Shown here piece after piece: positions 1 through 64,000 of a DNA stretch of 64,000 bases (the stretch's first letter is position 1; each line of letters begins with the position of its first letter). The position numbers and the translations under genes were made by a program. The stretch covers positions 434,001 to 498,000 of the forward strand of contig NZ_JAERLY010000002.1 in NCBI RefSeq assembly GCF_018256155.1, in the 5' to 3' direction. The stretch comes from Gluconobacter sp. Dm-62 (GTDB taxonomy: Bacteria > Pseudomonadota > Alphaproteobacteria > Acetobacterales > Acetobacteraceae). The notes under the pieces were generated by a model that saw only the letters and a list, made by a program, of their open reading frames with translations, searched no databases and was not told the origin of the DNA.

Positions 1-202
1 TGAGGGCGATCTGGAAAACGGAGCGGGCGATCTGCATGCCTGTGTGGTGGGAGAGGTCGAGCGACCACTGATCACGATGGTTCTGCGCCGCACCTGTGGC
101 AACCAGCTTCGTGCGGCGGCCATTCTGGGTGTGAACCGCAACACCCTGCGCAAACGGATCCGCGAACTGGACATCACGATCCCGAAAGGCATCGACGAGT
201 GA
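1..202 (+). CDS. ntrC: NtrC response regulator, C-terminal end only
   Basis: Reading in the frame that ends with the TGA at 200-202 gives about 66 residues of a Fis-type DNA-binding tail, with the helix-turn-helix segment LRAAAILGVNRNTLRKRI followed by RELDI. That is the usual C-terminus of the sigma-54 activator NtrC, which controls nitrogen-assimilation genes after phosphorylation by NtrB. The receiver and AAA+ domains lie upstream of the window. The stop codon overlaps the GTG start of ntrY by two bases, so the two genes are very likely translated as one operon. The NtrC assignment depends on this tail plus the ntrY-ntrX context; another Fis-type activator is possible but less likely. Confidence 0.85.
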   Translation, partial: EGDLENGAGDLHACVVGEVERPLITMVLRRTCGNQLRAAAILGVNRNTLRKRIRELDITIPKGIDE

Positions 203-2586
203 AATTTCCTTCCCTGAGGCGCCTGTTTGCGAGGCTGACGAGCGCCAACGGGGCGGTTCTCCTGACAGTCATGGCGCTGGTTCTCGCGTTTGCGACGTTC
301 GTCGTGCTGTCGGGGGGGATGTCTCTGGCGCATCGCCCGCAGGTTCAGGCGATCGTCTTCCTGCTCGATTTCATCATGCTCATGCTGATTGCGGCGGCGG
401 CCGTGGTGCAGATCGGGCGGATGGTGGCCGAACGCAGGCTGGGTCTGGCCGGTGCGCGTTTGCATGTGCGGCTGATTACGTTGTTCGGCATCGTGGCGGT
501 GGCCCCGACCATCGTGGTCGGCGCGGTGGCGACACTGTTCTTCCATTATGGCGTGGAAATCTGGTTTTCAAACCGTGTGAACGATGCGCTGACGGAAGCG
601 CGATCCGTTGCGGTCGGATATCTGCGCGAGCACAACGACAACGCCCGGACCGAAGCGTTCGCCCTCGCGAACACGCTGATTACCGTTCAGAATGATGAAC
701 TTTTTTCCCGTGGAATTGACCTCTTCCATGACCCGGCACGTCTTCAGGAATTTCTGGATGATGAGGTCACAGAGCGCGGGCTGACAGATGCTGAGGTGTT
801 TGATCCGCTGACCTACAAGGTTCTGGCAGTCGGTGGACTTCTGGGTAGCGATGCCGACATGTCGACGGCTCCTCCGCTTCCACCGAAGTCGGTCGTGGAA
901 CTGGCGCAGCATGGTGAGGCGGTTATTCTGGACCGACCGGACCAGCGCAGGGTACGCGCCGTGGTGGCGCTGGGCGGAAATTCCGGCCTCATGCTTGTCA
1001 TCACGCGCCCGGTTGATCCGGATGTGGTGGAACATATGCGCCGGACGGATACGCTGGTTGCGGATTATCAGAGGTTGATCACCAATCGCGGCAAGACGCA
1101 GGTCCTGTTCGCGGTCATTTTTGCCCTGATGGGGTTGCTTGTTCTGGCGGTCGGGATGCTGACGGGGCTGGCGCTGGCCAACCGTATCGCCAATCCGCTT
1201 GGGTTGCTCATTCTGGCGGCCCAGCGGATTTCCAAAGGCGATCTGGGGGTCCGTGTTCCGGTGCCCGACGATGCGGGTCAGGACAAGGACGATGAGGTGA
1301 CGGGCCTGTCCCGGGCTTTCAACAGCATGACGGACCAGCTTGAGAGCCAGCGTTCCGAGCTGATGCAGGCCTATGACCAGATCAACGAGCGCCGCCGTTT
1401 TACCGAGACCGTGCTGGCGGGTGTGTCGGCGGGTGTGATCGGGCTGGACCGGATGCAGGTCATCGAACTGCCGAACCGTGCGGCTTCCAGTGTGCTTCAG
1501 CGTGATCTCCAGCCCGCCATCGGCATGAAGCTTGCGGATCGGGTGCCGGAGTTCTCGACTCTTCTGGAGGCGGCGCGTTTGGCGCCCGAACGCGTTCATA
1601 CGGCCGAGATTCAGGTGGACACCGAAGGTGCGCAGCGTCCGGGTGGCCCGGGCGAAGGCGCGGGTGCGGGTGCGGGGCGGACACTTCTCGTGCGGATCGT
1701 GGCTGAGCTCCGGGGACAGGACGTTGCGGGTTACGTCGTGACCTTCGACGACATCACCGACCTTCAGTCCGCTCAACGCAAGGCCGCTTGGGCTGATGTG
1801 GCGCGGCGCGTGGCCCACGAAATCAAGAATCCGCTGACCCCGATTCAGCTTGCAGCGGAACGTCTGAAACGGCGCTTCCTCAAGGAAATTCAGTCTGATC
1901 CTGAGACTTACACGCAGCTTGTGGACACGATTGTGCGACAGGTGGGCGATATCGGGCGCATGGTTGACGAGTTCTCCGCTTTCGCGCGGATGCCGCAGCC
2001 TGTCATGCAGCCGGAGGACTTCTCGCGGCTGTGTCGTGAGGCACTGGTGCTCCAGCGGAATGCTCATCCCGAAATCGTGTTCGAGACGACGGGATTGCCG
2101 CCATCGGGACCGATCGTGCGCTGCGATCGGCGACTCATCGGTCAGGCGCTCACAAACCTGCTACAGAATGCAGCCGATGCCGTTAGCATGGCAGGTCGCG
2201 GAAAACCGGGAGAAAACGCGCCTGGCCAGCCAGTGCAGCCAATTGGACACATTGTGGTGGGCTTGCACATTCGCGGCGGGCATGTCCTGCTAGACATCGA
2301 AGATGACGGGATCGGCCTGCCGACGGTGGAACGCCACCGGCTGACCGAGCCTTATGTAACCCACAAGGCGAAAGGCACCGGCCTCGGCCTTGCGATCGTC
2401 AAGAAGATCATGGAGGACCATTCCGGGATGCTTCAGCTCACTGATCGGGAACCAGACCTTTCCCGTGGCCCGACATCCGGGCAGCGGGGAACGCGAGTCA
2501 CCCTGTCCCTGCCGTTATGGGAGCAGGAGAGCCATGTCCCGGGTGGAACAGACCTCCAGACCATGAGGACAGCAGATGGAACATGA
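199..2586 (+). CDS. ntrY: NtrY membrane sensor histidine kinase
   Basis: A 795-residue kinase that phosphorylates NtrX. It has three N-terminal membrane segments (about residues 15-115), an extracytoplasmic region, a further membrane segment near 297-325, a HAMP linker (about 328-385) and a PAS-like stretch. The kinase core has the phospho-acceptor H540 in the motif VAHEIKNPLTPIQ, an N box NLLQNAADAV near 653, and ATP-binding glycine boxes DDGIGLP and GTGLGLAIVKK. A Gly/Ala-rich linker sits near residues 480-490. The GTG start overlaps the ntrC stop, and the 3' end overlaps ntrX by 11 bases. In alphaproteobacteria NtrYX is linked to nitrogen metabolism and redox or envelope responses; the ligand here is unknown. 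Confidence 0.95.
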   Translation: MKFPSLRRLFARLTSANGAVLLTVMALVLAFATFVVLSGGMSLAHRPQVQAIVFLLDFIMLMLIAAAAVVQIGRMVAERRLGLAGARLHVRLITLFGIVAVAPTIVVGAVATLFFHYGVEIWFSNRVNDALTEARSVAVGYLREHNDNARTEAFALANTLITVQNDELFSRGIDLFHDPARLQEFLDDEVTERGLTDAEVFDPLTYKVLAVGGLLGSDADMSTAPPLPPKSVVELAQHGEAVILDRPDQRRVRAVVALGGNSGLMLVITRPVDPDVVEHMRRTDTLVADYQRLITNRGKTQVLFAVIFALMGLLVLAVGMLTGLALANRIANPLGLLILAAQRISKGDLGVRVPVPDDAGQDKDDEVTGLSRAFNSMTDQLESQRSELMQAYDQINERRRFTETVLAGVSAGVIGLDRMQVIELPNRAASSVLQRDLQPAIGMKLADRVPEFSTLLEAARLAPERVHTAEIQVDTEGAQRPGGPGEGAGAGAGRTLLVRIVAELRGQDVAGYVVTFDDITDLQSAQRKAAWADVARRVAHEIKNPLTPIQLAAERLKRRFLKEIQSDPETYTQLVDTIVRQVGDIGRMVDEFSAFARMPQPVMQPEDFSRLCREALVLQRNAHPEIVFETTGLPPSGPIVRCDRRLIGQALTNLLQNAADAVSMAGRGKPGENAPGQPVQPIGHIVVGLHIRGGHVLLDIEDDGIGLPTVERHRLTEPYVTHKAKGTGLGLAIVKKIMEDHSGMLQLTDREPDLSRGPTSGQRGTRVTLSLPLWEQESHVPGGTDLQTMRTADGT

Positions 2587-3982
2587 GATCCTGATCGTCG
2601 ATGACGAACCGGATATCCGGTTTCTCATCGAAGGTATTCTGAACGACGAAGGCTACAAGACCCGGACGGCGGCCAATTCGGATCAGGCGCTGGAGCTTTT
2701 CCGAGCACATTGTCCGTCACTGGCGATTCTGGATATCTGGCTTCAGGGGTCCCGGCTGGACGGGATCGAACTGCTCAAGATTTTCCAGACCGAAGAGCCA
2801 GGGCTGCCGACCCTGATGATCTCGGGGCACGGCACGATCGAGACGGCCGTGTCCAGTCTCAAGCTGGGCGCCTATGACTTCATCGAGAAGCCTTTCCAGT
2901 CGGACAGGCTTCTGGTGGTGGTGCGGCGTGCGCTCGAAGCCGCGCGTCTGCGACGGGAAAATGCGGAGCTGCGTCTGAGGGCGGGTCCGGAAACGACGCT
3001 CTCGGGGGATGGCGCCGTTATTTCGGCCCTGCGTGCCCAGATCGAGCGTGTGGCCCCCACCAATTCGCGTGTGTTGATCAGCGGCCCGGCCGGTTCGGGC
3101 AAGGAAGTCGCGGCCCGCATGATCCATGCGCGCTCACGCCGGGCGGAGGGGCCGTTCATTGCTCTGAACTGTGCGACTCTGGCACCCAACCGCTTTGAGG
3201 AAGAGCTTTTTGGTCTGGAGGGCGAGGACGGTCAGCCCATGCGTCGCGGCGTGCTGGAGCGCGCTCATCGCGGGACGTTGCTGCTCGATGAAGTCGCGGA
3301 TATGCCTCCTGAGACGCAGGGCAAGATCGTCCGTGCGCTTCAGGATCAGACATTCGAACGCCTGGGCGGCAATACGCGGGTGAAGGTGGACATCCGCGTT
3401 ATTGCCACGACCAACCGGGATCTTCAGTCCGAGATCGCGGCACACCGCTTTCGCGAGGATCTTTATTACCGTCTGGCAGTTGTGCCGTTGCGGGTGCCGT
3501 CCCTGCGCGAACGTCGCGAGGATATTCCGGGTCTGGCGCGGCACTTCCTTGAGCGCTGTGCGCAGTCTTCGGGGCTTCCGGTGCGGGAGCTTTCCGTGGA
3601 CGCGCTTGCGGCGCTGCAATCCTATGAATGGCCCGGCAATGTGCGCGAGTTGCGCAACCTGATGGAGCGGCTGCTGATCATGATGCCGGGGACGGGCAAT
3701 GACCCGATTCGGGCGGACATGCTGCCGGCCACCATCAGTCAGGGCGCACCCTCCATGACGCGGCTGAACTCCGGGGCGGATGTGATGAGCCTGCCACTGC
3801 GTGAGGCGCGCGATCTGTTCGAGACGCAGTACCTTCAGGTGCAGCTCATGCGGTTTGGCGGTAATATCAGCCGCACAGCCAGCTTCGTCTGCATGGAGCG
3901 CAGTGCGCTCCATCGCAAGCTCAAGCAGCTTGGGGTGACGACGAACGAAGAGCGTTCCACGACGTCGCCGGTGAGTGGCTGA
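2576..3982 (+). CDS. ntrX: NtrX response regulator
   Basis: A 468-residue NtrC-family regulator. The receiver domain (about 1-125) has acidic residues D9/D10, the phospho-acceptor D53 (ILDIW) and a conserved lysine in FIEKPF. The AAA+ domain (about 145-380) has a Walker A GPAGSGKE and Walker B LLLDEVADMP. The C-terminal helix-turn-helix ends in SALHRKLKQLGV. The loop after EELFG, where true sigma-54 activators have GAFTGA, instead reads LEGEDGQPMRRG, so the sigma-54 contact motif is absent. This is known for alphaproteobacterial NtrX proteins and suggests it does not open sigma-54 promoters. It overlaps ntrY and is followed 48 bases later by hfq. Confidence 0.95.
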   Translation: MEHEILIVDDEPDIRFLIEGILNDEGYKTRTAANSDQALELFRAHCPSLAILDIWLQGSRLDGIELLKIFQTEEPGLPTLMISGHGTIETAVSSLKLGAYDFIEKPFQSDRLLVVVRRALEAARLRRENAELRLRAGPETTLSGDGAVISALRAQIERVAPTNSRVLISGPAGSGKEVAARMIHARSRRAEGPFIALNCATLAPNRFEEELFGLEGEDGQPMRRGVLERAHRGTLLLDEVADMPPETQGKIVRALQDQTFERLGGNTRVKVDIRVIATTNRDLQSEIAAHRFREDLYYRLAVVPLRVPSLRERREDIPGLARHFLERCAQSSGLPVRELSVDALAALQSYEWPGNVRELRNLMERLLIMMPGTGNDPIRADMLPATISQGAPSMTRLNSGADVMSLPLREARDLFETQYLQVQLMRFGGNISRTASFVCMERSALHRKLKQLGVTTNEERSTTSPVSG

Positions 3983-4030
3983 GATGGCGGACCGGCTTTT
4001 CTCCTTTTTCCTCTGTCGACTGATAACAGC

Positions 4031-4285
4031 GTGACTTCAGAACCTTCCTCTTCTGCCGGTCCCCGTGCCGTGCAGGAGATTTTCCTCGACCATCTGCGCA
4101 GGACCGAAGCCTCCGTGACCGTCTTTCTGGTCAATGGGGTGAAGCTGCAGGGCATCGTGGCGCAGTCGGATGCCCAGACCCTGCTGCTCCGCCGTGATGG
4201 TCATGTGCAGCTTGTTTACAAACACGCAGTCAGCACGATCATGCCGGTCGCGGCGATGTCCCATTTTGTGGAAGAAGAACTTTGA
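4031..4285 (+). CDS. hfq: RNA chaperone Hfq
   Basis: An 84-residue Sm-like protein that forms a hexameric ring and matches small RNAs to mRNAs. The Sm1 region ([20 protein letters not shown]) and the Sm2 region ([10 protein letters not shown], with the conserved YKHA motif) are both present; the C-terminal tail is short, as usual in alphaproteobacteria. Translation starts at a GTG. The stop overlaps the TTG start of hflX, a gene pairing conserved across many proteobacteria, so hfq and hflX are almost certainly cotranscribed, probably with ntrX. Confidence 0.96.
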
Positions 4286-5595
4286 GCGGTTTCGAGACCA
4301 AAAGACCTGCAACCCGTGCGGCCGTCATCCTGCCCTGGGAGAAGTCAGGGCCGCATGAAGAAATTCGCGCGGCCGATGCCCGGCTTGAGGAAGCGGTCGG
4401 GCTGACAGCTTCGATCGGGCTGGTTGTTGTGCGTCAGGCTGCTATTCTGCTGCGTGCGCGCCGCCCGGCAACCCTGCTGGGAAGCGGTCAGGTCGAGCAG
4501 CTTGCCGAGGCCGTCAAGCTCGACGATGTGGATGTGGTCGTTATTGATGCGCGTCTGTCGCCGGGCCAGCAGCGCAATCTTGAAAAGGCGTTGGGCTGCA
4601 AGGTTGTGGACCGGACAGGGCTGATTCTGGATATTTTCGGCGCGCGTGCTGCCACCCGTGAAGGTGTGTTGCAGGTCGAACTGGCGCATCTGGAATATCA
4701 GCGTTCCCGGCTCGTGCGTCTATGGACCCATCTTGAGCGTCAGCGCGGCGGTTTTGGCTTCCTTGGCGGCCCGGGTGAAACGCAGATGGAAGCGGATCGC
4801 CGGATGCTGGCCGAGCGTATCGGCAAGATCAAGAAAGAGCTGGAGCAGGTGCGCCGGACCCGCGGCCTGCACCGTGAGTCCCGCAAGCGTGTTCCGTTCC
4901 CGGTCGTGGCGCTCGTGGGCTATACCAACGCGGGCAAGTCCACGCTCTTCAATGCACTGACGGGCGCATCCGTCCATGCTCAGGACCAGCTTTTCGCCAC
5001 GCTGGATCCGACCATGCGCGGCCTGCGTCTGCCTTCTGGCCGCAATGTGATCCTGTCCGACACGGTGGGGTTCATCAGCGAACTGCCGACAGAGCTGATT
5101 GCGGCGTTCCGTGCGACGCTTGAAGAAGTGGCACAGGCAGATGTGATCCTGCATGTCCGTGATATCTCGCATCCCGACAGTGCCGCCCAGAGAGCGGATG
5201 TTCTCAATGTGCTGGACGGCATGGTGCGGGATGGGATGCTTGATTCACACTGGTCGGACCGCACGATCGAAGTGCTGAACAAGGCCGATCTGGTTGGTGG
5301 CGTCGAGGCCGTGCCGAAGCGTGAGAACGCTGTGGCGATCTCGGCCATTACGGGCGAGGGGCTGCCGGATCTGTTCGAGATTCTGGACCAGTATCTGACG
5401 CGATCCATGAAGTCTGTGGACGTGCGTCTACCGATTACGGATGGGGCTGCACTGGCCTGGCTTTATCAGCACGGTGAAGTGGTTGGACGGACGGATCGGG
5501 AAGACGGGATGGATGTGCAGGTCCGTCTTTTCTCGGCAGATCTGGAGCGGTTCGAACTGCTTCACCCGGAGCGGATTGTTCAGCCGGAAGCCTGA
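4282..5595 (+). CDS. hflX: Ribosome-associated GTPase HflX
   Basis: A 437-residue GTPase that binds the large ribosomal subunit and splits stalled or hibernating ribosomes. The N-terminal HflX domain includes LLGSGQVEQ and the linker [13 protein letters not shown]; the G domain has Walker [10 protein letters not shown], switch II DTVGFI and NKAD. The start codon is TTG, inside the hfq stop region, implying translational coupling. Its end converges with the opgC-like gene on the other strand, and a 7-bp hairpin covers the two stop codons. Confidence 0.95.
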
Positions 5596-5610
5596 GAATG
5601 TTCTCTCAGG
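5591..5610. terminator. Hairpin between convergent hflX and opgC-like genes
   Basis: Inverted repeat CCTGAGA (5591-5597) and TCTCAGG (5604-5610) with a six-base loop spans the hflX stop and lies next to the stop of the minus-strand gene. No T-tract follows on either side, so intrinsic termination is uncertain. Confidence 0.4.
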
Positions 5611-6763
5611 GCGCTGGTACCGCGGGTGCAGCGCCCGCGGAGATACGGGCAGCCTTAGCGCGCTGGCGGGCGCGATCCAGTGGCACAGCCAGCGCGTAAG
5701 TCAGGCCGAGCCCGACCACGTTCATGACGAGCTGCTCCCACAGATTGATGCCGAAACTGGCGAACATCAGCCGTCCCAGCAGGTCGAGCACCGTGCTACA
5801 GGCGAAGACTTCCAGTGAGTTCCGACCCAGCAGGGCGAGACTCTGGCCGATCCGGTCGGCGGAAATGCGGCGCAGCGCTTTGGAAGACTGCACCAGATAG
5901 AAGATCGCCATGATGTCCAGCAGCCGCCAGATGGCCAGCGTGGATTTACCCGTATTGGGTGGGGCCGGGAAAATCCGCAGGAACGGGACGTGCCAGTACT
6001 CGTATGGAAAACACAGCACGAAAGCGCCGGCGAGATAGGCCAGACACAGGGCTTTGGCCCATGGACGATAGGGCAGGTCGCCATTGTTTTTTGAGGCCCA
6101 GACGGCACCCAGGATTCCCAGAATGTACAGGAATTGCCAGCCGAACGGATTGAGATACCATCCAGTGGGGTCAAGCCAGTTGGGAATGGTGATATGGGGA
6201 TCCAGATTGGCGACGGCCCATATGGCCACGCTGATAGAGACCAGCAGCCACAGACTGCGCTTCAGGAGCCAGTAGATCACCGGGAACAGCGCCAGAAGTA
6301 CGACATAAAGCGGCAGGATGTTCAGGTAGCTTGGCAGGGCATCGAAGGTCAGGATGCGCCACAGCCAGCTATAGCCATGCGCGAGCTGGGGCTCGATCGT
6401 GTATTCCGGCAGAGGCTGGTAATGCCGCCACTGCCGCACGGTCCAGACGAACACCAGCGTCATACCGGTCTGGTACAGATACAGTCTGAGGCAGCGGGCG
6501 AGGATCCGATGGATGCCGGTTTTCCAGCCCTGACGGTCGATCAGACGTCCATAAGCCAGATAGGACGCATAACCCGCCAGCATGACGAAAATCTCGGCCG
6601 CGTCCGCAAATCCGAAATTGCGGATAGTGATCCGGTTGAGCAGATCGTCCGGGACATGATCCACAAGCATCATCAGCAACGCGATGCCACGCAGTGCATC
6701 CACGCGGTGATCGCGGGGATTCTTTCGCGCTAAAGCTGATGGGGGCGATTGGGGCGGCTCCAT
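5606..6763 (-). CDS. opgC: OpgC-like membrane acyltransferase
   Basis: A 385-residue polytopic membrane protein of the OpgC family, whose characterised members transfer succinyl groups to periplasmic osmoregulated glucans. It opens with RVDALRGIALLMMLVDHVP, the typical start of this acyltransferase superfamily, and has about ten hydrophobic segments and an Ala/Pro-rich tail. No glucan synthase (opgG/opgH) is in the window, so the substrate is not shown by context; other sugar polymers are possible. The gene converges with hflX and is preceded by about 75 bases of noncoding DNA. Confidence 0.8.
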   Translation of the reverse strand: MEPPQSPPSALARKNPRDHRVDALRGIALLMMLVDHVPDDLLNRITIRNFGFADAAEIFVMLAGYASYLAYGRLIDRQGWKTGIHRILARCLRLYLYQTGMTLVFVWTVRQWRHYQPLPEYTIEPQLAHGYSWLWRILTFDALPSYLNILPLYVVLLALFPVIYWLLKRSLWLLVSISVAIWAVANLDPHITIPNWLDPTGWYLNPFGWQFLYILGILGAVWASKNNGDLPYRPWAKALCLAYLAGAFVLCFPYEYWHVPFLRIFPAPPNTGKSTLAIWRLLDIMAIFYLVQSSKALRRISADRIGQSLALLGRNSLEVFACSTVLDLLGRLMFASFGINLWEQLVMNVVGLGLTYALAVPLDRARQRAKAARISAGAAPAVPAP

Positions 6764-6837
6764 GACTTCTTCTTATCGTCAGTGCGGGGGCAGGGGTATA
6801 GGTGAGAGGTTACGGTCAGATTAAAGATTGGACGGAA

Positions 6838-7482
6838 TTACGGTATGTGGCTTTCCGTGTCTGCATGATGCAGACCGGGCTCCGTCGAGCCCTGCATACC
6901 CATGCCGCCTCCACCGCCCCCAGCACCTCCGCCGCCTTTTCCGCCCTCTTTGCCTTCTCCCTTACTGCCGCCATTCGAGGAGGGGCGGGTTGGCCCCTGT
7001 TCAGGAAGCACGAGATCGGCGGGAAGGCTCTCCAGATTGAGAGCCTTGCGGATGAAATTGCGGAGGGAGACCACGAGATCATGGGTCGGGACGGGCCGTC
7101 CGGTTACAAGTTCTGCCGCGGCACGCCCGGCTAGCCGAACCTGTTCTTCCGTCCCGAGCAGGATAATGTCAGACAGCGCGGCTTCAACGGCATCGCGAAT
7201 GCGGCGGTTGCGGTCCGAGCTGGAAAGCTGGTCGGCACTCAGGTCCCGCTTGTGCGCCGGATCCACGACCAGATCGCCGGTGAATGAGCCGCCCAGTGTG
7301 CGATAGGCGGCCATCAGGACGCGCAGGCGTTCGTTGATCTGGCGGTTCATGCGCTCCCGCCGCTGCTGGATGGTCAGCATCGTCAGCAGGCGGATGCCGA
7401 CGCCGATCAGCGTGAAGAGGGCCAGCCCGATCAGAGTGGCGAGCAGGCTGTGCCAGGAACTGAAATCAATCATGCTGCGCAA
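6838..7482 (-). CDS. Hypothetical membrane protein with glycine-rich tail
   Basis: A 214-residue protein of unknown function. One membrane segment lies near the N-terminus (LATLIGLALFTLIGVGIRL), followed by a charged helical region containing QQRRERMNRQINERLRVL, and a tail of glycine and lysine runs from about residue 165 to 195. The TTG at 7482 is preferred because a GGAGA ribosome-binding site lies seven bases before it; an ATG nine bases inside has no good site. It could be a membrane-anchored scaffold, but nothing in the sequence proves a role. Confidence 0.6.
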   Translation of the reverse strand: MRSMIDFSSWHSLLATLIGLALFTLIGVGIRLLTMLTIQQRRERMNRQINERLRVLMAAYRTLGGSFTGDLVVDPAHKRDLSADQLSSSDRNRRIRDAVEAALSDIILLGTEEQVRLAGRAAAELVTGRPVPTHDLVVSLRNFIRKALNLESLPADLVLPEQGPTRPSSNGGSKGEGKEGGKGGGGAGGGGGGMGMQGSTEPGLHHADTESHIP

Positions 7483-7564
7483 CGCGTCTCTCCGGAGCGG
7501 TCGGGGATGCGGCTATAACAGCCGGGCATCCGTACGGTTTTATGATTTCAGCCCCTGACGGGCC

Positions 7565-9019
7565 TTACAGTGCGAGCAGGCTTTCGTTCGACTGGGATGC
7601 AATGATTCCATGCTGTTCGGGATGCAGGCCCGTGACTTCCACGGTGTGGCCATGGGATTGCAGCTTGCCGATGATCTTTTCCAGCACCTGAACCGAGGTG
7701 ATGTCCCAGAAACGGGCGTGGCTCAGGTCGAGAACAACGGTTTTGGCATCGGTGTGGTAGTCAATGGCATCGGACAGGCTGTCTGAGGACGCGAAAAAGA
7801 CCTGACCGGATGCCCTGTAGGTCAGCGTCTCGCCTGAACGCTCTTCCGTGACACGCAGGAGTTTTGCGGCATGCCAGGCGAAAAACACGCCCGAGAGCAT
7901 GACCCCGACCGCAACGCCTGCGGCCAGATCGTGGGTGATGACGACGACGGCAACGGTGACGAGCATGGTCAGGCTGGACAGGCGTGGATGGCGAGTCAGG
8001 TCGCGCAGGCTGCCCCATGAGAACGTGCTGGCTGAGACCATGATCATGATGGCGACGAGGGCTGCCATCGGTACCTGTCCGACCCAGCGATGGAGCAGAA
8101 CCATGAGGGCCAGCAGGAAGGCCCCGGCCGTGAAGGTCGAGAGGCGTCCGCGTCCACCATAGCGCAGGTTGCCGACGGTCTGCCCAATCATGCCGCAGCC
8201 TGCAATGCCGCCGAATGCGCCGACGAGAATGTTGGAAATACCGAGCCCCGTGCACTCCATGCGCTGGTCGCCATGGGTATCGGTGATGTCATCGACGACG
8301 GAGGCCGTCATCATGGATTCCAGCAGGCCTACAGCCGCCATGGCCAGCGCATAGGGCAATACGACGGACCATGTGGCCCAGTTCAGGGCAATATGCGGGA
8401 AGGTCAGACTGGGCAGGCCGGTCGGGAGGTCGCCGAGGTCCGAGACTGTATGAACGGGCATCGGATGGAGCATCGTGATGGCGGTGAGGACCACGATACA
8501 GATCAGTGGCGAGGGGATCGCGTTCGACAGGCGGGGCAGCAGATAGATGATGACCAGGCCCAGCGCGATCAGCGCATAGGTGTGCCAGCTCACGCCTAGC
8601 ATCTGCGGAACCTGTGCGGAAAAGATCATGATGGCCAACGCATTGACGAAACCCGTCCGGACTTCGGCGGGCACAAAGCGCATGACGGCCTGAAGACGCA
8701 GCAGCCCGAACACGACCTGAAACGCGCCGGCGACGAGTGTGGCGAGCAGCATCGCCTGCACGCCATGAGCATGAACCAGAGGTGCCGCGACCAGAGCTAC
8801 GGAGCCGGCCGCGCCGGAAATCATGCCCGGCCGTCCGCCGAAAATGGCGATCGAGACGGAAATGACAAAGGACGCGAACAGCGAGACCGCCGGGGAGACG
8901 CCCGCGATATAGGAGAAGGCGATGACCTCGGGAATGAGGGCAAAAGTACCGACCATTCCGGCCAGCACTTCGCGCAGCGGGTTCTGTGCCCACTGGCGAC
9001 GATAGAGAGCGGGAGACAT
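7565..9019 (-). CDS. SulP-family anion transporter
   Basis: A 484-residue inner-membrane transporter of the SLC26/SulP family, which moves sulfate, bicarbonate, dicarboxylates or other anions. Hydrophobic segments fill residues 15-400, with the family signature near SYIAGVSPAVSLFASF and the conserved GGRPGMISGAAGS. A short STAS domain follows at about 405-484 (VVLDLSHARFWDITSVQVLE). The ATG at 9019 has an AAGGAT ribosome-binding site. The anion cannot be told from the sequence; bicarbonate, as in BicA-type members, is one option. The gene is divergent from the dehydrogenase at 9251. Confidence 0.88.
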   Translation of the reverse strand: MSPALYRRQWAQNPLREVLAGMVGTFALIPEVIAFSYIAGVSPAVSLFASFVISVSIAIFGGRPGMISGAAGSVALVAAPLVHAHGVQAMLLATLVAGAFQVVFGLLRLQAVMRFVPAEVRTGFVNALAIMIFSAQVPQMLGVSWHTYALIALGLVIIYLLPRLSNAIPSPLICIVVLTAITMLHPMPVHTVSDLGDLPTGLPSLTFPHIALNWATWSVVLPYALAMAAVGLLESMMTASVVDDITDTHGDQRMECTGLGISNILVGAFGGIAGCGMIGQTVGNLRYGGRGRLSTFTAGAFLLALMVLLHRWVGQVPMAALVAIMIMVSASTFSWGSLRDLTRHPRLSSLTMLVTVAVVVITHDLAAGVAVGVMLSGVFFAWHAAKLLRVTEERSGETLTYRASGQVFFASSDSLSDAIDYHTDAKTVVLDLSHARFWDITSVQVLEKIIGKLQSHGHTVEVTGLHPEQHGIIASQSNESLLAL

Positions 9020-9250
9020 GAAAAGATCCTTGCGGGCAGGGCGTGAACAGGGTGCGACGTATTCAGGCCCGGCGCGGCAATGGTGCGTCCAGTGTAACCG
9101 GACTGAGCTCAGGATTGAAGATGCGGAATGAGCAGGGCGTGCGAGCGCGCTGTTTATTGGTCTTTTGCCAGGACGTTATCGCCCCGAATTGAACATCCAG
9201 GCGCATCATTGCGTTGGCACGAAACTGACATCCTTCATTCGGAGATCATT

Positions 9251-10114
9251 ATGGCCAACTATCCGTCCCCGCCGTTCAATACGCCGCATCAGGATCATAT
9301 TCCGGGACAGACATCTCTCATGACGCCCAAGCCTGATCATGGCGAACAAAGCTATGTGGGTCATGATCGTCTGCGCGGGAAAATCGCGATTATCACGGGT
9401 GGCGATTCGGGGATCGGCCGGGCCATTGCGATTGCTTTTGCGCGCGAAGGTGCTGATGTCGTCCTGTCCTTTCTACCTGAGGAAATGGAAGATGCCCGTG
9501 AAACTGAATCCTGGGTCCGTAAAGCGGGGCGACGGGCCCTTCTGGTTCCGGGAGACCTGCGAGATCGGGATCTCTGTGCTGAAATCGTGGACCGGACGGT
9601 CGCGGAGTTCGGACAGATCGATATTCTCGTGAACAACGCGGCGTTTCAGATCGAACGGTCCTCTCTGGCGGATGTCAGCGACGAGGAATGGGACAAGACG
9701 TTCGACATCAATGCCGGGTCAACGTTCCGTCTGTCGCGGCTGGCTGTGCCGCATATGCCGCGTGGTGGCGCGTTGATCCACACGGTCTCGGTTAATGCAG
9801 ATCAGCCAAAGCCCAAGCTGCTGGCCTATTCCGCGACCAAAAGCGCCATTCAGAATTTCAGCGGCGGCCTGGCGCAGATTCTGGGTGAAAAAGGCATTCG
9901 CTCCAATGTGGTGGCGCCGGGACCGATATGGACGCCCCTGATCCCAGCGACCATGGATGCCGAGCATGTGGAACGTTTTGGTGCGGATACACCGATGAAG
10001 CGCCCGGGGCAGCCCGCCGAACTGGCTGGTGTCTATGTGTTTCTGGCAAGCGACGAAGCGAGCTATGTCTCAGGTGCTACGATTGCGGTTACGGGAGGAA
10101 CTCCGGTGATCTGA
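9251..10114 (+). CDS. Short-chain dehydrogenase/reductase, YghA/YdaD type
   Basis: A 287-residue NAD(P)-dependent oxidoreductase. It has the extended N-terminal arm TPKPDHGEQSYVGHDRL, cofactor-binding ITGGDSGIGRA, the NNAA motif, and the catalytic YSATKSA (YxxxK) with an upstream serine. The start at 9251 is preferred because GGAG lies a few bases before it and it matches the family start; an in-frame codon at 9128 is much further upstream. The arm resembles general-stress dehydrogenases such as E. coli YghA. A Tat-exported relative sits at 59910. The substrate is unknown. Confidence 0.88.
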   Translation: MANYPSPPFNTPHQDHIPGQTSLMTPKPDHGEQSYVGHDRLRGKIAIITGGDSGIGRAIAIAFAREGADVVLSFLPEEMEDARETESWVRKAGRRALLVPGDLRDRDLCAEIVDRTVAEFGQIDILVNNAAFQIERSSLADVSDEEWDKTFDINAGSTFRLSRLAVPHMPRGGALIHTVSVNADQPKPKLLAYSATKSAIQNFSGGLAQILGEKGIRSNVVAPGPIWTPLIPATMDAEHVERFGADTPMKRPGQPAELAGVYVFLASDEASYVSGATIAVTGGTPVI

Positions 10115-10213
10115 GGTCGGCCGAGGCAGTCGAAAAACCGGAAGCATGAAAAAAAATGCTTCAAAGGACTGGACGACTGCCCCAACCTTCCTCTAGAGAA
10201 TGCGTCGCTGTGT

Positions 10214-10290
10214 GGCGGATGTAGCTCAGTCGGTAGAGCGCCGGTTTGTGGTACCGGTTGTCGCGGGTTCGATCCCCGTCATTCGCCCCA
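10214..10290 (+). tRNA. tRNA-His (GTG)
   Basis: Full cloverleaf. The acceptor stem GCGGATG (10215-10221) pairs with CATTCGC (10280-10286). The extra G at 10214 can pair with discriminator C at 10287, the hallmark of tRNA-His, and CCA is encoded at 10288-10290. The anticodon stem CCGGT/ACCGG encloses loop TTGTGGT with anticodon GTG at 10248-10250. The T arm contains GGTTCGATCC. Confidence 0.97.
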
Positions 10291-10317
10291 GCATTTCCTG
10301 AAATTTGAATACCTGCC

Positions 10318-11250
10318 TCAGGTCTTTGCAGCATCGACCTGATGGTGATGCCTGTGTTCCCAGTGCTCTTCGAGAGCCATGCGTTCGAAACGCAGTTTCT
10401 GGCGGATCCAGTTCAGCATGCCCGAGAGCGTGACGACGACGATTCCGACGAAAGTCCAGTTGTCCAGAGGCTGGTTGAACAGCAGGTAGCTGAATGCCAC
10501 CGCCCAGACCATCTGGCTGTATTGCGGAAGTGCCACCCGGTTCGCAGGTGCGACGGCCGTAGCCATCATCATGAAAAGCTGCCCCAGAGCCGCGAGAAAG
10601 CCGTATCCGAACAGAATGGCCCATATCTTCAGGCCATGTGGCCAGGAGGCATGGGTGATCATGAGAAGCCCGTCGCCAATCAGAGGTCCAAACAGGCTTG
10701 ATCCGAACAGTGAAAGCCGTGCGCTTCCATCTCCGGTAAGGCGGTAGGCCACCACGCTGCTCGCATTGGCGAGAGCGGCGATGATCGCGCACACATGGCC
10801 CAAGTGAAATGTCCGTGCGCCGGGCCGCAAGACGATCAACACGCCCAGAAATCCAACGGCTACCGAAAGCCACGTCCAGAATGAGACCTTTTCCTTGAGG
10901 ATCGTCACGGAAATGATGGTGACGAAGAAGGGCATCAGGAACATCAGCGACAGGGCTTCGGGCATGGGAAGCAGCATGAAAGCCATGACACTGGCTGCCG
11001 TGGAGACGAATGTCGAAACAGCCCGGAGAACCCACATGCCCGGACGCGTCGTCGCAAAGATGTCGGAGTAGGGTTCGTCCGGACGCCGGATGAAGGGTAG
11101 AAGAAGGAAGCCAAAAACGCCGCCTGAGAATGCAACTTCAAAAGGGTCGAGATGCCCTGCCAGTCCCTTTGAGCAGGCATCGCTGATGGAAAATGCGGCA
11201 TAGCCCAGAAGTGCCAGTAGAATACCTGAGGAGAAAATATTCTGTTTCAT
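10318..11250 (-). CDS. EamA/DMT-family transporter
   Basis: A 310-residue inner-membrane protein with about ten hydrophobic segments in two EamA halves, for example LLALLGYAAFSISDACSKG at the start and a second half beginning near HVCAIIAALANASSVVAYR. The family exports or imports small metabolites and amino acids; the substrate cannot be predicted. The C-terminal tail is His-rich (HWEHRHHHQ). The ATG at 11250 follows a GGAGAAAC ribosome-binding site. It ends next to the tRNA-His gene on the other strand. Confidence 0.85.
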   Translation of the reverse strand: MKQNIFSSGILLALLGYAAFSISDACSKGLAGHLDPFEVAFSGGVFGFLLLPFIRRPDEPYSDIFATTRPGMWVLRAVSTFVSTAASVMAFMLLPMPEALSLMFLMPFFVTIISVTILKEKVSFWTWLSVAVGFLGVLIVLRPGARTFHLGHVCAIIAALANASSVVAYRLTGDGSARLSLFGSSLFGPLIGDGLLMITHASWPHGLKIWAILFGYGFLAALGQLFMMMATAVAPANRVALPQYSQMVWAVAFSYLLFNQPLDNWTFVGIVVVTLSGMLNWIRQKLRFERMALEEHWEHRHHHQVDAAKT

Positions 11251-11488
11251 GGTTCCGTTTCTCCACAGGCAAAACTGATTTCCGTTCCGGGATAAGAAAG
11301 CCCGCCGGTGCTGACAGTCAATGTTTCAGATTTCCGGGGCTGTCTTTTCGGATATCTCGCTTAATTATTGATGTTGGAAAAAGTGCGCGGGGGTGAAGTT
11401 GGAAATGGCTGTAGCCTTGATGTATGGTGCCAGCCATTCGGGAGGCTGTATGGCTTCCATCTCGTGAGTGAAAAAGCATAATTCCCCT

Positions 11489-12910
11489 ATGTCCCAGAAG
11501 ATTGTTCCAGTCATTCTCTCCGGCGGGTCAGGCAGTCGCCTCTGGCCGGTTTCGCGCAGCAGCTATCCCAAGCAGTTCTGGCCTCTTCTGACGGAGCGGA
11601 CGCTGATACAGGAAACGGCTCTGCGTGGTGCGCGGGCAGGCCTGTCCGCTCCGATCGTGATCTGCAATGCCGAGCACCGGTTCATTGTGGCAGAGCAGCT
11701 GCGTGACGTCGGTGTCGAAAACGCCCGGATTGTTCTGGAGCCTGTGGGCCGCAATTCCGCACCGGCTATTGCGGCAGCAGCGTTTCTCGTAGCCGAGACC
11801 GATCCGGATGCCATCCTGTGGATTATGGCTGCAGATGCAGCGATCACTGACGAAGCCGCGCTTTATGCCTCTCTTGAGCATGCTGTTGCTGCCGCGGGCC
11901 AAGGGCGGATCGTGACGTTCGGAATGAAGCCAACGCGCGTTGAGACGGGCTATGGCTACATAGAGAGTGGCGCACCAATCGCAGGGCTGGACGGCGTTTT
12001 CGGGGTCTCGCGGTTTGTCGAAAAGCCTGATGTTGCCACGGCGGAAGAATTTTTCCGCGATGGCCGATATCTGTGGAATTCCGGCATGTTCGTCACACAG
12101 GCCAGTGTTTTTCTGTCGGAAATCCAGACCTTCGAGCCTGCGATTTACGAGCATGTGGAGAAGGCTGTTCAGACACGCCAAAGCGATCTCGATTTCGACC
12201 GACTGGACGATGCGAGCTTCCGCCAGGCGCCGGACATTTCGGTCGATTATGCTGTGGCTGAACGGACGAAGCGCGCGGCCGTGGTGCCGGGGACATTTGG
12301 CTGGTCGGATATCGGAAGCTGGGACGCGCTGTGGGACCTGTCTCCCAAGGACGAGGCGGGCAATGCCACGTTCGGAGATGTTTTTCTTGATGGCGCACGA
12401 AACTGCTACGTCCGTTCGGATGGAATCGTTGCCACGGTTGCCGGGGTCGAGGACCTGATCGTTGTTGTGACGCAGGACGCCGTCATGGTCTCACATCGTG
12501 ATCGTGCGCAGGACGTCAAGCACATGGTCAGCCGTCTGAAAAAGGCTGGCCGCAAGGAAGCGGTTGCCCATAACCGCATGTATCGCCCGTGGGGCTTCTA
12601 TGAGAGCCTGATCCAGGCCGACCGTTTCCAGGTGAAGCGGATCGTGGTCGAGCCGGGTCAGAAGCTGTCTCTGCAGAAGCACTTCCACCGTGCCGAGCAT
12701 TGGGTGGTCGTGGGCGGCACGGCCGTCGTGACCCGCGATACAGACCAGATCATGGTCCGGGAAAACGAGAGCGTGTATCTGCCGCTGGGCTGTGTGCACC
12801 GGCTCGAAAATCCGGGCCGGATTCCGCTGACACTGATTGAGGTGCAGTCCGGGCCTTATCTTGGCGAAGACGATATCGTCCGTATCGAGGACGTTTATTC
12901 CCGTAACTGA
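11489..12910 (+). CDS. manC: Mannose-1-phosphate guanylyltransferase / mannose-6-phosphate isomerase
   Basis: A 473-residue bifunctional enzyme that makes GDP-mannose for exopolysaccharide or glycan synthesis. The N-terminal nucleotidyltransferase has ILSGGSGSRLWPVSRS and FVEKPD. The C-terminal cupin isomerase domain (about 355-470) has RPWGFYESL, KLSLQKHFHRAEHW and GCVHRLENPG. The ATG at 11489 matches the family start; a GTG at 11468 in the same frame would add seven residues. In acetic acid bacteria GDP-mannose feeds acetan-type polysaccharides, but no glycosyltransferase cluster is nearby. Confidence 0.92.
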   Translation: MSQKIVPVILSGGSGSRLWPVSRSSYPKQFWPLLTERTLIQETALRGARAGLSAPIVICNAEHRFIVAEQLRDVGVENARIVLEPVGRNSAPAIAAAAFLVAETDPDAILWIMAADAAITDEAALYASLEHAVAAAGQGRIVTFGMKPTRVETGYGYIESGAPIAGLDGVFGVSRFVEKPDVATAEEFFRDGRYLWNSGMFVTQASVFLSEIQTFEPAIYEHVEKAVQTRQSDLDFDRLDDASFRQAPDISVDYAVAERTKRAAVVPGTFGWSDIGSWDALWDLSPKDEAGNATFGDVFLDGARNCYVRSDGIVATVAGVEDLIVVVTQDAVMVSHRDRAQDVKHMVSRLKKAGRKEAVAHNRMYRPWGFYESLIQADRFQVKRIVVEPGQKLSLQKHFHRAEHWVVVGGTAVVTRDTDQIMVRENESVYLPLGCVHRLENPGRIPLTLIEVQSGPYLGEDDIVRIEDVYSRN

Positions 12911-12920
12911 TACTCGACGA

Positions 12921-12949
12921 AAACCCTGATCCCGAGTGGATCAGGGTTT
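12921..12949. terminator. Bidirectional terminator between manC and the NAD-binding gene
   Basis: A perfect 11-bp stem AAACCCTGATC (12921-12931) and GATCAGGGTTT (12939-12949) around a seven-base loop. It lies between the two convergent genes and overlaps the last codons of the minus-strand gene. Confidence 0.8.
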
Positions 12950-13864
12950 CTGCTTGTGATGGGATCGCGCTCCGAACAGGTTGTGCAGGCCGTTCGCGAG
13001 CGGGACGGGTATTACGCCCAGACGCTGCTCCATCATGCCGATATCGAAATTCTTGTCTTCCAGAAGCCGGCGGATTTCTTCCGGCGCGATCTGTGGCAGT
13101 TTGCGGATATGCCGCGTCACATGGGACAGAGCCATGAGCATCCACCCCGGCAGGGAAATGATGGGACGGCCGCCAAGTCCCGCAAAATACAGCACCATGC
13201 GCACGAAGGTTCGGTAAGCCACCGCAGTCGGACCAGCGATCACGATGCTTTCCGGTCCCGTGACGTCTCCGCTCTGGATCAGGTGAATGGCCGAGACCAG
13301 ACAGCGCGTGACGTCCCGCTGGTCGATGGGCTGAACGAGTGCGCGTCCACCTCCGGGAAGAGGGATAACAGGCAGGCGTTCCAGAAGCTTTGCCAACCGC
13401 TGCACATTGTCTTCGCCCTGAGCGCCATAGATCATGGTCGGATGCAGGATGATTGAAGGGCGGCCATCGGCTTTGAGGGCTGCCTCACCTGCGAGAACGC
13501 CCCCTCCGTGATTATCCGGCCAGTGCGTGAATTTGCGTGTGCTGCCCAGCGCTACGACAGGCGCTTTTGTGGCGGCCAGAATGGCTGGCAGGTGACGCGC
13601 ATGGGCGGTGTTGACGACAATCGCCGCATCTTCGAATGCCAGGGCAAGCGTGGTGCTGTCTGTAAGATCGGCGACCCGTACGGCCCAGCAGGCTGCTGCG
13701 ATATCGGGCGCGAGATTGCCCTGGCTGCGCACGACGGCGATGATTTTCTGACTCTCAGCCAGAAGTGCGCGACAAAGCGCCGCTCCAGAGCGGCCGCTGG
13801 CGCCGATGATGCTAACCGGGCCGTTGGCAGGGGCTGACGGGACTGGGATGTTTCCGGTCGTCAT
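12941..13864 (-). CDS. NAD(P)-binding epimerase-like protein (NDUFA9 type)
   Basis: A 307-residue Rossmann protein. The N-terminal VSIIGASGRSGAALCRAL is the cofactor-binding glycine motif, and PTMIYGAQGEDNVQRLAKLL with the later QPIDQRDV resembles the atypical short-chain dehydrogenases related to the NDUFA9 subunit, which lack the usual YxxxK pair. It may bind a cofactor without being a classical enzyme. The start overlaps the stop of the upstream gene at 13861 by four bases (ATGA), so the two are one transcript. Confidence 0.75.
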   Translation of the reverse strand: MTTGNIPVPSAPANGPVSIIGASGRSGAALCRALLAESQKIIAVVRSQGNLAPDIAAACWAVRVADLTDSTTLALAFEDAAIVVNTAHARHLPAILAATKAPVVALGSTRKFTHWPDNHGGGVLAGEAALKADGRPSIILHPTMIYGAQGEDNVQRLAKLLERLPVIPLPGGGRALVQPIDQRDVTRCLVSAIHLIQSGDVTGPESIVIAGPTAVAYRTFVRMVLYFAGLGGRPIISLPGWMLMALSHVTRHIRKLPQIAPEEIRRLLEDKNFDIGMMEQRLGVIPVPLANGLHNLFGARSHHKQKP

Positions 13865-15267
13865 TGCGCGGAAGCCTTCAGGTCGGGGGAGGCGAGAAAT
13901 GCCAGCATTGATGCCGGGGAAGAGAAGGCATCATTGAGAACGCGAAGGGAAACGGGCGTCCCGGAGGTATAGGTTACGGTCAGGGTGCGGCCTGCGGGAC
14001 GGGCAACATAATCGGGTATGGCGCTCAGCCTCGGATTAACGGAGAGCGCCATCTGCAGGACCTGAGCAGCCTGTTGGCGCAGTTGTTCCGCCGTTGCTCC
14101 ATTTCCGGCCTGTCGGGCGGACAGGACGAAACCGGTATCGAGAAACCTGTCTCCTTTCAGCGAGAAAGTTACGTTCTGCAGGGCGGTCGACTGGAGCATC
14201 TGTTGCGGAGAAGAATGCCCCTCAGCGAAGTCTGTCTGAACGGTTCTGGCGCTGGCCGTCAGGGTCATGAAACCGGGAACCGTGAGGGATGCATCGGTCC
14301 GGGACGTATGATCACCTAGATTCGAAATCTGGACAGAATGGGCTGTCGCGCCTGCACCGTTGATCGGAAACGGCAGTTTTTCGTCGCTCTGGAAATGAAA
14401 GCCTTTCAGATCCTGTGTCATGGTCGCAGTCTGGTTTTCCAGCGTCCCGGTCCCACGCAACTCATCCAGTCGCATTGTGCCCGATGTCATGCTCAGCCTG
14501 AAATTACGGGCGGCAAAGCTCTGTGGCGGGGGCATATGCGGCGGCAGAGGGTGATGGTCCCACAGGGCGGCAACCTGCGCAGCGAGATCCTTCTGCTTCA
14601 GATCCAGCCGTTCCAGACTGGCTTGCCCGCTGACAAGCTGCGGGTCATGACCAGGTGTGTGTACGGTGCGCTCATAGGCGACAGTCGCGCCGTCGGTGCG
14701 CAGGGCGGTGATGAGGCTGGGGCCGTAGTTGTCCAGCGTGAGGCGACCGGCAAACAGGCTGTGAACATTGATCGGGCCGGGAGAGGGCGACGGGACGAGG
14801 TTCTGGACCGAAAGCTGCTCGATCTGGCCGTGGGCCAGCGCGATATGCGCCGGATCGATTCGTGAATGGCCTTCCGTTGCAGGACGCGACGGCGGCAGGA
14901 TCAGCTGGCGCAGACTGAGTGTGCTGCCATGGATGATCTGTGTCGGCGTCTGAAGGAACGGTTCCCGAACTTCGACCGCACGAATGGAAAGCCCACCATC
15001 CGGTGTCGGGCGGGGATGGCCGAGCCGCATCCGGGAGGCCCGCAGGGTCAGTGATCCGTCCCGCAGGGTAATGTCGGTCAGGGTAGCGCCCAGGGAAAGA
15101 ATAGCCGGATGGGCGCTCCCGTATGTGAATGTCGTGCCCGGGGGAAGAGCCGCCCGGAAGCTGGAGAGGCCACGAACCAGCTCCATATGGGCTTCGTGGT
15201 GAACGCCAGCCATGCCGATCACGGCCGTTACCGAAATCAGGCTCGCCGTGAGCCAGGGTCTTTTCAC
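13861..15267 (-). CDS. Hypothetical exported protein (possibly DUF2125-like)
   Basis: A 468-residue protein with an N-terminal hydrophobic segment (LTASLISVTAVIGMAG) acting as a signal peptide or anchor, followed by beta-rich sequence with repeated short LTL/DI strands. The run from about residues 30 to 85 resembles alphaproteobacterial DUF2125 proteins, but I am not certain. No catalytic motif is visible. It probably sits on the outer face of the inner membrane. It is the first gene of a two-gene unit and is divergent from rplM across a region with palindromes. Confidence 0.55.
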   Translation of the reverse strand: MKRPWLTASLISVTAVIGMAGVHHEAHMELVRGLSSFRAALPPGTTFTYGSAHPAILSLGATLTDITLRDGSLTLRASRMRLGHPRPTPDGGLSIRAVEVREPFLQTPTQIIHGSTLSLRQLILPPSRPATEGHSRIDPAHIALAHGQIEQLSVQNLVPSPSPGPINVHSLFAGRLTLDNYGPSLITALRTDGATVAYERTVHTPGHDPQLVSGQASLERLDLKQKDLAAQVAALWDHHPLPPHMPPPQSFAARNFRLSMTSGTMRLDELRGTGTLENQTATMTQDLKGFHFQSDEKLPFPINGAGATAHSVQISNLGDHTSRTDASLTVPGFMTLTASARTVQTDFAEGHSSPQQMLQSTALQNVTFSLKGDRFLDTGFVLSARQAGNGATAEQLRQQAAQVLQMALSVNPRLSAIPDYVARPAGRTLTVTYTSGTPVSLRVLNDAFSSPASMLAFLASPDLKASAQ

Positions 15268-15453
15268 GTTGATGTTCCTGTCTGAAACGGCCCCGCACAG
15301 GCGTCGGGCGCGAACGGTCTGCGTGGTGGCAGGATACCATTGTCGCGATATGGGGCAATGCAGACGTGGTTTTTGTTACGGTAACAGGATACCATATGGT
15401 CAAAAACGGCGGAAAACTCCTGCGAATCACATAATTCAATGTGTGAACGGGGC

Positions 15454-15482
15454 TTGACGCGCGCCTCGGGGACGGCAATAAG
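15454..15482 (+). promoter_or_regulatory. Probable housekeeping promoter of rplM-rpsI
   Basis: A -35 element TTGACG starts at 15454 and is followed after 17 bases by a -10-like AATAAG (15477-15482). The -35 fits the alphaproteobacterial CTTGAC consensus well; the -10 is imperfect. Transcription would begin near 15489, giving a leader of about 100 bases. Confidence 0.5.
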
Positions 15483-15513
15483 GCCCCACCTGATCCGCTT
15501 CGTCGGGAGAGAG

Positions 15514-15575
15514 GGTGCTTTCAGGCACCTTTTCTACTGCAAGCGCCATCCACGGTGCGGCCTTTGGGTCGCACC
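15514..15575 (+). promoter_or_regulatory. rplM leader with two alternative hairpins
   Basis: Hairpin 1 pairs GGTGC (15514-15518) with GCACC (15525-15529); hairpin 2 pairs GGTGCG (15554-15559) with CGCACC (15570-15575), with an inner CC/GG. Because the arms are the same, the right arm of hairpin 1 could pair instead with the left arm of hairpin 2, giving mutually exclusive folds of the kind used in ribosomal-protein leaders. Confidence 0.45.
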
Positions 15576-15594
15576 CCAAGCTGGAATGTCACTA

Positions 15595-16068
15595 ATGAAG
15601 ACCACACGTTCGCTGAAGCCAGCGGAGGTGACGAAGAACTGGGTGCTGATCGACGCCGAAGGGCTCGTTCTCGGCCGTCTCGCCACCATCATCGCCACCC
15701 GCCTGCGCGGAAAGCACAAGCCGCAGTTCACCCCGCACGTTGATTGCGGCGACAACATCGTCGTCATCAACGCCGAGAAGGTGGTTCTGACGGGCAACAA
15801 GGTCGGCCAGAAGCTGTTCCACTACCACACGGGTTATCCGGGCGGTATCAAGGAGCGCACCATCACGCAGCGTCTCACGGGCAAACACCCGGAAGAAGTT
15901 GTGGAAAAGGCCGTTGAGCGCATGATCACCCGTGGTCCTCTGCAGCGCGCCCAGATGAAGCACCTGTATGTCTATGCCGGTTCCGAGCACCCGCATGACG
16001 GCCAGCAGCCTGTCAAGCTGGACGTTGCTGCGATGAACCGCAAAAACACCGTAACCCACGAGTCGTAA
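15595..16068 (+). CDS. rplM: 50S ribosomal protein L13
   Basis: A 157-residue large-subunit protein. It shows [16 protein letters not shown] near the start, [21 protein letters not shown], and [20 protein letters not shown]. The ATG at 15595 is chosen because the protein then begins [12 protein letters not shown] like its relatives; an ATG nine bases earlier is also in frame, with GGA just upstream of it. It is followed ten bases later by rpsI, the usual L13-S9 operon. Confidence 0.97.
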
Positions 16069-16078
16069 GGCCTGTATC

Positions 16079-16570
16079 ATGTCCGAGACCCAAGAGCGCA
16101 CCGGCACGCTGCAGGACCTTGCGAGCGTTGCACCTGCCGTTACCTCCAACGCCGCCCCGGTTCACGAAGTCAAGCGTGATGCCCAGGGCCGTTCCTACGC
16201 AACCGGCCGTCGTAAGGACGCCGTGGCCCGCGTATGGATCAAGCCTGGCAAGGGTGACATCATCGTCAACGGCCGTCCGGTCACGACGTATTTTGCCCGT
16301 CCGGTTCTGCGCATGCTCCTCACGCAGCCGTTCCTGATTTCCGATCGCTACAACCAGTTCGACGTGTATTGCACGGTTGCTGGTGGCGGTCTGTCCGGTC
16401 AGGCTGGCGCCGTCCGTCACGGTATCTCCCGTGCACTGACGTATTACGAGCCGAGCCTGCGTGGCATCCTGAAGGCCGCCGGCTTCCTGACGCGTGACAG
16501 CCGTATTGTCGAGCGTAAGAAGTACGGCCGTGCGAAGGCACGTCGTTCCTTCCAGTTCTCGAAGCGTTGA
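16079..16570 (+). CDS. rpsI: 30S ribosomal protein S9
   Basis: A 163-residue small-subunit protein. The core shows [36 protein letters not shown] and the universal C-terminus [16 protein letters not shown], whose last residues reach the P-site tRNA. An N-terminal extension of about 35 residues precedes the core, common in acetic acid bacteria and relatives. Cotranscribed with rplM and followed by a strong terminator. Confidence 0.97.
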
Positions 16571-16599
16571 TTTCTTCAGCCTTTTCGAACGACGAAAAA

Positions 16600-16626
16600 C
16601 CCGGCCAGAAATGGCCGGGTTTTTTT
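16600..16626 (+). terminator. Intrinsic terminator of rplM-rpsI
   Basis: Stem CCCGGCCA (16600-16607) and TGGCCGGG (16612-16619) with a GAAA loop, followed by seven T residues (16620-16626). Confidence 0.95.
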
Positions 16627-16815
16627 GTGTCTGGTTTCGGGGTGCGGGGATCTGTGTCTTATTTTAACAAAAGAACTTAAAAACAAACACAAACGCATCT
16701 TAATTTCGTTAAAGAAATTCAAAAAGAAACAACCTTTCCATATCGCCAGCGCGAAACATGTATGGCAGAGTGCCTCCGCTGTTTTAAAGACCAGAATCTT
16801 CGGAAGTGTTTTCCC

Positions 16816-17895
16816 ATGACGCCCTTCATCATTGAAAAGACCGAAACCCCGACCGATCCAGTGAAGCGGACGGAACTGCTGGCCAATCCGTCCTTTGGGC
16901 GTGTCTTTACCGACCACATGGCCATCATCCGCTATTCCGTCGATAAGGGTTGGCACGATGCGAAAATCACGCCGCGCCGTCCCCTGAGCATCGATCCGGC
17001 TTCGACGGTCCTGCATTACGGGCAGGAGATTTTTGAGGGCATGAAGGCCTATCGTGAGAAGGACGGCCATGTCGCAACCTTCCGCCCCGAAGCCAATGCA
17101 TCGCGTTTTGCCGCCTCTGCCCGTCGCATGGGCATGGCTGAACTGCCGGAAGATCTGTTCGTGCAGGCCGTTGATGAACTGGTGCGCGTGGATCAGGATT
17201 GGGTGCCGTCCGCAGATGGGCAAAGCCTGTATCTGCGTCCGTTCATGATTTCCAACGAAGTCTTCCTCGGCGTGAAGCCGGCCACGGAATACCTGTTCAT
17301 CGTCATTGCGTGCCCGGTCGGCGCGTATTTCAGTTCCGGCTGTGTGTCCGTTTGGGTCTCCGAGCATTACACGCGCGCTGCGATCGGTGGCACGGGTGAA
17401 GCCAAGTGCGGCGGCAACTATGCGGGCAGCCTGATTGCCCAGGCCGAAGCCAAGGACAAGGGCTGCGATCAGGTCCTGTTCCTTGATGCGCGCGAGCGTC
17501 GCTTCGTTGAGGAAATGGGCGGCATGAACGTGATGTTCGTCCGCAAGGACGGCAAGATCGTCACGCCTCCGCTGGGTGGCACCATCCTGCGGGGCATTAC
17601 CCGCAACAGCCTGATCCAGATTGCGGCCGATCAGGGGATCGAAGTGATTGAAGAGCCAGTCGATATCGACGAGCTTTTCGCTGGCGCAGCTTCGGGCAAG
17701 TACACGGAAGCCTTCGCCTGTGGCACGGCGGCGGTCCTTTCCCCCATCGGGAAATTTGTGCGCCCGACGGGTGAGGCTGTGTTTGGAGACGGGACGACAC
17801 CTGGCCCGGTTTCACAGCAGCTCAAGAAATCCCTGACGGACCTGCAGGGCGGCCGGACGAATGACGTCCATGGCTGGATCCACCGCATTTCCTGA
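16816..17895 (+). CDS. ilvE: Branched-chain amino acid aminotransferase
   Basis: A 359-residue class IV PLP aminotransferase that makes leucine, isoleucine and valine from their keto acids. Seen: LHYGQEIFEGMKAYR, the PLP-lysine region AAIGGTGEAKCGGNYAGSL, and EEMGGMNVMFV. Length and motifs fit the larger class IV type (BCAT-like) rather than short IlvE. The ATG at 16816 is preferred over in-frame codons further upstream because it matches the family start. The 190 bases upstream are AT-rich and probably hold the promoter. Confidence 0.95.
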   Translation: MTPFIIEKTETPTDPVKRTELLANPSFGRVFTDHMAIIRYSVDKGWHDAKITPRRPLSIDPASTVLHYGQEIFEGMKAYREKDGHVATFRPEANASRFAASARRMGMAELPEDLFVQAVDELVRVDQDWVPSADGQSLYLRPFMISNEVFLGVKPATEYLFIVIACPVGAYFSSGCVSVWVSEHYTRAAIGGTGEAKCGGNYAGSLIAQAEAKDKGCDQVLFLDARERRFVEEMGGMNVMFVRKDGKIVTPPLGGTILRGITRNSLIQIAADQGIEVIEEPVDIDELFAGAASGKYTEAFACGTAAVLSPIGKFVRPTGEAVFGDGTTPGPVSQQLKKSLTDLQGGRTNDVHGWIHRIS

Positions 17896-17903
17896 AATGC
17901 ATC

Positions 17904-17931
17904 AGCCGGGTTCGTAAAGGGCCCGGCTTTT
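17904..17931 (+). terminator. Intrinsic terminator after ilvE
   Basis: Stem AGCCGGG (17904-17910) and CCCGGCT (17922-17928) followed by TTTT. It ends at the stop of the minus-strand mocA gene, so it sits between convergent genes. Confidence 0.8.
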
Positions 17932-18527
17932 CAGTCCCGGTCGATCCAGCCTGCACGAACCGCAGTGGCAAGCTCTTCTGGCGTGTCGATATCGAATCCA
18001 AGTTCGGGCGCCTGAACGAAGGCGGGGGCTGTTTCTGCGCTTTTCCAGAGCTGGCGCAGGCCGGTATCGCCTCGCAATCCGTCAAGGCGCAGTTGCGTCG
18101 CCAGCGTCAGCAGCACCGGGATGCCCCGGCCTTCTTCTCCATAAGCCGTGACGATATCCCTGTTGCTGTCTTCCTGTTCCAGCTGGGCACGGAGATGGGA
18201 GAGCGTCAGGCACGGCTGGTCCGTTCCGGCAATCAGCAGGGGCATGGCGTTCTGCCCCAGCGCCCGATGGCCGCATCTGAGCGATGATGCCATGCCGGTT
18301 TTCCAGTCTTTATTCTGAACCAGAATGACGTCCAGGCCCGCGAGGGCATGACATATCTCTGTGGACGCGCCTCCCGTCACGATGACAAGCCGCTCAGGTT
18401 TTGTCGCAAGCAGAAGCTGTGCGACGTGCCGTACGAGCGGCTCGCCATTGATGGTCAGAAGCTGTTTCGGGCGTCCGAGGCGTGTGCTTCCCCCCGCAGC
18501 CAGAAGAAGAGCGGAATGGGGGCTCAT
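17931..18527 (-). CDS. mocA: Molybdenum cofactor cytidylyltransferase-like protein
   Basis: A 198-residue nucleotidyltransferase of the MocA/MobA fold. It has the nucleotide-binding LLLAAGGSTRLGRPKQLL and the acidic motif LLIAGTDQPCLT. MocA attaches CMP to molybdopterin to make the cytosine dinucleotide cofactor of xanthine dehydrogenase-type enzymes. It overlaps xdhC by four bases, which supports a role in maturing a molybdenum hydroxylase. No such hydroxylase gene lies in the window. Confidence 0.82.
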   Translation of the reverse strand: MSPHSALLLAAGGSTRLGRPKQLLTINGEPLVRHVAQLLLATKPERLVIVTGGASTEICHALAGLDVILVQNKDWKTGMASSLRCGHRALGQNAMPLLIAGTDQPCLTLSHLRAQLEQEDSNRDIVTAYGEEGRGIPVLLTLATQLRLDGLRGDTGLRQLWKSAETAPAFVQAPELGFDIDTPEELATAVRAGWIDRD

Positions 18528-19495
18528 TGCGGCTGCTTCGCAATCATCTGGGCCAGGATGGAAAGCGCGATTTCCATTGGAGTCTGCGCCCCGATATCCA
18601 GTCCGGCTGGCAGGTGCAGGCGGCTGAAGGCTTCGGGCAAAACACCTGCGGCCTCAAGGGCTTCAAGTCGGCCGGGGATCTTGCGGCGGCTTCCCAGAAT
18701 ACTGACGCAGAAAGCCTCGGATTTCAGGGCATGGGCTGCCAGCATCAGATCGTAATGAGCATCATGCGTCAGGCTGTAGACGGCCGTCCATCGGTCAAGC
18801 GTGAGCATAGTGAGGGCAGCGTCCAGACTTCCGCGAAGATAGCGTTTGGGAAGAAGGCCGGGAGGAGGCTCTGGTGGTCCGTAGGGGCGAAGCAGGATGG
18901 TTTCGAGTCCCATGAGGCTCGACAGGTTCAGGATGGCAAGAGTAACCGGGTCCCCGCCTGCCAGAACCAGTCGCAGGGGCGGGAGGTACGGGCGGAAGAA
19001 CCGTCCTGCTTCATTTGCCGTGGTGCGTTCTCCCTCGCAGAACCGCATCGCTCCGGTATTCAGGTCCGTGATGAGCGTGATGGGCTGGCGTCTGTCGCGC
19101 GCGCTTCTGCGGGCTGCAACATGAGCATCTAGGTCGGAGATCGGGCGCACAAAAATCCCGATCCGCCCACCACAGGTCAACTGGATGTCCAGAACCGGAC
19201 TGCCCGCGCCATAATCGAGCATCCGTGGTTGCCCGTCTTTCAGGCATTCCAGAGCTTCGGCGCGGACGGCCGCTTCCACGCAGCCACCGGAGACATAGCC
19301 CTGAACTTCGCCGTCCTCACAGATCGCCATTTCACTCCCCAACCGGCGCGGTGAGGAGCCTGTGATGCTGACGAGCGTGGCCAGAGCAGCGCGTTTTCCA
19401 TCAAGAACCCAGCGTTCCAGCGTAGGGAGCAGATCGTCCGTCAGGCCATAGCTCGGCCACTGAGGTAGGGGAGAGAACTGTGCCGCGTCCGTCAT
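18524..19495 (-). CDS. xdhC: XdhC/CoxI-family molybdoenzyme maturation protein
   Basis: A 323-residue protein. The N-terminal XdhC/CoxI domain has LVSITGSSPRRLGSEMAI and GYVSGGCVEAAV; the C-terminal Rossmann part has LVLAGGDPVTLAI. XdhC binds molybdenum cofactor, promotes its sulfuration and hands it to xanthine dehydrogenase or aldehyde oxidoreductases. Overlap with mocA and divergence from moeA place it in a cofactor-delivery module. Confidence 0.88.
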   Translation of the reverse strand: MTDAAQFSPLPQWPSYGLTDDLLPTLERWVLDGKRAALATLVSITGSSPRRLGSEMAICEDGEVQGYVSGGCVEAAVRAEALECLKDGQPRMLDYGAGSPVLDIQLTCGGRIGIFVRPISDLDAHVAARRSARDRRQPITLITDLNTGAMRFCEGERTTANEAGRFFRPYLPPLRLVLAGGDPVTLAILNLSSLMGLETILLRPYGPPEPPPGLLPKRYLRGSLDAALTMLTLDRWTAVYSLTHDAHYDLMLAAHALKSEAFCVSILGSRRKIPGRLEALEAAGVLPEAFSRLHLPAGLDIGAQTPMEIALSILAQMIAKQPQ

Positions 19496-19502
19496 GGAGG
19501 GT

Positions 19503-19529
19503 CCCTGATGCGCTTTGAGGGCATCAGGG
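19503..19529. promoter_or_regulatory. Inverted repeat in the xdhC-moeA divergent region
   Basis: A perfect nine-base repeat CCCTGATGC (19503-19511) and GCATCAGGG (19521-19529), just upstream of the xdhC start. It could be an operator shared by the divergent cofactor genes or an mRNA hairpin. It does not resemble the ModE box. Confidence 0.4.
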
Positions 19530-19664
19530 TAACGCCAAAGACGATTATGACATACCCTTTCAGCCTCAGACTGTTGATCCGTGGGCCATGAGGTCTATAT
19601 CGGCAGGGAACGCAGCGTCGGCATTTCAGCCAGCGGAACAGACGCGCCAGCGACCGGAGCGGAA

Positions 19665-20861
19665 ATGAATGAACTCCTGAGCGTTACACGGGCCATGGAA
19701 CTGGTGCTGGATTATGCCGGCAGCTTCGGGACCGAGACGGTCGATCTGGCTATGGCGGCAAGGCGCGTGCTTCAGCAGACGGTACATGCCGAGCGTGCCC
19801 ACCCCCCTTATGACCGCGTGATGATGGACGGCATTGCCTACCGCCATGGCAGTGGTCAAACGCTGGTATCGCACGGAATCCAGCGTGCCGGTGCGCCAGG
19901 GCAGATGCTGCCGGAGGGGCATGTCTGTCTTGAGGTCATGACGGGTGCTGTTTTGCCGGATGGCGCGGATACTGTCGTTCCGGTCGAACGGCTTGTTCGC
20001 GAAGGGCGGCTGATCCGTTTTGAAGAGGGCTACGAGCCGCGCAAAGGGCAGTTCATTCATCGGCGAGGCTCTGATTGTGCGGCTGGGACGGAGCTTCTGG
20101 TGCCGGGGCGTCGTCTGGACGGTCCTGCGCTGGCGGTTCTGGCGGGCAATGGGCATGCGCAGGTCTGTGTGTCACGGATTCCGTCCATCGGGATCGTGGC
20201 GACGGGCGACGAGCTTGTGGATGTGGCGGCTCCCGTGCGGGACTGGGAAATCCGGCGCTCCAACGAATTTGCCCTGACGGGTGCGTTGCTGTCGCGCGGT
20301 TTTAACTGCATCGAACGCTCTGTCGTCCCGGACGATCTTGCGGAGACGATTGTGGCGCTGCGCGAACAGCTCTCGCGGCATGATGTTCTGATCCTGAGCG
20401 GGGGCGTTTCGATGGGGGCTTTCGATCACGTTCCCAAAGCGCTTTCGAAAATCGGGGTCGAGCGGGTGTTCCACAAGGTGGCGCAGCGTCCAGGCAAGCC
20501 GTTGTGGTTCGGGGTTGGCCCGGAGGGGCAGCGCGTTTTCGGGCTGCCGGGCAATCCGGTTTCCGCCACGACCTGCGGGGTGCGTTATGTCATGCCGATG
20601 CTTTTGGCAGGGCAGGGGCTAAGCCGTCCTGAACCTTATGCCGTCATGCTGGATGCAGATGCCGAACTGATCCCGACGCTGACGCGCTTCTTGCCGGTAA
20701 AGCTCCGTCACGATGCCGCGGGTCAGGCGCTCGCAACGCCGTGCCCGATGCCGACGTCCGGAGATTTCAGTTTTCTGGCATCAACGGACGGGTTTGTGGA
20801 GCTGCCGCTCGGTGATGGCGTGGCGCCCCGCGGAACAGCCGCGATGTTCCATGGCTGGTAA
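19665..20861 (+). CDS. moeA: Molybdopterin molybdotransferase MoeA
   Basis: A 398-residue enzyme that inserts molybdate into adenylylated molybdopterin. Motifs include PPYDRVMMDGIAYR, MTGAVLPDGADTVVP, GIVATGDEL, ILSGGVSMGAFDHV and FGLPGNPVSA. The ATG at 19665 is chosen because GGAG lies five bases upstream and the length then matches the family; the longer reading from 19581 adds unlikely sequence. Its last 11 bases overlap moaA, the first of several overlaps in the operon. Confidence 0.95.
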   Translation: MNELLSVTRAMELVLDYAGSFGTETVDLAMAARRVLQQTVHAERAHPPYDRVMMDGIAYRHGSGQTLVSHGIQRAGAPGQMLPEGHVCLEVMTGAVLPDGADTVVPVERLVREGRLIRFEEGYEPRKGQFIHRRGSDCAAGTELLVPGRRLDGPALAVLAGNGHAQVCVSRIPSIGIVATGDELVDVAAPVRDWEIRRSNEFALTGALLSRGFNCIERSVVPDDLAETIVALREQLSRHDVLILSGGVSMGAFDHVPKALSKIGVERVFHKVAQRPGKPLWFGVGPEGQRVFGLPGNPVSATTCGVRYVMPMLLAGQGLSRPEPYAVMLDADAELIPTLTRFLPVKLRHDAAGQALATPCPMPTSGDFSFLASTDGFVELPLGDGVAPRGTAAMFHGW

Positions 20862-21885
20862 CCAGACGCCAGCCCTGACCGATCGTTACAGCCGGCCGCT
20901 GCATGATCTGCGGATTTCCGTCATGGATCGGTGCAATTTTCGCTGCCCGTACTGCATGCCGGAAGCGACCTACCACGAGCATTTCCGCTTTCTGGAGCCC
21001 AAAGAGCGCCTGAGCTTTGACGAGATCGAGCGTGTGGCGCGTGTGGCGGTCTCGCTCGGTGTGCGTAAACTGCGCCTGACCGGTGGGGAGCCATTGCTGC
21101 GGCCGAAGCTCCCCGACCTTGTGGCGCGTCTTGCAGCCATCGAAGGTGTGGAGGATGTTGCGCTGACCACGAACGGCGTTCTGCTGGAGCGTCATGTTCG
21201 TGATCTGAAAGAGGCCGGCCTGAACCGCGTGACGGTCAGTCTCGACAGTCTGGACCCGGCGGTGTTCGCCCGGATGAGCGGCGGCCGGGCGCAGCTTGAG
21301 CCGGTTCTGGACGCGATCGACAGTGCCGCGCGGATGGGGTTTTCCGGAGGCGTGAAGCTCAATACCGTTATCCAGCGTGGACTGAACGACGCGGGTGTCG
21401 AGGCGCTGGCAGAGCGCTTTCGGCATAGTGGAGTCGTCTTGCGGTTTATCGAATACATGGATGTCGGGACGCGCAATCACTGGGAGCGCGCGGAGGTCGT
21501 GCCGTCGCGGGAACTGCGCGAACGCATTGATGCCCGCTGGCCGCTGGAGCCGGTCGATGCCCATTATCGCGGGGAAGTGGCGCAGCGATATCGCTATGGC
21601 GACGGGGGCGGGGAGGTCGGGTTCATTTCTTCCGTCACCGCGCCGTTCTGCGGGGACTGCTCGCGTGCGCGACTGTCCTCGGAAGGGCAGCTTTATACCT
21701 GCCTGTTCGCCTCGGAAGGGACGGATCTGCGAACGCTCCTGCGTGATGATAGCGACGATACGGCCCTGCGGGAGCTTCTGGCCGGGGTGTGGCGCCAGCG
21801 GACGGACAGGTATAGTGAGGAGCGGGCTGCCTCTTCGGATGCGCCAGCACGCCGCCGCATTGAGATGAACTATATCGGCGGCTAG
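20851..21885 (+). CDS. moaA: GTP 3',8-cyclase MoaA
   Basis: A 344-residue radical-SAM enzyme that starts molybdopterin synthesis from GTP. The N-terminal cluster motif is CNFRCPYC (within MDRCNFRCPYCMPE), and the second cluster is made by CGDCSRARLSSEGQLYTCLF. The glycine-rich SAM motif is LTGGEPLLR. The protein ends MNYIGG, retaining the C-terminal double glycine needed for catalysis. The ATG at 20851 lies inside moeA. Confidence 0.96.
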   Translation: MAGNQTPALTDRYSRPLHDLRISVMDRCNFRCPYCMPEATYHEHFRFLEPKERLSFDEIERVARVAVSLGVRKLRLTGGEPLLRPKLPDLVARLAAIEGVEDVALTTNGVLLERHVRDLKEAGLNRVTVSLDSLDPAVFARMSGGRAQLEPVLDAIDSAARMGFSGGVKLNTVIQRGLNDAGVEALAERFRHSGVVLRFIEYMDVGTRNHWERAEVVPSRELRERIDARWPLEPVDAHYRGEVAQRYRYGDGGGEVGFISSVTAPFCGDCSRARLSSEGQLYTCLFASEGTDLRTLLRDDSDDTALRELLAGVWRQRTDRYSEERAASSDAPARRRIEMNYIGG

Positions 21886-21903
21886 ACCGGGAGATCGAAG
21901 ACG

Positions 21904-22386
21904 ATGAAGACGCTCACCCATGTCAACGAGCGCGGCGAGGATCCGCGCATGGTCGATATCAGCGGCAAGGATGTGACCGAACGCAGCGCCCATGCGCAGG
22001 CTCGTCTGGTGTTCCCGTCCGAGATGGCGCGGACGCTGTCTGAAGCCGGGTTTATGACAGCCAAGGGTGCGGTGCTGACCGTCGCGCAGATCGCGGGCGT
22101 GATGGGTGTGAAATCGACATCGCAGCTCATTCCGCTGTGTCATCCGCTCTCGCTCAGTGGCTGCCGGGTGGACATCACGATCGAGGGCGATGAAGCGGTG
22201 ATCGACTGTCGGGTCTCGTGCAAGGGGCGCACGGGCGTGGAAATGGAGGCGCTGACCGGGGCTTCCGTTGCTGCGCTCACGATCTACGACATGTGCAAGG
22301 CCATGTCCCATGACATGATCATCCGCGAGGTGCGGCTGATGGGCAAGGCCGGCGGCAAGCGCGACTTCCAGCGGATCGAGTCATGA
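21904..22386 (+). CDS. moaC: Cyclic pyranopterin monophosphate synthase MoaC
   Basis: A 160-residue enzyme that converts the MoaA product to cPMP. It carries MVDISGKDVTERSA, GVMGVKSTSQLIPLCHPL and GVEMEALTGASVAALTIYDMCKA in the normal order, with the expected length. It starts 18 bases after moaA and overlaps the next gene by four bases (ATGA). Confidence 0.96.
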   Translation: MKTLTHVNERGEDPRMVDISGKDVTERSAHAQARLVFPSEMARTLSEAGFMTAKGAVLTVAQIAGVMGVKSTSQLIPLCHPLSLSGCRVDITIEGDEAVIDCRVSCKGRTGVEMEALTGASVAALTIYDMCKAMSHDMIIREVRLMGKAGGKRDFQRIES

Positions 22387-23222
22387 CACCGGTTTACGGC
22401 CTGATCCTTGCGGGTGGTGCCAGCCGACGCATGGGGACGGACAAAGCTGCGCTCGACTACCACGGCAAGCCACAGCTTCAGGCGGCGTTCGAGGCTCTGG
22501 CCCCTGTTGTGGAGCGGTGTTTCGTCTCCGTAAGACCGGGTCAGACGTCCGATCCGCTGCGGTCCAGCTTTCCGCAGGTCGTCGATACCGTGGACGTCGA
22601 TGGACCAGCAGCGGGTCTGCTCTCGGCTCATCGGGCTTATCCGGATGTGGCCTGGCTGGTTCTGGCCTGTGATCTGCCGATGCTGGATCGCGGCACGCTC
22701 GATACCCTGATGGCCGCGCGGGAGGGGGAGTATGTCGCAGTGTCCTATCGCAGCGAACATGACGGTCTGCCGGAACCGCTCTGTGCCATCTGGGAGCCGG
22801 AAGCGCTCGATCGACTGGAAAAGCAGGTTGAAGGTGGCCGGATCTGTCCGCGCAAGCTGCTGATTAACAGCCCGACGAAACTGCTGGAGCCGCATATGCG
22901 TGGTGCGCTCGACAACATCAACACGCCGGAGGAACGCGAGGATGCGGCCCGGCGCCTGAAAGATCTGCCGGGAGGGCCGATGATTCGCCTGACACTGGAA
23001 TATTTCGCACAGCTTCGGGAACTGGCCGGGACGCGGGAACAGTCGCTGGAAACTGCGTTTGGCACCGTGGGGCCGCTTTATGAGGAACTGCGTGAGAAAT
23101 ACGCTTTTCCGTTCGAAGCCTCGAAGCTTCGCGTGGCGATCAACGGCGATTTCGCTCCCTGGACACAGGCATTGAAGGACGGGGACCACATCGTGTTCAT
23201 CCCGCCGGTGACGGGCGGATGA
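22383..23222 (+). CDS. MobA-MoaD fusion: nucleotidyltransferase plus sulfur carrier
   Basis: A 279-residue two-domain protein. Residues 1-195 are a MobA-type nucleotidyltransferase (GLILAGGASRRMGTDKAAL, VLACDLPML) that would join GMP to molybdopterin. Residues 200-279 are a complete MoaD (MIRLTLEYFAQLRELAG to IPPVTGG), ending in the double glycine that becomes the thiocarboxylate donor. M200 is encoded at 22980, four bases after GGAGG, so free MoaD could also be made by internal initiation. The C-terminal end is exposed, as MoaD function needs. The gene overlaps both moaC and moaE. Confidence 0.9.
   Translation: MTPVYGLILAGGASRRMGTDKAALDYHGKPQLQAAFEALAPVVERCFVSVRPGQTSDPLRSSFPQVVDTVDVDGPAAGLLSAHRAYPDVAWLVLACDLPMLDRGTLDTLMAAREGEYVAVSYRSEHDGLPEPLCAIWEPEALDRLEKQVEGGRICPRKLLINSPTKLLEPHMRGALDNINTPEEREDAARRLKDLPGGPMIRLTLEYFAQLRELAGTREQSLETAFGTVGPLYEELREKYAFPFEASKLRVAINGDFAPWTQALKDGDHIVFIPPVTGG
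22971..22982 (+). promoter_or_regulatory. Possible internal ribosome-binding site and start for MoaD
   Basis: GGAGGG at 22971-22976 is followed by ATG at 22980, in frame with the fusion and exactly at the first residue of the MoaD domain. The four-base spacing from GGAGG is short but usable. Confidence 0.45.
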
Positions 23223-23725
23223 GCCGCTTTCGCATGGCATCCGCGCCTGTGGATCTGAACGTGTTGCGTGAGGATCTGCATCTGGCCGAGGCAGGCGGGT
23301 TCTGCACCTTCGAGGGCTGGGTCCGTAACAGGAACGAGGGCCGTCCGGTGGATGGTCTGGAATATGAATCCTACGAGGCGCTGGCGCAACTCGAAGGCGA
23401 GCGGATCGTGGCCGAGGCGCTGGAGCGTTTCGAGATCAGTCAGGCCGTGGCGATGCACCGCACCGGGAGCCTGAAGGTCGGGGATGTTGCTGTCTGGATC
23501 GGTGTTTCGGCGCCCCATCGGGATGCTGCGTTCCGGGCCTGTCGCTATATCATCGACGAGATCAAGCACAGGGTGCCTGTCTGGAAGAAGGAGCATTATC
23601 TGGACGGGGATGCCGAATGGGTGGCCTGCCATCACTGCCAGACCGCGCCCCGCGCGTCGGATGCCGGAACGCACGATCATGACCATGGCCACGATCATGG
23701 AAGCTGCGGCCACCATCATCACTGA
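23219..23725 (+). CDS. moaE: Molybdopterin synthase catalytic subunit MoaE, with His-rich tail
   Basis: A 168-residue subunit that uses MoaD thiocarboxylate to add sulfur to cPMP. GWVRNRNEGRPVDGLEYE and the active-site segment KHRVPVWKKEHYL are intact. After about residue 150 a tail THDHDHGHDHGSCGHHHH is added, rich in histidine and aspartate with one cysteine, plus an upstream CHHC. Usual MoaE lacks this; it resembles metal-binding tails of nickel or zinc chaperones. It overlaps the fusion gene and ends the operon. Confidence 0.95.
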   Translation: MSRFRMASAPVDLNVLREDLHLAEAGGFCTFEGWVRNRNEGRPVDGLEYESYEALAQLEGERIVAEALERFEISQAVAMHRTGSLKVGDVAVWIGVSAPHRDAAFRACRYIIDEIKHRVPVWKKEHYLDGDAEWVACHHCQTAPRASDAGTHDHDHGHDHGSCGHHHH

Positions 23726-23734
23726 CTGACCGTT

Positions 23735-23773
23735 TCCGCAGGGCCGTATCTTTATGGCCTGCGGAGCGTTTTT
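23735..23773 (+). terminator. Terminator after moaE
   Basis: Stem TCCGCAGGGCC (23735-23745) with GGCCTGCGGA (23756-23765), one bulged G, followed by GC and a five-T run. Confidence 0.75.
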
Positions 23774-23783
23774 AAGTTGTAAT

Positions 23784-23798
23784 TGCAAATCATTCTCA
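23784..23798 (+). promoter_or_regulatory. Fur-like iron box
   Basis: TGCAAAT-C-ATTCTCA fits the 7-1-7 Fur pattern TGATAAT-N-ATTATCA with two mismatches. It lies 39 bases before the start of the unknown gene at 23838, where it could block transcription when iron is plentiful. Confidence 0.6.
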
Positions 23799-23837
23799 AT
23801 TAGGATGACTCCGGTTCTGCTGATTCGGAGTTTTCCC

Positions 23838-24413
23838 ATGACACGGCTGTCGCTTTCCCTGTCCGACCTCTGCTGCTGTGAACGGCTCGCGCTGTGGAGC
23901 ATCCGCTGCCTCATCAGCCATTACCGCTTGCCAAGCTGTCCCGAGACGAAAACGACCGATGGCCTGTTCCCCGCCTGTTTCCGCCCGGCACTTGATGCTG
24001 CGGAAGGGGCATTTGCGGATGCGACCCATCTTCTGAAGGCAGCGGATCAGCCGCATCTTGCGGTGAACGCGCCGGGCATGCAGTCCCTCACGGCACTGGA
24101 AGAGCGCTTCCTGCGCGGGATCATCGCGGCCCAGAATGAGGGCCAGCGCGAGGTTTTCGTGCTTCTGGCGGAAGTCTTTCCGGACAGATTCGTTCAGGGC
24201 TGTCTTGCGACGGCGCTGACGCTGCTGGCGGACTGCCTCGCGGGGGCAGGGCACTGGCTGCCGAAGAAACTGCTCAAGGATGAGACCACGATTTCGGGTG
24301 GCGGCGCGCTGTCCTCGATCAATCGCTGGCGCTCGGTCAGCCCGTCAAAGATGCGGGTCCTGTGGCCGCAGGATAGCGGACCGCTTCAGAATGCCAGCCG
24401 GGTGATGCACTGA
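23838..24413 (+). CDS. Unknown protein downstream of an iron box
   Basis: A 191-residue protein I do not recognise. It is mostly helical in appearance, with a cysteine cluster near the N-terminus (DLCCCERLALWSIRC), a middle region SLTALEERFLRGIIAAQ and a basic C-terminal third. No signal peptide is evident. The ATG at 23838 follows CGGAG by seven bases and is preferred over an in-frame codon at 23754 that lies inside the moaE terminator and upstream of the iron box. Its TGA overlaps the next start, so the pair is coupled. The iron box suggests a role under iron limitation, but the function is unknown. Confidence 0.6.
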   Translation: MTRLSLSLSDLCCCERLALWSIRCLISHYRLPSCPETKTTDGLFPACFRPALDAAEGAFADATHLLKAADQPHLAVNAPGMQSLTALEERFLRGIIAAQNEGQREVFVLLAEVFPDRFVQGCLATALTLLADCLAGAGHWLPKKLLKDETTISGGGALSSINRWRSVSPSKMRVLWPQDSGPLQNASRVMH

Positions 24414-24628
24414 TGATGTCGCTGAGCGGACGCCCCGCTCGGACCGGGGCACCCCCGCAGCGGCCGGGACTTGAGGAGCTGGAACACATGACGGTCTGTC
24501 TGCTTCTACTGTCTGTCGGAGTCGTCGGATTCTGCTGGCTGGCATGCCTGAATCTTGAAATTTCCGTGGACGATCTTCTCTCCGCACTGGGATATCAGTC
24601 CGGGCTGGAAGCGTCTTTCAGGAGCTGA
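24413..24628 (+). CDS. Small hypothetical membrane protein
   Basis: 71 residues with one hydrophobic segment (VCLLLLSVGVVGFCWLACLNL). The start at 24413 overlaps the preceding stop (ATGATG); a later ATG at 24488 begins right before the hydrophobic part and would give a 46-residue form. It is probably translated with the upstream iron-box gene. Function unknown. Confidence 0.45.
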   Translation: MMSLSGRPARTGAPPQRPGLEELEHMTVCLLLLSVGVVGFCWLACLNLEISVDDLLSALGYQSGLEASFRS

Positions 24629-24658
24629 AGCTCCCGAAGGCGCTTCCGCAACGGATGG

Positions 24659-24865
24659 TCAGTCCACGCCGACCATGACGCTGGAGGCCTTGATGACGGC
24701 ATAAGCTTCTTTGCCGACTTCGAGGCCCAGATCCGCAACGGCTTCATTGGTGATGGCGCTGGTGATGACCGTACCGTTGACGTCAATGGTGATGTGAGAC
24801 GTTGTCGCGCCCTTGAGGATGTTCGTGATCCGGCCTTTGAGCTGGTTGCGTGCGCTGAGTTTCAT
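24659..24865 (-). CDS. mop: Molbindin (Mop/TOBE-domain molybdate-binding protein)
   Basis: 68 residues forming a single TOBE domain: KLSARNQLKGRITNILKGAT at the start and NEAVADLGLEVGKEAYAVIKAS at the end, as in molybdate-binding Mop proteins that oligomerise and store molybdate. It lies near the cofactor operon but on the other strand. Its ribosome-binding site GGAAGG is inside a palindrome, so translation may be controlled by RNA folding. Confidence 0.92.
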   Translation of the reverse strand: MKLSARNQLKGRITNILKGATTSHITIDVNGTVITSAITNEAVADLGLEVGKEAYAVIKASSVMVGVD

Positions 24866-24908
24866 GAAAAAACCTTCCGGAAGGATGGCAGACAGGAATG
24901 CCTGTCTG
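24866..24908 (-). promoter_or_regulatory. Hairpins in the mop leader
   Basis: Reading the minus strand toward mop: an eight-base stem CAGACAGG/CCTGTCTG with a four-base loop (24908-24889), then the palindrome CCTTCCGGAAGG, then six T residues and the ATG. The palindrome plus T-run could act as a terminator, and the same GGAAGG is the mop ribosome-binding site. Confidence 0.5.
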
Positions 24909-24996
24909 TTCCATATCGGAAGGCTTCAGGCCTGCGTCCAGAGAGACGGGGGCTGGAAAATGCCTCCGGACCGTGAATGGGCCGGAGATGTGCTTT

Positions 24997-26136
24997 TCAG
25001 ATGTAGTACTCGGTCAGCGGCGGGAAGCCGTTGAAGCCCACGGAGGCGTAGGTCGAGACATAGGCGCCTGTGGCGAGGATCTCGATGCGGTCCCCACATT
25101 CGAGAGAATCCGGCATGGGAATACGGTTCTTCTCATACATGATGTCCACACCGTCGCAGCTTGGGCCAGCGACCACACAGGGGGAGCGCGAAGCGTCTTC
25201 TGCATCGCGGGAGGTCCGGAAGGTATAGCGGATGGCTTCACCCTCGGTCTCGGCCAGACCACCGAAGCGTCCGATGTCGAGATAGACCCAGCGCGGATCG
25301 GTCTCGGCACCGCCGCGGCGGCTGACGAGGATGACCTCGCTCGACACCACACCGGACTGTCCGACCATGTAGCGGCCCGGCTCGAGCAGGATTTCGGGTG
25401 CACCATCTGGGAAATGCGTCTTGAGGGACGCGTGGATGGTGTCGGCGAAATCCTGAACGGACGGGACATTTTCACGGTAATGCGTCGGGAAGCCACCGCC
25501 CAGATTGAGCATCTGGAGGTCCACACCCTGCGCGCGCAGATCGTGATACAGGCCAGCCGCCTTGGTGATCGCATGATCATAGGCGGCGACGCCCGTCTGC
25601 TGGCTGCCGACATGGAAGGACAGGCCGTGAGGCTTCAGACCCAGTTCGCGCGCGCGCAGCATGAGCGTGCGGGCATGGTTCAGCGTGGTGCCGAACTTGC
25701 GCGACAGGGGCCAGTCCGCACCTTCGTTTTCAACGGCCAGGCGGCAGAAGACGCGGGCGCCGGGGGCGTGCTCTCCAAGCTTTTCCAGCTCTTCGATGCT
25801 GTCGAAGACGAATAGGCTGATGCCCAGATCGTGCGCTTCGCGGATCCATTCGGGCTTCTTCAGCGTATTGCCGTAAGAAATCCGGTCAGGCGTTGCGCCA
25901 GCATCCAGGCACATCCGGATTTCCGCAATGGATGCGGCATCGAAGGAGGAGCCCAGGCCGACGAGACGGTCGAGGATGGCCGGGGCCGGATTGGCCTTGA
26001 TGGCGTAATAGATTTTCGCTTCCCCAAGCGCATCGTGCAGGGCACGGTAATGCGCTTCGACGACGTCGAGATCGACGACGAGGCAAGGGGTTGCCGGCTG
26101 CTGCTCGGCAAGGAAGCGGGTGATTTTGGGAGTCAT
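24997..26136 (-). CDS. odc: Fold-III PLP decarboxylase, ornithine/lysine decarboxylase type
   Basis: A 379-residue decarboxylase of the Orn/DAP/Arg group 2 family, making putrescine or cadaverine. The PLP lysine is in YYAIKANPAP, the glycine-rich loop in LNLGGGFPTHY, the phosphate-binding region in EPGRYMV, and the dimer-contributed catalytic motif in GPSCDGVD. The D in SCDG and length near 380 fit alphaproteobacterial ornithine/lysine decarboxylases rather than diaminopimelate decarboxylase. The ATG at 26136 has GAG upstream; a TTG nine bases earlier is weaker. It is preceded by a structured leader with a short ORF. Confidence 0.9.
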   Translation of the reverse strand: MTPKITRFLAEQQPATPCLVVDLDVVEAHYRALHDALGEAKIYYAIKANPAPAILDRLVGLGSSFDAASIAEIRMCLDAGATPDRISYGNTLKKPEWIREAHDLGISLFVFDSIEELEKLGEHAPGARVFCRLAVENEGADWPLSRKFGTTLNHARTLMLRARELGLKPHGLSFHVGSQQTGVAAYDHAITKAAGLYHDLRAQGVDLQMLNLGGGFPTHYRENVPSVQDFADTIHASLKTHFPDGAPEILLEPGRYMVGQSGVVSSEVILVSRRGGAETDPRWVYLDIGRFGGLAETEGEAIRYTFRTSRDAEDASRSPCVVAGPSCDGVDIMYEKNRIPMPDSLECGDRIEILATGAYVSTYASVGFNGFPPLTEYYI

Positions 26137-26548
26137 GACACTCAATTCCCAGAACCGGACTCGTCAGGGAACGATATCGCCCTGCGAGTATGTTGCGAAA
26201 CGGTCGAACGGACCGGCGAATAGCGGGAATCCGTAGTAGGTGGATTCCTGAAGGCCAGAACGCTTGACGTCGTTGCGTAACCTCGAGTGGGCCAGTGGCA
26301 CGTGCGTTGCTGCGTGAGGGGGGCATATGGGACCAAATCCCCCGTCGTGCAACTGCTAATTTTGCATTGTGATGGTTTTGCCAATATTGGTGAACTGAAT
26401 CAGGGCAAATTCGGAACGCTAAAGGCGTCTTCTGCGTAGGTACTTGCTCGTATCGTTCAATGCAGGATGGTCTTTGCAGACGTCCGGTCCCGAACGAAAT
26501 GAGACCGAGACTGCTGCCCCCAACAGGAAACTGCCGAGGACACCCTGC
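26137..26548 (-). promoter_or_regulatory. Long structured leader of the decarboxylase and divergent upstream region
   Basis: About 410 bases separate the decarboxylase from the BrkB-like gene. On the minus strand it holds a GGGGG/CCCCC hairpin near 26314-26340, a seven-base stem between 26226-26232 and 26242-26248, a CAGGG/CCCTG stem around 26165-26184, and a 45-codon ORF. Such leaders are known for ornithine decarboxylases (the alphaproteobacterial speF leader RNA; the E. coli speFL arrest peptide). I have not matched it to either. Confidence 0.5.
26164..26301 (-). CDS. Candidate leader peptide before the decarboxylase gene
   Basis: A 45-codon ORF starting with GTG and ending 27 bases before the decarboxylase ATG. 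The C-terminal half is rich in aromatic residues and glycine (STYYGFPLFAGPFDRFATY), unlike random translation. The hairpin at 26226-26248 lies inside it and another covers its stop. It could be a sensing leader peptide; it is also possible that it is noncoding. Confidence 0.4.
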   Translation of the reverse strand: MPLAHSRLRNDVKRSGLQESTYYGFPLFAGPFDRFATYSQGDIVP

Positions 26549-27595
26549 GTGAGTTTAACACCCGAATCTGCGACCCTTTCCGGCTCCACAGCCGTGCCGG
26601 GACAAGCCGTACCTTCGGAATCCGGACAATCACCTGCTGCGGCAGGCACAAATGATCTGGCGACCCCATTATCTCCCGACAAGCTGCATCATGCGGCCTG
26701 GCGCGTTGTCGCCAAGCATCTTTTTGCGGAAGTCGGCTCGAGCCAGACCTCCCTGTCTGCGGCAGGATGCGCTTTTTACGCCACGCTTTCGCTTTTTCCG
26801 GCCATTTCCAGCTTGATCTCGCTCTATGGTCTGGCGTTCGATCTTCAGACCGTTGAACCCCAGCTCGAAGTTCTGCGTCATCTTCTGCCGCCATCGGCTT
26901 ATGACCTGATCGGGGACCGGATCCACGAGCTGATTTCCCAGCCGCATTCCTCTCTGACAATCGGGCTGATCTTTTCGCTGGCGGTCGCCCTTTGGTCGGC
27001 CTCGGCGAGTACGAAGTCGATCCTGTCCGCGCTCAATATGGCCTATAATGCGCAGGAAACCCGAAGTTTCTTGAAATTTCAGGCTATTGCCCTGTCAACC
27101 ACGCTGACGGCTGTTCTGGGGGCCGCGCTGACCCTGGCTCTGATGGTGGCAGCCCCGGCACTCGTCGACTACCTGCCGCGACATGTCAGTTTTCTGAGTG
27201 ACCCGCCGTTCCCGATTGACCTGTTGCTGTCCTACGGTGCGCCGATGGTGGTGCATACGCTTGCACCGATTCTGATGCTGCTGTTCGTTTTTATCGCCGT
27301 GACGCTGCTCTATCGTTTTGCGCCCTGCCGGGTGCATACACAGTGGCGCTGGATTTTTCCGGGTTCTGCCCTTGCGACCATTTTGTGGGTCGCAACGTCT
27401 CTGGGCTTCTCTTGGTATGTTGCGCATTTTGCAAGCTACGGCGCAACGTATGGACCGCTTGGTGCGGTGGCTGCCATTATGATGTGGTTTTTCGTGAGTG
27501 CCTATGTCGTGCTGTTTGGGGCAGAGCTGAATGCCAGCCTTGAGGCACGGGCTGGTCAAAGTCAGGCTGTACCTCAGGAGGCCGGGGCAGCCTGA
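26549..27595 (+). CDS. YihY/BrkB-family inner-membrane protein
   Basis: A 348-residue protein with an N-terminal cytoplasmic stretch and about six membrane segments (residues 85-335), including the family region SAAGCAFYATLSLFPAISSL and VTLLYRFAPCR. Family members were once annotated as ribonuclease BN, wrongly; the true role is unclear. The GTG at 26549 is chosen because GAGGA lies eight bases before it; the TTG at 26444 is far upstream without a site. It converges with rlpA. Confidence 0.82.
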   Translation: MSLTPESATLSGSTAVPGQAVPSESGQSPAAAGTNDLATPLSPDKLHHAAWRVVAKHLFAEVGSSQTSLSAAGCAFYATLSLFPAISSLISLYGLAFDLQTVEPQLEVLRHLLPPSAYDLIGDRIHELISQPHSSLTIGLIFSLAVALWSASASTKSILSALNMAYNAQETRSFLKFQAIALSTTLTAVLGAALTLALMVAAPALVDYLPRHVSFLSDPPFPIDLLLSYGAPMVVHTLAPILMLLFVFIAVTLLYRFAPCRVHTQWRWIFPGSALATILWVATSLGFSWYVAHFASYGATYGPLGAVAAIMMWFFVSAYVVLFGAELNASLEARAGQSQAVPQEAGAA

Positions 27596-27617
27596 AACTC
27601 AGAACAAATTGTGCAGG

Positions 27618-28259
27618 TCAGCGGTGATGGTGTGGAATACGCTGTGTGCTGCTGCCCTGTCTGGAAACAGGGGTTGTGTCGGTTCCGGCAGCCTGAATGG
27701 CCTGTGCGCTTGTGTCTGACGGGTCTGCCTCAGCCACTTCAGGCTCGGCATCAGGGCCCACGGACGGCGTCATTTTGGCGATTGTGACATGCGCTGTACC
27801 TGCGCCCAGCATGCCGATTTTTGCAGCGGCTGCGTGAGACAGATCAATGATGCGGCTGTTGAAAGGACCGCGGTCATTGACCGTTACGACCACCGAGCGG
27901 CCCGTATCCTGTGACGTGACGAGAAGCTTTGTGCCAATTGGCAGGGAAGGGTGTGCGGCGGTCAGGTCATTGGTGTTGAAAACCGTCCCGCTTGCCGTGC
28001 GCCGTCCGTGGAAATGCCGTCCGTACCAGCTGGCGACACCATGCTGGGACCATGCGTGAACGGCCTGATGTGCCCTGTTGGCAAGTGCGGTTCGAACGGA
28101 CTCTGCCCAACTCGTCCCTGGTGTTCCTTCTGAGGCAGAGTCGTCACCCGCATGTGCGGCGTGATGGCTGGCCAGACCCGCCAGAGCGACAGCAAATGTC
28201 ATACTGCGCAGCGGGAGGAAACGGAGAGGATTGCGAAGGACAGACAGTTCAAAGCGCAC
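27618..28259 (-). CDS. rlpA: RlpA-like septal-ring lytic transglycosylase
   Basis: A 213-residue exported protein. An N-terminal signal peptide ends near SHHAAHA, and the double-psi beta-barrel domain shows GVASWYGRHFHGRRTASG, TNDLTAAHP, LPIGTKLLV and VVVTVNDRGPF with the conserved catalytic aspartate. RlpA cleaves denuded glycan strands at the septum. The C-terminal tail is low-complexity and lacks a SPOR domain. The GTG at 28259 gives a normal signal peptide; longer readings add implausible sequence. It is divergent from aroQ. Confidence 0.82.
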   Translation of the reverse strand: MRFELSVLRNPLRFLPLRSMTFAVALAGLASHHAAHAGDDSASEGTPGTSWAESVRTALANRAHQAVHAWSQHGVASWYGRHFHGRRTASGTVFNTNDLTAAHPSLPIGTKLLVTSQDTGRSVVVTVNDRGPFNSRIIDLSHAAAAKIGMLGAGTAHVTIAKMTPSVGPDAEPEVAEADPSDTSAQAIQAAGTDTTPVSRQGSSTQRIPHHHR

Positions 28260-28412
28260 TATATCAGGTTCTTCTCCAGTGGACGGAACGGGCTCAGACC
28301 CTGCCGGATAGCACAAAAATGAGTCCCTGTCGCCCTTTGGACACCCGGAAGAGGGCAGCAATAGGGCAATGACGCTTTCATGACAGCTCCGAAAGTGCTA
28401 TCGCGCGGCCAG

Positions 28413-28862
28413 ATGAAACGCCCTCTGATCACCGTTCTCAACGGTCCGAACCTCAACATGCTGGGTCTTCGCCAGCCCGGAATCTATGGTCACGCCACGC
28501 TCGATGATGTCGAGCAGGTGTGCATTCAGGCTGCCGAACGGCTTGATGTTGCCATTGATTTCCGCCAGACGAACGGAGAGGGTGAACTTGTGTCCTGGGT
28601 GCAGGAATGTCGCGGCCGTGCAGACGGAATCGTCATCAATCCTGCTGCTTACGGGCATACCTCGATTGCCCTGCTCGATGCGCTTCTGGCGGTCGAGCTG
28701 CCCGTGGTTGAGGTTCATATTTCCAATATCCATCGCAGGGAGCCGTTCCGTCATCACACCTACGTCTCGCAGGCCGCCATCGGCGTGATCTGCGGCCTCG
28801 GCGTCAGGGGATATGCGCACGCGCTTCAGGCAATAACCGACATGATCGAAGACGAAGGATGA
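28413..28862 (+). CDS. aroQ: Type II 3-dehydroquinate dehydratase
   Basis: A 149-residue shikimate-pathway enzyme. It shows ITVLNGPNLNMLGLRQPGIYG with the catalytic tyrosine, FRQTNGEGELV, IVINPAAYGHTSIAL and VVEVHISNIHRREPFRHH. The ATG at 28413 gives the family start; an ATG at 28380 adds 11 residues. The stop overlaps accB by four bases, an arrangement seen in many bacteria. Confidence 0.95.
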   Translation: MKRPLITVLNGPNLNMLGLRQPGIYGHATLDDVEQVCIQAAERLDVAIDFRQTNGEGELVSWVQECRGRADGIVINPAAYGHTSIALLDALLAVELPVVEVHISNIHRREPFRHHTYVSQAAIGVICGLGVRGYAHALQAITDMIEDEG

Positions 28863-29314
28863 GCCGTATGCTCGTGGACAAGGATGCCATTCGGGCATTG
28901 GCCGATATTCTGACGGAAACAGGCCTGACCGAAATCGAGATTTCCGAAGCTGACAGCCGCATCCGCGTGGCCCGCAATGTCAGTGTGGTCCAGGCTGCTG
29001 CTCTGGCACCTGCCGCCGCCGCTCCGGTCGCCGCTGCTGCTCCGGCACCCGTCGCCGCTCCGGCCGACCCGGCCAAGCATCCCGGCATGGTCCCGAGCCC
29101 GATGGTTGGCGTGGCCTATCTGACCCCTGATCCGGCTTCCCCGCAGTTCGCCACGGAAGGCCAGCCGGTCACCGCCGGTCAGACGATCATGCTCATCGAA
29201 GCCATGAAGACCTTCAACCAGATCAAGGCGCCCCGCGCCGGCACACTGACGAAGTTCCTTGTCGAATCCGGCCAGCCGGTCGAGTTCGGCGAAGCCCTGG
29301 CGATCATCGAGTAA
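28859..29314 (+). CDS. accB: Biotin carboxyl carrier protein of acetyl-CoA carboxylase
   Basis: A 151-residue carrier. The N-terminal dimer region is followed by an Ala/Pro-rich linker (about 47-75), then the biotinyl domain with the biotin-lysine motif EAMKTF. It overlaps aroQ and, by one base, accC, so the three are translated together and fatty-acid synthesis is tied to a shikimate gene. Confidence 0.96.
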
Positions 29315-30666
29315 TGATTTCCAAAGTCCTTATTGCCAACCGGGGTGAGATCGCGCTGCGGATCCAGCGCGCCTGCCGCGAGATGGGCATCAAAACCGTT
29401 GCCGTGCATTCGACGGCGGACGCCGATGCGATGCATGTGCGTCTTGCCGATGAAGCTGTCTGCATTGGTCCGCCGAGTGCGCGCGACTCCTACCTGAACG
29501 TTGCCGCCATTCTTTCGGCTGCGACGATCACGGGTGCTGACGCCATTCATCCGGGCTATGGCTTTCTGTCGGAAAATGCCGAGTTTGCTGAGACCGTTGA
29601 AGAGCACGGTCTGGCATTCATCGGCCCGACAGCCGAGCATATCCGCACGATGGGCGATAAGATCGCTGCCAAGACGACCATGCGCGCGCTTGGCGTGCCG
29701 CTGGTGCCAGGATCTGACGGAGGTCTGGCGGACTTGCAGGCAGCCCGCGAAGTCGCTGAACAGGTCGGCTATCCGGTCCTGATCAAGGCTGCCGCCGGTG
29801 GCGGTGGGCGCGGGATGAAGGTCGCGATGACCGCAGACGACATCGAGGAAGCCTGGTCAGTAGCCCGTGCCGAAGCCCGTGCGGCTTTTGGTAATGACGA
29901 GGTCTATCTCGAGAAGTACCTCAACCGCCCGCGTCACATCGAGCTTCAGATCCTCGGCGATGCGCATGGCAATGTCGTGCATTTCGGTGAGCGTGACTGC
30001 TCTCTCCAGCGCCGTCACCAGAAGCTTCTGGAAGAAGCCGGGTCACCGGCCCTGACGGATGCCGAGCGTGAAGAAATCGGCCGCACCGCGACTGAGGCCC
30101 TGTCACGCATGGGCTATCGCAACGCCGGCACGCTCGAGTTCCTGTATCAGGACGGTCAGTTCTGCTTCATCGAGATGAATACGCGTCTTCAGGTTGAGCA
30201 TCCGGTGACGGAGATGGTCTGCAGTGTGGATCTCGTCCGCGAACAGATCCGCATCGCATCGGGTGAGCCGCTTGGTTACACGCAGTCGGACATCAAGATG
30301 TCCGGGCATGCGATCGAGTGCCGCATCAATGCGGAAGATCCGGAAACCTTCATGCCGAGCCCGGGCACGATCAAGGTGTTCCATGCTCCGGGTGGGCTGG
30401 GCGTTCGTATGGACAGCGCCATTTACGCTGGCTATCGCATCCCGCCTTACTACGACAGCATGATCGCCAAGCTGATCGTGCATGCCCCGACCCGCGCTGA
30501 AGCCATTGCCCGCATGCAGCGTGCTCTGGATGAATGTGTGGTGGACGGCGTGAAGACGGTTATCCCGCTGCATCAGAAAATTCTGGCGGACCCGTCTTTC
30601 CAGAAGGGGGATTATACGATCCACTGGCTGGAAAATTTTGTTGCTGCCCAGCAGGCAGGGAAATAA
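29314..30666 (+). CDS. accC: Biotin carboxylase of acetyl-CoA carboxylase
   Basis: A 450-residue ATP-grasp enzyme. The N-terminal [13 protein letters not shown], the glycine-rich [29 protein letters not shown] and [15 protein letters not shown] are all intact, and the length is normal. It carboxylates biotin on AccB. It is followed 14 bases later by a NIPSNAP-family gene, probably in the same transcript. Confidence 0.97.
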
Positions 30667-30680
30667 CCCGGAGTTAGCCC

Positions 30681-31250
30681 ATGAGTTACGCAGAAACCGT
30701 CGTTCTTGATGTCCGCATCGGACAAATGCCGCAGGTGGTTTCTGCCCTCACGGGGCGTGACGGGCTCGCTGTCTGGGTAAGCGAAATCGGTGTCCTGAAC
30801 CGGGTTGTCCTGTTTCGGACAGCTACAACCTATGAATCTCTTTTGGATGGGCGGCCAGCGCTTCTGGCTTTGATTCCGAAAGAGCCTGTCCAGAGTGTCG
30901 ATGTGACAAGCTGGCGCGTTATTTCGCCTCTGCTCCCCGCGGGTAAGCATGGCGGCATTTACGAGTGGCGCTGCTACGAATTGAAGCTGGGGCAGGCGGG
31001 GGAGGTTGAAGAGGCTTTTGCCGCGTCCGTACCAGGGCGTCTGGGGCTCTCACCGCTGCTGTGCGGAATGATTTCGATTGAGGGTACACCACGACTGGCA
31101 CATATCTGGCCTTATGCGGATATGAATGTCCGTCTCGATATCCGGATACAGGCTGTGACCAGCGGTGTGTGGCCTCCGAAAATCGGCAGTAACCTGGTGG
31201 CTATGGAGAATACGGTTCTGCTCCCGGCGCAGGGCTCTGCCTGGCACTAG
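30681..31250 (+). CDS. NIPSNAP-family protein
   Basis: 189 residues with two ferredoxin-like alpha/beta halves; the second contains GGIYEWRCYELKLGQAGEV, the NIPSNAP signature region, and later HIWPYADMNVR. The biochemical role of the family is poorly known. It follows accC by 14 bases with GGAG upstream of the ATG, so it probably belongs to the operon, and a long terminator follows. Confidence 0.78.
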   Translation: MSYAETVVLDVRIGQMPQVVSALTGRDGLAVWVSEIGVLNRVVLFRTATTYESLLDGRPALLALIPKEPVQSVDVTSWRVISPLLPAGKHGGIYEWRCYELKLGQAGEVEEAFAASVPGRLGLSPLLCGMISIEGTPRLAHIWPYADMNVRLDIRIQAVTSGVWPPKIGSNLVAMENTVLLPAQGSAWH

Positions 31251-31269
31251 GGTTGGCCAACATATGAAT

Positions 31270-31311
31270 AAAGAAAAGGCGGTGAGGCATAGCCTGCACC
31301 GCCTTTTCTTT
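31270..31311. terminator. Bidirectional terminator between NIPSNAP and YfdX genes
   Basis: Long stem AAAGAAAAGGCGGTG (about 31270-31284) with CACCGCCTTTTCTTT (31297-31311). The A-run and T-run at the ends let it work on both strands, which suits the convergent genes. Confidence 0.85.
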
Positions 31312-31334
31312 GCGTCCGACCGATGTTCGAAGGG

Positions 31335-32030
31335 TTATTTTGCGGCTGGTGCCGGGGCAGGGGCTGCTGGTACCGGGGTCTGCGATTCCACAGCATTTTC
31401 GGAAACGAAGATCACGGAATCCAGAGCCTGGTTCAGTGCGTCCACCGCTTCCTGCGGATGATGGCCTTCCGTAAATACCGTCGCACGATAGACCGCCCCC
31501 TGAACCGGGGTGATGGGAGCGAGGGCCAGAATGAAATCCGCATCTTCGCCCACGACCTTCATGGTCTCGGCGGCCTGATCCGTGTTTCCGGATTTCAGTT
31601 GTGCATTTGCCGAGGCAACAGCTGTCTTTTTCTCTGGCGCCAAAGTCTCGTTCACAATGAACTCACCGCCAACCGGGAGCCAGTCGGTCTGTCCCATGAC
31701 AGGCTGGTGGCTGGCCGTAACGGGATGCTGCGGGGCAGGGTGAAGATCATTTTCGGCAGCCTGAAACTTCTTGTCGGCTTTATCGGCCGCCGCCAGCCGC
31801 TTCTGGGCATCATAGAGTGCGGGGATGGCAGCTTCGGTCTTGCCGCCAGTCTGAAGGATGTCGCGCGCATTCAGGATATCTTGAAAAGCGCGCTGTCCAT
31901 CTGCGGATAAATGATGAAATGCCCGGTGTGCCTTGAAATTATCCCAGTGCGTATGAAGTGAAGCGGCTCCGGCGAGAGGTGTCGCACAAAGAAGGGCTGA
32001 AATCGCGGTCATGGCGGAAATGAATTTCAT
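31335..32030 (-). CDS. YfdX-family exported protein
   Basis: A 231-residue secreted protein. The signal peptide is MKFISAMTAISALLCATPLAGAA. The body has helical repeats with AFQDILNARDILQTG, a linker rich in His/Pro and the region KKTAVASANAQLKSGNTDQAA. The tail is Ala/Pro. YfdX in E. coli is induced in acid and multidrug responses, and a protective periplasmic role fits an acid-producing organism, but that is inference. ATG 32030 has GGAGAC upstream. Confidence 0.8.
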   Translation of the reverse strand: MKFISAMTAISALLCATPLAGAASLHTHWDNFKAHRAFHHLSADGQRAFQDILNARDILQTGGKTEAAIPALYDAQKRLAAADKADKKFQAAENDLHPAPQHPVTASHQPVMGQTDWLPVGGEFIVNETLAPEKKTAVASANAQLKSGNTDQAAETMKVVGEDADFILALAPITPVQGAVYRATVFTEGHHPQEAVDALNQALDSVIFVSENAVESQTPVPAAPAPAPAAK

Positions 32031-32441
32031 GATATTGTCTCCGTGAATATTCGGTTCTGACACCTATGGATATTTCATGAGGGCAGATCGGGCAAATTAC
32101 CGATCATTTAGTGACTGTACGTCCATTTCGATGCTTTCTCAGGGCATTCCAGAGCCGGGCGCGGTGGTGAGATGGAAGAAAGCGGGTTTTCGAAAATTGT
32201 TAGTAACGCATGTAATTCAAAATATTACGTCAACGGTGTGATTTTTGGAACTTAGAGCCGTGATTGCATGATGTCTTGAAACAAAAATGAGAATATTGAG
32301 GTTTTCATTTGGAGCACGGCTTGCTCTGAAGGAGGGCTTTCCGTATGTACGAGGCCTCAATCACGATACCGTGCCTTGCGCCGGAAAGTCGGCCTTTCCG
32401 GAGCGCATTGCAGGCATCAGCCGAGTAGCGAGTATTTCCAG
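32031..32441 (+). promoter_or_regulatory. Upstream region of edd
   Basis: About 410 bases, AT-rich between 32190 and 32310, without a recognised gene apart from a 27-codon ORF. An inverted repeat CCGGAAA (32381-32387) and TTTCCGG (32395-32401) lies within that ORF. The edd promoter must be here; I cannot place it with confidence. Confidence 0.45.
32345..32428 (+). CDS. Short upstream ORF before edd
   Basis: A 27-codon ORF (MYEASITIPCLAPESRPFRS and seven more codons) preceded by AAGGAGG (32329-32335) nine bases before its ATG, the strongest ribosome-binding site in the neighbourhood. Its TAG is 13 bases before the edd ATG, which has a poor site of its own. This would suit translational coupling. 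No similarity to a known peptide is seen. Confidence 0.4.
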   Translation: MYEASITIPCLAPESRPFRSALQASAE

Positions 32442-34289
32442 ATGTCTCTGAATCCCGTCGTCGAGAGCGTGACTGCCCGTATCATCGAGCGTTCGAAAAT
32501 CTCCCGCCGGCGGTATCTCGCGCTCATGGAGCGCAACCGGGCCAAGGGCGTGCTCCGGCCCAGACTGGCCTGCGGAAATATTGCCCACGCCATCGCGGCT
32601 TCAAGCCCCGACAAGCCGGAGCTGATGCGCCCGACCGGGACCAATATTGGGGTCATCACCACCTATAACGACATGCTTTCGGCGCATCAGCCTTATGGCC
32701 GCTACCCGGAGCAGATCAAGCTGTTCGCCCGTGAAGTCGGTGCGACGGCTCAGGTCGCAGGTGGTGCGCCGGCCATGTGTGACGGTGTGACGCAGGGGCA
32801 GGAGGGGATGGAACTGTCCCTGTTCTCCCGTGATGTGATTGCCATGTCCACTGCGGTCGGGCTGAGCCACGGCATGTTCGAAAGCGTGGCGCTGCTCGGG
32901 ATCTGTGACAAGATCGTGCCGGGGCTTCTGATGGGCGCGCTGCGGTTCGGCCATCTGCCGACTATGCTGATCCCGGCTGGTCCGATGCCGTCCGGTCTAC
33001 CGAACAAGGAAAAGCAGCGCATCCGCCAGCTCTACGTTCAGGGCAAGGTTGGGCAGGCCGAGCTGATGGAAGCGGAAAACGCCTCCTATCACAGCGCAGG
33101 AACCTGCACGTTCTATGGTACGGCCAACACGAACCAGATGATGGTCGAGATCATGGGTCTGATGATGCCGGATTCGGCGTTCATCAATCCCAACACGAAG
33201 CTGCGTCAGGCCATGACGCGCTCGGGCATTCACCGTCTGGCGGAGATCGGGCTGAATGGTGAGGATGCCCGCCCGCTCGCGCATTGCGTGGATGAAAAGG
33301 CGATCGTGAACGCTGCCGTCGGACTGCTGGCCACGGGTGGTTCGACCAATCACGCGATTCACCTTCCTGCCATCGCCCGCGCTGCCGGTATTCTGATTGA
33401 CTGGGAAGACATCAGCCGCCTGTCTTCGGCTGTTCCCCTGATCACCCGTGTCTATCCGAGCGGCTCTGAAGACGTGAATGCGTTTAATCGCGTGGGTGGT
33501 ATGCCAACGGTCATCGCCGAACTGTCGAGCGCCGGAATGCTGCACAAGGACATTCTCACGGTCTCGCGCGGCGGCTTCTCCGATTATGCGCGCCGCGCCT
33601 CCCTTGAAGGCGACGAACTGGTTTACAGCCGCGCAAAGTCTTCCACTGACACCGATATCCTGCGTGATGTGGCAATGCCGTTCCGTCCGGATGGCGGCAT
33701 GCGCCTGATGACGGGCAATCTGGGGCGTGCGATTTACAAGAGCAGCGCCATTGCGGCGGAGCACCTGACGGTCGAAGCGCCTGCACGGGTGTTTCAGGAC
33801 CAGCATGACGTCATCACGGCCTATCAGAACGGTGAGCTGGAGCGCGATGTTGTCGTGGTCGTGCGCTTTCAGGGGCCGGAAGCCAACGGCATGCCGGAAC
33901 TGCACAAGCTGACCCCGACGCTGGGCGTACTTCAGGATCGCGGCTTCAAAGTGGCCCTGCTGACGGACGGCCGTATGTCGGGCGCGAGCGGAAAGGTGCC
34001 GGCGGCCATTCATGTCGGCCCCGAAGCGCAGGTTGGCGGCCCGATCGCCCGTGTGCGCGACGGCGACATGATCCGCGTCTGCGCTGTGACCGGACAGATT
34101 GAGGTGCTGGTGGATGCCGCCGAATGGGACAGCCGTACGCCGGTCGCCCCGCCGCTCCCGGCATTGGGAACAGGCCGCGAGCTGTTCGCCCTGATGCGTT
34201 CGGTGCATGATCCGGCCGAAGCGGGAGGGTCTGCCATGCTGGCCCAGATGGACCGCGTGATCGAAGCCGTCGGCGACGACATTCACTAA
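32442..34289 (+). CDS. edd: 6-phosphogluconate dehydratase
   Basis: A 615-residue iron-sulfur dehydratase of the IlvD/Edd family, making KDPG in the Entner-Doudoroff pathway. Seen: GVITTYNDMLSAHQPYG, GGAPAMCDGVTQGQEGMELS, STAVGLSHGMFE, TCTFYGTANTN and GRMSGASGKVPAAIHV; the cysteines of CDG and TCTFYG fit the cluster ligands. The start at 32442 gives normal length. Twelve bases separate it from eda. Gluconobacter lacks complete glycolysis, so this pathway and pentose phosphate carry cytoplasmic sugar. Confidence 0.96.
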   Translation: MSLNPVVESVTARIIERSKISRRRYLALMERNRAKGVLRPRLACGNIAHAIAASSPDKPELMRPTGTNIGVITTYNDMLSAHQPYGRYPEQIKLFAREVGATAQVAGGAPAMCDGVTQGQEGMELSLFSRDVIAMSTAVGLSHGMFESVALLGICDKIVPGLLMGALRFGHLPTMLIPAGPMPSGLPNKEKQRIRQLYVQGKVGQAELMEAENASYHSAGTCTFYGTANTNQMMVEIMGLMMPDSAFINPNTKLRQAMTRSGIHRLAEIGLNGEDARPLAHCVDEKAIVNAAVGLLATGGSTNHAIHLPAIARAAGILIDWEDISRLSSAVPLITRVYPSGSEDVNAFNRVGGMPTVIAELSSAGMLHKDILTVSRGGFSDYARRASLEGDELVYSRAKSSTDTDILRDVAMPFRPDGGMRLMTGNLGRAIYKSSAIAAEHLTVEAPARVFQDQHDVITAYQNGELERDVVVVVRFQGPEANGMPELHKLTPTLGVLQDRGFKVALLTDGRMSGASGKVPAAIHVGPEAQVGGPIARVRDGDMIRVCAVTGQIEVLVDAAEWDSRTPVAPPLPALGTGRELFALMRSVHDPAEAGGSAMLAQMDRVIEAVGDDIH

Positions 34290-34301
34290 GGAAGAGTTCC
34301 C

Positions 34302-34925
34302 ATGATCGATACTGCCAAACTCGACGCCGTCATGAGCCGTTGTCCGGTCATGCCGGTGCTGGTTGTCAATGATGTGGCGCTGGCCCGTCCGATGGCCGAG
34401 GCTCTGGTGGCTGGCGGACTGTCCACGCTGGAAGTTACCCTGCGCACACCCTGCGCCCTGGAAGTCATTGAGGAAATGTCGAAAGTGCCTGGCGCGCTCG
34501 TCGGTGCCGGTACGGTTCTGAACCCGTCCGATATGGATCGTGCCGTCAAGGCGGGTGCCCGCTTCATCGTGAGCCCGGGCCTGACCGAGGCGCTCACAAA
34601 GGCCTCCGTCGAGCATGACGTTCCGTTCCTGCCGGGTGTTGCCAATGCGGGCGACATCATGCGCGGTCTCGATCTGGGTCTGTCGCGCTTCAAGTTCTTC
34701 CCGGCCGTGACGAATGGCGGCATTCCCGCTCTCAAGAGCCTTGCGAGCGTTTTCGGCAGCAATGTCCGTTTCTGCCCAACGGGTGGCATTACCGAAGAAA
34801 GCGCTCCGGAGTGGCTGGCCCTTCCGACCGTTTCCTGTGTTGGCGGCTCGTGGGTGACAGCCGGGGCGTTTGATGCGGACAAGGTCCGTCAGCGCGCAAC
34901 AGCAGCAGCACTTCTGAAAGTCTGA
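34302..34925 (+). CDS. eda: KDPG aldolase
   Basis: A 207-residue class I aldolase that splits 2-keto-3-deoxy-6-phosphogluconate. It shows EVTLRTPCALEVIEEM, AGTVLNPSDM, FIVSPGLTEAL and the Schiff-base lysine region SRFKFFPA. It is the second gene of the edd-eda operon and is followed by a terminator. Confidence 0.96.
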   Translation: MIDTAKLDAVMSRCPVMPVLVVNDVALARPMAEALVAGGLSTLEVTLRTPCALEVIEEMSKVPGALVGAGTVLNPSDMDRAVKAGARFIVSPGLTEALTKASVEHDVPFLPGVANAGDIMRGLDLGLSRFKFFPAVTNGGIPALKSLASVFGSNVRFCPTGGITEESAPEWLALPTVSCVGGSWVTAGAFDADKVRQRATAAALLKV

Positions 34926-34943
34926 ACGCGCGGTCACAGAGGC

Positions 34944-34985
34944 TTCACGGGGCTCGCATCATGGTGTGGGCCCCGTGAACGTTTT
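34944..34985 (+). terminator. Terminator after eda
   Basis: Stem TTCACGGGGC (34944-34953) and GCCCCGTGAA (34970-34979) followed by CGTTTTA. Confidence 0.75.
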
Positions 34986-35032
34986 ATGAACAAATGGTTT
35001 GCGGGACGGCGGGAAGCAGATCATAAGGGCGC

Positions 35033-35596
35033 GTGACTGGACGTTCCCATCTGTTGATCGGCGGCTTTGCCGTGCTCTGTGCCATGCGCTGGCATATCCT
35101 CTCGCCTGAACCATTTTCTGTCTGTACAGGCCTGCTGGGCAGTCTCCTGCCCGATATCGATACCGAGCGCTCCATGCTTGGCTGCCGGGTGAAATTCCTC
35201 TCGCGTTTTCTGGCAAAGGCCTTTGGTCATCGCGGTCTGACGCATTCCGGCCTGATGCTGCTCGTGATTGCGGCCATATCGCAGGGTCTGATGGGCCCCG
35301 AGAGCCTGCGCGGCCCCTGGGGCGCTCTCCTGCTGGGCGCGGCGACGCATATCGCCGCTGATCTTCCAACCGGCGGATGCCAGTTCCTCGCGCCCCTCAG
35401 CCGTTCGAGACTTTCGCTCTGGCCTTACGTCCGGACTGGCGGCATCGGGGAAATCATGCTTCTTGTGCCCATTCTCTGCCTTCTGGGTTGGGCAGGATTC
35501 TCTGGAAAAGGCCCGGTTGCGGGTCATGTTCCTCCCCCTGCGCATCCCTCCCGGTTGCGCGGACATGTTTTGAAGGATATTTCATTCTCATCATGA
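35033..35596 (+). CDS. Metal-dependent hydrolase-like membrane protein (YdjM/DUF457 type)
   Basis: A 187-residue protein with the family pattern of a membrane hydrolase: [10 protein letters not shown] at the start, [26 protein letters not shown] and [13 protein letters not shown], whose histidines and aspartates are the putative metal ligands. It has about four hydrophobic segments. The start is GTG. Its TGA overlaps the purH ATG. Members are implicated in envelope or SOS contexts, but the reaction is unproven. Confidence 0.82.
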
Positions 35597-37170
35597 CTGA
35601 GACCCGACTCCCCGTCCGCCGCGCCCTTCTCTCCGTTTCTGACAAGACGGGACTGATCGAACTGGGGCGTGCACTTGCCGCCCACGGTGCGGAACTGCTC
35701 TCGACGGGGGGCTCAGCAAAGGCCCTTCGCGAGGCGGGTCTGACAGTCAAGGACGTCTCCGAGCATACCGGCTTTCCTGAAATTCTGGACGGCCGGGTCA
35801 AGACCCTCGTTCCGCAGGTGCATGGTGGCATTCTCGGACGCCGCGATCTTCCGGCCCATGTTGCGCAGATGGCGGAACACGGTATCGCCCCGATCGACCT
35901 CGTCTGTGTGAACCTCTATCCGTTTGCGGCAACCGTCGCATCGGGCGCTGGTGACGAAGACTGTATCGAGAATATCGATATCGGTGGTCCGGCTATGATC
36001 CGCGCGGCCGCCAAGAACTTCGATCACGTGACGATCCTGACCGACCCGCAGCAATATGCCGCAGTCCTGACGTCGCTTGAAAATGGTGGAACGGTTCTGG
36101 CGGAGCGCCGGGACTATGCTGCGTCCGCCTATGCCCACACGTCTGCCTATGACAGCATGATCTCTCGCTGGTTTGCAAAACAGGCCGGAGAAATCCTGCC
36201 GCCTGTCCTGACCCTGAGCGGAACGCGTGATGACCTGCTGCGCTATGGTGAAAACCCGCATCAGAAAGCGGCTTTCTATCGCGATGGAAGTCAGCGCCCC
36301 GGTGTGGCGAGCGCCCGGCAGCTGCAGGGCAAGGCTCTGAGCTACAACAACATCAACGACACTGATGCGGCGTTCGAAGCTGTCGCCGAGTTCGATGAAC
36401 CGACCGTCGTGATCGTCAAACATGCCAATCCGTGTGGTGTGGCCTCTGCCGCAACGCTGGAGCAGGCCTGGATTGCAGCCCTGCGCTGTGATCCGGTCTC
36501 GGCGTTCGGCGGCATCGTTGCTGTGAACCGTACGCTGAACGGGGCCACGGCCCAGCGGATCAGCAAGATCTTCACCGAAGTGATCGTGGCACCGGACGCC
36601 GATGCCGAGGCTGTCGAGGTTCTCTCCCGCAAGAAGAACCTGCGTCTGCTGCTGACACAAGGTGTGCCGGATCCGGAAGCCGAGGGTCTGTCATTCCGCT
36701 CCGTCGCCGGTGGTTTTCTGGCCCAGACCCGCGATGCGGGCCGGGTAACGAAGGCGGACCTGAAGGTTGTGACCAAGCGCGCGCCAACAGATCAGGAAAT
36801 GGCGGATCTGCTGTTTGCGTTCCGTGTTGCAAAGCACGTGAAGTCAAACGCTGTCATCTATGTTCGCAATGGTGCCACCGTCGGGATCGGCGCGGGGCAG
36901 ATGTCGCGGGTAGACAGCGCGCGTATCGCAGCGCGCAAGAGTGAAGATGCGGCCAAGGAAGCTGGGGAACAGGCACAGCCGACGATCGGTTCAGTGGCTG
37001 CCTCAGATGCTTTCTTCCCCTTTGCGGATGGTCTTGAGAGCGTCGTTGCGGCCGGTGCCGTGGCTGTCATTCAGCCAGGTGGCTCCATCCGTGACCAGGA
37101 GGTGATCGATGCGGCAGATGCAGCCGGGATCGCCATGGTATTCACCGGCATGAGGCATTTCCGACATTGA
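35593..37170 (+). CDS. purH: Bifunctional AICAR transformylase / IMP cyclohydrolase
   Basis: A 525-residue enzyme doing the last two steps of IMP synthesis. The N-terminal IMP cyclohydrolase domain shows [19 protein letters not shown] and [23 protein letters not shown]; the transformylase domain shows [34 protein letters not shown] and the C-terminal GMRHFRH. The start at 35593 matches the family; a longer in-frame reading from 35377 runs through the preceding gene. It overlaps the gene before and the small gene after. Confidence 0.96.
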
Positions 37171-37517
37171 AAAAGCTCGCTTTCGCCAGCCTGGCCCTGG
37201 CTGTGTCCATTTCCGCAGCCGAGGCGGCCCCCTGCGTCTATGACATGACACCGCTGCCTGTGACGCAGGGAATCGTATCCGGTATCACACCTACTGGTGT
37301 TCAATTGCGCAATGGCACGACTGTCATTCTCCCGGAAGAGTTCCTGGCAAGCGTTCGTCTGAACCAGAAACTCGCGGTCAGAGGGCTCGTTTCGACGACA
37401 ACGCATACAGTCCAGGCATTGGCACTCGACGGTACTCCCCCGGTGTGCCCAAACGCACCAAAAGTTCCACGTGGACCGTTCGCGGGTTCGCCTGCATACG
37501 ACGCGATCCGCCCCTGA
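37167..37517 (+). CDS. Small exported hypothetical protein
   Basis: 116 residues with a clear signal peptide ([20 protein letters not shown]) and a small beta-rich body. Two cysteines (PCVYD, PVCPN) could form a disulfide in the periplasm. The start is TTG overlapping the purH stop, with GAGG upstream. I do not recognise the family; the body could be a small OB- or SH3-like fold, which is a guess. Confidence 0.6.
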
Positions 37518-37541
37518 GAGGTGGCGCCCAAAATCCCGGAT

Positions 37542-37580
37542 TCCCTTAGGAAAAACTGATGGAAGGTTTTTTCTAAGGGG
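37542..37580 (+). terminator. Terminator-like hairpin before the flagellar genes
   Basis: CCCTTAGGAAAAA (about 37545-37557) pairs with TTTTTTCTAAGGG (about 37570-37582) with one mismatch or G-U pair. It probably ends the purH transcript and separates it from the flagellar block. Confidence 0.6.
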
Positions 37581-37673
37581 TATTCCCTCGAATGGGTTAA
37601 ACACTTTCTTTACGGTTTTTGTGCCAAAAATCTCCGGGTTTCCCATTGTTAGCGGATCCGGAGGCACAAACTC

Positions 37674-38966
37674 TTGTCACAGGTCACGACATCCGCGGTT
37701 GTATCGACAACTGGGTTGGGGCACATCGGCCCCGAGACGCAACTGGCTTCAAATGAGCGTTTCCGCGACTTTTTGGAAAGCTATGTGCATCCGGAAACCC
37801 CGGCACATGCTGCAAGCAATCAGAAAAACTCCTTAGCTAAGCAGCCCTCGACGAAAACGGTTGTGTCTGCAGGGGATCAGAAAGCTCAAAGTCACCTGCC
37901 AGACACTAAGCCCGTAGTGCAAACGGTTGCGCGCAAAGACGGGGCATCTGATTTTGGGCATAGTGTCGGCTCTGGGAAGCAGACGGCTATTGCGTCTAAA
38001 AGTATATTACAGAATGCAGTCCAGAAAAGCGCAGTATCACCCAATAGAGAGCAGCAACAAAAACTGGGAAAGGCTACCCAGCAAGGGGCAGCGCAGGCAA
38101 AAATAGAAAATTCCGACGATAAAAGTGCAGTTATTGATGAAAAGAATCAGGAGAAAAATTTTTCAGTGGAGGTTGGCGAAGCTGACGCAACGGAAAACGT
38201 CTCAGCCGGGCAGGCATCTACAGAAGTAAAAACGCCTGATGCCGATACAGCCAGACCTCTTGCCGCCGATACGAACCAAAAAGATGATGTGTCGTTTTCC
38301 GAAGACGTATCTACCGCCAACAAGAGTGAGAAGTCACTTACGGCGGTTTCGGATGACGTTACAGAAATTAAGGACACCGCTGTATCGGAAATATCCGTCT
38401 CAAAAGAGAGTAGCACGTCTTTTCATGTAGACTCGGCTCATACCGAAAAAACATCCTCTGAAACACTAGATGAATCGTCTCAGGCGGCTGAAACAGAAGT
38501 TGCGCCGGAAACGAAAGATGATGAAGAGCAGATTTACCACCGAAATTCTGAGCAGCCTTTACTTTACCAGAAAAACAGTGATGGGAATACGACCACTCAT
38601 ATCGAAATGAATATCGGCTCCAACGAAAAGGTACATGTAGAGATTGGTAAAAATTCTACAGAAGAACATCGAATTCGCATCGATACAGATAATCCGGAAA
38701 TCTACCGCTCTCTCAACGACGATCGCAGCACCTTACTTACAACATTGGCGGGAAGTTCAATTCCTGTGCCTGGTGCGCAATCCATAATTCCTGCTGATAT
38801 CCAGATTAGTCTTTCATTACCATCATTCTCCAACATGTCATCTCGTTCTGAACGGGAACAGGAAAATAAACAGTCGTCTGGTAACTCACATAGTACTACA
38901 TCCACGAACGCTAGAACTGTAGCTGAGCGCCGGTTTTTGCGCGGCGTTGTCGATCTCACTGTCTAG
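37674..38966 (+). CDS. fliK: Flagellar hook-length control-like protein (FliK-like)
   Basis: A 430-residue, low-complexity protein rich in Ser, Glu, Lys and Thr, with few hydrophobic residues. The C-terminal third (about 290-370) contains THIEMNIGSNEKVHVEIGKN and HRIRIDTDNPEIYRSL, which resembles the FliK C-terminal domain that reports hook length to FlhB. The position directly before flgD supports this. Similarity is weak, and residues 40-280 look disordered. The TTG start follows GGAGG by nine bases. Confidence 0.6.
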   Translation: MSQVTTSAVVSTTGLGHIGPETQLASNERFRDFLESYVHPETPAHAASNQKNSLAKQPSTKTVVSAGDQKAQSHLPDTKPVVQTVARKDGASDFGHSVGSGKQTAIASKSILQNAVQKSAVSPNREQQQKLGKATQQGAAQAKIENSDDKSAVIDEKNQEKNFSVEVGEADATENVSAGQASTEVKTPDADTARPLAADTNQKDDVSFSEDVSTANKSEKSLTAVSDDVTEIKDTAVSEISVSKESSTSFHVDSAHTEKTSSETLDESSQAAETEVAPETKDDEEQIYHRNSEQPLLYQKNSDGNTTTHIEMNIGSNEKVHVEIGKNSTEEHRIRIDTDNPEIYRSLNDDRSTLLTTLAGSSIPVPGAQSIIPADIQISLSLPSFSNMSSRSEREQENKQSSGNSHSTTSTNARTVAERRFLRGVVDLTV

Positions 38967-38982
38967 GATAGGATTCGAAATT

Positions 38983-39723
38983 ATGGTTTCTTCAGTTGGC
39001 ACAACGACGAGCAGTACATCTCTTTTAAGCCAGGCTATCGCAGCGGCTAAAAGTAACGCTGTTGCAAATTCGGCGTCGGCATCTTCCAGCGCATCAACGA
39101 GTGCAAGCAGTTCAAGTAGCTCTCTGTCTTCCCTGGGTGGAAATTTCAATCAGTTTCTCACGCTTCTTACGACACAGTTGCAACATCAGGATCCCAGTAA
39201 TCCAACGAGTACTGATTCGTTTACTGCGGAGCTTGCGCAGTTTGCGGGTGTACAGCAGCAGGTCGAAACCAATACAAACCTGACCAGCCTGATCTCCGCA
39301 ACGCAGGACAATCAGATGGCTTCAGCGGTGAGTTTGATTGGCAAAACAACAACTGCCAGTAGCTCCAGTTTGCCACTGCAGAGCGGATCAGCCGCGATGT
39401 CCTTTACGGCACCTCAGGCAGGCGATGTTGCGATTGCCGTTACTGACAGCACGGGGACCGTTGTGAAGTCTGAAACAGTAGATGCGTCAGTAGGCTCAAA
39501 CACCTGGACTTGGGACGGCAAAAACAACAGCGGTACGCAGCTGAGCGACGGAGCCTATACGGTTGCAGTAGAGGGAAGCTCCACAGACGGCACCAGTGTT
39601 GCTCTGCCCACAACCATTACTGGAACTGTAACAGGTGTTTCAAAGAGTTCGACCGGAGTTAATGTCGATATGGGCGGTGCTGCAATCGACATGAGCGATC
39701 TTACGGGCTTTTCAAGCACCTGA
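38983..39723 (+). CDS. flgD: Flagellar hook capping protein FlgD
   Basis: A 246-residue scaffold that caps the growing hook. A serine/alanine-rich N-terminus (SSASTSASSSSSSLSS) leads into the FlgD motif FLTLLTTQLQHQDPSNP and SFTAELAQFAGVQQQ, then the Ig-like part with WTWDGKNNSGTQLSDGAY. The ATG at 38983 follows AGGAT. It is exported by the flagellar type III system. It lies 16 bases after the fliK-like gene. Confidence 0.92.
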   Translation: MVSSVGTTTSSTSLLSQAIAAAKSNAVANSASASSSASTSASSSSSSLSSLGGNFNQFLTLLTTQLQHQDPSNPTSTDSFTAELAQFAGVQQQVETNTNLTSLISATQDNQMASAVSLIGKTTTASSSSLPLQSGSAAMSFTAPQAGDVAIAVTDSTGTVVKSETVDASVGSNTWTWDGKNNSGTQLSDGAYTVAVEGSSTDGTSVALPTTITGTVTGVSKSSTGVNVDMGGAAIDMSDLTGFSST

Positions 39724-39899
39724 TTCCAGTCGGCAAGAATGTACTTTGTTAGGCGTACGTTAACCTTTGTGCTCCACAATACACATCATCAAAAGTTGGG
39801 TTTTTAGGGGTAGGTGCGCATGTGGGCAGTGCAGGGAGGTTTTTCTAAAGGAAATCGCTGCGATCACGATTTCCAGAAGAGCCGGAAAGAGAGCCGCCG

Positions 39900-41579
39900 G
39901 TGAAAGCGCTTCTAGCAAACCTCAAGCAGCTGGGACTTCCACGCCTGGCAGCTCTCGGGGGCGTCGGCGTCGCTATGCTGATCCTGCTTGGTGTTCTTGT
40001 ACTCCACGGGATCAATGCCACTAATGGTCTCTTGTACCGCGATCTGGAGCCGCATGAAGCTGGTGAGATCGTAGATCAGCTTTCAAAAGCTCATATCAAA
40101 TATCGCCTTGAGGACCAGGGCAGTACAATCATGGTGCCTGACGACGATGTTGCACGTGCGCGACTGCTTCTGGCTCAAAGTGGTCTGCCATCTGGAGGCT
40201 CGGTTGGGTATGAGATTTTTGACAAGGGCAATAGCTTTACGGCTACTCAATTCGAGCAGACCATTAATGAAACCCGTGCTCTTGAAGGAGAATTGGAACG
40301 CTCAATTCGTCTGATCCATGGGGTCAGGAATGCGAGAGTACACTTGGTGCTGCGTCATCGTGAGCTGTTTTCAACCGATGAGCAAAATGCACAGGCAAGT
40401 GTCCTTCTTTCAATGGACGGGGGGCGCCGCCTTGACGAGGAGAGCGTTACTGCTGTCGTCAACTTGGTGTCAGCTGCGGTTCCTGGGCTCGATGCGCATA
40501 ATATCTCACTGATCGATAACCGAGGTCATGTTCTACTTAAGCAGGGCGAAGGAAGTGCGACCGGCAGTCAGTCTCTGGAAGAGCAGCGACAATTGACTGA
40601 ACAGCGTATTGCGCGTGAAGTCGAAGACCTTTTGGGATCGTCGCTAGGTCCTGGACATGTCCGTGTCGAGGCGAACGTGACAATGAATAATGATCATGTC
40701 CGCGAGACACAGGAAAACTATGATCCTGATCAGCAGGTTTTGCGCTCGCAACAAACCAAAACAGAAAAAAATATTAATACACAGGGTTCAAATAATACGA
40801 CGGTCTCCAATAACCTCCCGAATGCCAATGCTGGACAACAACAGAATGGCAGCCAAAGTAGCCGTCAAGAACAGACAAATAATTATGAGATAAGTAAAAC
40901 AGTGCGGACCCTGATTCAGGACCAGCCGCGGATTGCGCGTATTAGTATGGCTGTAATGGTAGACGGTATTAATCAATCGGACGGAAAAGGCCATTTATCA
41001 TGGCAGGCCCGAAATCAAGAAGAGCTGAGCCGCCTAACAGCCCTCACCAAAAGTGCGGTTGGCTTTGATCCGGCGCGTGGGGACGTCGTAACGGTAATGT
41101 CCATGAAATTTACGGATATGGAGACGGAGATGCGGCCGTCTGCCCCTGTTTGGTATAAATTTTTGAGCCGCTCTAACCAGATGGAAGCAGTCAGGTTCGG
41201 TCTTTTTGTTCTTTGTTTAGCAATGGTATTATTTTTTGTGGTTCGACCGCTGCTTAGGCCATTAGGAGATGCGGGTGATCGAAAGCCATTTAATCTCCAA
41301 GCTCCAGATTCAAGGCTCCAATCGAATGCCATTGCGGTGCAGGCAAATACATATTCAGGAGATAACCAACTGGAGCGGCAAATAGCACCAATGCTCGGAT
41401 CCTCATATGTGAGTGCTGAACCAATCGACGAAGAAACTGTCTCTGTTAACGGAGTACAGGGAAAAATTAGGGCTTCATCAGTGCAAAAAGTTGTGGACCT
41501 TGTGGAAACACACCCTTCAGAAAGTATAGCTTTGGTTCGAGGATGGTTGATGCCTTCTCATGAGGGAGTAGGTCGATAA
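39900..41579 (+). CDS. fliF: Flagellar MS-ring protein FliF
   Basis: A 559-residue membrane ring protein. An N-terminal membrane segment (LAALGGVGVAMLILLGVLVL) is followed by YscJ-like domains (LEPHEAGEIVDQLSKAHIKY; ARARLLLAQSGLPSGG), and a second membrane segment lies near 438-455 (FGLFVLCLAMVLFFVV). The region between is polar and Asn/Gln-rich. The C-terminal tail that binds FliG is present. The GTG start has GGAAAGAGAG before it. The stop shares an A with the fliG ATG (TAATG). Confidence 0.94.
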   Translation: MKALLANLKQLGLPRLAALGGVGVAMLILLGVLVLHGINATNGLLYRDLEPHEAGEIVDQLSKAHIKYRLEDQGSTIMVPDDDVARARLLLAQSGLPSGGSVGYEIFDKGNSFTATQFEQTINETRALEGELERSIRLIHGVRNARVHLVLRHRELFSTDEQNAQASVLLSMDGGRRLDEESVTAVVNLVSAAVPGLDAHNISLIDNRGHVLLKQGEGSATGSQSLEEQRQLTEQRIAREVEDLLGSSLGPGHVRVEANVTMNNDHVRETQENYDPDQQVLRSQQTKTEKNINTQGSNNTTVSNNLPNANAGQQQNGSQSSRQEQTNNYEISKTVRTLIQDQPRIARISMAVMVDGINQSDGKGHLSWQARNQEELSRLTALTKSAVGFDPARGDVVTVMSMKFTDMETEMRPSAPVWYKFLSRSNQMEAVRFGLFVLCLAMVLFFVVRPLLRPLGDAGDRKPFNLQAPDSRLQSNAIAVQANTYSGDNQLERQIAPMLGSSYVSAEPIDEETVSVNGVQGKIRASSVQKVVDLVETHPSESIALVRGWLMPSHEGVGR

Positions 41580-42583
41580 TGGAAAAAAATATCTCAGGAG
41601 TGCAAAAAGCAGCTATCTTGATGATGGCGCTTGGAGAAGAAAATTGCTCCCGTTTGTTCGAGCAGATGCATGAAGAAGAGATCAGAGAAATTTCCTCATC
41701 AATGGCCCAACTTGGCATTGTCTCGTCAGACATCGTAGAGAAAGTATGTCACGAATTCAGCCAGGGGCTTGGTTCTGCTGAAGGAGTGATTGGGGATCTG
41801 GATACCACCGAAAAATTGCTAAAGAATGCTCTTCCCGCTAACCGTGCTTCGGCAATTATGGAAGAAATTCGAGGTCCTGCAGGACGTACGATGTGGGATA
41901 AACTTGGTAATGTATCGGAAGCAGTATTAGCCAATTATTTAAAAAATGAATATCCGCAAACAGTTGCGGTTATTTTAAGCAGGATTAAATCTGCACATGC
42001 AGCTAAGGTTTTAGCTCTTTTCCCTGAAGAATTCTCATTAGATATTATGATGAGAATGCTAAAAACTGAGACGATACAAAAAAATGTTCTTCAAAGTGTA
42101 GAGAAAACTCTTAGATCTGAATTCGTTTCAAATATTCCGAGAGGAATTAACCGTAATAGTCATGAAGTTCTAGCAGACATATTTAATAATTTCGACAGAC
42201 GTATTGAAGGTCGATTTATGACGGCGTTAGAGGAGCGCAGTCAGAACGATGCAGAACAAATTAAGAGTCTCATGTTCACCTTCGAGGAGCTCGTAAATCT
42301 TTCGAGTGAGAGTCTTATAGTATTATTAAACCAGATTCCGCGTGAAAATCTGCCTTTGGCGCTTAAAGGTGCAAGTGACAAACTGAGACACGCATTCTTG
42401 GCCTCAATGTCTGAGCGTGCAGGACGTATTCTCTCGGAAGAAATTGAGGATTTGGGCCCAGTACGAGTAAAAGATGTTGAAGCGGCTCAAAATGAAATTC
42501 TCGTGGTTGCAAAAGATCTCGTAGATCGGGGAGAAATTGATTTAATTGATCAAGAACAGCCAGGTAATGAGATGATTTCGTAA
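41579..42583 (+). CDS. fliG: Flagellar motor switch protein FliG
   Basis: A 334-residue rotor protein. It shows GVQKAAILMMALGEENCSRLFEQM, the middle-domain EHPQ-like motif as EYPQTVAVIL, FTFEELVNLSSESL and the torque-helix region LRHAFLASMSERAGRILSEEIEDLGPVRVKDVE. Length is normal. GC content begins to fall here. It overlaps fliF by one base and fliH by one base. Confidence 0.95.
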   Translation: MEKNISGVQKAAILMMALGEENCSRLFEQMHEEEIREISSSMAQLGIVSSDIVEKVCHEFSQGLGSAEGVIGDLDTTEKLLKNALPANRASAIMEEIRGPAGRTMWDKLGNVSEAVLANYLKNEYPQTVAVILSRIKSAHAAKVLALFPEEFSLDIMMRMLKTETIQKNVLQSVEKTLRSEFVSNIPRGINRNSHEVLADIFNNFDRRIEGRFMTALEERSQNDAEQIKSLMFTFEELVNLSSESLIVLLNQIPRENLPLALKGASDKLRHAFLASMSERAGRILSEEIEDLGPVRVKDVEAAQNEILVVAKDLVDRGEIDLIDQEQPGNEMIS

Positions 42584-43215
42584 TGGATAAATTAAAAAAT
42601 AATACATCAGATATTCTATACTACGAAGATTTTGATCACGTGCCATTTCAGGAAGAGAAAAACCTAGAACAGGTACAGGAAATCATCGAAATATCAGATA
42701 AGAAAAAATTCTCCGAACAGGAATTAGAGGAATCTTATAAGAAGGGTTTTCGGGAAGGGCAGAAAACAGAGAAAGAAATATCTGAAAATGAAAAAAAAGA
42801 ATTAATACATGATTCTTTCAAAGAAATATCAAATAATATTTTAGAAATACAAAGAATTATAGAAGAGAGTAAAAATGATATTTCTAAAAATGTATCGTTT
42901 TTGCTAATGAATATTTTTGTAAATTTATTCCCTAATATTATTGAATCTTATGGATTTAAAGAATCTCAAAAAATGTTTGAAAAAATTATTCCAATTATTA
43001 GATCTAAATATGGCGCGAAATTAATGTGTTCTAAAGGTTTTATGGATACTGTAAAAATGAACTTGCCAGGAATTCTAGATAAAAAACTAGATTTTCTTGT
43101 TGATGACTCAATCAAAGATGGAGATTTCAAAATTTTTTGGGATTCTGGCCACTTATTTCGAAGTGCAAGTAAAGATATTGAAAAAATAATATCGGAAATT
43201 TTTCTTCTAACCTAG
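42583..43215 (+). CDS. fliH: FliH-like flagellar export regulator
   Basis: A 210-residue, Lys/Glu/Ile/Asn-rich protein placed where FliH belongs, between fliG and fliN. Visible features are YYEDFDHVPF near the N-terminus, a helical stretch EESYKKGFREGQKTEKEIS typical of FliH, and DFKIFWDSGHLFRS at the C-terminus (compare the GD.R..W..G motif). FliH restrains the export ATPase FliI, whose gene is not in the window. The gene is extremely AT-rich compared with the rest of the window. Confidence 0.78.
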   Translation: MDKLKNNTSDILYYEDFDHVPFQEEKNLEQVQEIIEISDKKKFSEQELEESYKKGFREGQKTEKEISENEKKELIHDSFKEISNNILEIQRIIEESKNDISKNVSFLLMNIFVNLFPNIIESYGFKESQKMFEKIIPIIRSKYGAKLMCSKGFMDTVKMNLPGILDKKLDFLVDDSIKDGDFKIFWDSGHLFRSASKDIEKIISEIFLLT

Positions 43216-43232
43216 TATAAATAGGAGTGAAC

Positions 43233-43547
43233 ATGCCAAAGGAAAACCAAGACATAGAAAAGGAAGAATTTGCCGCTCCTGATAAGGTAGCAGATACATT
43301 TTCTAATGATTTACAAGCTATTTACGATATCCCAGTTACTGTTAGCGCAGTTTTGGGGCGCGCAACGATGCCGATTAATCAACTGCTTAGATTGGGTAGA
43401 GGAGCCGTTGTAGAGTTGGATCGAAAAATTGGCGATCCGATAGATATACTTGTAAATAATAGGCTAATAGCGAGAGGAGAAGTTGTTATGGTTGATGATT
43501 CTCGTCTTGGTGTGACTATGACTGAAATAATAAAATCTGAAAACTAA
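43233..43547 (+). CDS. fliN: Flagellar motor switch protein FliN
   Basis: A 104-residue C-ring protein with the SpoA domain: IYDIPVTVSAVLGRATMPI, LLRLGRGAVVELDRKIGDP and ARGEVVMVDDSRLGVTMTEI. ATG 43233 is used because GGAG ends six bases upstream; the GTG at 43227 overlaps that site. AT-rich like its neighbours. Confidence 0.94.
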   Translation: MPKENQDIEKEEFAAPDKVADTFSNDLQAIYDIPVTVSAVLGRATMPINQLLRLGRGAVVELDRKIGDPIDILVNNRLIARGEVVMVDDSRLGVTMTEIIKSEN

Positions 43548-43575
43548 AATAAAACTTTATTCTGGAAGAAATAAA

Positions 43576-45708
43576 ATGCAAAACTCTGAGAGGAATTTTT
43601 CTTCCGGAATGGATAGGTTATTTTCTTCGATTGCTATGCCTACCGGCTTATCCTCTTTGAGGAAGTGGCTCCCGGGATCTGATATCGGATTAGCGCTTTC
43701 AGTATCTGCATTACTATCTATACTTGTTCTTCCATTGCCGACATTGGTATTGGATGTGGGGTTATCACTATCAATCACGCTTTCAATTCTAGTGTTGATG
43801 GTGGCATTGTTTTTGAATAGACCATTGGATTTTACGTCGTTTCCAACATTGTTGCTGTTAACGACACTGTTACGGCTTTCTTTAGAGGTGGCAACTACTC
43901 GTCTTATTTTAAGCCATGGGTACGAAGGAACGTATGCCGCGGGGCATGTTGTTGCGGCTTTCGGCGGCTTTTTGATGGGCGGAGATGTTGTTATCGGAGC
44001 CATCCTATTTTCGATACTTTTGGTTGTTAACTTCATGGTTATTACCAAGGGTTCGGGACGTATCGCAGAAGTGGCAGCCCGATTTTCTCTTGATTCTATG
44101 CCAGGGAAGCAGATGGCAATTGATGCTGAACTGGCTTCAGGTGCGATTACGGATTCCAAAGCACGCCACAAGCGTAAAGAGCTGGAAGAAGAAAGCGGTT
44201 TTTATGGCGCAATGGACGGTGCAGCTAAGTTTGTACGTGGTGATGCGATTGCCAGTTTGATTATAACGGCGATTAATATTGTTGGAGGACTAACAATAGG
44301 CGTCATTCGGCACGGGATGTTGATATCCGATGCGGCCACAGCATTTACGACCTTAACAATCGGCGATGGTCTGGTCTCACAAATACCAGCTCTCTTGGTT
44401 TCCACGGCTTCCGGTATAGTTGTAACTAAAGGTGGAACCGAAGGGGGAGCCGATGTGGCCTTGGTGAGGCAATTGGGGGGAAATCCTAAGCCACTTGCTT
44501 TGGCGTCTGGATCTGCTGCTGTCTTGGCTTTGATGCCGGGTTTGCCGACATTTCCCTTTCTGTTTCTAGCAGTTTTGACCGCCGCTGCGTCATGGATGAG
44601 GTACCGTATGCCGGTTAATGATAAAAATAATGGGGAAGATACGGTTGTGCTTCCTGAAAATACTGCCCCCGCAGAGGCGCCGATATCAGAAAGCCTTAAA
44701 GTGGATTTACTTCGACTTGAGTTGGGATTTAATTTGCTGGCAATCGCCAGTGGAGAAGGTGCCCGGCTAACAGAAAAAATTAAAATACTTCGCAGAACCA
44801 TTGCAAGTGACATGGGGTTTGTTTTGCCTCCAGTCCGTATCCAAGATAACCTCGGCTTGGCTCCGGATTGTTATTCGGTTTCTATTAAAGAGATAAAAGT
44901 TGGTGATGGAGAAGTTAAGCTAAACAAGCTTTTGGCCATGGACCCTCGCGGTGGAGAGCCTAATATCGAAGGTGAAAAGACAAGGGAACCCGCATTTGGT
45001 TTGCCTGCTTTGTGGATCGACCAAAACTTGCGTGAAAATGCTATTATCCAGGGATATACTGTTGTTGACCCGGCTAGTGTAATTATTACCCATTTAACCG
45101 AGTTGGTTAAAGAAAATATGGCTGACCTTCTTTCTTATGCTGAAACACAAAAGTTAATAGATGAGATGCCGCGTGAGCAACAGAAACTAGTAGTGGACTT
45201 AATTCCATCTCAGATATCTATCAGTACCGTTCAAAGAACGCTTCAATCCTTACTTGACGAAAGGGTATCGATTCGTGACCTGACGACTATCTTGGAGGCC
45301 TTGCAAGAGGGGTGCAGTCTTGGCTTGAAGACAGTATCAGCTTTAGTCGCTCACGTTCGGACCCGGCTGGCTCGCCAAATTAGTGCTTCAGCTACCGGTC
45401 CGCATGGTTACATCCCAATTTTATCGTTAAGTCCGGAATGGGAAGTATTTATTTTTGATCATTTATCGAGTTCAGTAGACGAAAAACAAATTAATTTTCC
45501 ACCATCAAAAATGAATGAATTTGTATCGAGAGTGAAATTTGCTCTTGATAACGCTGTAAGGCAAGGAGAGACACCTATTCTCCTCGTTCCAAGAGTTATT
45601 CGTATTCCTATTAGAAGAATAATGGAACGGATACAGCCATCTATAGCTGTCGTGGCACAAGAAGAAATTTTTCCGCGAGTAAAAATTCGTACAGTGGGAT
45701 CAATTTGA
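43576..45708 (+). CDS. flhA: Flagellar export gate protein FlhA
   Basis: A 710-residue export-gate protein. Eight hydrophobic segments fill about residues 35-330, with the FHIPEP-like region GRIAEVAARFSLDSMPGKQM. The cytoplasmic half follows with LELGFNLLAIA and ALWIDQNLRENA. Length is typical. It is the last recognisable flagellar gene here; fliI, fliP, fliQ, fliR and flhB are not in the window. The ATG follows GGAAGAAATAAA. Confidence 0.95.
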   Translation: MQNSERNFSSGMDRLFSSIAMPTGLSSLRKWLPGSDIGLALSVSALLSILVLPLPTLVLDVGLSLSITLSILVLMVALFLNRPLDFTSFPTLLLLTTLLRLSLEVATTRLILSHGYEGTYAAGHVVAAFGGFLMGGDVVIGAILFSILLVVNFMVITKGSGRIAEVAARFSLDSMPGKQMAIDAELASGAITDSKARHKRKELEEESGFYGAMDGAAKFVRGDAIASLIITAINIVGGLTIGVIRHGMLISDAATAFTTLTIGDGLVSQIPALLVSTASGIVVTKGGTEGGADVALVRQLGGNPKPLALASGSAAVLALMPGLPTFPFLFLAVLTAAASWMRYRMPVNDKNNGEDTVVLPENTAPAEAPISESLKVDLLRLELGFNLLAIASGEGARLTEKIKILRRTIASDMGFVLPPVRIQDNLGLAPDCYSVSIKEIKVGDGEVKLNKLLAMDPRGGEPNIEGEKTREPAFGLPALWIDQNLRENAIIQGYTVVDPASVIITHLTELVKENMADLLSYAETQKLIDEMPREQQKLVVDLIPSQISISTVQRTLQSLLDERVSIRDLTTILEALQEGCSLGLKTVSALVAHVRTRLARQISASATGPHGYIPILSLSPEWEVFIFDHLSSSVDEKQINFPPSKMNEFVSRVKFALDNAVRQGETPILLVPRVIRIPIRRIMERIQPSIAVVAQEEIFPRVKIRTVGSI

Positions 45709-46242
45709 TGCATAAAATGTAAGTTAATAAATATATTTATAGAGCTCTGCTATATTTTTTAAATGGTCAGGAAGAATTTTTGAGCCTTATCGCTACATTC
45801 CGTCAGATTATAAGCCTTTTGCGTGCTATGAAAATAAACTCATATTCTGTTTCGAAGCGTAGGGCGTTATTAAATCGCTTTGCGTCATCTTATGAAATTA
45901 GTTTTACCGCTTTATAAGTAAAAAATATCTCCATATCTAAAAATATTCGAATATTATAGTATAAATTTTCATTTGATCAATGGCCTCAACATTGTGAAAA
46001 GCTGTTAGGAAATTTCCTCCGATTGAGGGGAGATACGGTTCTTTTTAGTGTTGCTCCATTTCCAATGACGTACTCAGTTTCTCATTGGGAATGCGTTATT
46101 TCTTTAGATGAGCACATATTATACTCTGAACATCATGGCTCGGTTTGTTCGGAATATCGACGTGTCCCCGAAAGCATTCTGCTATGAAATTTTCTGCTAC
46201 TGAAAAGACTTTCTTCTGATCTTGTGCTGATATAGTTCCGCT
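45709..46242. other. AT-rich noncoding region between flhA and nadK
   Basis: 534 bases, strongly AT-rich at first and without a recognised gene. It contains a possible 45-codon ORF (45780-45917) and, near the nadK start, a short minus-strand ORF (46096-46284) that I do not trust. The sequence could be decayed flagellar DNA or simply a long spacer with the nadK promoter. Confidence 0.5.
45780..45917 (+). CDS. Possible small ORF after flhA
   Basis: 45 codons starting with TTG, seven bases after AGGA. The translation is basic and partly hydrophobic (SLIATFRQIISLLRAMKI, then SKRRALLNRFASS). No family is recognised. It may be a small protein, a gene remnant or chance. Confidence 0.2.
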   Translation: MSLIATFRQIISLLRAMKINSYSVSKRRALLNRFASSYEISFTAL

Positions 46243-47001
46243 ATGAAAATTCACTTTGTCGCCTCCTATACTGAGCCCGCTCAAACGGCTCTAGCCCGGC
46301 TCTCACAGAAGTACGGAAATGTTCGGCTTCACGATGCAGAGGTCGTAGTCTGCTTGGGCGGGGATGGCTTCATGCTCGAAGCGCTGCATAAAGTGCTGGA
46401 CAGAAGTATTGCTATTTACGGAATGAACTATGGGACGGTCGGATTTTTGATGAATGCCGCTAATGAAGGCGATCTGCTATCACGCCTTGAAAAGGCGCAG
46501 CCTTCGGTTCTTCATCCATTACACATGACTGCCACAACAACTAAAGGTGAGATCAGGAGTGCACTTGCCTTTAACGACGTATTTCTCTTCCGGCAGACAC
46601 GCCAGACATCCCGCATAAAAATTGAGATAGATGGTCGGACGCGGCTCGAAGAGCTTATCTGTGATGGAATAATTGTTTCCACACCTGCGGGATCGACAGC
46701 ATACAATTTGTCTGCTCATGGACCTATTGTGCCATTAAGCGCCAATATTCTTCCTCTTACGCCGATTTCTGCTTTTCGTCCCCGCCGTTGGCGTGGAGCT
46801 CTTCTACCATCATCTGCTGTTGTGAAGCTGACACTTTTGGATACTGACAAAAGAGCTACGGCCGCCGTAGCGGATTTTACGGAAATCCGTGATGTTTCAG
46901 AGGTTATTGTTCGAGAAGACCGGGGACGGCAGGCTACTATCCTGTTCGACCCTGATCATGGTCTCTCTGAACGGATTATTGCGGAGCAATTCGTTGCATA
47001 G
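46243..47001 (+). CDS. nadK: NAD kinase
   Basis: A 252-residue enzyme that makes NADP from NAD. The substrate motif [14 protein letters not shown] is present, with [13 protein letters not shown] and the conserved [19 protein letters not shown]. Length matches short alphaproteobacterial NadK proteins. NADP supply matters for the pentose phosphate and Entner-Doudoroff routes here. It converges with the reductase gene with only three bases between stops. Confidence 0.94.
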
Positions 47002-47004
47002 GTT

Positions 47005-47937
47005 TCAGATCACTGGGGTCAGAAGTGTTTTATCCGTAAAATAAGCAATCAGATTGTCTACAACCAGTTTGGCCATTGCCGCTCTGGTTTCTACGGTCGC
47101 GGAAGCCTGGTGAGGCTGCAGCACAGTATTTTTCAGTGTAAGGAATGCCGGATTTATGTCTGGTTCGTTTTGAAAAACATCCAGGCCGGCGCCAGCGATC
47201 CGTTTCTCGTGCAATGCATTTAAAAGCGCGCTTTCATCCACCACAGTGCCACGAGCTATATTGATTAAAAAACCATCCTTCCCAAGAGTATCAAGAATAT
47301 CCGCATTAATCATGTTTGCAGAACGCGGTCCTCCAGAGACTGCCAAGATGAGCACGTCACACCAAGTTGCCAACGCCTTTAGATCAGGTTCAAACCGACA
47401 GGGGCTTTCTGTCCGCGCGTGTGAATTGAAATAAGCTACTTCCATGCCAAACACGGAAAGACGTTTGGCAATTGCCTGGCCGATATGACCGAAGCCGACA
47501 ATGCCTACCCGTTTCTCTGTCAGACTGTAGCCCAAGGGGGCCGTTGCAGAGTGCCATTTTCCTGCCCTGACAAACTGATCATTTGTTACTACACCCCGCA
47601 TCAGGGTCATCATCAGGACAATGGCCATGTCAGCAACATCGTCTGTCAGAGTATTCTGCGTCGTAGCGACCCGGATATTTCGGCGTTTAGCTTCCTCTAG
47701 GTCGATGCGGTCGGTCCCTACGCCGTTTACGGATATGACCTCAAGGTTAGGCAGGACATTCATAACCTCGGCAGGAACGCCAGAACCTCCACCGGTTATA
47801 ATGCCGCGAATTTTAGTAGCGTAAGTTTCAAGGGCGTGGAGGGAAGTGAAGGAGTGGACTGTAAAGGATTTCTCCAGCCTTTCTGTCATATTTTCGGAAA
47901 GAGGATCGATTGCGAGAAGGTCGGGACTGGATGACAT
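47005..47937 (-). CDS. 2-hydroxyacid dehydrogenase, 2-ketogluconate reductase type
   Basis: A 310-residue D-2-hydroxyacid dehydrogenase. Seen: the glycine motif GIVGFGHIGQAIAKRL, the catalytic arginine region NIARGTVVDE, the glutamate in DVFQNEP and histidine in QPHQASATVETR. The protein closely resembles the Gluconobacter oxydans cytoplasmic 2-keto-D-gluconate reductase that I recall; glyoxylate/hydroxypyruvate activity is an alternative. The ATG at 47937 has GGAG seven bases upstream; an in-frame GTG-type start further up is less likely. It converges with nadK. Confidence 0.85.
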   Translation of the reverse strand: MSSSPDLLAIDPLSENMTERLEKSFTVHSFTSLHALETYATKIRGIITGGGSGVPAEVMNVLPNLEVISVNGVGTDRIDLEEAKRRNIRVATTQNTLTDDVADMAIVLMMTLMRGVVTNDQFVRAGKWHSATAPLGYSLTEKRVGIVGFGHIGQAIAKRLSVFGMEVAYFNSHARTESPCRFEPDLKALATWCDVLILAVSGGPRSANMINADILDTLGKDGFLINIARGTVVDESALLNALHEKRIAGAGLDVFQNEPDINPAFLTLKNTVLQPHQASATVETRAAMAKLVVDNLIAYFTDKTLLTPVI

Positions 47938-47966
47938 GAGTTTCTCCATTCTGTCCCCCAAGACAA

Positions 47967-48440
47967 TTAGTTTTGGGGCCTAGGGCCAAGTGTAGTTTGA
48001 GCAAGTGCGGCGCAAGCCGCTTCAACATCCTGCCACGTCGTCATGAACCCTGCGTCTGATCCGTAATAGGGGTCAATAACATCCTGTCCGGTACGGTTTG
48101 GAATATGGTCCAGCATAAGCGAAACATGCGTTTTGGATTGGCTTGGTTTCATTCGTGTGAGGATGGCAAGATGAGAGCGGTCGAGCGCGATAATATGATC
48201 AAATCGGTTGAAATCATCTTTGGTGACGAGGCGGGCTCTCAACATAGAGGCGTCCAGGCCTTGGTCAGACGCCACCCTGCATGTTCTCGGATCAGGGGCT
48301 TCGCCTAAATTCCAGCTGCCAGTTGCTGCAGAGTCGATATCAAGCGTCAGGCCACGTCGTTTGGCTTCTCGGCGCATTGCCAGCTCAGCCAGCGGGGAGC
48401 GGCATATGTTGCCTGTACACACAAAGAGGAAACTGGTCAT
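47967..48440 (-). CDS. Low-molecular-weight protein tyrosine phosphatase
   Basis: A 157-residue phosphatase. The active-site loop VCTGNICRSPLAE (C-X5-R-S) lies at the N-terminus and the acid/base aspartate is in VIDPYYG. Bacterial relatives regulate exopolysaccharide kinases or heat-shock factors; no kinase gene is nearby. The ATG at 48440 overlaps the stop of the AEC transporter gene (ATGA), so both are one transcript. Confidence 0.9.
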   Translation of the reverse strand: MTSFLFVCTGNICRSPLAELAMRREAKRRGLTLDIDSAATGSWNLGEAPDPRTCRVASDQGLDASMLRARLVTKDDFNRFDHIIALDRSHLAILTRMKPSQSKTHVSLMLDHIPNRTGQDVIDPYYGSDAGFMTTWQDVEAACAALAQTTLGPRPQN

Positions 48441-49417
48441 GCACCTGTCAGCCAAATGAAAAACGCCATAGTGAGGATTGAACTTAACGTTCCAAAGAAC
48501 AGAACGGATGCAATTTCGCGTTCCAGAACATGATACCGCATGGCAAGGATGACATTGATGGAGGCGCTGGGGATGGCCATGGTGAGCACACTTGCCTGAA
48601 GCGCCGGCAGGGGAAGGTGCCATATTTTGGCGAGGCCGTAGATGATACCTGGGATAACGACGTTCCGGACGCTGACAATGACGCCGACCAAAGGACTGAA
48701 TTTCACCTGACGGGTGAAAAGCACCACGCCTGAAGCAAATAGAGCTGCACCGCCGGTTGTACGACCAAGCAGTTGGAGGGAGCCTTTGAGAAACTGCGGA
48801 AGAAAAGCGCCGGCACTGACCAGAATGAGTGCCAGCATGGGCACCCAGACAACCGGTTCCCGGCAGGAATGGATCAGGTGTCCGAAAAGCTCCCGAAGTT
48901 CATTCCGCGCTTCGCCTTCTGTTTCGACGCGATGGCGTGTGCCGCGGTCATGTCCCATCAGGATCAAAGTGATGGGCAACTGGATCAGATTCATAGCCAA
49001 GGACGCTATTGAGATCGGTACTGAGCTGGCGGGGCCGAAAATCTGTCCGAGAACAGGGATGCCAATGAAGGGAACGGACGGTCCTGTGATGGTCATGGCA
49101 ATCAGGGCGGCTTCACCCAGGCGGCGTTTGAAAACGCCGCGCAGGATGGCAAAAATCACGCCATAGCCCCCAACCATAGCCAGCAGGATCAGAGCGGCCA
49201 CCGGTCCCGCAGCCAGAACCTGGCCTCTTGGTGTGCTGAGGATGGACGCCAGCAATTCCAAGGGGAGCGCGTATAACATGACCAGACGCGTCAGGACACC
49301 AGCCTGCTGGGCATCAAAATCTTTTCGATACGCCGCAAAATATCCAAGTCCCAGCGTCACGAGAATCGGGAGAATGGACTGAACGATCGTCAGCAGCAGG
49401 GCAGGCGAATTCGTCAT
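48437..49417 (-). CDS. AEC-family transporter (auxin efflux carrier type)
   Basis: A 326-residue membrane protein with about ten hydrophobic segments, including QSILPILVTLGLGYFAAYRK at the start and the second half starting near LGRTTGGAALFASGVVLF. Related bacterial proteins carry malate, malonate or other organic acids. The ATG at 49417 starts directly before the first membrane segment; a GTG at 49459 adds a polar leader. It is the first gene of a pair with the phosphatase. Confidence 0.85.
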   Translation of the reverse strand: MTNSPALLLTIVQSILPILVTLGLGYFAAYRKDFDAQQAGVLTRLVMLYALPLELLASILSTPRGQVLAAGPVAALILLAMVGGYGVIFAILRGVFKRRLGEAALIAMTITGPSVPFIGIPVLGQIFGPASSVPISIASLAMNLIQLPITLILMGHDRGTRHRVETEGEARNELRELFGHLIHSCREPVVWVPMLALILVSAGAFLPQFLKGSLQLLGRTTGGAALFASGVVLFTRQVKFSPLVGVIVSVRNVVIPGIIYGLAKIWHLPLPALQASVLTMAIPSASINVILAMRYHVLEREIASVLFFGTLSSILTMAFFIWLTGA

Positions 49418-49528
49418 AGGTGACCCATGAAAAAGGAAGTCCGTTCGGGAAAAGATCACCTTTCGTAACGGTCACCCCCACATTCGTCTATCCCTGCGTC
49501 ACATCACAGTTGACCAAAGCTGCGGAGA

Positions 49529-49891
49529 ATGGCTTTGTGGAGTGATCTTGTCCTCTTTCGATCGGTGCCAGATTACGTGATGCAATCCATACTCGATACG
49601 TTGTGGGGTCTGATCCTCGGTCTGCTGGGCGTAATCGTGGCTGGTGTTGCGATTATCGAGGTCATGGCCCGTTCTGTACTCGCCAGTTTAGGGATACAGG
49701 GGAATCCACAGACAGTTCTCCTGTTCCTGCTTCTGGGTGGATTGATTGTGGCATCGTTCAAGATTTTTGGACGGCTCTTTGCGGTCCTGCTGGTCGCTGC
49801 GTTTTCTGTCTACTTCATGCATGTTGTTTTCGGGTTTCTGAGCGATGCGCTCATTCCGGTTCAGACATCGGGTGCGACAACCGATGTCTGA
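49529..49891 (+). CDS. Small hypothetical membrane protein
   Basis: 120 residues, mostly hydrophobic, with three membrane segments (LWGLILGLLGVIVAGVAII, TVLLFLLLGGLIVASFKIF, LFAVLLVAAFSVYFMHVVF). No motif assigns a function. The start at 49529 is in the noncoding gap after the divergent AEC gene; an ATG at 49580 would shorten it. Confidence 0.6.
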   Translation: MALWSDLVLFRSVPDYVMQSILDTLWGLILGLLGVIVAGVAIIEVMARSVLASLGIQGNPQTVLLFLLLGGLIVASFKIFGRLFAVLLVAAFSVYFMHVVFGFLSDALIPVQTSGATTDV

Positions 49892-49911
49892 ACCTTCTCT
49901 GGTCTGACAGT

Positions 49912-51819
49912 TTAACTCTTCGGTGTCTGGATGATGCTGATCAGGGTTGCTACGATTTCCGGATCTGCGAGAGTCGACAGATCACCAAATCCTTCTGTTT
50001 CTCCACAGGCGATCTTGCGGAGCAGGCGCCGAACGCTTTTTCCAGAACGTGTCTTGGGAAGATCGGGCACGACATGAATACGTTCGGGGGCGGCATAGCG
50101 TCCCACCTTTGATGTGATGGCCTTTGCCGCCCGGAGGTGCAGGTCTTCCGGGGCATCTGCGCGCGGTACAACATAAACGACAATTCCCTGTCCCTTGAGG
50201 TCATGGGGAATGCCAATCGCAGCGCTCTCTGCGATTGCCAGATCAGCCGCTAATGCGTCTTCGATTTCGGCAGATCCGATCCGGTGTCCAGAGACATTGA
50301 TGACATCGTCCACACGCCCGGTAATCCAGTAATAACCGTCCTCGTCGCGTCGGGCGCCGTCCCCTGTGAAGTAATATCCGGAGTAAGGTTGAAGATAGGT
50401 GCGCTCGAAAAGCGCGTCATCGTTCCAGATGGTAAGGGCGCGGCCGGGCCAGGATCCCTGCAGGCAAAGTACGCCCTCCGTGGCACCTGCCTTAGGAGCG
50501 CCACGTTCGTCCAGAAGAACAGGATGGACGCCGGGGAGGGGAAGCGTGGCAGATGCTGGTTTTTCCTGTACGGCACCCGGGACAGGCGAAATCATGATCC
50601 CGCCGCTTTCCGTCTGCCACCAAGTATCAACGAAGGCACAGCGGCCGCCACCGACATGGTCGTTGAACCAGGACCAGGCTTCTTGGCTAATAGGTTCGCC
50701 GACAGTTCCCAGAACCCGCAATGAAGAAAGGTCGTGGCGCTGCACAACGTCGTTACCTTCACGCATGAGGGCGCGGATGGCGGTAGGGGACGTGTAGAAT
50801 GTCGTGACCTTGTGATCCTGGATCACATTCCACCAGCGACCTGGGGCTGGATAGGAGGGCATGCCTTCAAACAGAAGGATTGTCCCTCCATTCAGCAAGG
50901 GACCGTAAACGGCATAGGTATGGCCGGTAATCCAGCCGATATCGGCTGTACACCAGAAGATGTCTCCTTCCTGATGGTCGAAAACCAGCTCATGCGTATA
51001 GGACGCCCAGACCAGATACCCTCCGGTACCATGTACGATTCCTTTGGGCTTTCCGGTACTGCCCGAAGTGTAAAGCAGGAAAAGCGGCGCAGAGGCGGCC
51101 ATGTCTTGCGGTATGCAGTCAGGAGCAGCTTTGTCCACGAGAGGGGAAAGCCACCTGTCCCGTCCCGTCGTCATGCTGACGTCATCTTCCGTCACGCTCA
51201 CGACCAGAACGTGGCTGACAGCAAGCGTTTCCGGGCGGAGATCAAGTGCGCTATCAAGGGTGGTCTTGAAGGGAATCCGTTTGGCGCCGCGTCGACCGAC
51301 ATTGGCGGTAATGACCAGAATTGCCCCACTGTCAGCAAGCCTGTCGGCAATGGCTTCAGGAGAGAAGCCGCCAAAAAGAACTACATGGATCGCTCCGATC
51401 CGTGCGCAGGCGAGCATTGCGATGAGGCCTTCGGGAACGGAAGGCAGATGGATGGCCACCCGATCACCTGTCCGAACACCCTGTTCCCGCAGAACATTTG
51501 CGAGACGGCAAACACGCTCATGGAGCGTTCGGTAAGTGAATGTCAGAACCCGACCAGCTTCTTCAGCCTGCCACACAAGGGCGTTCTGATCGCCGCGTGT
51601 CGCCAGGTGCCGATCCAGGCAGTTGACGCTCGCATTCAGTATCCCGTCAGGAAACCAGCCATGCTCTTCACACAGAATCCGACTTGGGTTTGCAGTCCAC
51701 GTCAGTCTTCTGCTCTCATTCTTCCAGTAAAGCCCGGGCTCGGCAGCGGCACGTTCCACCCGCGCCGTATAGTCCGCCGGAGAAAGACGGAATGTATGAG
51801 GGTGAGACGAGAGGGGCAT
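49912..51819 (-). CDS. acs: Acetyl-CoA synthetase
   Basis: A 635-residue AMP-forming enzyme that activates acetate (or propionate). Motifs: LYTSGSTGKPKGIVHG, FVDTWWQTESGG, TGDGARRDEDGYYWITGR and, near the C-terminus, LPKTRSGKSVRRLLR, holding the lysine that acetylation controls. Length is close to E. coli Acs. In acetic acid bacteria it lets cells use or detoxify acetate. The ATG at 51819 is preferred; a GTG 21 bases earlier is possible. It is followed by tRNA-Arg upstream on the same strand. Confidence 0.93.
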   Translation of the reverse strand: MPLSSHPHTFRLSPADYTARVERAAAEPGLYWKNESRRLTWTANPSRILCEEHGWFPDGILNASVNCLDRHLATRGDQNALVWQAEEAGRVLTFTYRTLHERVCRLANVLREQGVRTGDRVAIHLPSVPEGLIAMLACARIGAIHVVLFGGFSPEAIADRLADSGAILVITANVGRRGAKRIPFKTTLDSALDLRPETLAVSHVLVVSVTEDDVSMTTGRDRWLSPLVDKAAPDCIPQDMAASAPLFLLYTSGSTGKPKGIVHGTGGYLVWASYTHELVFDHQEGDIFWCTADIGWITGHTYAVYGPLLNGGTILLFEGMPSYPAPGRWWNVIQDHKVTTFYTSPTAIRALMREGNDVVQRHDLSSLRVLGTVGEPISQEAWSWFNDHVGGGRCAFVDTWWQTESGGIMISPVPGAVQEKPASATLPLPGVHPVLLDERGAPKAGATEGVLCLQGSWPGRALTIWNDDALFERTYLQPYSGYYFTGDGARRDEDGYYWITGRVDDVINVSGHRIGSAEIEDALAADLAIAESAAIGIPHDLKGQGIVVYVVPRADAPEDLHLRAAKAITSKVGRYAAPERIHVVPDLPKTRSGKSVRRLLRKIACGETEGFGDLSTLADPEIVATLISIIQTPKS

Positions 51820-51985
51820 AGACCTGAAAACCTTACGCACGAAAGACGAACGCCATATAGCGAATGTGTCGTTATATTCGGCTTGGAAGATCGGAAATAG
51901 GGAGAATTTTTCCTGTAGAATCCGAAAACGCGAAGCGTCTCAACACTTCAGTATGAGTTAAAAAACGCAGGCATCTGGAATGATA

Positions 51986-52297
51986 TGGTGTCCGCGAGAG
52001 GATTCGAACCTCCGGCCCCAGGATTCTTACCACTTCGGTTTTCACCGCCATGCACTGAAGCATGTTTGTGGTCTGGACTGTCTCTTCACCACAGCTACGA
52101 AAACGAAGCCAAGGTGTCGCCCGTACAGTCTCTACACCTTCGTTCCAGCGCACCGAAACGCTTGGCTCGGGATTGGCACGATCGAGATGATCAGAGCGTT
52201 CCCCGAATTTGAGCGAATCCACCATGCGGTTTCCCATCATGGCGCCCAATTCGAAACCTTAGGAATCCTGTGCTCTATCCTGCTGAGCTACGCGGAC
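51986..52297 (-). tRNA. tRNA-Arg (CCT), interrupted by a group I intron
   Basis: Two exons form a normal tRNA: acceptor GTCCGCG (52297-52291) pairs with CGCGGAC (51996-51990), discriminator A, encoded CCA at 51988-51986, a D arm with GCTC/GAGC, and a T arm with GGTTCGAATCC. The anticodon stem CAGGA is at the end of exon 1 and TCCTG at the start of exon 2; the loop reads TTCCTAA with anticodon CCT. The 235-base intron sits after base 36. A run of six T residues lies just after the 3' end. Agrobacterium tRNA-Arg(CCU) is known to carry an intron at this site. Confidence 0.95.
52026..52260 (-). ncRNA. Group I self-splicing intron in tRNA-Arg (CCT)
   Basis: The 235-base intron follows the two splice rules: exon 1 ends in T (52261) and the intron ends in G (52026). 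An internal guide GGGAA (52235-52231) pairs with the exon end TTCCT, giving P1 with the required U-G pair at the splice site. P4 pairs TTCGGGG with TCCCGAG; P7 pairs GACTGT (52130-52125) with ACAGTC (52081-52076). The motifs CAATCCCGAGCCAAGCG and AGAGACTGTACGGG match the bacterial tRNA-intron core (IC3-like). It contains no endonuclease ORF. Confidence 0.93.
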
Positions 52298-52712
52298 ACA
52301 CAGCCAAACCGTACTCTGGTTGAAGTGTCTCTGCAACCGTGCCTGTCTTGATGCCTGTGCAAAGCTGAAAATTTACCACGCAGAACGGATATCCGAAGGA
52401 CTGTGATTGGCAGGTGACGTTTATGCTATTTAAACTTTTTCTGCTTATTCTTTCGGGTGCGGCCTTTGCTGTGGCCTTGCGCAGCCCCTTTTTTCCATCA
52501 AAAAGGTGGTCTGTATTTTTGGTAGTACCAAATCCTGAGTAGGGTAGATCGCATTCGCGTCTGGCATCCTACACAATGCTCCTTGAATGGGGTTTTGCAG
52601 GTTTGACTGGGTTGAGAATTGCCATGATCTGCATTGTTTGTGACGACATACTGAAACGGCGTGAGGCTTTCGTCCTTTCTGGTGCGGGGCGCTGACCGTG
52701 GAGGTGAAGATA
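52298..52712 (+). other. Region between tRNA-Arg and the SARP-like regulator
   Basis: 415 bases with one possible short ORF (52423-52542) and no recognised RNA. The promoters of the tRNA gene (minus strand) and the regulator (plus strand) should lie here. A GGTAGTACCA palindrome-like motif is at 52521-52530. Confidence 0.4.
52423..52542 (+). CDS. Possible 39-residue exported peptide
   Basis: ATG preceded by CAGGTGA. The translation starts LFKLFLLILSGAAFAVALR, which looks like a signal peptide or single membrane segment, and ends in a short polar tail. No family is recognised; it may be chance. Confidence 0.3.
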   Translation: MLFKLFLLILSGAAFAVALRSPFFPSKRWSVFLVVPNPE

Positions 52713-54821
52713 GTGGACAGTGTCAGTCATCATGTCCGCGAGACAGACCCCACGCTCCTGCGCCTGAAGCTGTTCGGGCAGATGGAAGCAAAAACCCTTA
52801 CGGGTGAAAGCGTTCTGCCGGTGGGGAGCAAGACGCGGGCTCTGCTGGCTATCCTCGCTCTTTCAGACCGGAAGCCTGTCCTGCGATCCCGTCTCGCCGA
52901 ATTGCTGTGGAGCAAGCGGCCAGAGGATCTGGCGCGCGCTTCCCTTCGGCAGGAAATCCATCGCCTTCTTGATGCGCTGAGCCCGATAGGTGTGGAGGTC
53001 ATCGATGTGCAGCGGCACTCACTGGCCCTGAAGTCAGCGCTGACATCTGTGGATGCCGAAAAGTTGCTGACAGTCAGTGTCCGCACAATTGACGCTGTGG
53101 CATTTCCGGAGGAACCGTTGCTTGGAGAGTTGGCAGGGGTGGATCCAGCTCTGGACGACTGGCTTGTTCAGCAGAGAAGACGCCTGTCAGCCCATCTTCA
53201 GAATGTTTGTGAAAGTGCCGTCCAGGAGCTGACTGACTCAGATCGGGTCGAGGCTACGGCTGAGCGTCTGCTGAAATTTGACGGACTGAACGAGATTGCC
53301 TGGCGTGCCAGAATTCAGTTGGCCCTCCATCGAGGAGACTATGGCCGCGCAGTGTCGCTCTCCGATCAGATGGCGCGTGTTGTTGAGGATGTTGAGGGGC
53401 ACGTTCTGTCGCCTGCGACACAAAAGCTGCTCGCAAGCATCCCTGATGAGCATACCGCCGGTGAGCCAGTGCAAGACGCCGTCCAGCCGGCGCTGTCGGG
53501 GAGCAACTCTGAGGTTACATCACTGGTTTCTGTAAGACGCCCAGATCCAATGTTGGCTCTGCCGCTCCATTATGCTGCGCAACACTCGTCATCAATGGAG
53601 CCCCAGAAAATTGCACTGGTTTTTCTGGCGCCATCTTGTACTGATGAGACCCTTTTAGGGTATCGACAAAGTCTGCGCGATCAGCTGGAGCTCATGTTTG
53701 TTAACATGGGAACCTTCGATATTCTTTCAATTGCGGATATATCATCTCCTGACTCCGTCAATGCTCCGTCGATTTATCAGAGCCTGGGCGCGGACTACGT
53801 CATTTCGGGAAGTTTGCGGGCCGGGCAGGAGGACGGGGCCGATAACCGTCTTATCCTTCGTGTTCTGGATGCCCGGCGTGGAGGGGTCATAATTTGGGGA
53901 ACGCATTTCGATTTCCCTTCGTCAGGCCCTGATGAAGCTACAAATAGCATTGTGGCGCCGATGCAGGCGATGCAGTGGAGTATCTTCGTCGCAGAAGCAC
54001 GCCGGATCGCTGCAAGGTCGGATGCTGAGCTTTCAGCGCTTGGAATGGCCCTGAGAGCCTTCATGCTACTTTTGCGGCATGACTGTACGCTTTTTGACAG
54101 GATTGGATTTCTGCTGGAGCGCGCTGTTGATCTTGGAAAAGACGATGGGGCGATTGCGCTTATTGATGCGCTATATTGCTATATTCGTTTTTTAAATGAA
54201 TGGGGAATTCAAGCGGAATCTGTCTTCGCTCGTGGACTGAAGAGCGTTCGTGTTGCTGTTTCGCTGATGCCTGATCTGCATGCTGTTGAAGTTCTTTTGG
54301 CGGCGTATCTGATGTACGAGCCCGGTAGCCATGAAGCCGCTGTATCAGTGGCTCGGTCTGCTGCAGAGGATATCTCGAGTAACGATAGCCATCACAAAAA
54401 TTCTCCAGACCTTCGGATGGTAGAGATTGTCCTGAATCTTCTTTGCGGAGAGATGAAGTCGGCTGCGGGCAATGTGAAGAAGCTGTTAGAGAATGGATAT
54501 CGTTCTCAGCTTCTGGAGCTTCTGCGTCCAGTTTTCATGATGATCCTTTTATTGGGTGAAGACTATCAGAAAGTAATTTCAATGGGAAGGCTGGCCTCTG
54601 GACTTTATCCGTCCTGCCCCAGTTCTTTGGTTTATTACCTTGTTTCGTTGATTGAAGTGAATGATTTTCCAGAAGAGGCGCAGCAGGTCCGCCGTCATCT
54701 GCTTCGTCTGGCGCCAGATCTGACAGTTTCCAAGGTTGTCAGCCGGTTTCCTTTTGTTGAAACAGCTCAACGAACGAGGCTGACTGAAGCGCTGTTCAAG
54801 GCGGGGATTGCCGGAGAATAA
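52713..54821 (+). CDS. SARP/BTAD-type transcriptional regulator
   Basis: A 702-residue regulator. The N-terminus (LLRLKLFGQMEAKTL to ALLAILALS and LAELLWSKRPEDLARASLRQ) is an OmpR-like winged helix of the SARP kind, followed by a helical bacterial transcriptional activation (BTAD) region up to about residue 255. Residues 290-410 (LGADYVISGSLRAG and later IIWGTHFDFP) resemble a TolB/adenylate-cyclase-associated domain, and the C-terminal half looks like TPR helices. The GTG at 52713 is chosen because GGAGG lies eight bases before it. Targets and signal are unknown. Confidence 0.75.
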   Translation: MDSVSHHVRETDPTLLRLKLFGQMEAKTLTGESVLPVGSKTRALLAILALSDRKPVLRSRLAELLWSKRPEDLARASLRQEIHRLLDALSPIGVEVIDVQRHSLALKSALTSVDAEKLLTVSVRTIDAVAFPEEPLLGELAGVDPALDDWLVQQRRRLSAHLQNVCESAVQELTDSDRVEATAERLLKFDGLNEIAWRARIQLALHRGDYGRAVSLSDQMARVVEDVEGHVLSPATQKLLASIPDEHTAGEPVQDAVQPALSGSNSEVTSLVSVRRPDPMLALPLHYAAQHSSSMEPQKIALVFLAPSCTDETLLGYRQSLRDQLELMFVNMGTFDILSIADISSPDSVNAPSIYQSLGADYVISGSLRAGQEDGADNRLILRVLDARRGGVIIWGTHFDFPSSGPDEATNSIVAPMQAMQWSIFVAEARRIAARSDAELSALGMALRAFMLLLRHDCTLFDRIGFLLERAVDLGKDDGAIALIDALYCYIRFLNEWGIQAESVFARGLKSVRVAVSLMPDLHAVEVLLAAYLMYEPGSHEAAVSVARSAAEDISSNDSHHKNSPDLRMVEIVLNLLCGEMKSAAGNVKKLLENGYRSQLLELLRPVFMMILLLGEDYQKVISMGRLASGLYPSCPSSLVYYLVSLIEVNDFPEEAQQVRRHLLRLAPDLTVSKVVSRFPFVETAQRTRLTEALFKAGIAGE

Positions 54822-54956
54822 GATCATCTTCCTTCTGGTGCTTGGCCTTGTGCCGCCGGCGCGATATGAACACTCAAACAGAAGTTGCCGGCTGCAGGCC
54901 TCGCCAGTCTGCATCCTTGCTTGTGACCGGCCCTGGCGCGGCCCGCAGGACCACAC

Positions 54957-55475
54957 ATGATGTCTCGCATCCAGTTGACCGTTCTTCGACCTCTTCATCG
55001 ACCGATCCCTCGTCTTGCTATGGGCTTTCTGGCTCTTGGCGCTCTGGCTGCCTGTGGCGGCGGACGCGATCCCAGCACCCTGACCGCGCCTCGCAATCAT
55101 CTTCTCGGGGTAGATCGCGGTGCTGAAGGTGGCGCTGACGAACTGCGGGGGGGTGTGAACGCCTATCTGTGGCGTGGTGCAATCGATACCCTGTCCTTCA
55201 TGCCTCTGGCATCGGCCGATGCGGTTGGTGGCGTCATTCTGACGGATTGGTATCAGCCCTCTGCGAGCCAGAACGAGCGGTTCAAGATTGCCGCTTATGT
55301 GCTGGATCGCCGATTGCGCTCTGATGCCCTGCGGGTCTCTGTGTTCCGACAGGTACTTCAGGACGGGCAATGGGAAGATACTCCTGTTTCCGCAACCACG
55401 ACTTCTGATATCACCACCCGTATCCTGACACGGGCGCGCCAACTGCGTGCCGAAAACGGTGAGCGGGATAACTGA
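54957..55475 (+). CDS. DUF3576-type lipoprotein
   Basis: 172 residues. A lipobox LGALAAC gives a lipidated cysteine at about residue 33, followed by GGG. The body contains [21 protein letters not shown] and [17 protein letters not shown], matching alphaproteobacterial DUF3576 outer-membrane lipoproteins. It is followed closely by leuS and lptE, so an envelope function is plausible. The ATG at 54957 has AGGA upstream; ATG 54960 and ATG 55020 are other options. Confidence 0.78.
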
Positions 55476-55482
55476 GCCAGAC

Positions 55483-58080
55483 ATGAGCGATACCACAGCC
55501 CCCGCATTCGATTTCCAGAGCCGCGAGCCGTTCTGGCAGGAAGAGTGGAAGCGGCAGAATGCCTTTGCGGTTCCGGATGTTCCTCCTGCTGACCGCCCGA
55601 AATACTACGTTTTGGAAATGTTCCCGTATCCTTCGGGGCAGCTCCATGTCGGACATGTCCGGAACTATACGCTTGGGGATGTGGTCGCGCGCTACAAGCG
55701 CGCCCGTGGTTTTGCCGTCATGCATCCCATGGGATGGGATGCTTTCGGTCTTCCGGCGGAAAATGCAGCGCGTGAGCGGAACGTCCATCCGGGCAAGTGG
55801 ACGATGGACAACATCGCCACCATGCGCGGCACGCTCCAGCGCCTCGGGTTCTCGCTGGACTGGGAGCGGGAAATTGCGACCTGCCTGCCGGAATATTATG
55901 GCAAGCAGCAGAAGCTGTTCACCGACATGCTGGCAGCTGGACTGGTCGAGCGGCGTGATTCTCTGGTCAACTGGGATCCCGTCGATGAGACGGTTCTCGC
56001 GAACGAGCAGGTCGTGGATGGACGCGGCTGGCGCTCCGGAGCGCTGATCGAGAAAAAAAAGCTCTCCCAGTGGTTCCTGAAGATCACGAAGTTCGCCCAG
56101 CCCCTGCTCGATGATCTGAAGACGCTCGATCGCTGGCCCGAACGCGTGCGGACGATGCAGGAGCGCTGGATCGGTCGTTCGGAAGGCGCACGGGTCCGCT
56201 TTGCCCTGCATCAGCCACCTGCAGGGTATGACGAGGATCTCGACAGCGTCGAAGTTTTCACAACGCGTCCTGATACCCTGTTCGGTCTGAGCTTCGTCGG
56301 GATTTCGGCGGAACATCCTCTGGCCCGCAAAGTTGCCGAGACCAATCCACAGGCAGCAGCCTTCATTGAGGAATGCCGCCGTCTCGGAACGTCCGAAGAA
56401 GTAATTGAAGCTGCCGAAAAGCGCGGATTCGACACAGGCCTGCGTGTGGCCAATCCGCTTGATCCCGAAAAGACGGCGCCTGTCTGGATCGCTAATTTTG
56501 TCCTGATGGATTACGGCACGGGCGCCGTATTTGGATGCCCGTGTGGCGATCAGCGCGATCTCGATTTCGCACGCAAATACGACCTGCCGGTTCCGCAGGT
56601 TCTGCTCCCTGCTGGACAGGATGCCGAAACCTTTGTGTTGGGCAAAAAAGCGGTTTCAGGCGATGCGACACTTTTCAATTCAGGGTTCCTTGACGGGTTG
56701 GATCCTGTTGCGGCCCGGACGAAAGTTATTGAGCGACTTGAAGGTCTGGGAGCTGGCCAGGGCGTTGTGAACTGGCGTCTCCGCGATTGGGGTATTTCCC
56801 GGCAGCGCTACTGGGGCTGCCCCATTCCCGTCATCCACTGCGACACCTGTGGTCCGGTTCCGGTGCCTGACGAGCAGCTTCCCGTGATCCTGCCGGAAGA
56901 TGTGACGTTTGATCGTCCCGGAAATCCCCTCGATCACCATCCGACCTGGAAGCACGTGGATTGCCCGCATTGCGGCAAGCCTGCTGTCCGCGAGACCGAT
57001 ACATTCGATACCTTCGTTGACAGCTCGTGGTATTTCGCCCGCTTCACCAGTCCGCATGCCGAAACGCCAACGGTTCCGGCGGCTGCCAATGGCTGGCTGC
57101 CGGTCGATCAGTATATCGGTGGCATCGAGCATGCGATCCTGCATCTGCTCTATGCCCGTTTCTTCACGCGGGCGATGCATGAAACCGGGCATCTGGATGT
57201 GGACGAGCCATTTGCCGGTCTCTTCACCCAGGGCATGGTGACGCATGAGAGCTATCGGGACGACAGTGGCTGGCTGTATCCTGAAGAGGTCGAGCGTCAG
57301 GGTGATCAGGTCGTGCGTCGTGAGACGGGAACACCGGTTCAGGTCGGTCGCTCGGAGAAAATGTCCAAGTCCAAGCGCAACACGGTGTCTCCGGTCGACA
57401 TCATCGAGCGTTATGGCGCGGATACAGCGCGGTGGTTCGTCCTCTCCGACAGCCCGCCCGAAAGGGACATGGAGTGGACGGCGTCAGGCGTTGCCGCTGC
57501 TGCCCGCTTTGGTCAGAGGCTGCATCGCCTCGTGTCGGCTGTGGCTGCCCGTGATGCAGCGGACAGCGTGCATGGGGCGGCCGGAGATGACCTGCGTCGT
57601 GTCACGCACAGGGCCATTGCCGCGGTGGCTGAAGCCCTCGAAGCCTTTACGCCCAATGTCGCCGTGGCCCGTCTGCATGAGCTGACCTCCGCGCTGGCTG
57701 ATGCGGAACGTGTCGAAGGGGCCGGCATCGCAGCGGCCCGTCGTGAGGCGGCGCAGGTTCTTTGCCTTCTTGTCGCGCCCATGATGCCTCACCTCGCAGA
57801 GGACATGATGGCCGTTCTGGAGCCCGGCAGTGCGCTGGTTGTGGAACGTTCCTGGCCGGAAGCCGAAGAGAAATGGCTGGCCGTGCAGAGTGTCACGATA
57901 GGCGTACAGATTCTTGGCAAGCTGCGCGGGACCATTGAAGTCCCCCCCAACACGCCGAAGGACGAGGTGCTCGCAGCAGCGAAAAATGAGCCAAATGTGG
58001 CCCGTCTGCTTGAAGGAAAGCGACTGGTGAAGGAAATCCATGTTCCCAACCGGATCGTCAACTTCGTGGTGGCAGGCTGA
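55483..58080 (+). CDS. leuS: Leucyl-tRNA synthetase
   Basis: An 865-residue class I synthetase. The HIGH motif is HVGH in [15 protein letters not shown]; the KMSKS motif is [13 protein letters not shown]; the editing domain includes [13 protein letters not shown]; the zinc-type CDTCG and CPHCG are present. The ATG at 55483 is just after the lipoprotein stop. The stop overlaps the lptE ATG by one base, so the pair is coupled, an order conserved in alphaproteobacteria. Confidence 0.96.
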
Positions 58081-58751
58081 TGTCTGAACGACGCGGCGCC
58101 TTTCTGCTTACGGCTTTTCTTTTGTTGGGGGGGTGTGGCTTTTCACCCCTCTATGGGAAGCTGACCCCGAAATCCGATATGTCGGAAGAGTTGGCACAGA
58201 TTTATGTGGACAACATTCCGGGGCGGTACGGTCAGGAACTGCGTCTCGCCCTACAGAAGAATTTGGCGGGTGCCGGGCCGGAAGATCCTCATAAATACAT
58301 GCTGAAAGTCTATTCCGGCATGAATGAGGAAGCGATTGACATCCATCAGGACAATACATCCGGCCGGACGCGAAGCACTGGTGCCGCGCATTGGGTCCTC
58401 ATTACCGTGGAGCAGAATCCCCGTCTGCTGGCGCAGGGGGATGCGACGACGCTGGACGGTTTCAACACCAGTTTCGAGCAGTATTTCGCGCAGACGCTGA
58501 ATGATGAAACGCTTCAGGCGCGCGTTTCGGATACCCTTGCGCAGACTGTGACCCAGCAGATTGCGATCTGGTTCCGAAACCACAACATGCCTGAAAAGGC
58601 AGCGCCTGATGAATTGCCGCGTTATCTGAATACCGATCGCATGCCGGACGATAACGGGAACTCTGCGACTGACCGGACTGGCGTGGATGGCTTCCCGGCT
58701 TCCGCAACGGGCCGTCTGTCACGAAGCACGACCAGTACGTCTCCTCAGTAA
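58080..58751 (+). CDS. lptE: LPS-assembly lipoprotein LptE
   Basis: A 223-residue outer-membrane lipoprotein that plugs LptD. The signal LLTAFLLLGGC gives lipidated C19, followed by GFSPLYG, the LptE signature; later LAQIYVDNIPGRYGQELRLAL and TGAAHWVLI fit the family. The C-terminal tail is Ser/Thr-rich. It is coupled to leuS and directly followed by holA, the common leuS-lptE-holA order. Confidence 0.92.
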   Translation: MSERRGAFLLTAFLLLGGCGFSPLYGKLTPKSDMSEELAQIYVDNIPGRYGQELRLALQKNLAGAGPEDPHKYMLKVYSGMNEEAIDIHQDNTSGRTRSTGAAHWVLITVEQNPRLLAQGDATTLDGFNTSFEQYFAQTLNDETLQARVSDTLAQTVTQQIAIWFRNHNMPEKAAPDELPRYLNTDRMPDDNGNSATDRTGVDGFPASATGRLSRSTTSTSPQ

Positions 58752-59756
58752 GTGGTGAAGATTGACGCGCGGAGTATCGGGCGGACACTGGCCGATGCTG
58801 GTTCCTGGCGGGCCATAGTGCTTCACGGGGAGGATACCGGCCTTATCCGTGAACGGGCCGCTCAGGCAGTCCGGTTGGTGGCAGGGACGATTGATGACCC
58901 GTTCCAGGTTGCCCAGCTGGATCGGGAAACCCAGGATCGTCTCGAAGAAGAGGCCACAGCACTTTCCCTGATCGGTGGGCGGCGCGTGGTTTGGGTGCGG
59001 GACGGACAGGACAGTCTGGCGCCCATGTTCAAACGCGTCCTGGATACCGAAACGGATGCTCTGCTCGTTATTGAGGCTTCGGGCATCACAGCGCGTTCAA
59101 AACTGCGCGCTCTGGCGGAAGCACATAAAAAAGTTGCGTCTATTGCCTGCTACCCTGAGGAGGGGCGGGCTCTCTCCCAGACCGTAAGCGAAGCTCTAGG
59201 GCAGGATGGTGTTACGATCGACCGCGATGCCATGGTGTGGCTTCTAGGTGTTCTCGGGGCTGACCGCAGCGGCGTACGAGGTGAGATCGAAAAACTTGTT
59301 TTGTACGCAGGTGCGAACGGTCGTCTGGATCTTCAGGCCGTTCAGGATTGTGTCGGCGACGCTGGCGGCAATTCACTGGAGGACGCAGCTTTTTCAGCCT
59401 TGTGTGGAAATCGCATGATGGCAGATCAGGCGCTCGAGCGTGCATTGGCCGATGGTGCTAATCCGGTTGCAGTTGCACGAACGGTTCTGGGTGTTCTCGT
59501 GCGGCTTCAGAAAGTTGCGCAGGGTGTGCAGGACGGCCAGGGGCGCGCCGAAGCCATGAAAGCCCTCAAACCTCCTGTATTCTTCAAACGCACGGCCGCC
59601 TTTGGTCAGGCACTTGACCGCTGGTCTCTGCCGGCCCTGGCACTGGCAGCGCGGGAAACGCAAGCTTTTGAGCTGGCCTGCAAGCAAAGTGCATCCCCTG
59701 ATATGGCTCTGTGCAGACGACACATTGCGTCGCTTTGTACGGTCAGGAAAACCTGA
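58752..59756 (+). CDS. holA: DNA polymerase III delta subunit
   Basis: A 334-residue clamp-loader subunit that opens the beta clamp. It shows VLHGEDTGLIRERAAQAV at the start, GGRRVVWVRDGQDSL and LEKLVLY-like EIEKLVLYAG, with the helical C-terminal collar (LALAARETQAFELACKQS). The start is GTG directly after the lptE stop; a second GTG follows. Low identity is usual for this family. Confidence 0.9.
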   Translation: MVKIDARSIGRTLADAGSWRAIVLHGEDTGLIRERAAQAVRLVAGTIDDPFQVAQLDRETQDRLEEEATALSLIGGRRVVWVRDGQDSLAPMFKRVLDTETDALLVIEASGITARSKLRALAEAHKKVASIACYPEEGRALSQTVSEALGQDGVTIDRDAMVWLLGVLGADRSGVRGEIEKLVLYAGANGRLDLQAVQDCVGDAGGNSLEDAAFSALCGNRMMADQALERALADGANPVAVARTVLGVLVRLQKVAQGVQDGQGRAEAMKALKPPVFFKRTAAFGQALDRWSLPALALAARETQAFELACKQSASPDMALCRRHIASLCTVRKT

Positions 59757-59909
59757 TTTCAGAGGTCTGTCAGTTGGGCAGGGCGTTCTGAACCGATTTT
59801 TTAGGGAAACTTCCTGCTCAACGAACCTGTTTTGTATCCGTCAGACATTAATGATCTGCAGTGTCGCCCTTTACGGGATGGCCTGTGGAGACTGGATAAG
59901 GACAGGTTC

Positions 59910-60926
59910 ATGACTGAACGGAATTCCGATGATTCTCGTCGCAAGGTTCTGAAAGGCGCGGCTCTGGGGCTTGCCGCCGCCGCGGCAGCGGGCGGAAGGG
60001 CCAAAGCGGCCGATCCTTCCATGTCAGCAGAAAACGGTGCTCCGCCGCTCTCTGATCCGGCCAAGCGCTATACGGACGGCCCCTTTCAGGCTCAGCCGCA
60101 GCCCTGGCCAGGTCTTGCTTCGAGAATGACGCCGCGCCCGGATCATGGTGAGACGTCTTATCGCGGTTCGGGCCGCATGGCGGGACGCAAGGCGCTTGTC
60201 ACGGGAGGGGATTCCGGGCTGGGCCGCGCGGCGGCGATTGCCATTGCTCGGGAAGGCGCTGATGTCGCCATTTCCTATCTTCCGGCTGAAGAGGAAGATG
60301 CGAAGGAAGTGGTCGAGCTCATCCGCAATGCCGGACGCAAGGCCGTGGCACTTCCCGGTGACATACGATCGGAAAAATTCTGTCAGAAGCTGGTTGCCAA
60401 TGCAGCCCGGGAACTGGGTGGTCTGGACTGTCTGATCAACTGCGCCGGCCGACAGCACTATCATGAGAGCATTCTCGATCTGACGACCGAGGATTTCGAC
60501 TGGACACTCAAGACCAATCTTTATGCGCTGTTCTGGATCATCAAGGCAGCTATTCCGCATATGCCGCCGGGAAGCTCCATCGTGAACACGAGCTCGACCA
60601 ATGCCTATGACCCTTCAGAAATTCTGGTGGATTATAGCATCACGAAAGCCGGGATTGCCGATCTGACAAAGAGCCTTGCCAAACAGCTTGTACCAAAAGG
60701 GATCCGCGTCAATGCGGTCGCACCCGGACCGTTCTGGACCGCGTTGCAGGTCAGTGGAGGGCAGCCGATGTCTGCAGTTGAAAAGTTCGGGTCCACCGTT
60801 CCGCTCAAACGGCCCGGACAGCCTGCGGAAATTGCTCCGCTCTATGTTCAGCTTGCCAGTACGGATGGCAGTTATCTGACCGGCCAGATCTTTGGCGCCA
60901 CGGGCGGAACCGGCGTTCCCGGCTAA
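59910..60926 (+). CDS. Tat-exported short-chain dehydrogenase
   Basis: A 338-residue oxidoreductase with a twin-arginine signal (SRRKVLKGAALGLAAAAAA) and a processing site near GGRAKAAD. The mature part mirrors the dehydrogenase at 9251: TPRPDHGETSYRG, VTGGDSGLGRA, catalytic YSITKAG and the C-terminal TGG. A secreted dehydrogenase must carry its nucleotide cofactor with it, as Zymomonas glucose-fructose oxidoreductase does. The ATG at 59910 is preferred over 59832. The substrate is unknown; a sugar or alcohol is likely. Confidence 0.85.
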   Translation: MTERNSDDSRRKVLKGAALGLAAAAAAGGRAKAADPSMSAENGAPPLSDPAKRYTDGPFQAQPQPWPGLASRMTPRPDHGETSYRGSGRMAGRKALVTGGDSGLGRAAAIAIAREGADVAISYLPAEEEDAKEVVELIRNAGRKAVALPGDIRSEKFCQKLVANAARELGGLDCLINCAGRQHYHESILDLTTEDFDWTLKTNLYALFWIIKAAIPHMPPGSSIVNTSSTNAYDPSEILVDYSITKAGIADLTKSLAKQLVPKGIRVNAVAPGPFWTALQVSGGQPMSAVEKFGSTVPLKRPGQPAEIAPLYVQLASTDGSYLTGQIFGATGGTGVPG

Positions 60927-60943
60927 AAACCGGACAGGTGAGG

Positions 60944-60976
60944 AAAAAGCGGAAGGGAGTACCTTCCGCTTTTTTT
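60944..60976. terminator. Terminator after the Tat-exported dehydrogenase
   Basis: Stem GCGGAAGG (60949-60956) and CCTTCCGC (60962-60969), flanked by five A residues before and eight T residues after. It sits between convergent genes and can act both ways. Confidence 0.92.
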
Positions 60977-60984
60977 GTGGCTGC

Positions 60985-63489
60985 TCAGAAGCGTGCCGAG
61001 ACATCCAGATAGTAATAACCACCATTCATGCCAAGCTGGGACGTGCTCATGTAATATTTGGGCACCCCCAGATAGCGATTTCCCTCAGGCACAACAGACG
61101 GGAACTTGGCGAAAATATTGTTCCCACCGATCGTAGCACTCCATTTGGGAGTGATATTGTATGTGACAGAGGCATTTGTCGTCCATTTTGGCACATTCGG
61201 GAACTCCAGGAAGTGGCTCGTGGAGTAGGTATAGGGCCCCGTGTAGTACGTGAGCTGGGACGTCGTTTCGCCGTAACGGATCTCATGAACGGAGACAGCC
61301 CATTTGTTCTGGGCGGAACGCCAGGTGCCACCGAAGATGATCTTGCTGCGCGGGTACGCCGTGGTGAGATAGGCGATATACTGGGCGTTCAGAAGCGCTG
61401 CCCCGGTCGTGCTGGTGGCCTGATGGCGCAGGCGCGTCCGGTTCAGGTTGATCGCGACATCCCAGTCCGCATGACCATATCGTCCAAAATCGGTGGGGTA
61501 GGTCGCTGTCAGGTCGAGGCCCTGCGTCCGGGTATTAGCGACGTTGGCGAACCAGTGTGTGGCGAGCTGACTGCCCGTCCAGGTTTCGGATCCTGGTGGC
61601 AGATTGAAATTATCAGCCTTAAGTGCATTGTAAGCATCTGATCCATAGATTGTTCCACCCGGCATGATGCGGTCCCGCAGGTCGATCTGATACACGTCAA
61701 CGGTGACGTGCAGCTTTTTGATCGGCTCGACGATGATGCCACCTTCGGCACTCGTGGAGGACTCAGGCTTCAGCGCCGATGCCCCGTTGGAAAGGGCGCC
61801 AGCAGAGTTCGCAGCGATAATGCCGCTGGCGGCAGTGGGAGAAACGGACAGTGCGGAGTAATGCTCCTGCGCCAGTGTCGGGGCATGGAAGCCATTGCTG
61901 AAGGTGCCGCGGATCGCAAAGCGCGGGCTGAAGTCGTACCGGGTCGAGATCTTGCCGGTCTTGGTGTTGCCGACATCCGTGTAGTGCTCGACACGCCCCG
62001 CCAGATCGACCTGCCAGTGCTTCATGAGGTTGGTGGAAATGTCGAGATAGCCTGCGGCAACGTCACGGGACCACTTGCCGGCATTGGCCGGATTGGTGCC
62101 AGGAAAACCATCCGAGCTGGAATAGCTGTAACTGGCCGGAGAGCCGGTGCCGATTGCATACGCTTCATAGCGGTATGATGCGCCGCCAGCCACGTTGATG
62201 GCGTACGGCCAGAGAGATGTGTGGAATTTGCGGCTGAGATCGACGCTGTTCGTCCACTGGGTGTCATTATAGGACTGTGCGGCGAAGGATGTCGGGGTCT
62301 GGCCCGTGGCGGTATAGAGACCCACATTGGTCGAGCTCTGGGTGTCGAAAGCGTCGTAGTCCCGTCCGAAAACCGAGGATACGTCCCAGTGCCAGCCTGC
62401 CAGCGTCCCCTTGAAGCCTGCCGTCAGTTCGTAGTCATCTTCGTTCAGGGCTTCGACGGGCGCATAGCCATAAGGGTAAATCGCGGCATAGCCAGGGTAT
62501 TTAGCGAGCGTGGAGGGTAGCCGGTAGTTCTGGTACGATTCCGCGTGCCGATGCGCATAGGTTGCGCTGGCATAGGCCTGTACGTTGTCAGTAATGTCGT
62601 AGCCCGCATTGAGGGCAACGCTCTCACGGGTCTGCTCGGGCTGGCCAAGGAGCTGATTGACATAGGTATTGGTCCGATTGTCGGCACCGGACCGGACTGT
62701 GTGGTCCTGATGCACAAAATCGCCGCCGATATGAACAAAACCGCGATTGTTCAGATTTAACCCGCCATCGATGAACACACCTTGCTGAAAGCCATCGCCT
62801 TCGCTCGTAATTCCCGTGTTCGAGCGCATGGTCAGACCATGGTTCTGCTTCTTGAGGATGATGTTGACCACACCTGCAATGGCGTCCGAACCATACTGGG
62901 CGGACGCACCGTCACGCAGGACTTCGATATGATCGATCATGGACATGGGGATCATGTCGATATCGACCGGTGTGGAGCCCTGTGCGGGGCCACCGTCGGC
63001 ATACATATTGGCCGTGGTGTGTCGCCGCTTGCCATCGACCAGAATGAGCGTTTCGTTGGGGTTGAGGCCGCGAAGCGCAATCGTATCGGTCAGCGCGCCG
63101 GCATCGAAACCGCCTGTCGGTACGGTGAGGGACGGGAGCAGAAGCGCCAGAGAGTCGCGCAGGGTCGGCTGGCCGGTTCCCGTCAGCTGACGATTTGTGA
63201 CGATATCAACGGGAGCTATGGAATCCCGAGCCTTTTTGCCGACTTCACGCGTCCCCGTCACGACGATGGCTTCGCTTCCCCCTGAAACCTCCGGAGCGGG
63301 TTTCGGTATCTGTCGGGGTTTGGCTTTCTGAGCCGCCGGGGTCGTATGGGCCTGTTTGTGCTGAACCGGGACGGACTGCGTTGTTGCAGCCCGGCTTTCG
63401 TCCATCATGAGAACGAACGCAGAGCCGAGAAGGGAAGTCCCCAGAAGGGTCATATGACGAAGGGAAAGCTGGGTCAGCACTTTTACCAC
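60985..63489 (-). CDS. TonB-dependent outer-membrane receptor
   Basis: An 834-residue receptor. A signal-like segment (LLGTSLLGSAFVLMM) is followed by a Pro/Lys/Gln-rich linker and the TonB-box-like AIVVTGTREV. The plug has LRGLNPNETLILVDGKRRHT and DGASAQYGSDAIAGVVNIILKK, then a long barrel ending in YLDVSARF with the terminal phenylalanine. The ligand is not visible; the plug resembles receptors of the vitamin or sugar type as much as siderophore receptors, and I see no Fur box upstream, but an inverted repeat is present. The start is GTG at 63489. Confidence 0.9.
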   Translation of the reverse strand: MVKVLTQLSLRHMTLLGTSLLGSAFVLMMDESRAATTQSVPVQHKQAHTTPAAQKAKPRQIPKPAPEVSGGSEAIVVTGTREVGKKARDSIAPVDIVTNRQLTGTGQPTLRDSLALLLPSLTVPTGGFDAGALTDTIALRGLNPNETLILVDGKRRHTTANMYADGGPAQGSTPVDIDMIPMSMIDHIEVLRDGASAQYGSDAIAGVVNIILKKQNHGLTMRSNTGITSEGDGFQQGVFIDGGLNLNNRGFVHIGGDFVHQDHTVRSGADNRTNTYVNQLLGQPEQTRESVALNAGYDITDNVQAYASATYAHRHAESYQNYRLPSTLAKYPGYAAIYPYGYAPVEALNEDDYELTAGFKGTLAGWHWDVSSVFGRDYDAFDTQSSTNVGLYTATGQTPTSFAAQSYNDTQWTNSVDLSRKFHTSLWPYAINVAGGASYRYEAYAIGTGSPASYSYSSSDGFPGTNPANAGKWSRDVAAGYLDISTNLMKHWQVDLAGRVEHYTDVGNTKTGKISTRYDFSPRFAIRGTFSNGFHAPTLAQEHYSALSVSPTAASGIIAANSAGALSNGASALKPESSTSAEGGIIVEPIKKLHVTVDVYQIDLRDRIMPGGTIYGSDAYNALKADNFNLPPGSETWTGSQLATHWFANVANTRTQGLDLTATYPTDFGRYGHADWDVAINLNRTRLRHQATSTTGAALLNAQYIAYLTTAYPRSKIIFGGTWRSAQNKWAVSVHEIRYGETTSQLTYYTGPYTYSTSHFLEFPNVPKWTTNASVTYNITPKWSATIGGNNIFAKFPSVVPEGNRYLGVPKYYMSTSQLGMNGGYYYLDVSARF

Positions 63490-63507
63490 GCAATTTGTTA
63501 GTAATAT

Positions 63508-63533
63508 ATACGAAATACAAAATCGTTTCGTAT
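63508..63533. promoter_or_regulatory. Inverted repeat upstream of the TonB receptor
   Basis: ATACGAAA (63508-63515) and TTTCGTAT (63526-63533) form a perfect eight-base repeat with a ten-base spacer, 18 bases before the receptor start and in AT-rich DNA. It looks like an operator for a dimeric repressor, possibly shared with the divergent gene. Confidence 0.55.
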
Positions 63534-63666
63534 TTGCGGAAGGTCAACATAATTTTCCGCTTCCGAAAATATTCTGATCACATTTTGTAGGACCTGTGGC
63601 GTTCTTCCCACGGATCGGGCGTTATGGAAACGGTTTGTCTTGTAAATGGATTTCGGGAGGATGTGC

Positions 63667-64000
63667 ATGAAGCGACGTCATTTTCTGCGGGCCGCTTCGG
63701 CAGCCCCAGCGTCACTTGCGGTTTCGGCGGCTCTGCCAGGCTCTCAGGCGCGTGCCGCTGGAAACGAGGATAACGGTACAGGTCCTTACGGGGAGCTCGA
63801 TATTGTTGCCGAATTTGATGGCCCTGGTCCGTCGGGGATCGTGGTTCTTCCAAACGGCAGGACCTTTGTAGGCTTTCCCCGTCACGCCGTGGATCACAAG
63901 GGCGCAACGCTTGGCGAACTGGTGGATGGGAAGGTCATGCCTTATCCCAGTGCGGCAATGAGCCTTCCCGGAAATGTTCCGGCAGAATGCCTTGTGTCCG
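63667..64000 (+). CDS. Tat-exported royal-jelly-type protein, 5' part
   Basis: The visible part is 111 residues; the gene runs past the window. A twin-arginine signal (KRRHFLRAASAAPASLAV) ends near SQARAA, followed by YGELDIVAEFDGPGPSG and NGRTFVGFPRH, the start of a major-royal-jelly / L-dopachrome tautomerase-like beta-propeller. Relatives include gluconolactonase-type enzymes. The ATG at 63667 is six bases after GGAGG; the ATG at 63661 is also in frame. Divergent from the TonB receptor. Confidence 0.75.
   Translation, partial: MKRRHFLRAASAAPASLAVSAALPGSQARAAGNEDNGTGPYGELDIVAEFDGPGPSGIVVLPNGRTFVGFPRHAVDHKGATLGELVDGKVMPYPSAAMSLPGNVPAECLVS

Follow-up and report, generated by a model that had tools for sequence, protein, structure and literature searches.

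The only tRNA-Arg(CCU) gene that we found in the draft genome of a Gluconobacter strain is almost certainly interrupted by a group I intron, which would splice to leave a tRNA reading AGG. We found no endonuclease in the intron, and it appears to have been inherited with its host within the family. The gene lies in the window, i.e., the whole stretch of 64,000 nucleotides that was analysed. Its anatomy, its fold across relatives, its copy number and its distribution are given below, along with a second intron in one other Gluconobacter genome.

Anatomy, detection and copy number of the split gene

Once 235 nt are removed, the two exons on the minus strand form a 77-nt tRNA-Arg(cct) cloverleaf, with U preceding the 5' splice site and G as the last base of the intron (Table 1). 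An earlier sequence-only reading of this DNA had joined the same two minus-strand halves into a full cloverleaf, and its coordinates, strand, anticodon, intron length and both splice-site bases were all correct. It had also named the group I class, the host tRNA and insertion after base 36, which are upheld by a match to the Rfam model RF00028, by the ARAGORN call and by the fold.

Table 1. Features of the split tRNA-Arg(CCU) gene and its intron, and the second intron in another Gluconobacter genome. Positions are those of the window unless a locus is named.
Feature	Position	Strand	Remarks
5' exon of tRNA-Arg(CCU), 37 nt	52261..52297	minus	anticodon CCU at its end; GTCCGCG...CAGGATTCCT
Group I intron, 235 nt	52026..52260	minus	final base G (omega G, 52026); RF00028 match, tRNA call, aligned fold
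3' exon of tRNA-Arg(CCU), 40 nt	51986..52025	minus	CCA encoded; AATCCTGG...ACACCA
Internal guide UUGGG	52245..52249	minus	P1 with CCU/AA (52263-52259), U.G at the splice site; invariant in 46/46
P2 hairpin	52220..52244	minus	GAAA cap 52233-52230; includes GGGAA 52235-52231
P3 5' strand	52211..52216	minus	pairs with 52122-52117; both-side change in 3/6 pairs; 100% paired
P4 5' strand	52202..52206	minus	pairs with 52171-52167; 5/5 pairs invariant, hence without covariation evidence
P7 5' strand (G-binding helix)	52126..52130	minus	pairs with 52080-52076; 100% paired; both-side change in 1/5 pairs, in a single sequence
P8 hairpin	52088..52115	minus	all cells paired in the outer 3 pairs, 73% in the inner 3
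P9 with P9.1 and P9.2 (GAAA loop)	52030..52071	minus	alignment and fold score
Group I intron, 212 nt, in tRNA-Lys(UUU)	L222:10050-10337 (G010:C19)	minus	second intron of one Gluconobacter

The sequence-only reading had suggested a tRNA scan with introns allowed. When set to accept introns of 150-300 nt, ARAGORN called one gene in the window, the split tRNA-Arg(CCU), and in 20 simulated versions of the window (first-order Markov) it called no tRNA with an intron. Run with default settings, ARAGORN missed the gene, as did Rfam at its gathering thresholds, and tRNA-His alone was listed. Standard annotation of this kind can overlook the gene and leave such a genome apparently without tRNA-Arg(CCU).

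The covariance-model search, also suggested beforehand, matched RF00028 to 52263-52059 at 40.9 bits (E 4.3e-9, 501 bases searched). This is below the curated gathering score of 50, which serves to filter searches and does not define the class biologically, and in the draft genome the window intron is the sole match at E<=10 (E 6.9e-9). In the same search, eight of the 14 control genomes had at least one match at E<=10, and two had one above the cut-off. Since weak scores occur in control genomes, the score alone proves little, and our argument therefore rests on the fold. Four other such introns scored 56.0 (G033, which passes), 44.8 (G031), 34.2 (G010) and 31.3 bits (G035), the last three below the cut-off.

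Two ORFs of at least 80 aa overlap the intron, at 51980-52351 on the plus strand and 51875-52249 on the minus strand. Neither has a Pfam match at E<=0.001, and we reject an intron-borne protein; the sequence-only reading had described the intron as ORF-less. The plus-strand ORF (123 aa, beginning MIWCPREDSNLRPQDS) is antisense to the split tRNA and looks like one of the spurious reading frames that annotation often places across from a tRNA gene.

The draft genome (3.46 Mb in 52 contigs) contains 49 tRNA matches, 47 of which were typed by ARAGORN, none as CCU. The two untyped matches are the 3' part of the split gene and a degenerate fragment. A search of the draft genome for another intact tRNA-Arg(CCU), which the sequence-only reading had named as part of a possible refutation, came back empty, and the intact-CCU pattern was absent from all 14 genus genomes of the sample, this one among them. 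tRNA-Ile(GAU) is not among the typed genes of this 52-contig draft, and the assembly may therefore lack some repeats. The degenerate fragment (L083, G000:C50:6999-7070) is a tRNA 3' half that scores 29.2 bits, has no recognisable 5' half and is passed over by ARAGORN; it is perhaps an integration scar.

Fold, internal guide and splicing

We drew a P1-P9 structure on the window sequence and then scored it on an alignment of 46 tRNA-Arg(CCU) introns: 25 from genus loci, 20 from the family or named acetic acid bacteria and one from another family. These rows were chosen by hand from 59 extracted tRNA-Arg introns. Those left out (L089, L092, L093, L094, L097, L123, L146, L157, L166, L170, L171, L194 and L226) are mostly close kin of kept rows, and L194 is the longest intron.

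Across the 46 rows, 96.8% of 2890 cells are paired, compared with 30-42% when the structure is slid, a share that favours the structure because it was drawn on one of the aligned sequences. The covariation counts are stronger evidence. Both sides have changed in 35 of the 63 pairs, and 360 cells are changed on both sides compared with 107.7 in shuffles, counts which related sequences inflate; none of 500 shuffles reached the observed value on any of five measures. Both-side changes are present in P2, P3, P5, inner P6, P9, P9.1 and P9.2. Every cell is paired in P3, P4, outer P6, P7 and outer P8, which bears out the P4 and P7 pairings that the sequence-only reading had drawn. The outer two P6 pairs are invariant and P1 changes on one side at most; with P4 and P7 also invariant or nearly so, little or no covariation comes from these four helices.

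By its fold score, the window intron has a group I core with the P3/P7 pseudoknot (P3-P4-P6-P7-P8). A single-sequence minimum-energy fold (z -2.93) was set aside, the pseudoknot being beyond its reach. The terminal intron G is invariant (46/46), the P9 loop is GAAA in every row and P2 carries GGAAAC in 43 of the 46. Subgroup IC3 is defined by GAAA-type loops on P2 and P9 that dock in P8 and P5. It is the likeliest placing for the window intron, which is a candidate member.

The true internal guide is UUGGG. The surrounding AUUGGGC (52250-52244) is identical in 46/46 introns, the splice-site pair is UG in every one of them, and U36 and the AAU of the 3' exon are just as invariant. Within this sequence, AUU (52250-52248) is able to pair with the AAU of the 3' exon, forming P10. 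The sequence-only reading had instead chosen GGGAA, which belongs to P2. When UUCCU is paired with GGGAA, 91.3% of cells pair across the 46 rows, with no both-side changes and no effect of shuffling. Opposite U36, GGGAA places G in 22 introns and A in seven, and in the other 17 the splice-site U has no standard partner; the first G is swapped for A, C or U in 24. GGGAA fails at this position since it lies in the capped end of P2, GGAAAC.

When examined by eye, the guide also tracks the exon in 10 of 12 introns from tRNAs other than tRNA-Arg; in L106 and L109 the exon boundary is ambiguous. The exon and guide read CUU and GAG in L028, L107, L108, L110 and L223, CAU and GUG in L167, and CUUU and GGAG (a second wobble pair included) in L219-L222.

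Splicing, which we infer from the sequence, would begin with folding of the pre-tRNA, the guide UUGGG holding the CCU end of the 5' exon by a U.G pair. Guanosine from outside would bind in P7 and cut after U36. The 5' exon so released would then attack after the terminal G (52026), which P10 and the anticodon stem would keep in place, and the joined exons would give a tRNA that reads AGG.

Neighbours, descent and rival explanations

The start of acs (51840) is separated from the tRNA by 145 nt, so the sequence-only reading was right to place it beside the split gene in the window. As a conserved partner we reject it, since it is the neighbour in 5 of the 25 genus loci examined. We compared 47 loci, L002-L027 plus 21 more, with the window acs by tblastn (E<=1e-10), and the only matches were in L002, L003, L004, L007 and L014, every one from the genus; L002-L027 carry about 1.5 kb of flank, and an acs farther away would escape. 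A regulator-like ORF (52698-54821), with no Pfam match and a weak NCBIfam match to AfsR, adjoins the gene in 20 of the 25 genus loci and in seven named loci (five Asaia, one Swaminathania and one Tanticharoenia). A crude scan of the minus strand over 51840-52700 found no sigma-70 promoter, a result that is uninformative for such an organism.

In the genus sample (Gluconobacter with Neokomagataea), an intron occupies the same site of tRNA-Arg(CCU) in 25/25 loci, and the intron core is present in 26/26 genomes. Across 397 family genomes, the core pattern was found in 169 (55 of 102 genera) and the intact tRNA-Arg(CCU) pattern in 175: 143 genomes have the core only, 149 the intact gene only, 26 both and 79 neither, and as both patterns are strict, the last class may conceal variants. 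The core pattern is also blind to the host tRNA, and 30 fetched loci comprised 25 tRNA-Arg(CCU) genes and five others.

On a tree of 83 hand-chosen intron loci, rows group largely by host genus, with several long branches. Supported groups are Bombella (with one Acetobacteraceae), Asaia with Swaminathania, and Commensalibacter, while the 25 Gluconobacter rows form one clade with modest support (78/87). The tree appears to fit descent of the intron with its host inside the family. A single origin of the tRNA-Arg introns is unsupported, as the host label needs three changes, two of which are forced by starred branches. Among the tRNA-Arg rows lie L167, the tRNA-Ile intron of Polynucleobacter, and a clade (100/100) of four tRNA-Lys introns, L219-L222. 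Because L167 and others sit on long branches, we draw no conclusion on the origin of tRNA-Arg introns. Paquin et al. 1999 reportedly argued for horizontal transmission among alpha-purple bacteria.

Related introns also lie in Leu-type and other tRNAs at five family loci (L106-L110). Separately, 343 bp with a split tRNA in a record titled Thermoflexus hugenholtzii MAG (L164:3571-3913) is 99.4% identical to Polynucleobacter rarus (L168), and these two loci share nothing further. This stretch could be contamination by another Polynucleobacter or a transfer.

Three other explanations of the window intron were weighed. If it had decayed and no longer spliced, tRNA-Arg(CCU) would be dead and AGG would be read by tRNA-Arg(UCU). 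The latter is present in the draft genome, so AGG might indeed be read without the split gene, and few arginine codons are AGG (10 of 183 in four ORFs of the window); the RF00028 score under the curated cut-off points the same way. However, the 46 introns share an invariant guide, splice-site U and terminal G, most of the core changes little or not at all, and other helices covary. Such conservation is hardly to be expected of a dead gene, and we judge decay to be very improbable.

Removal by protein enzymes, in the archaeal style, would suit an insertion in the anticodon loop, but the size of the intron, its match to RF00028 and the covariation in its core are traits of a ribozyme, and we give this explanation next to no credence. 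The bulge-helix-bulge motif and its endonuclease are archaeal features. The intron might also be recently mobile and a new insertion in the window strain, since similar introns occur in several different tRNAs of the family. Against this, the site is occupied throughout the 25 genus loci, and the regulator-like ORF adjoins the gene in most of them and in the seven named loci, leaving a recent insertion scarcely credible. We thus retain a spliced intron inherited with its host.

A second intron in tRNA-Lys(UUU)

One Gluconobacter genome, G010, carries both the tRNA-Arg intron and an intron in tRNA-Lys(UUU). The uninterrupted tRNA-Lys(UUU) pattern is present in 25 of the 26 genus genomes, G010 being the exception, and pattern searches found no other tRNA-Lys(UUU) in G010. 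Downstream of this locus, the flank matches the window genome at 85.8% over 1409 bp, and the 1.5 kb upstream has no significant match, so orthology rests on the gene and one flank. Related tRNA-Lys introns occur in G118, G334 and G406 (L219, L220 and L221), from two other genera of the family, and the clade they form with that of G010 branches on the tRNA-Arg side. Another tRNA-Lys intron, that of G035 (L223, from another family), lies elsewhere in the tree, on a long branch.

Compared with the intact gene of the window genome, the tRNA-Lys exons differ at 0 of 76 positions in G010 and at 4, 5 and 7 in G118, G334 and G406. The tRNA-Lys introns of G010 and these three genomes are 85.6-92.8% identical, and the tRNA-Arg introns of the same genome pairs are 76.2-77.8% identical. 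Taken together, the exon and intron identities favour transfer of the intron alone, because the G010 exons equal those of the intronless window-genome gene, unlike the donor-like ones. We therefore lean towards a recent (in evolutionary terms) gain by G010 of the tRNA-Lys(UUU) intron from another genus of the family, in which the intron moved alone and endonuclease-free. Alternatively, the pattern may stem from conversion over a short tract, or from loss of the intron in the remaining 25 genomes.

In a literature search that subscription papers lay largely outside, we met no account of acetic acid bacteria with a group I intron in tRNA-Lys. One paper (PMC5733544) claims that tRNA-Lys, tRNA-Gly and tRNA-Arg of cyanobacteria contain group I introns 22-49 nt long, which seem too short for a group I core. 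With a resident intron in 26 genus genomes and an apparently precise second gain in G010, the spread of endonuclease-free introns becomes testable.

Comparison with known introns

The tRNA-Ile(CAU) introns have a different host tRNA and the same core as the window intron, with GUG fitting CAU (by eye) as GGG fits CCU. We take Polynucleobacter L167, at 206 nt, as an example of these Azoarcus-type introns.

Closer in host gene are the introns of Agrobacterium and Bartonella (BbgpI), which PMC7717549, where it describes them, places in tRNA-Arg(CCU) with insertion after CCU, as in the window. They come from other bacterial families, and splicing of the Bartonella homologue has been assayed (by that account it self-splices in vitro and is spliced in vivo), whereas the window intron is known from its sequence.

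Closest of all is Gluconobacter oxydans 621H, for which a 2015 genome paper (PMC4596401) has an entry recording a tRNA (Arg) split by a group I intron homologue, there and in four other acetic acid bacteria. It shares its genus and the split tRNA-Arg with the window strain; it is a different strain, and the entry itself gives neither anatomy nor anticodon. The sequence-only reading had thought the intron worth recording in this lineage, a novelty that lapses in view of that entry and of the core in every genus genome sampled. A split tRNA-Arg in Gluconobacter is already in print and is an ordinary feature of its genus.
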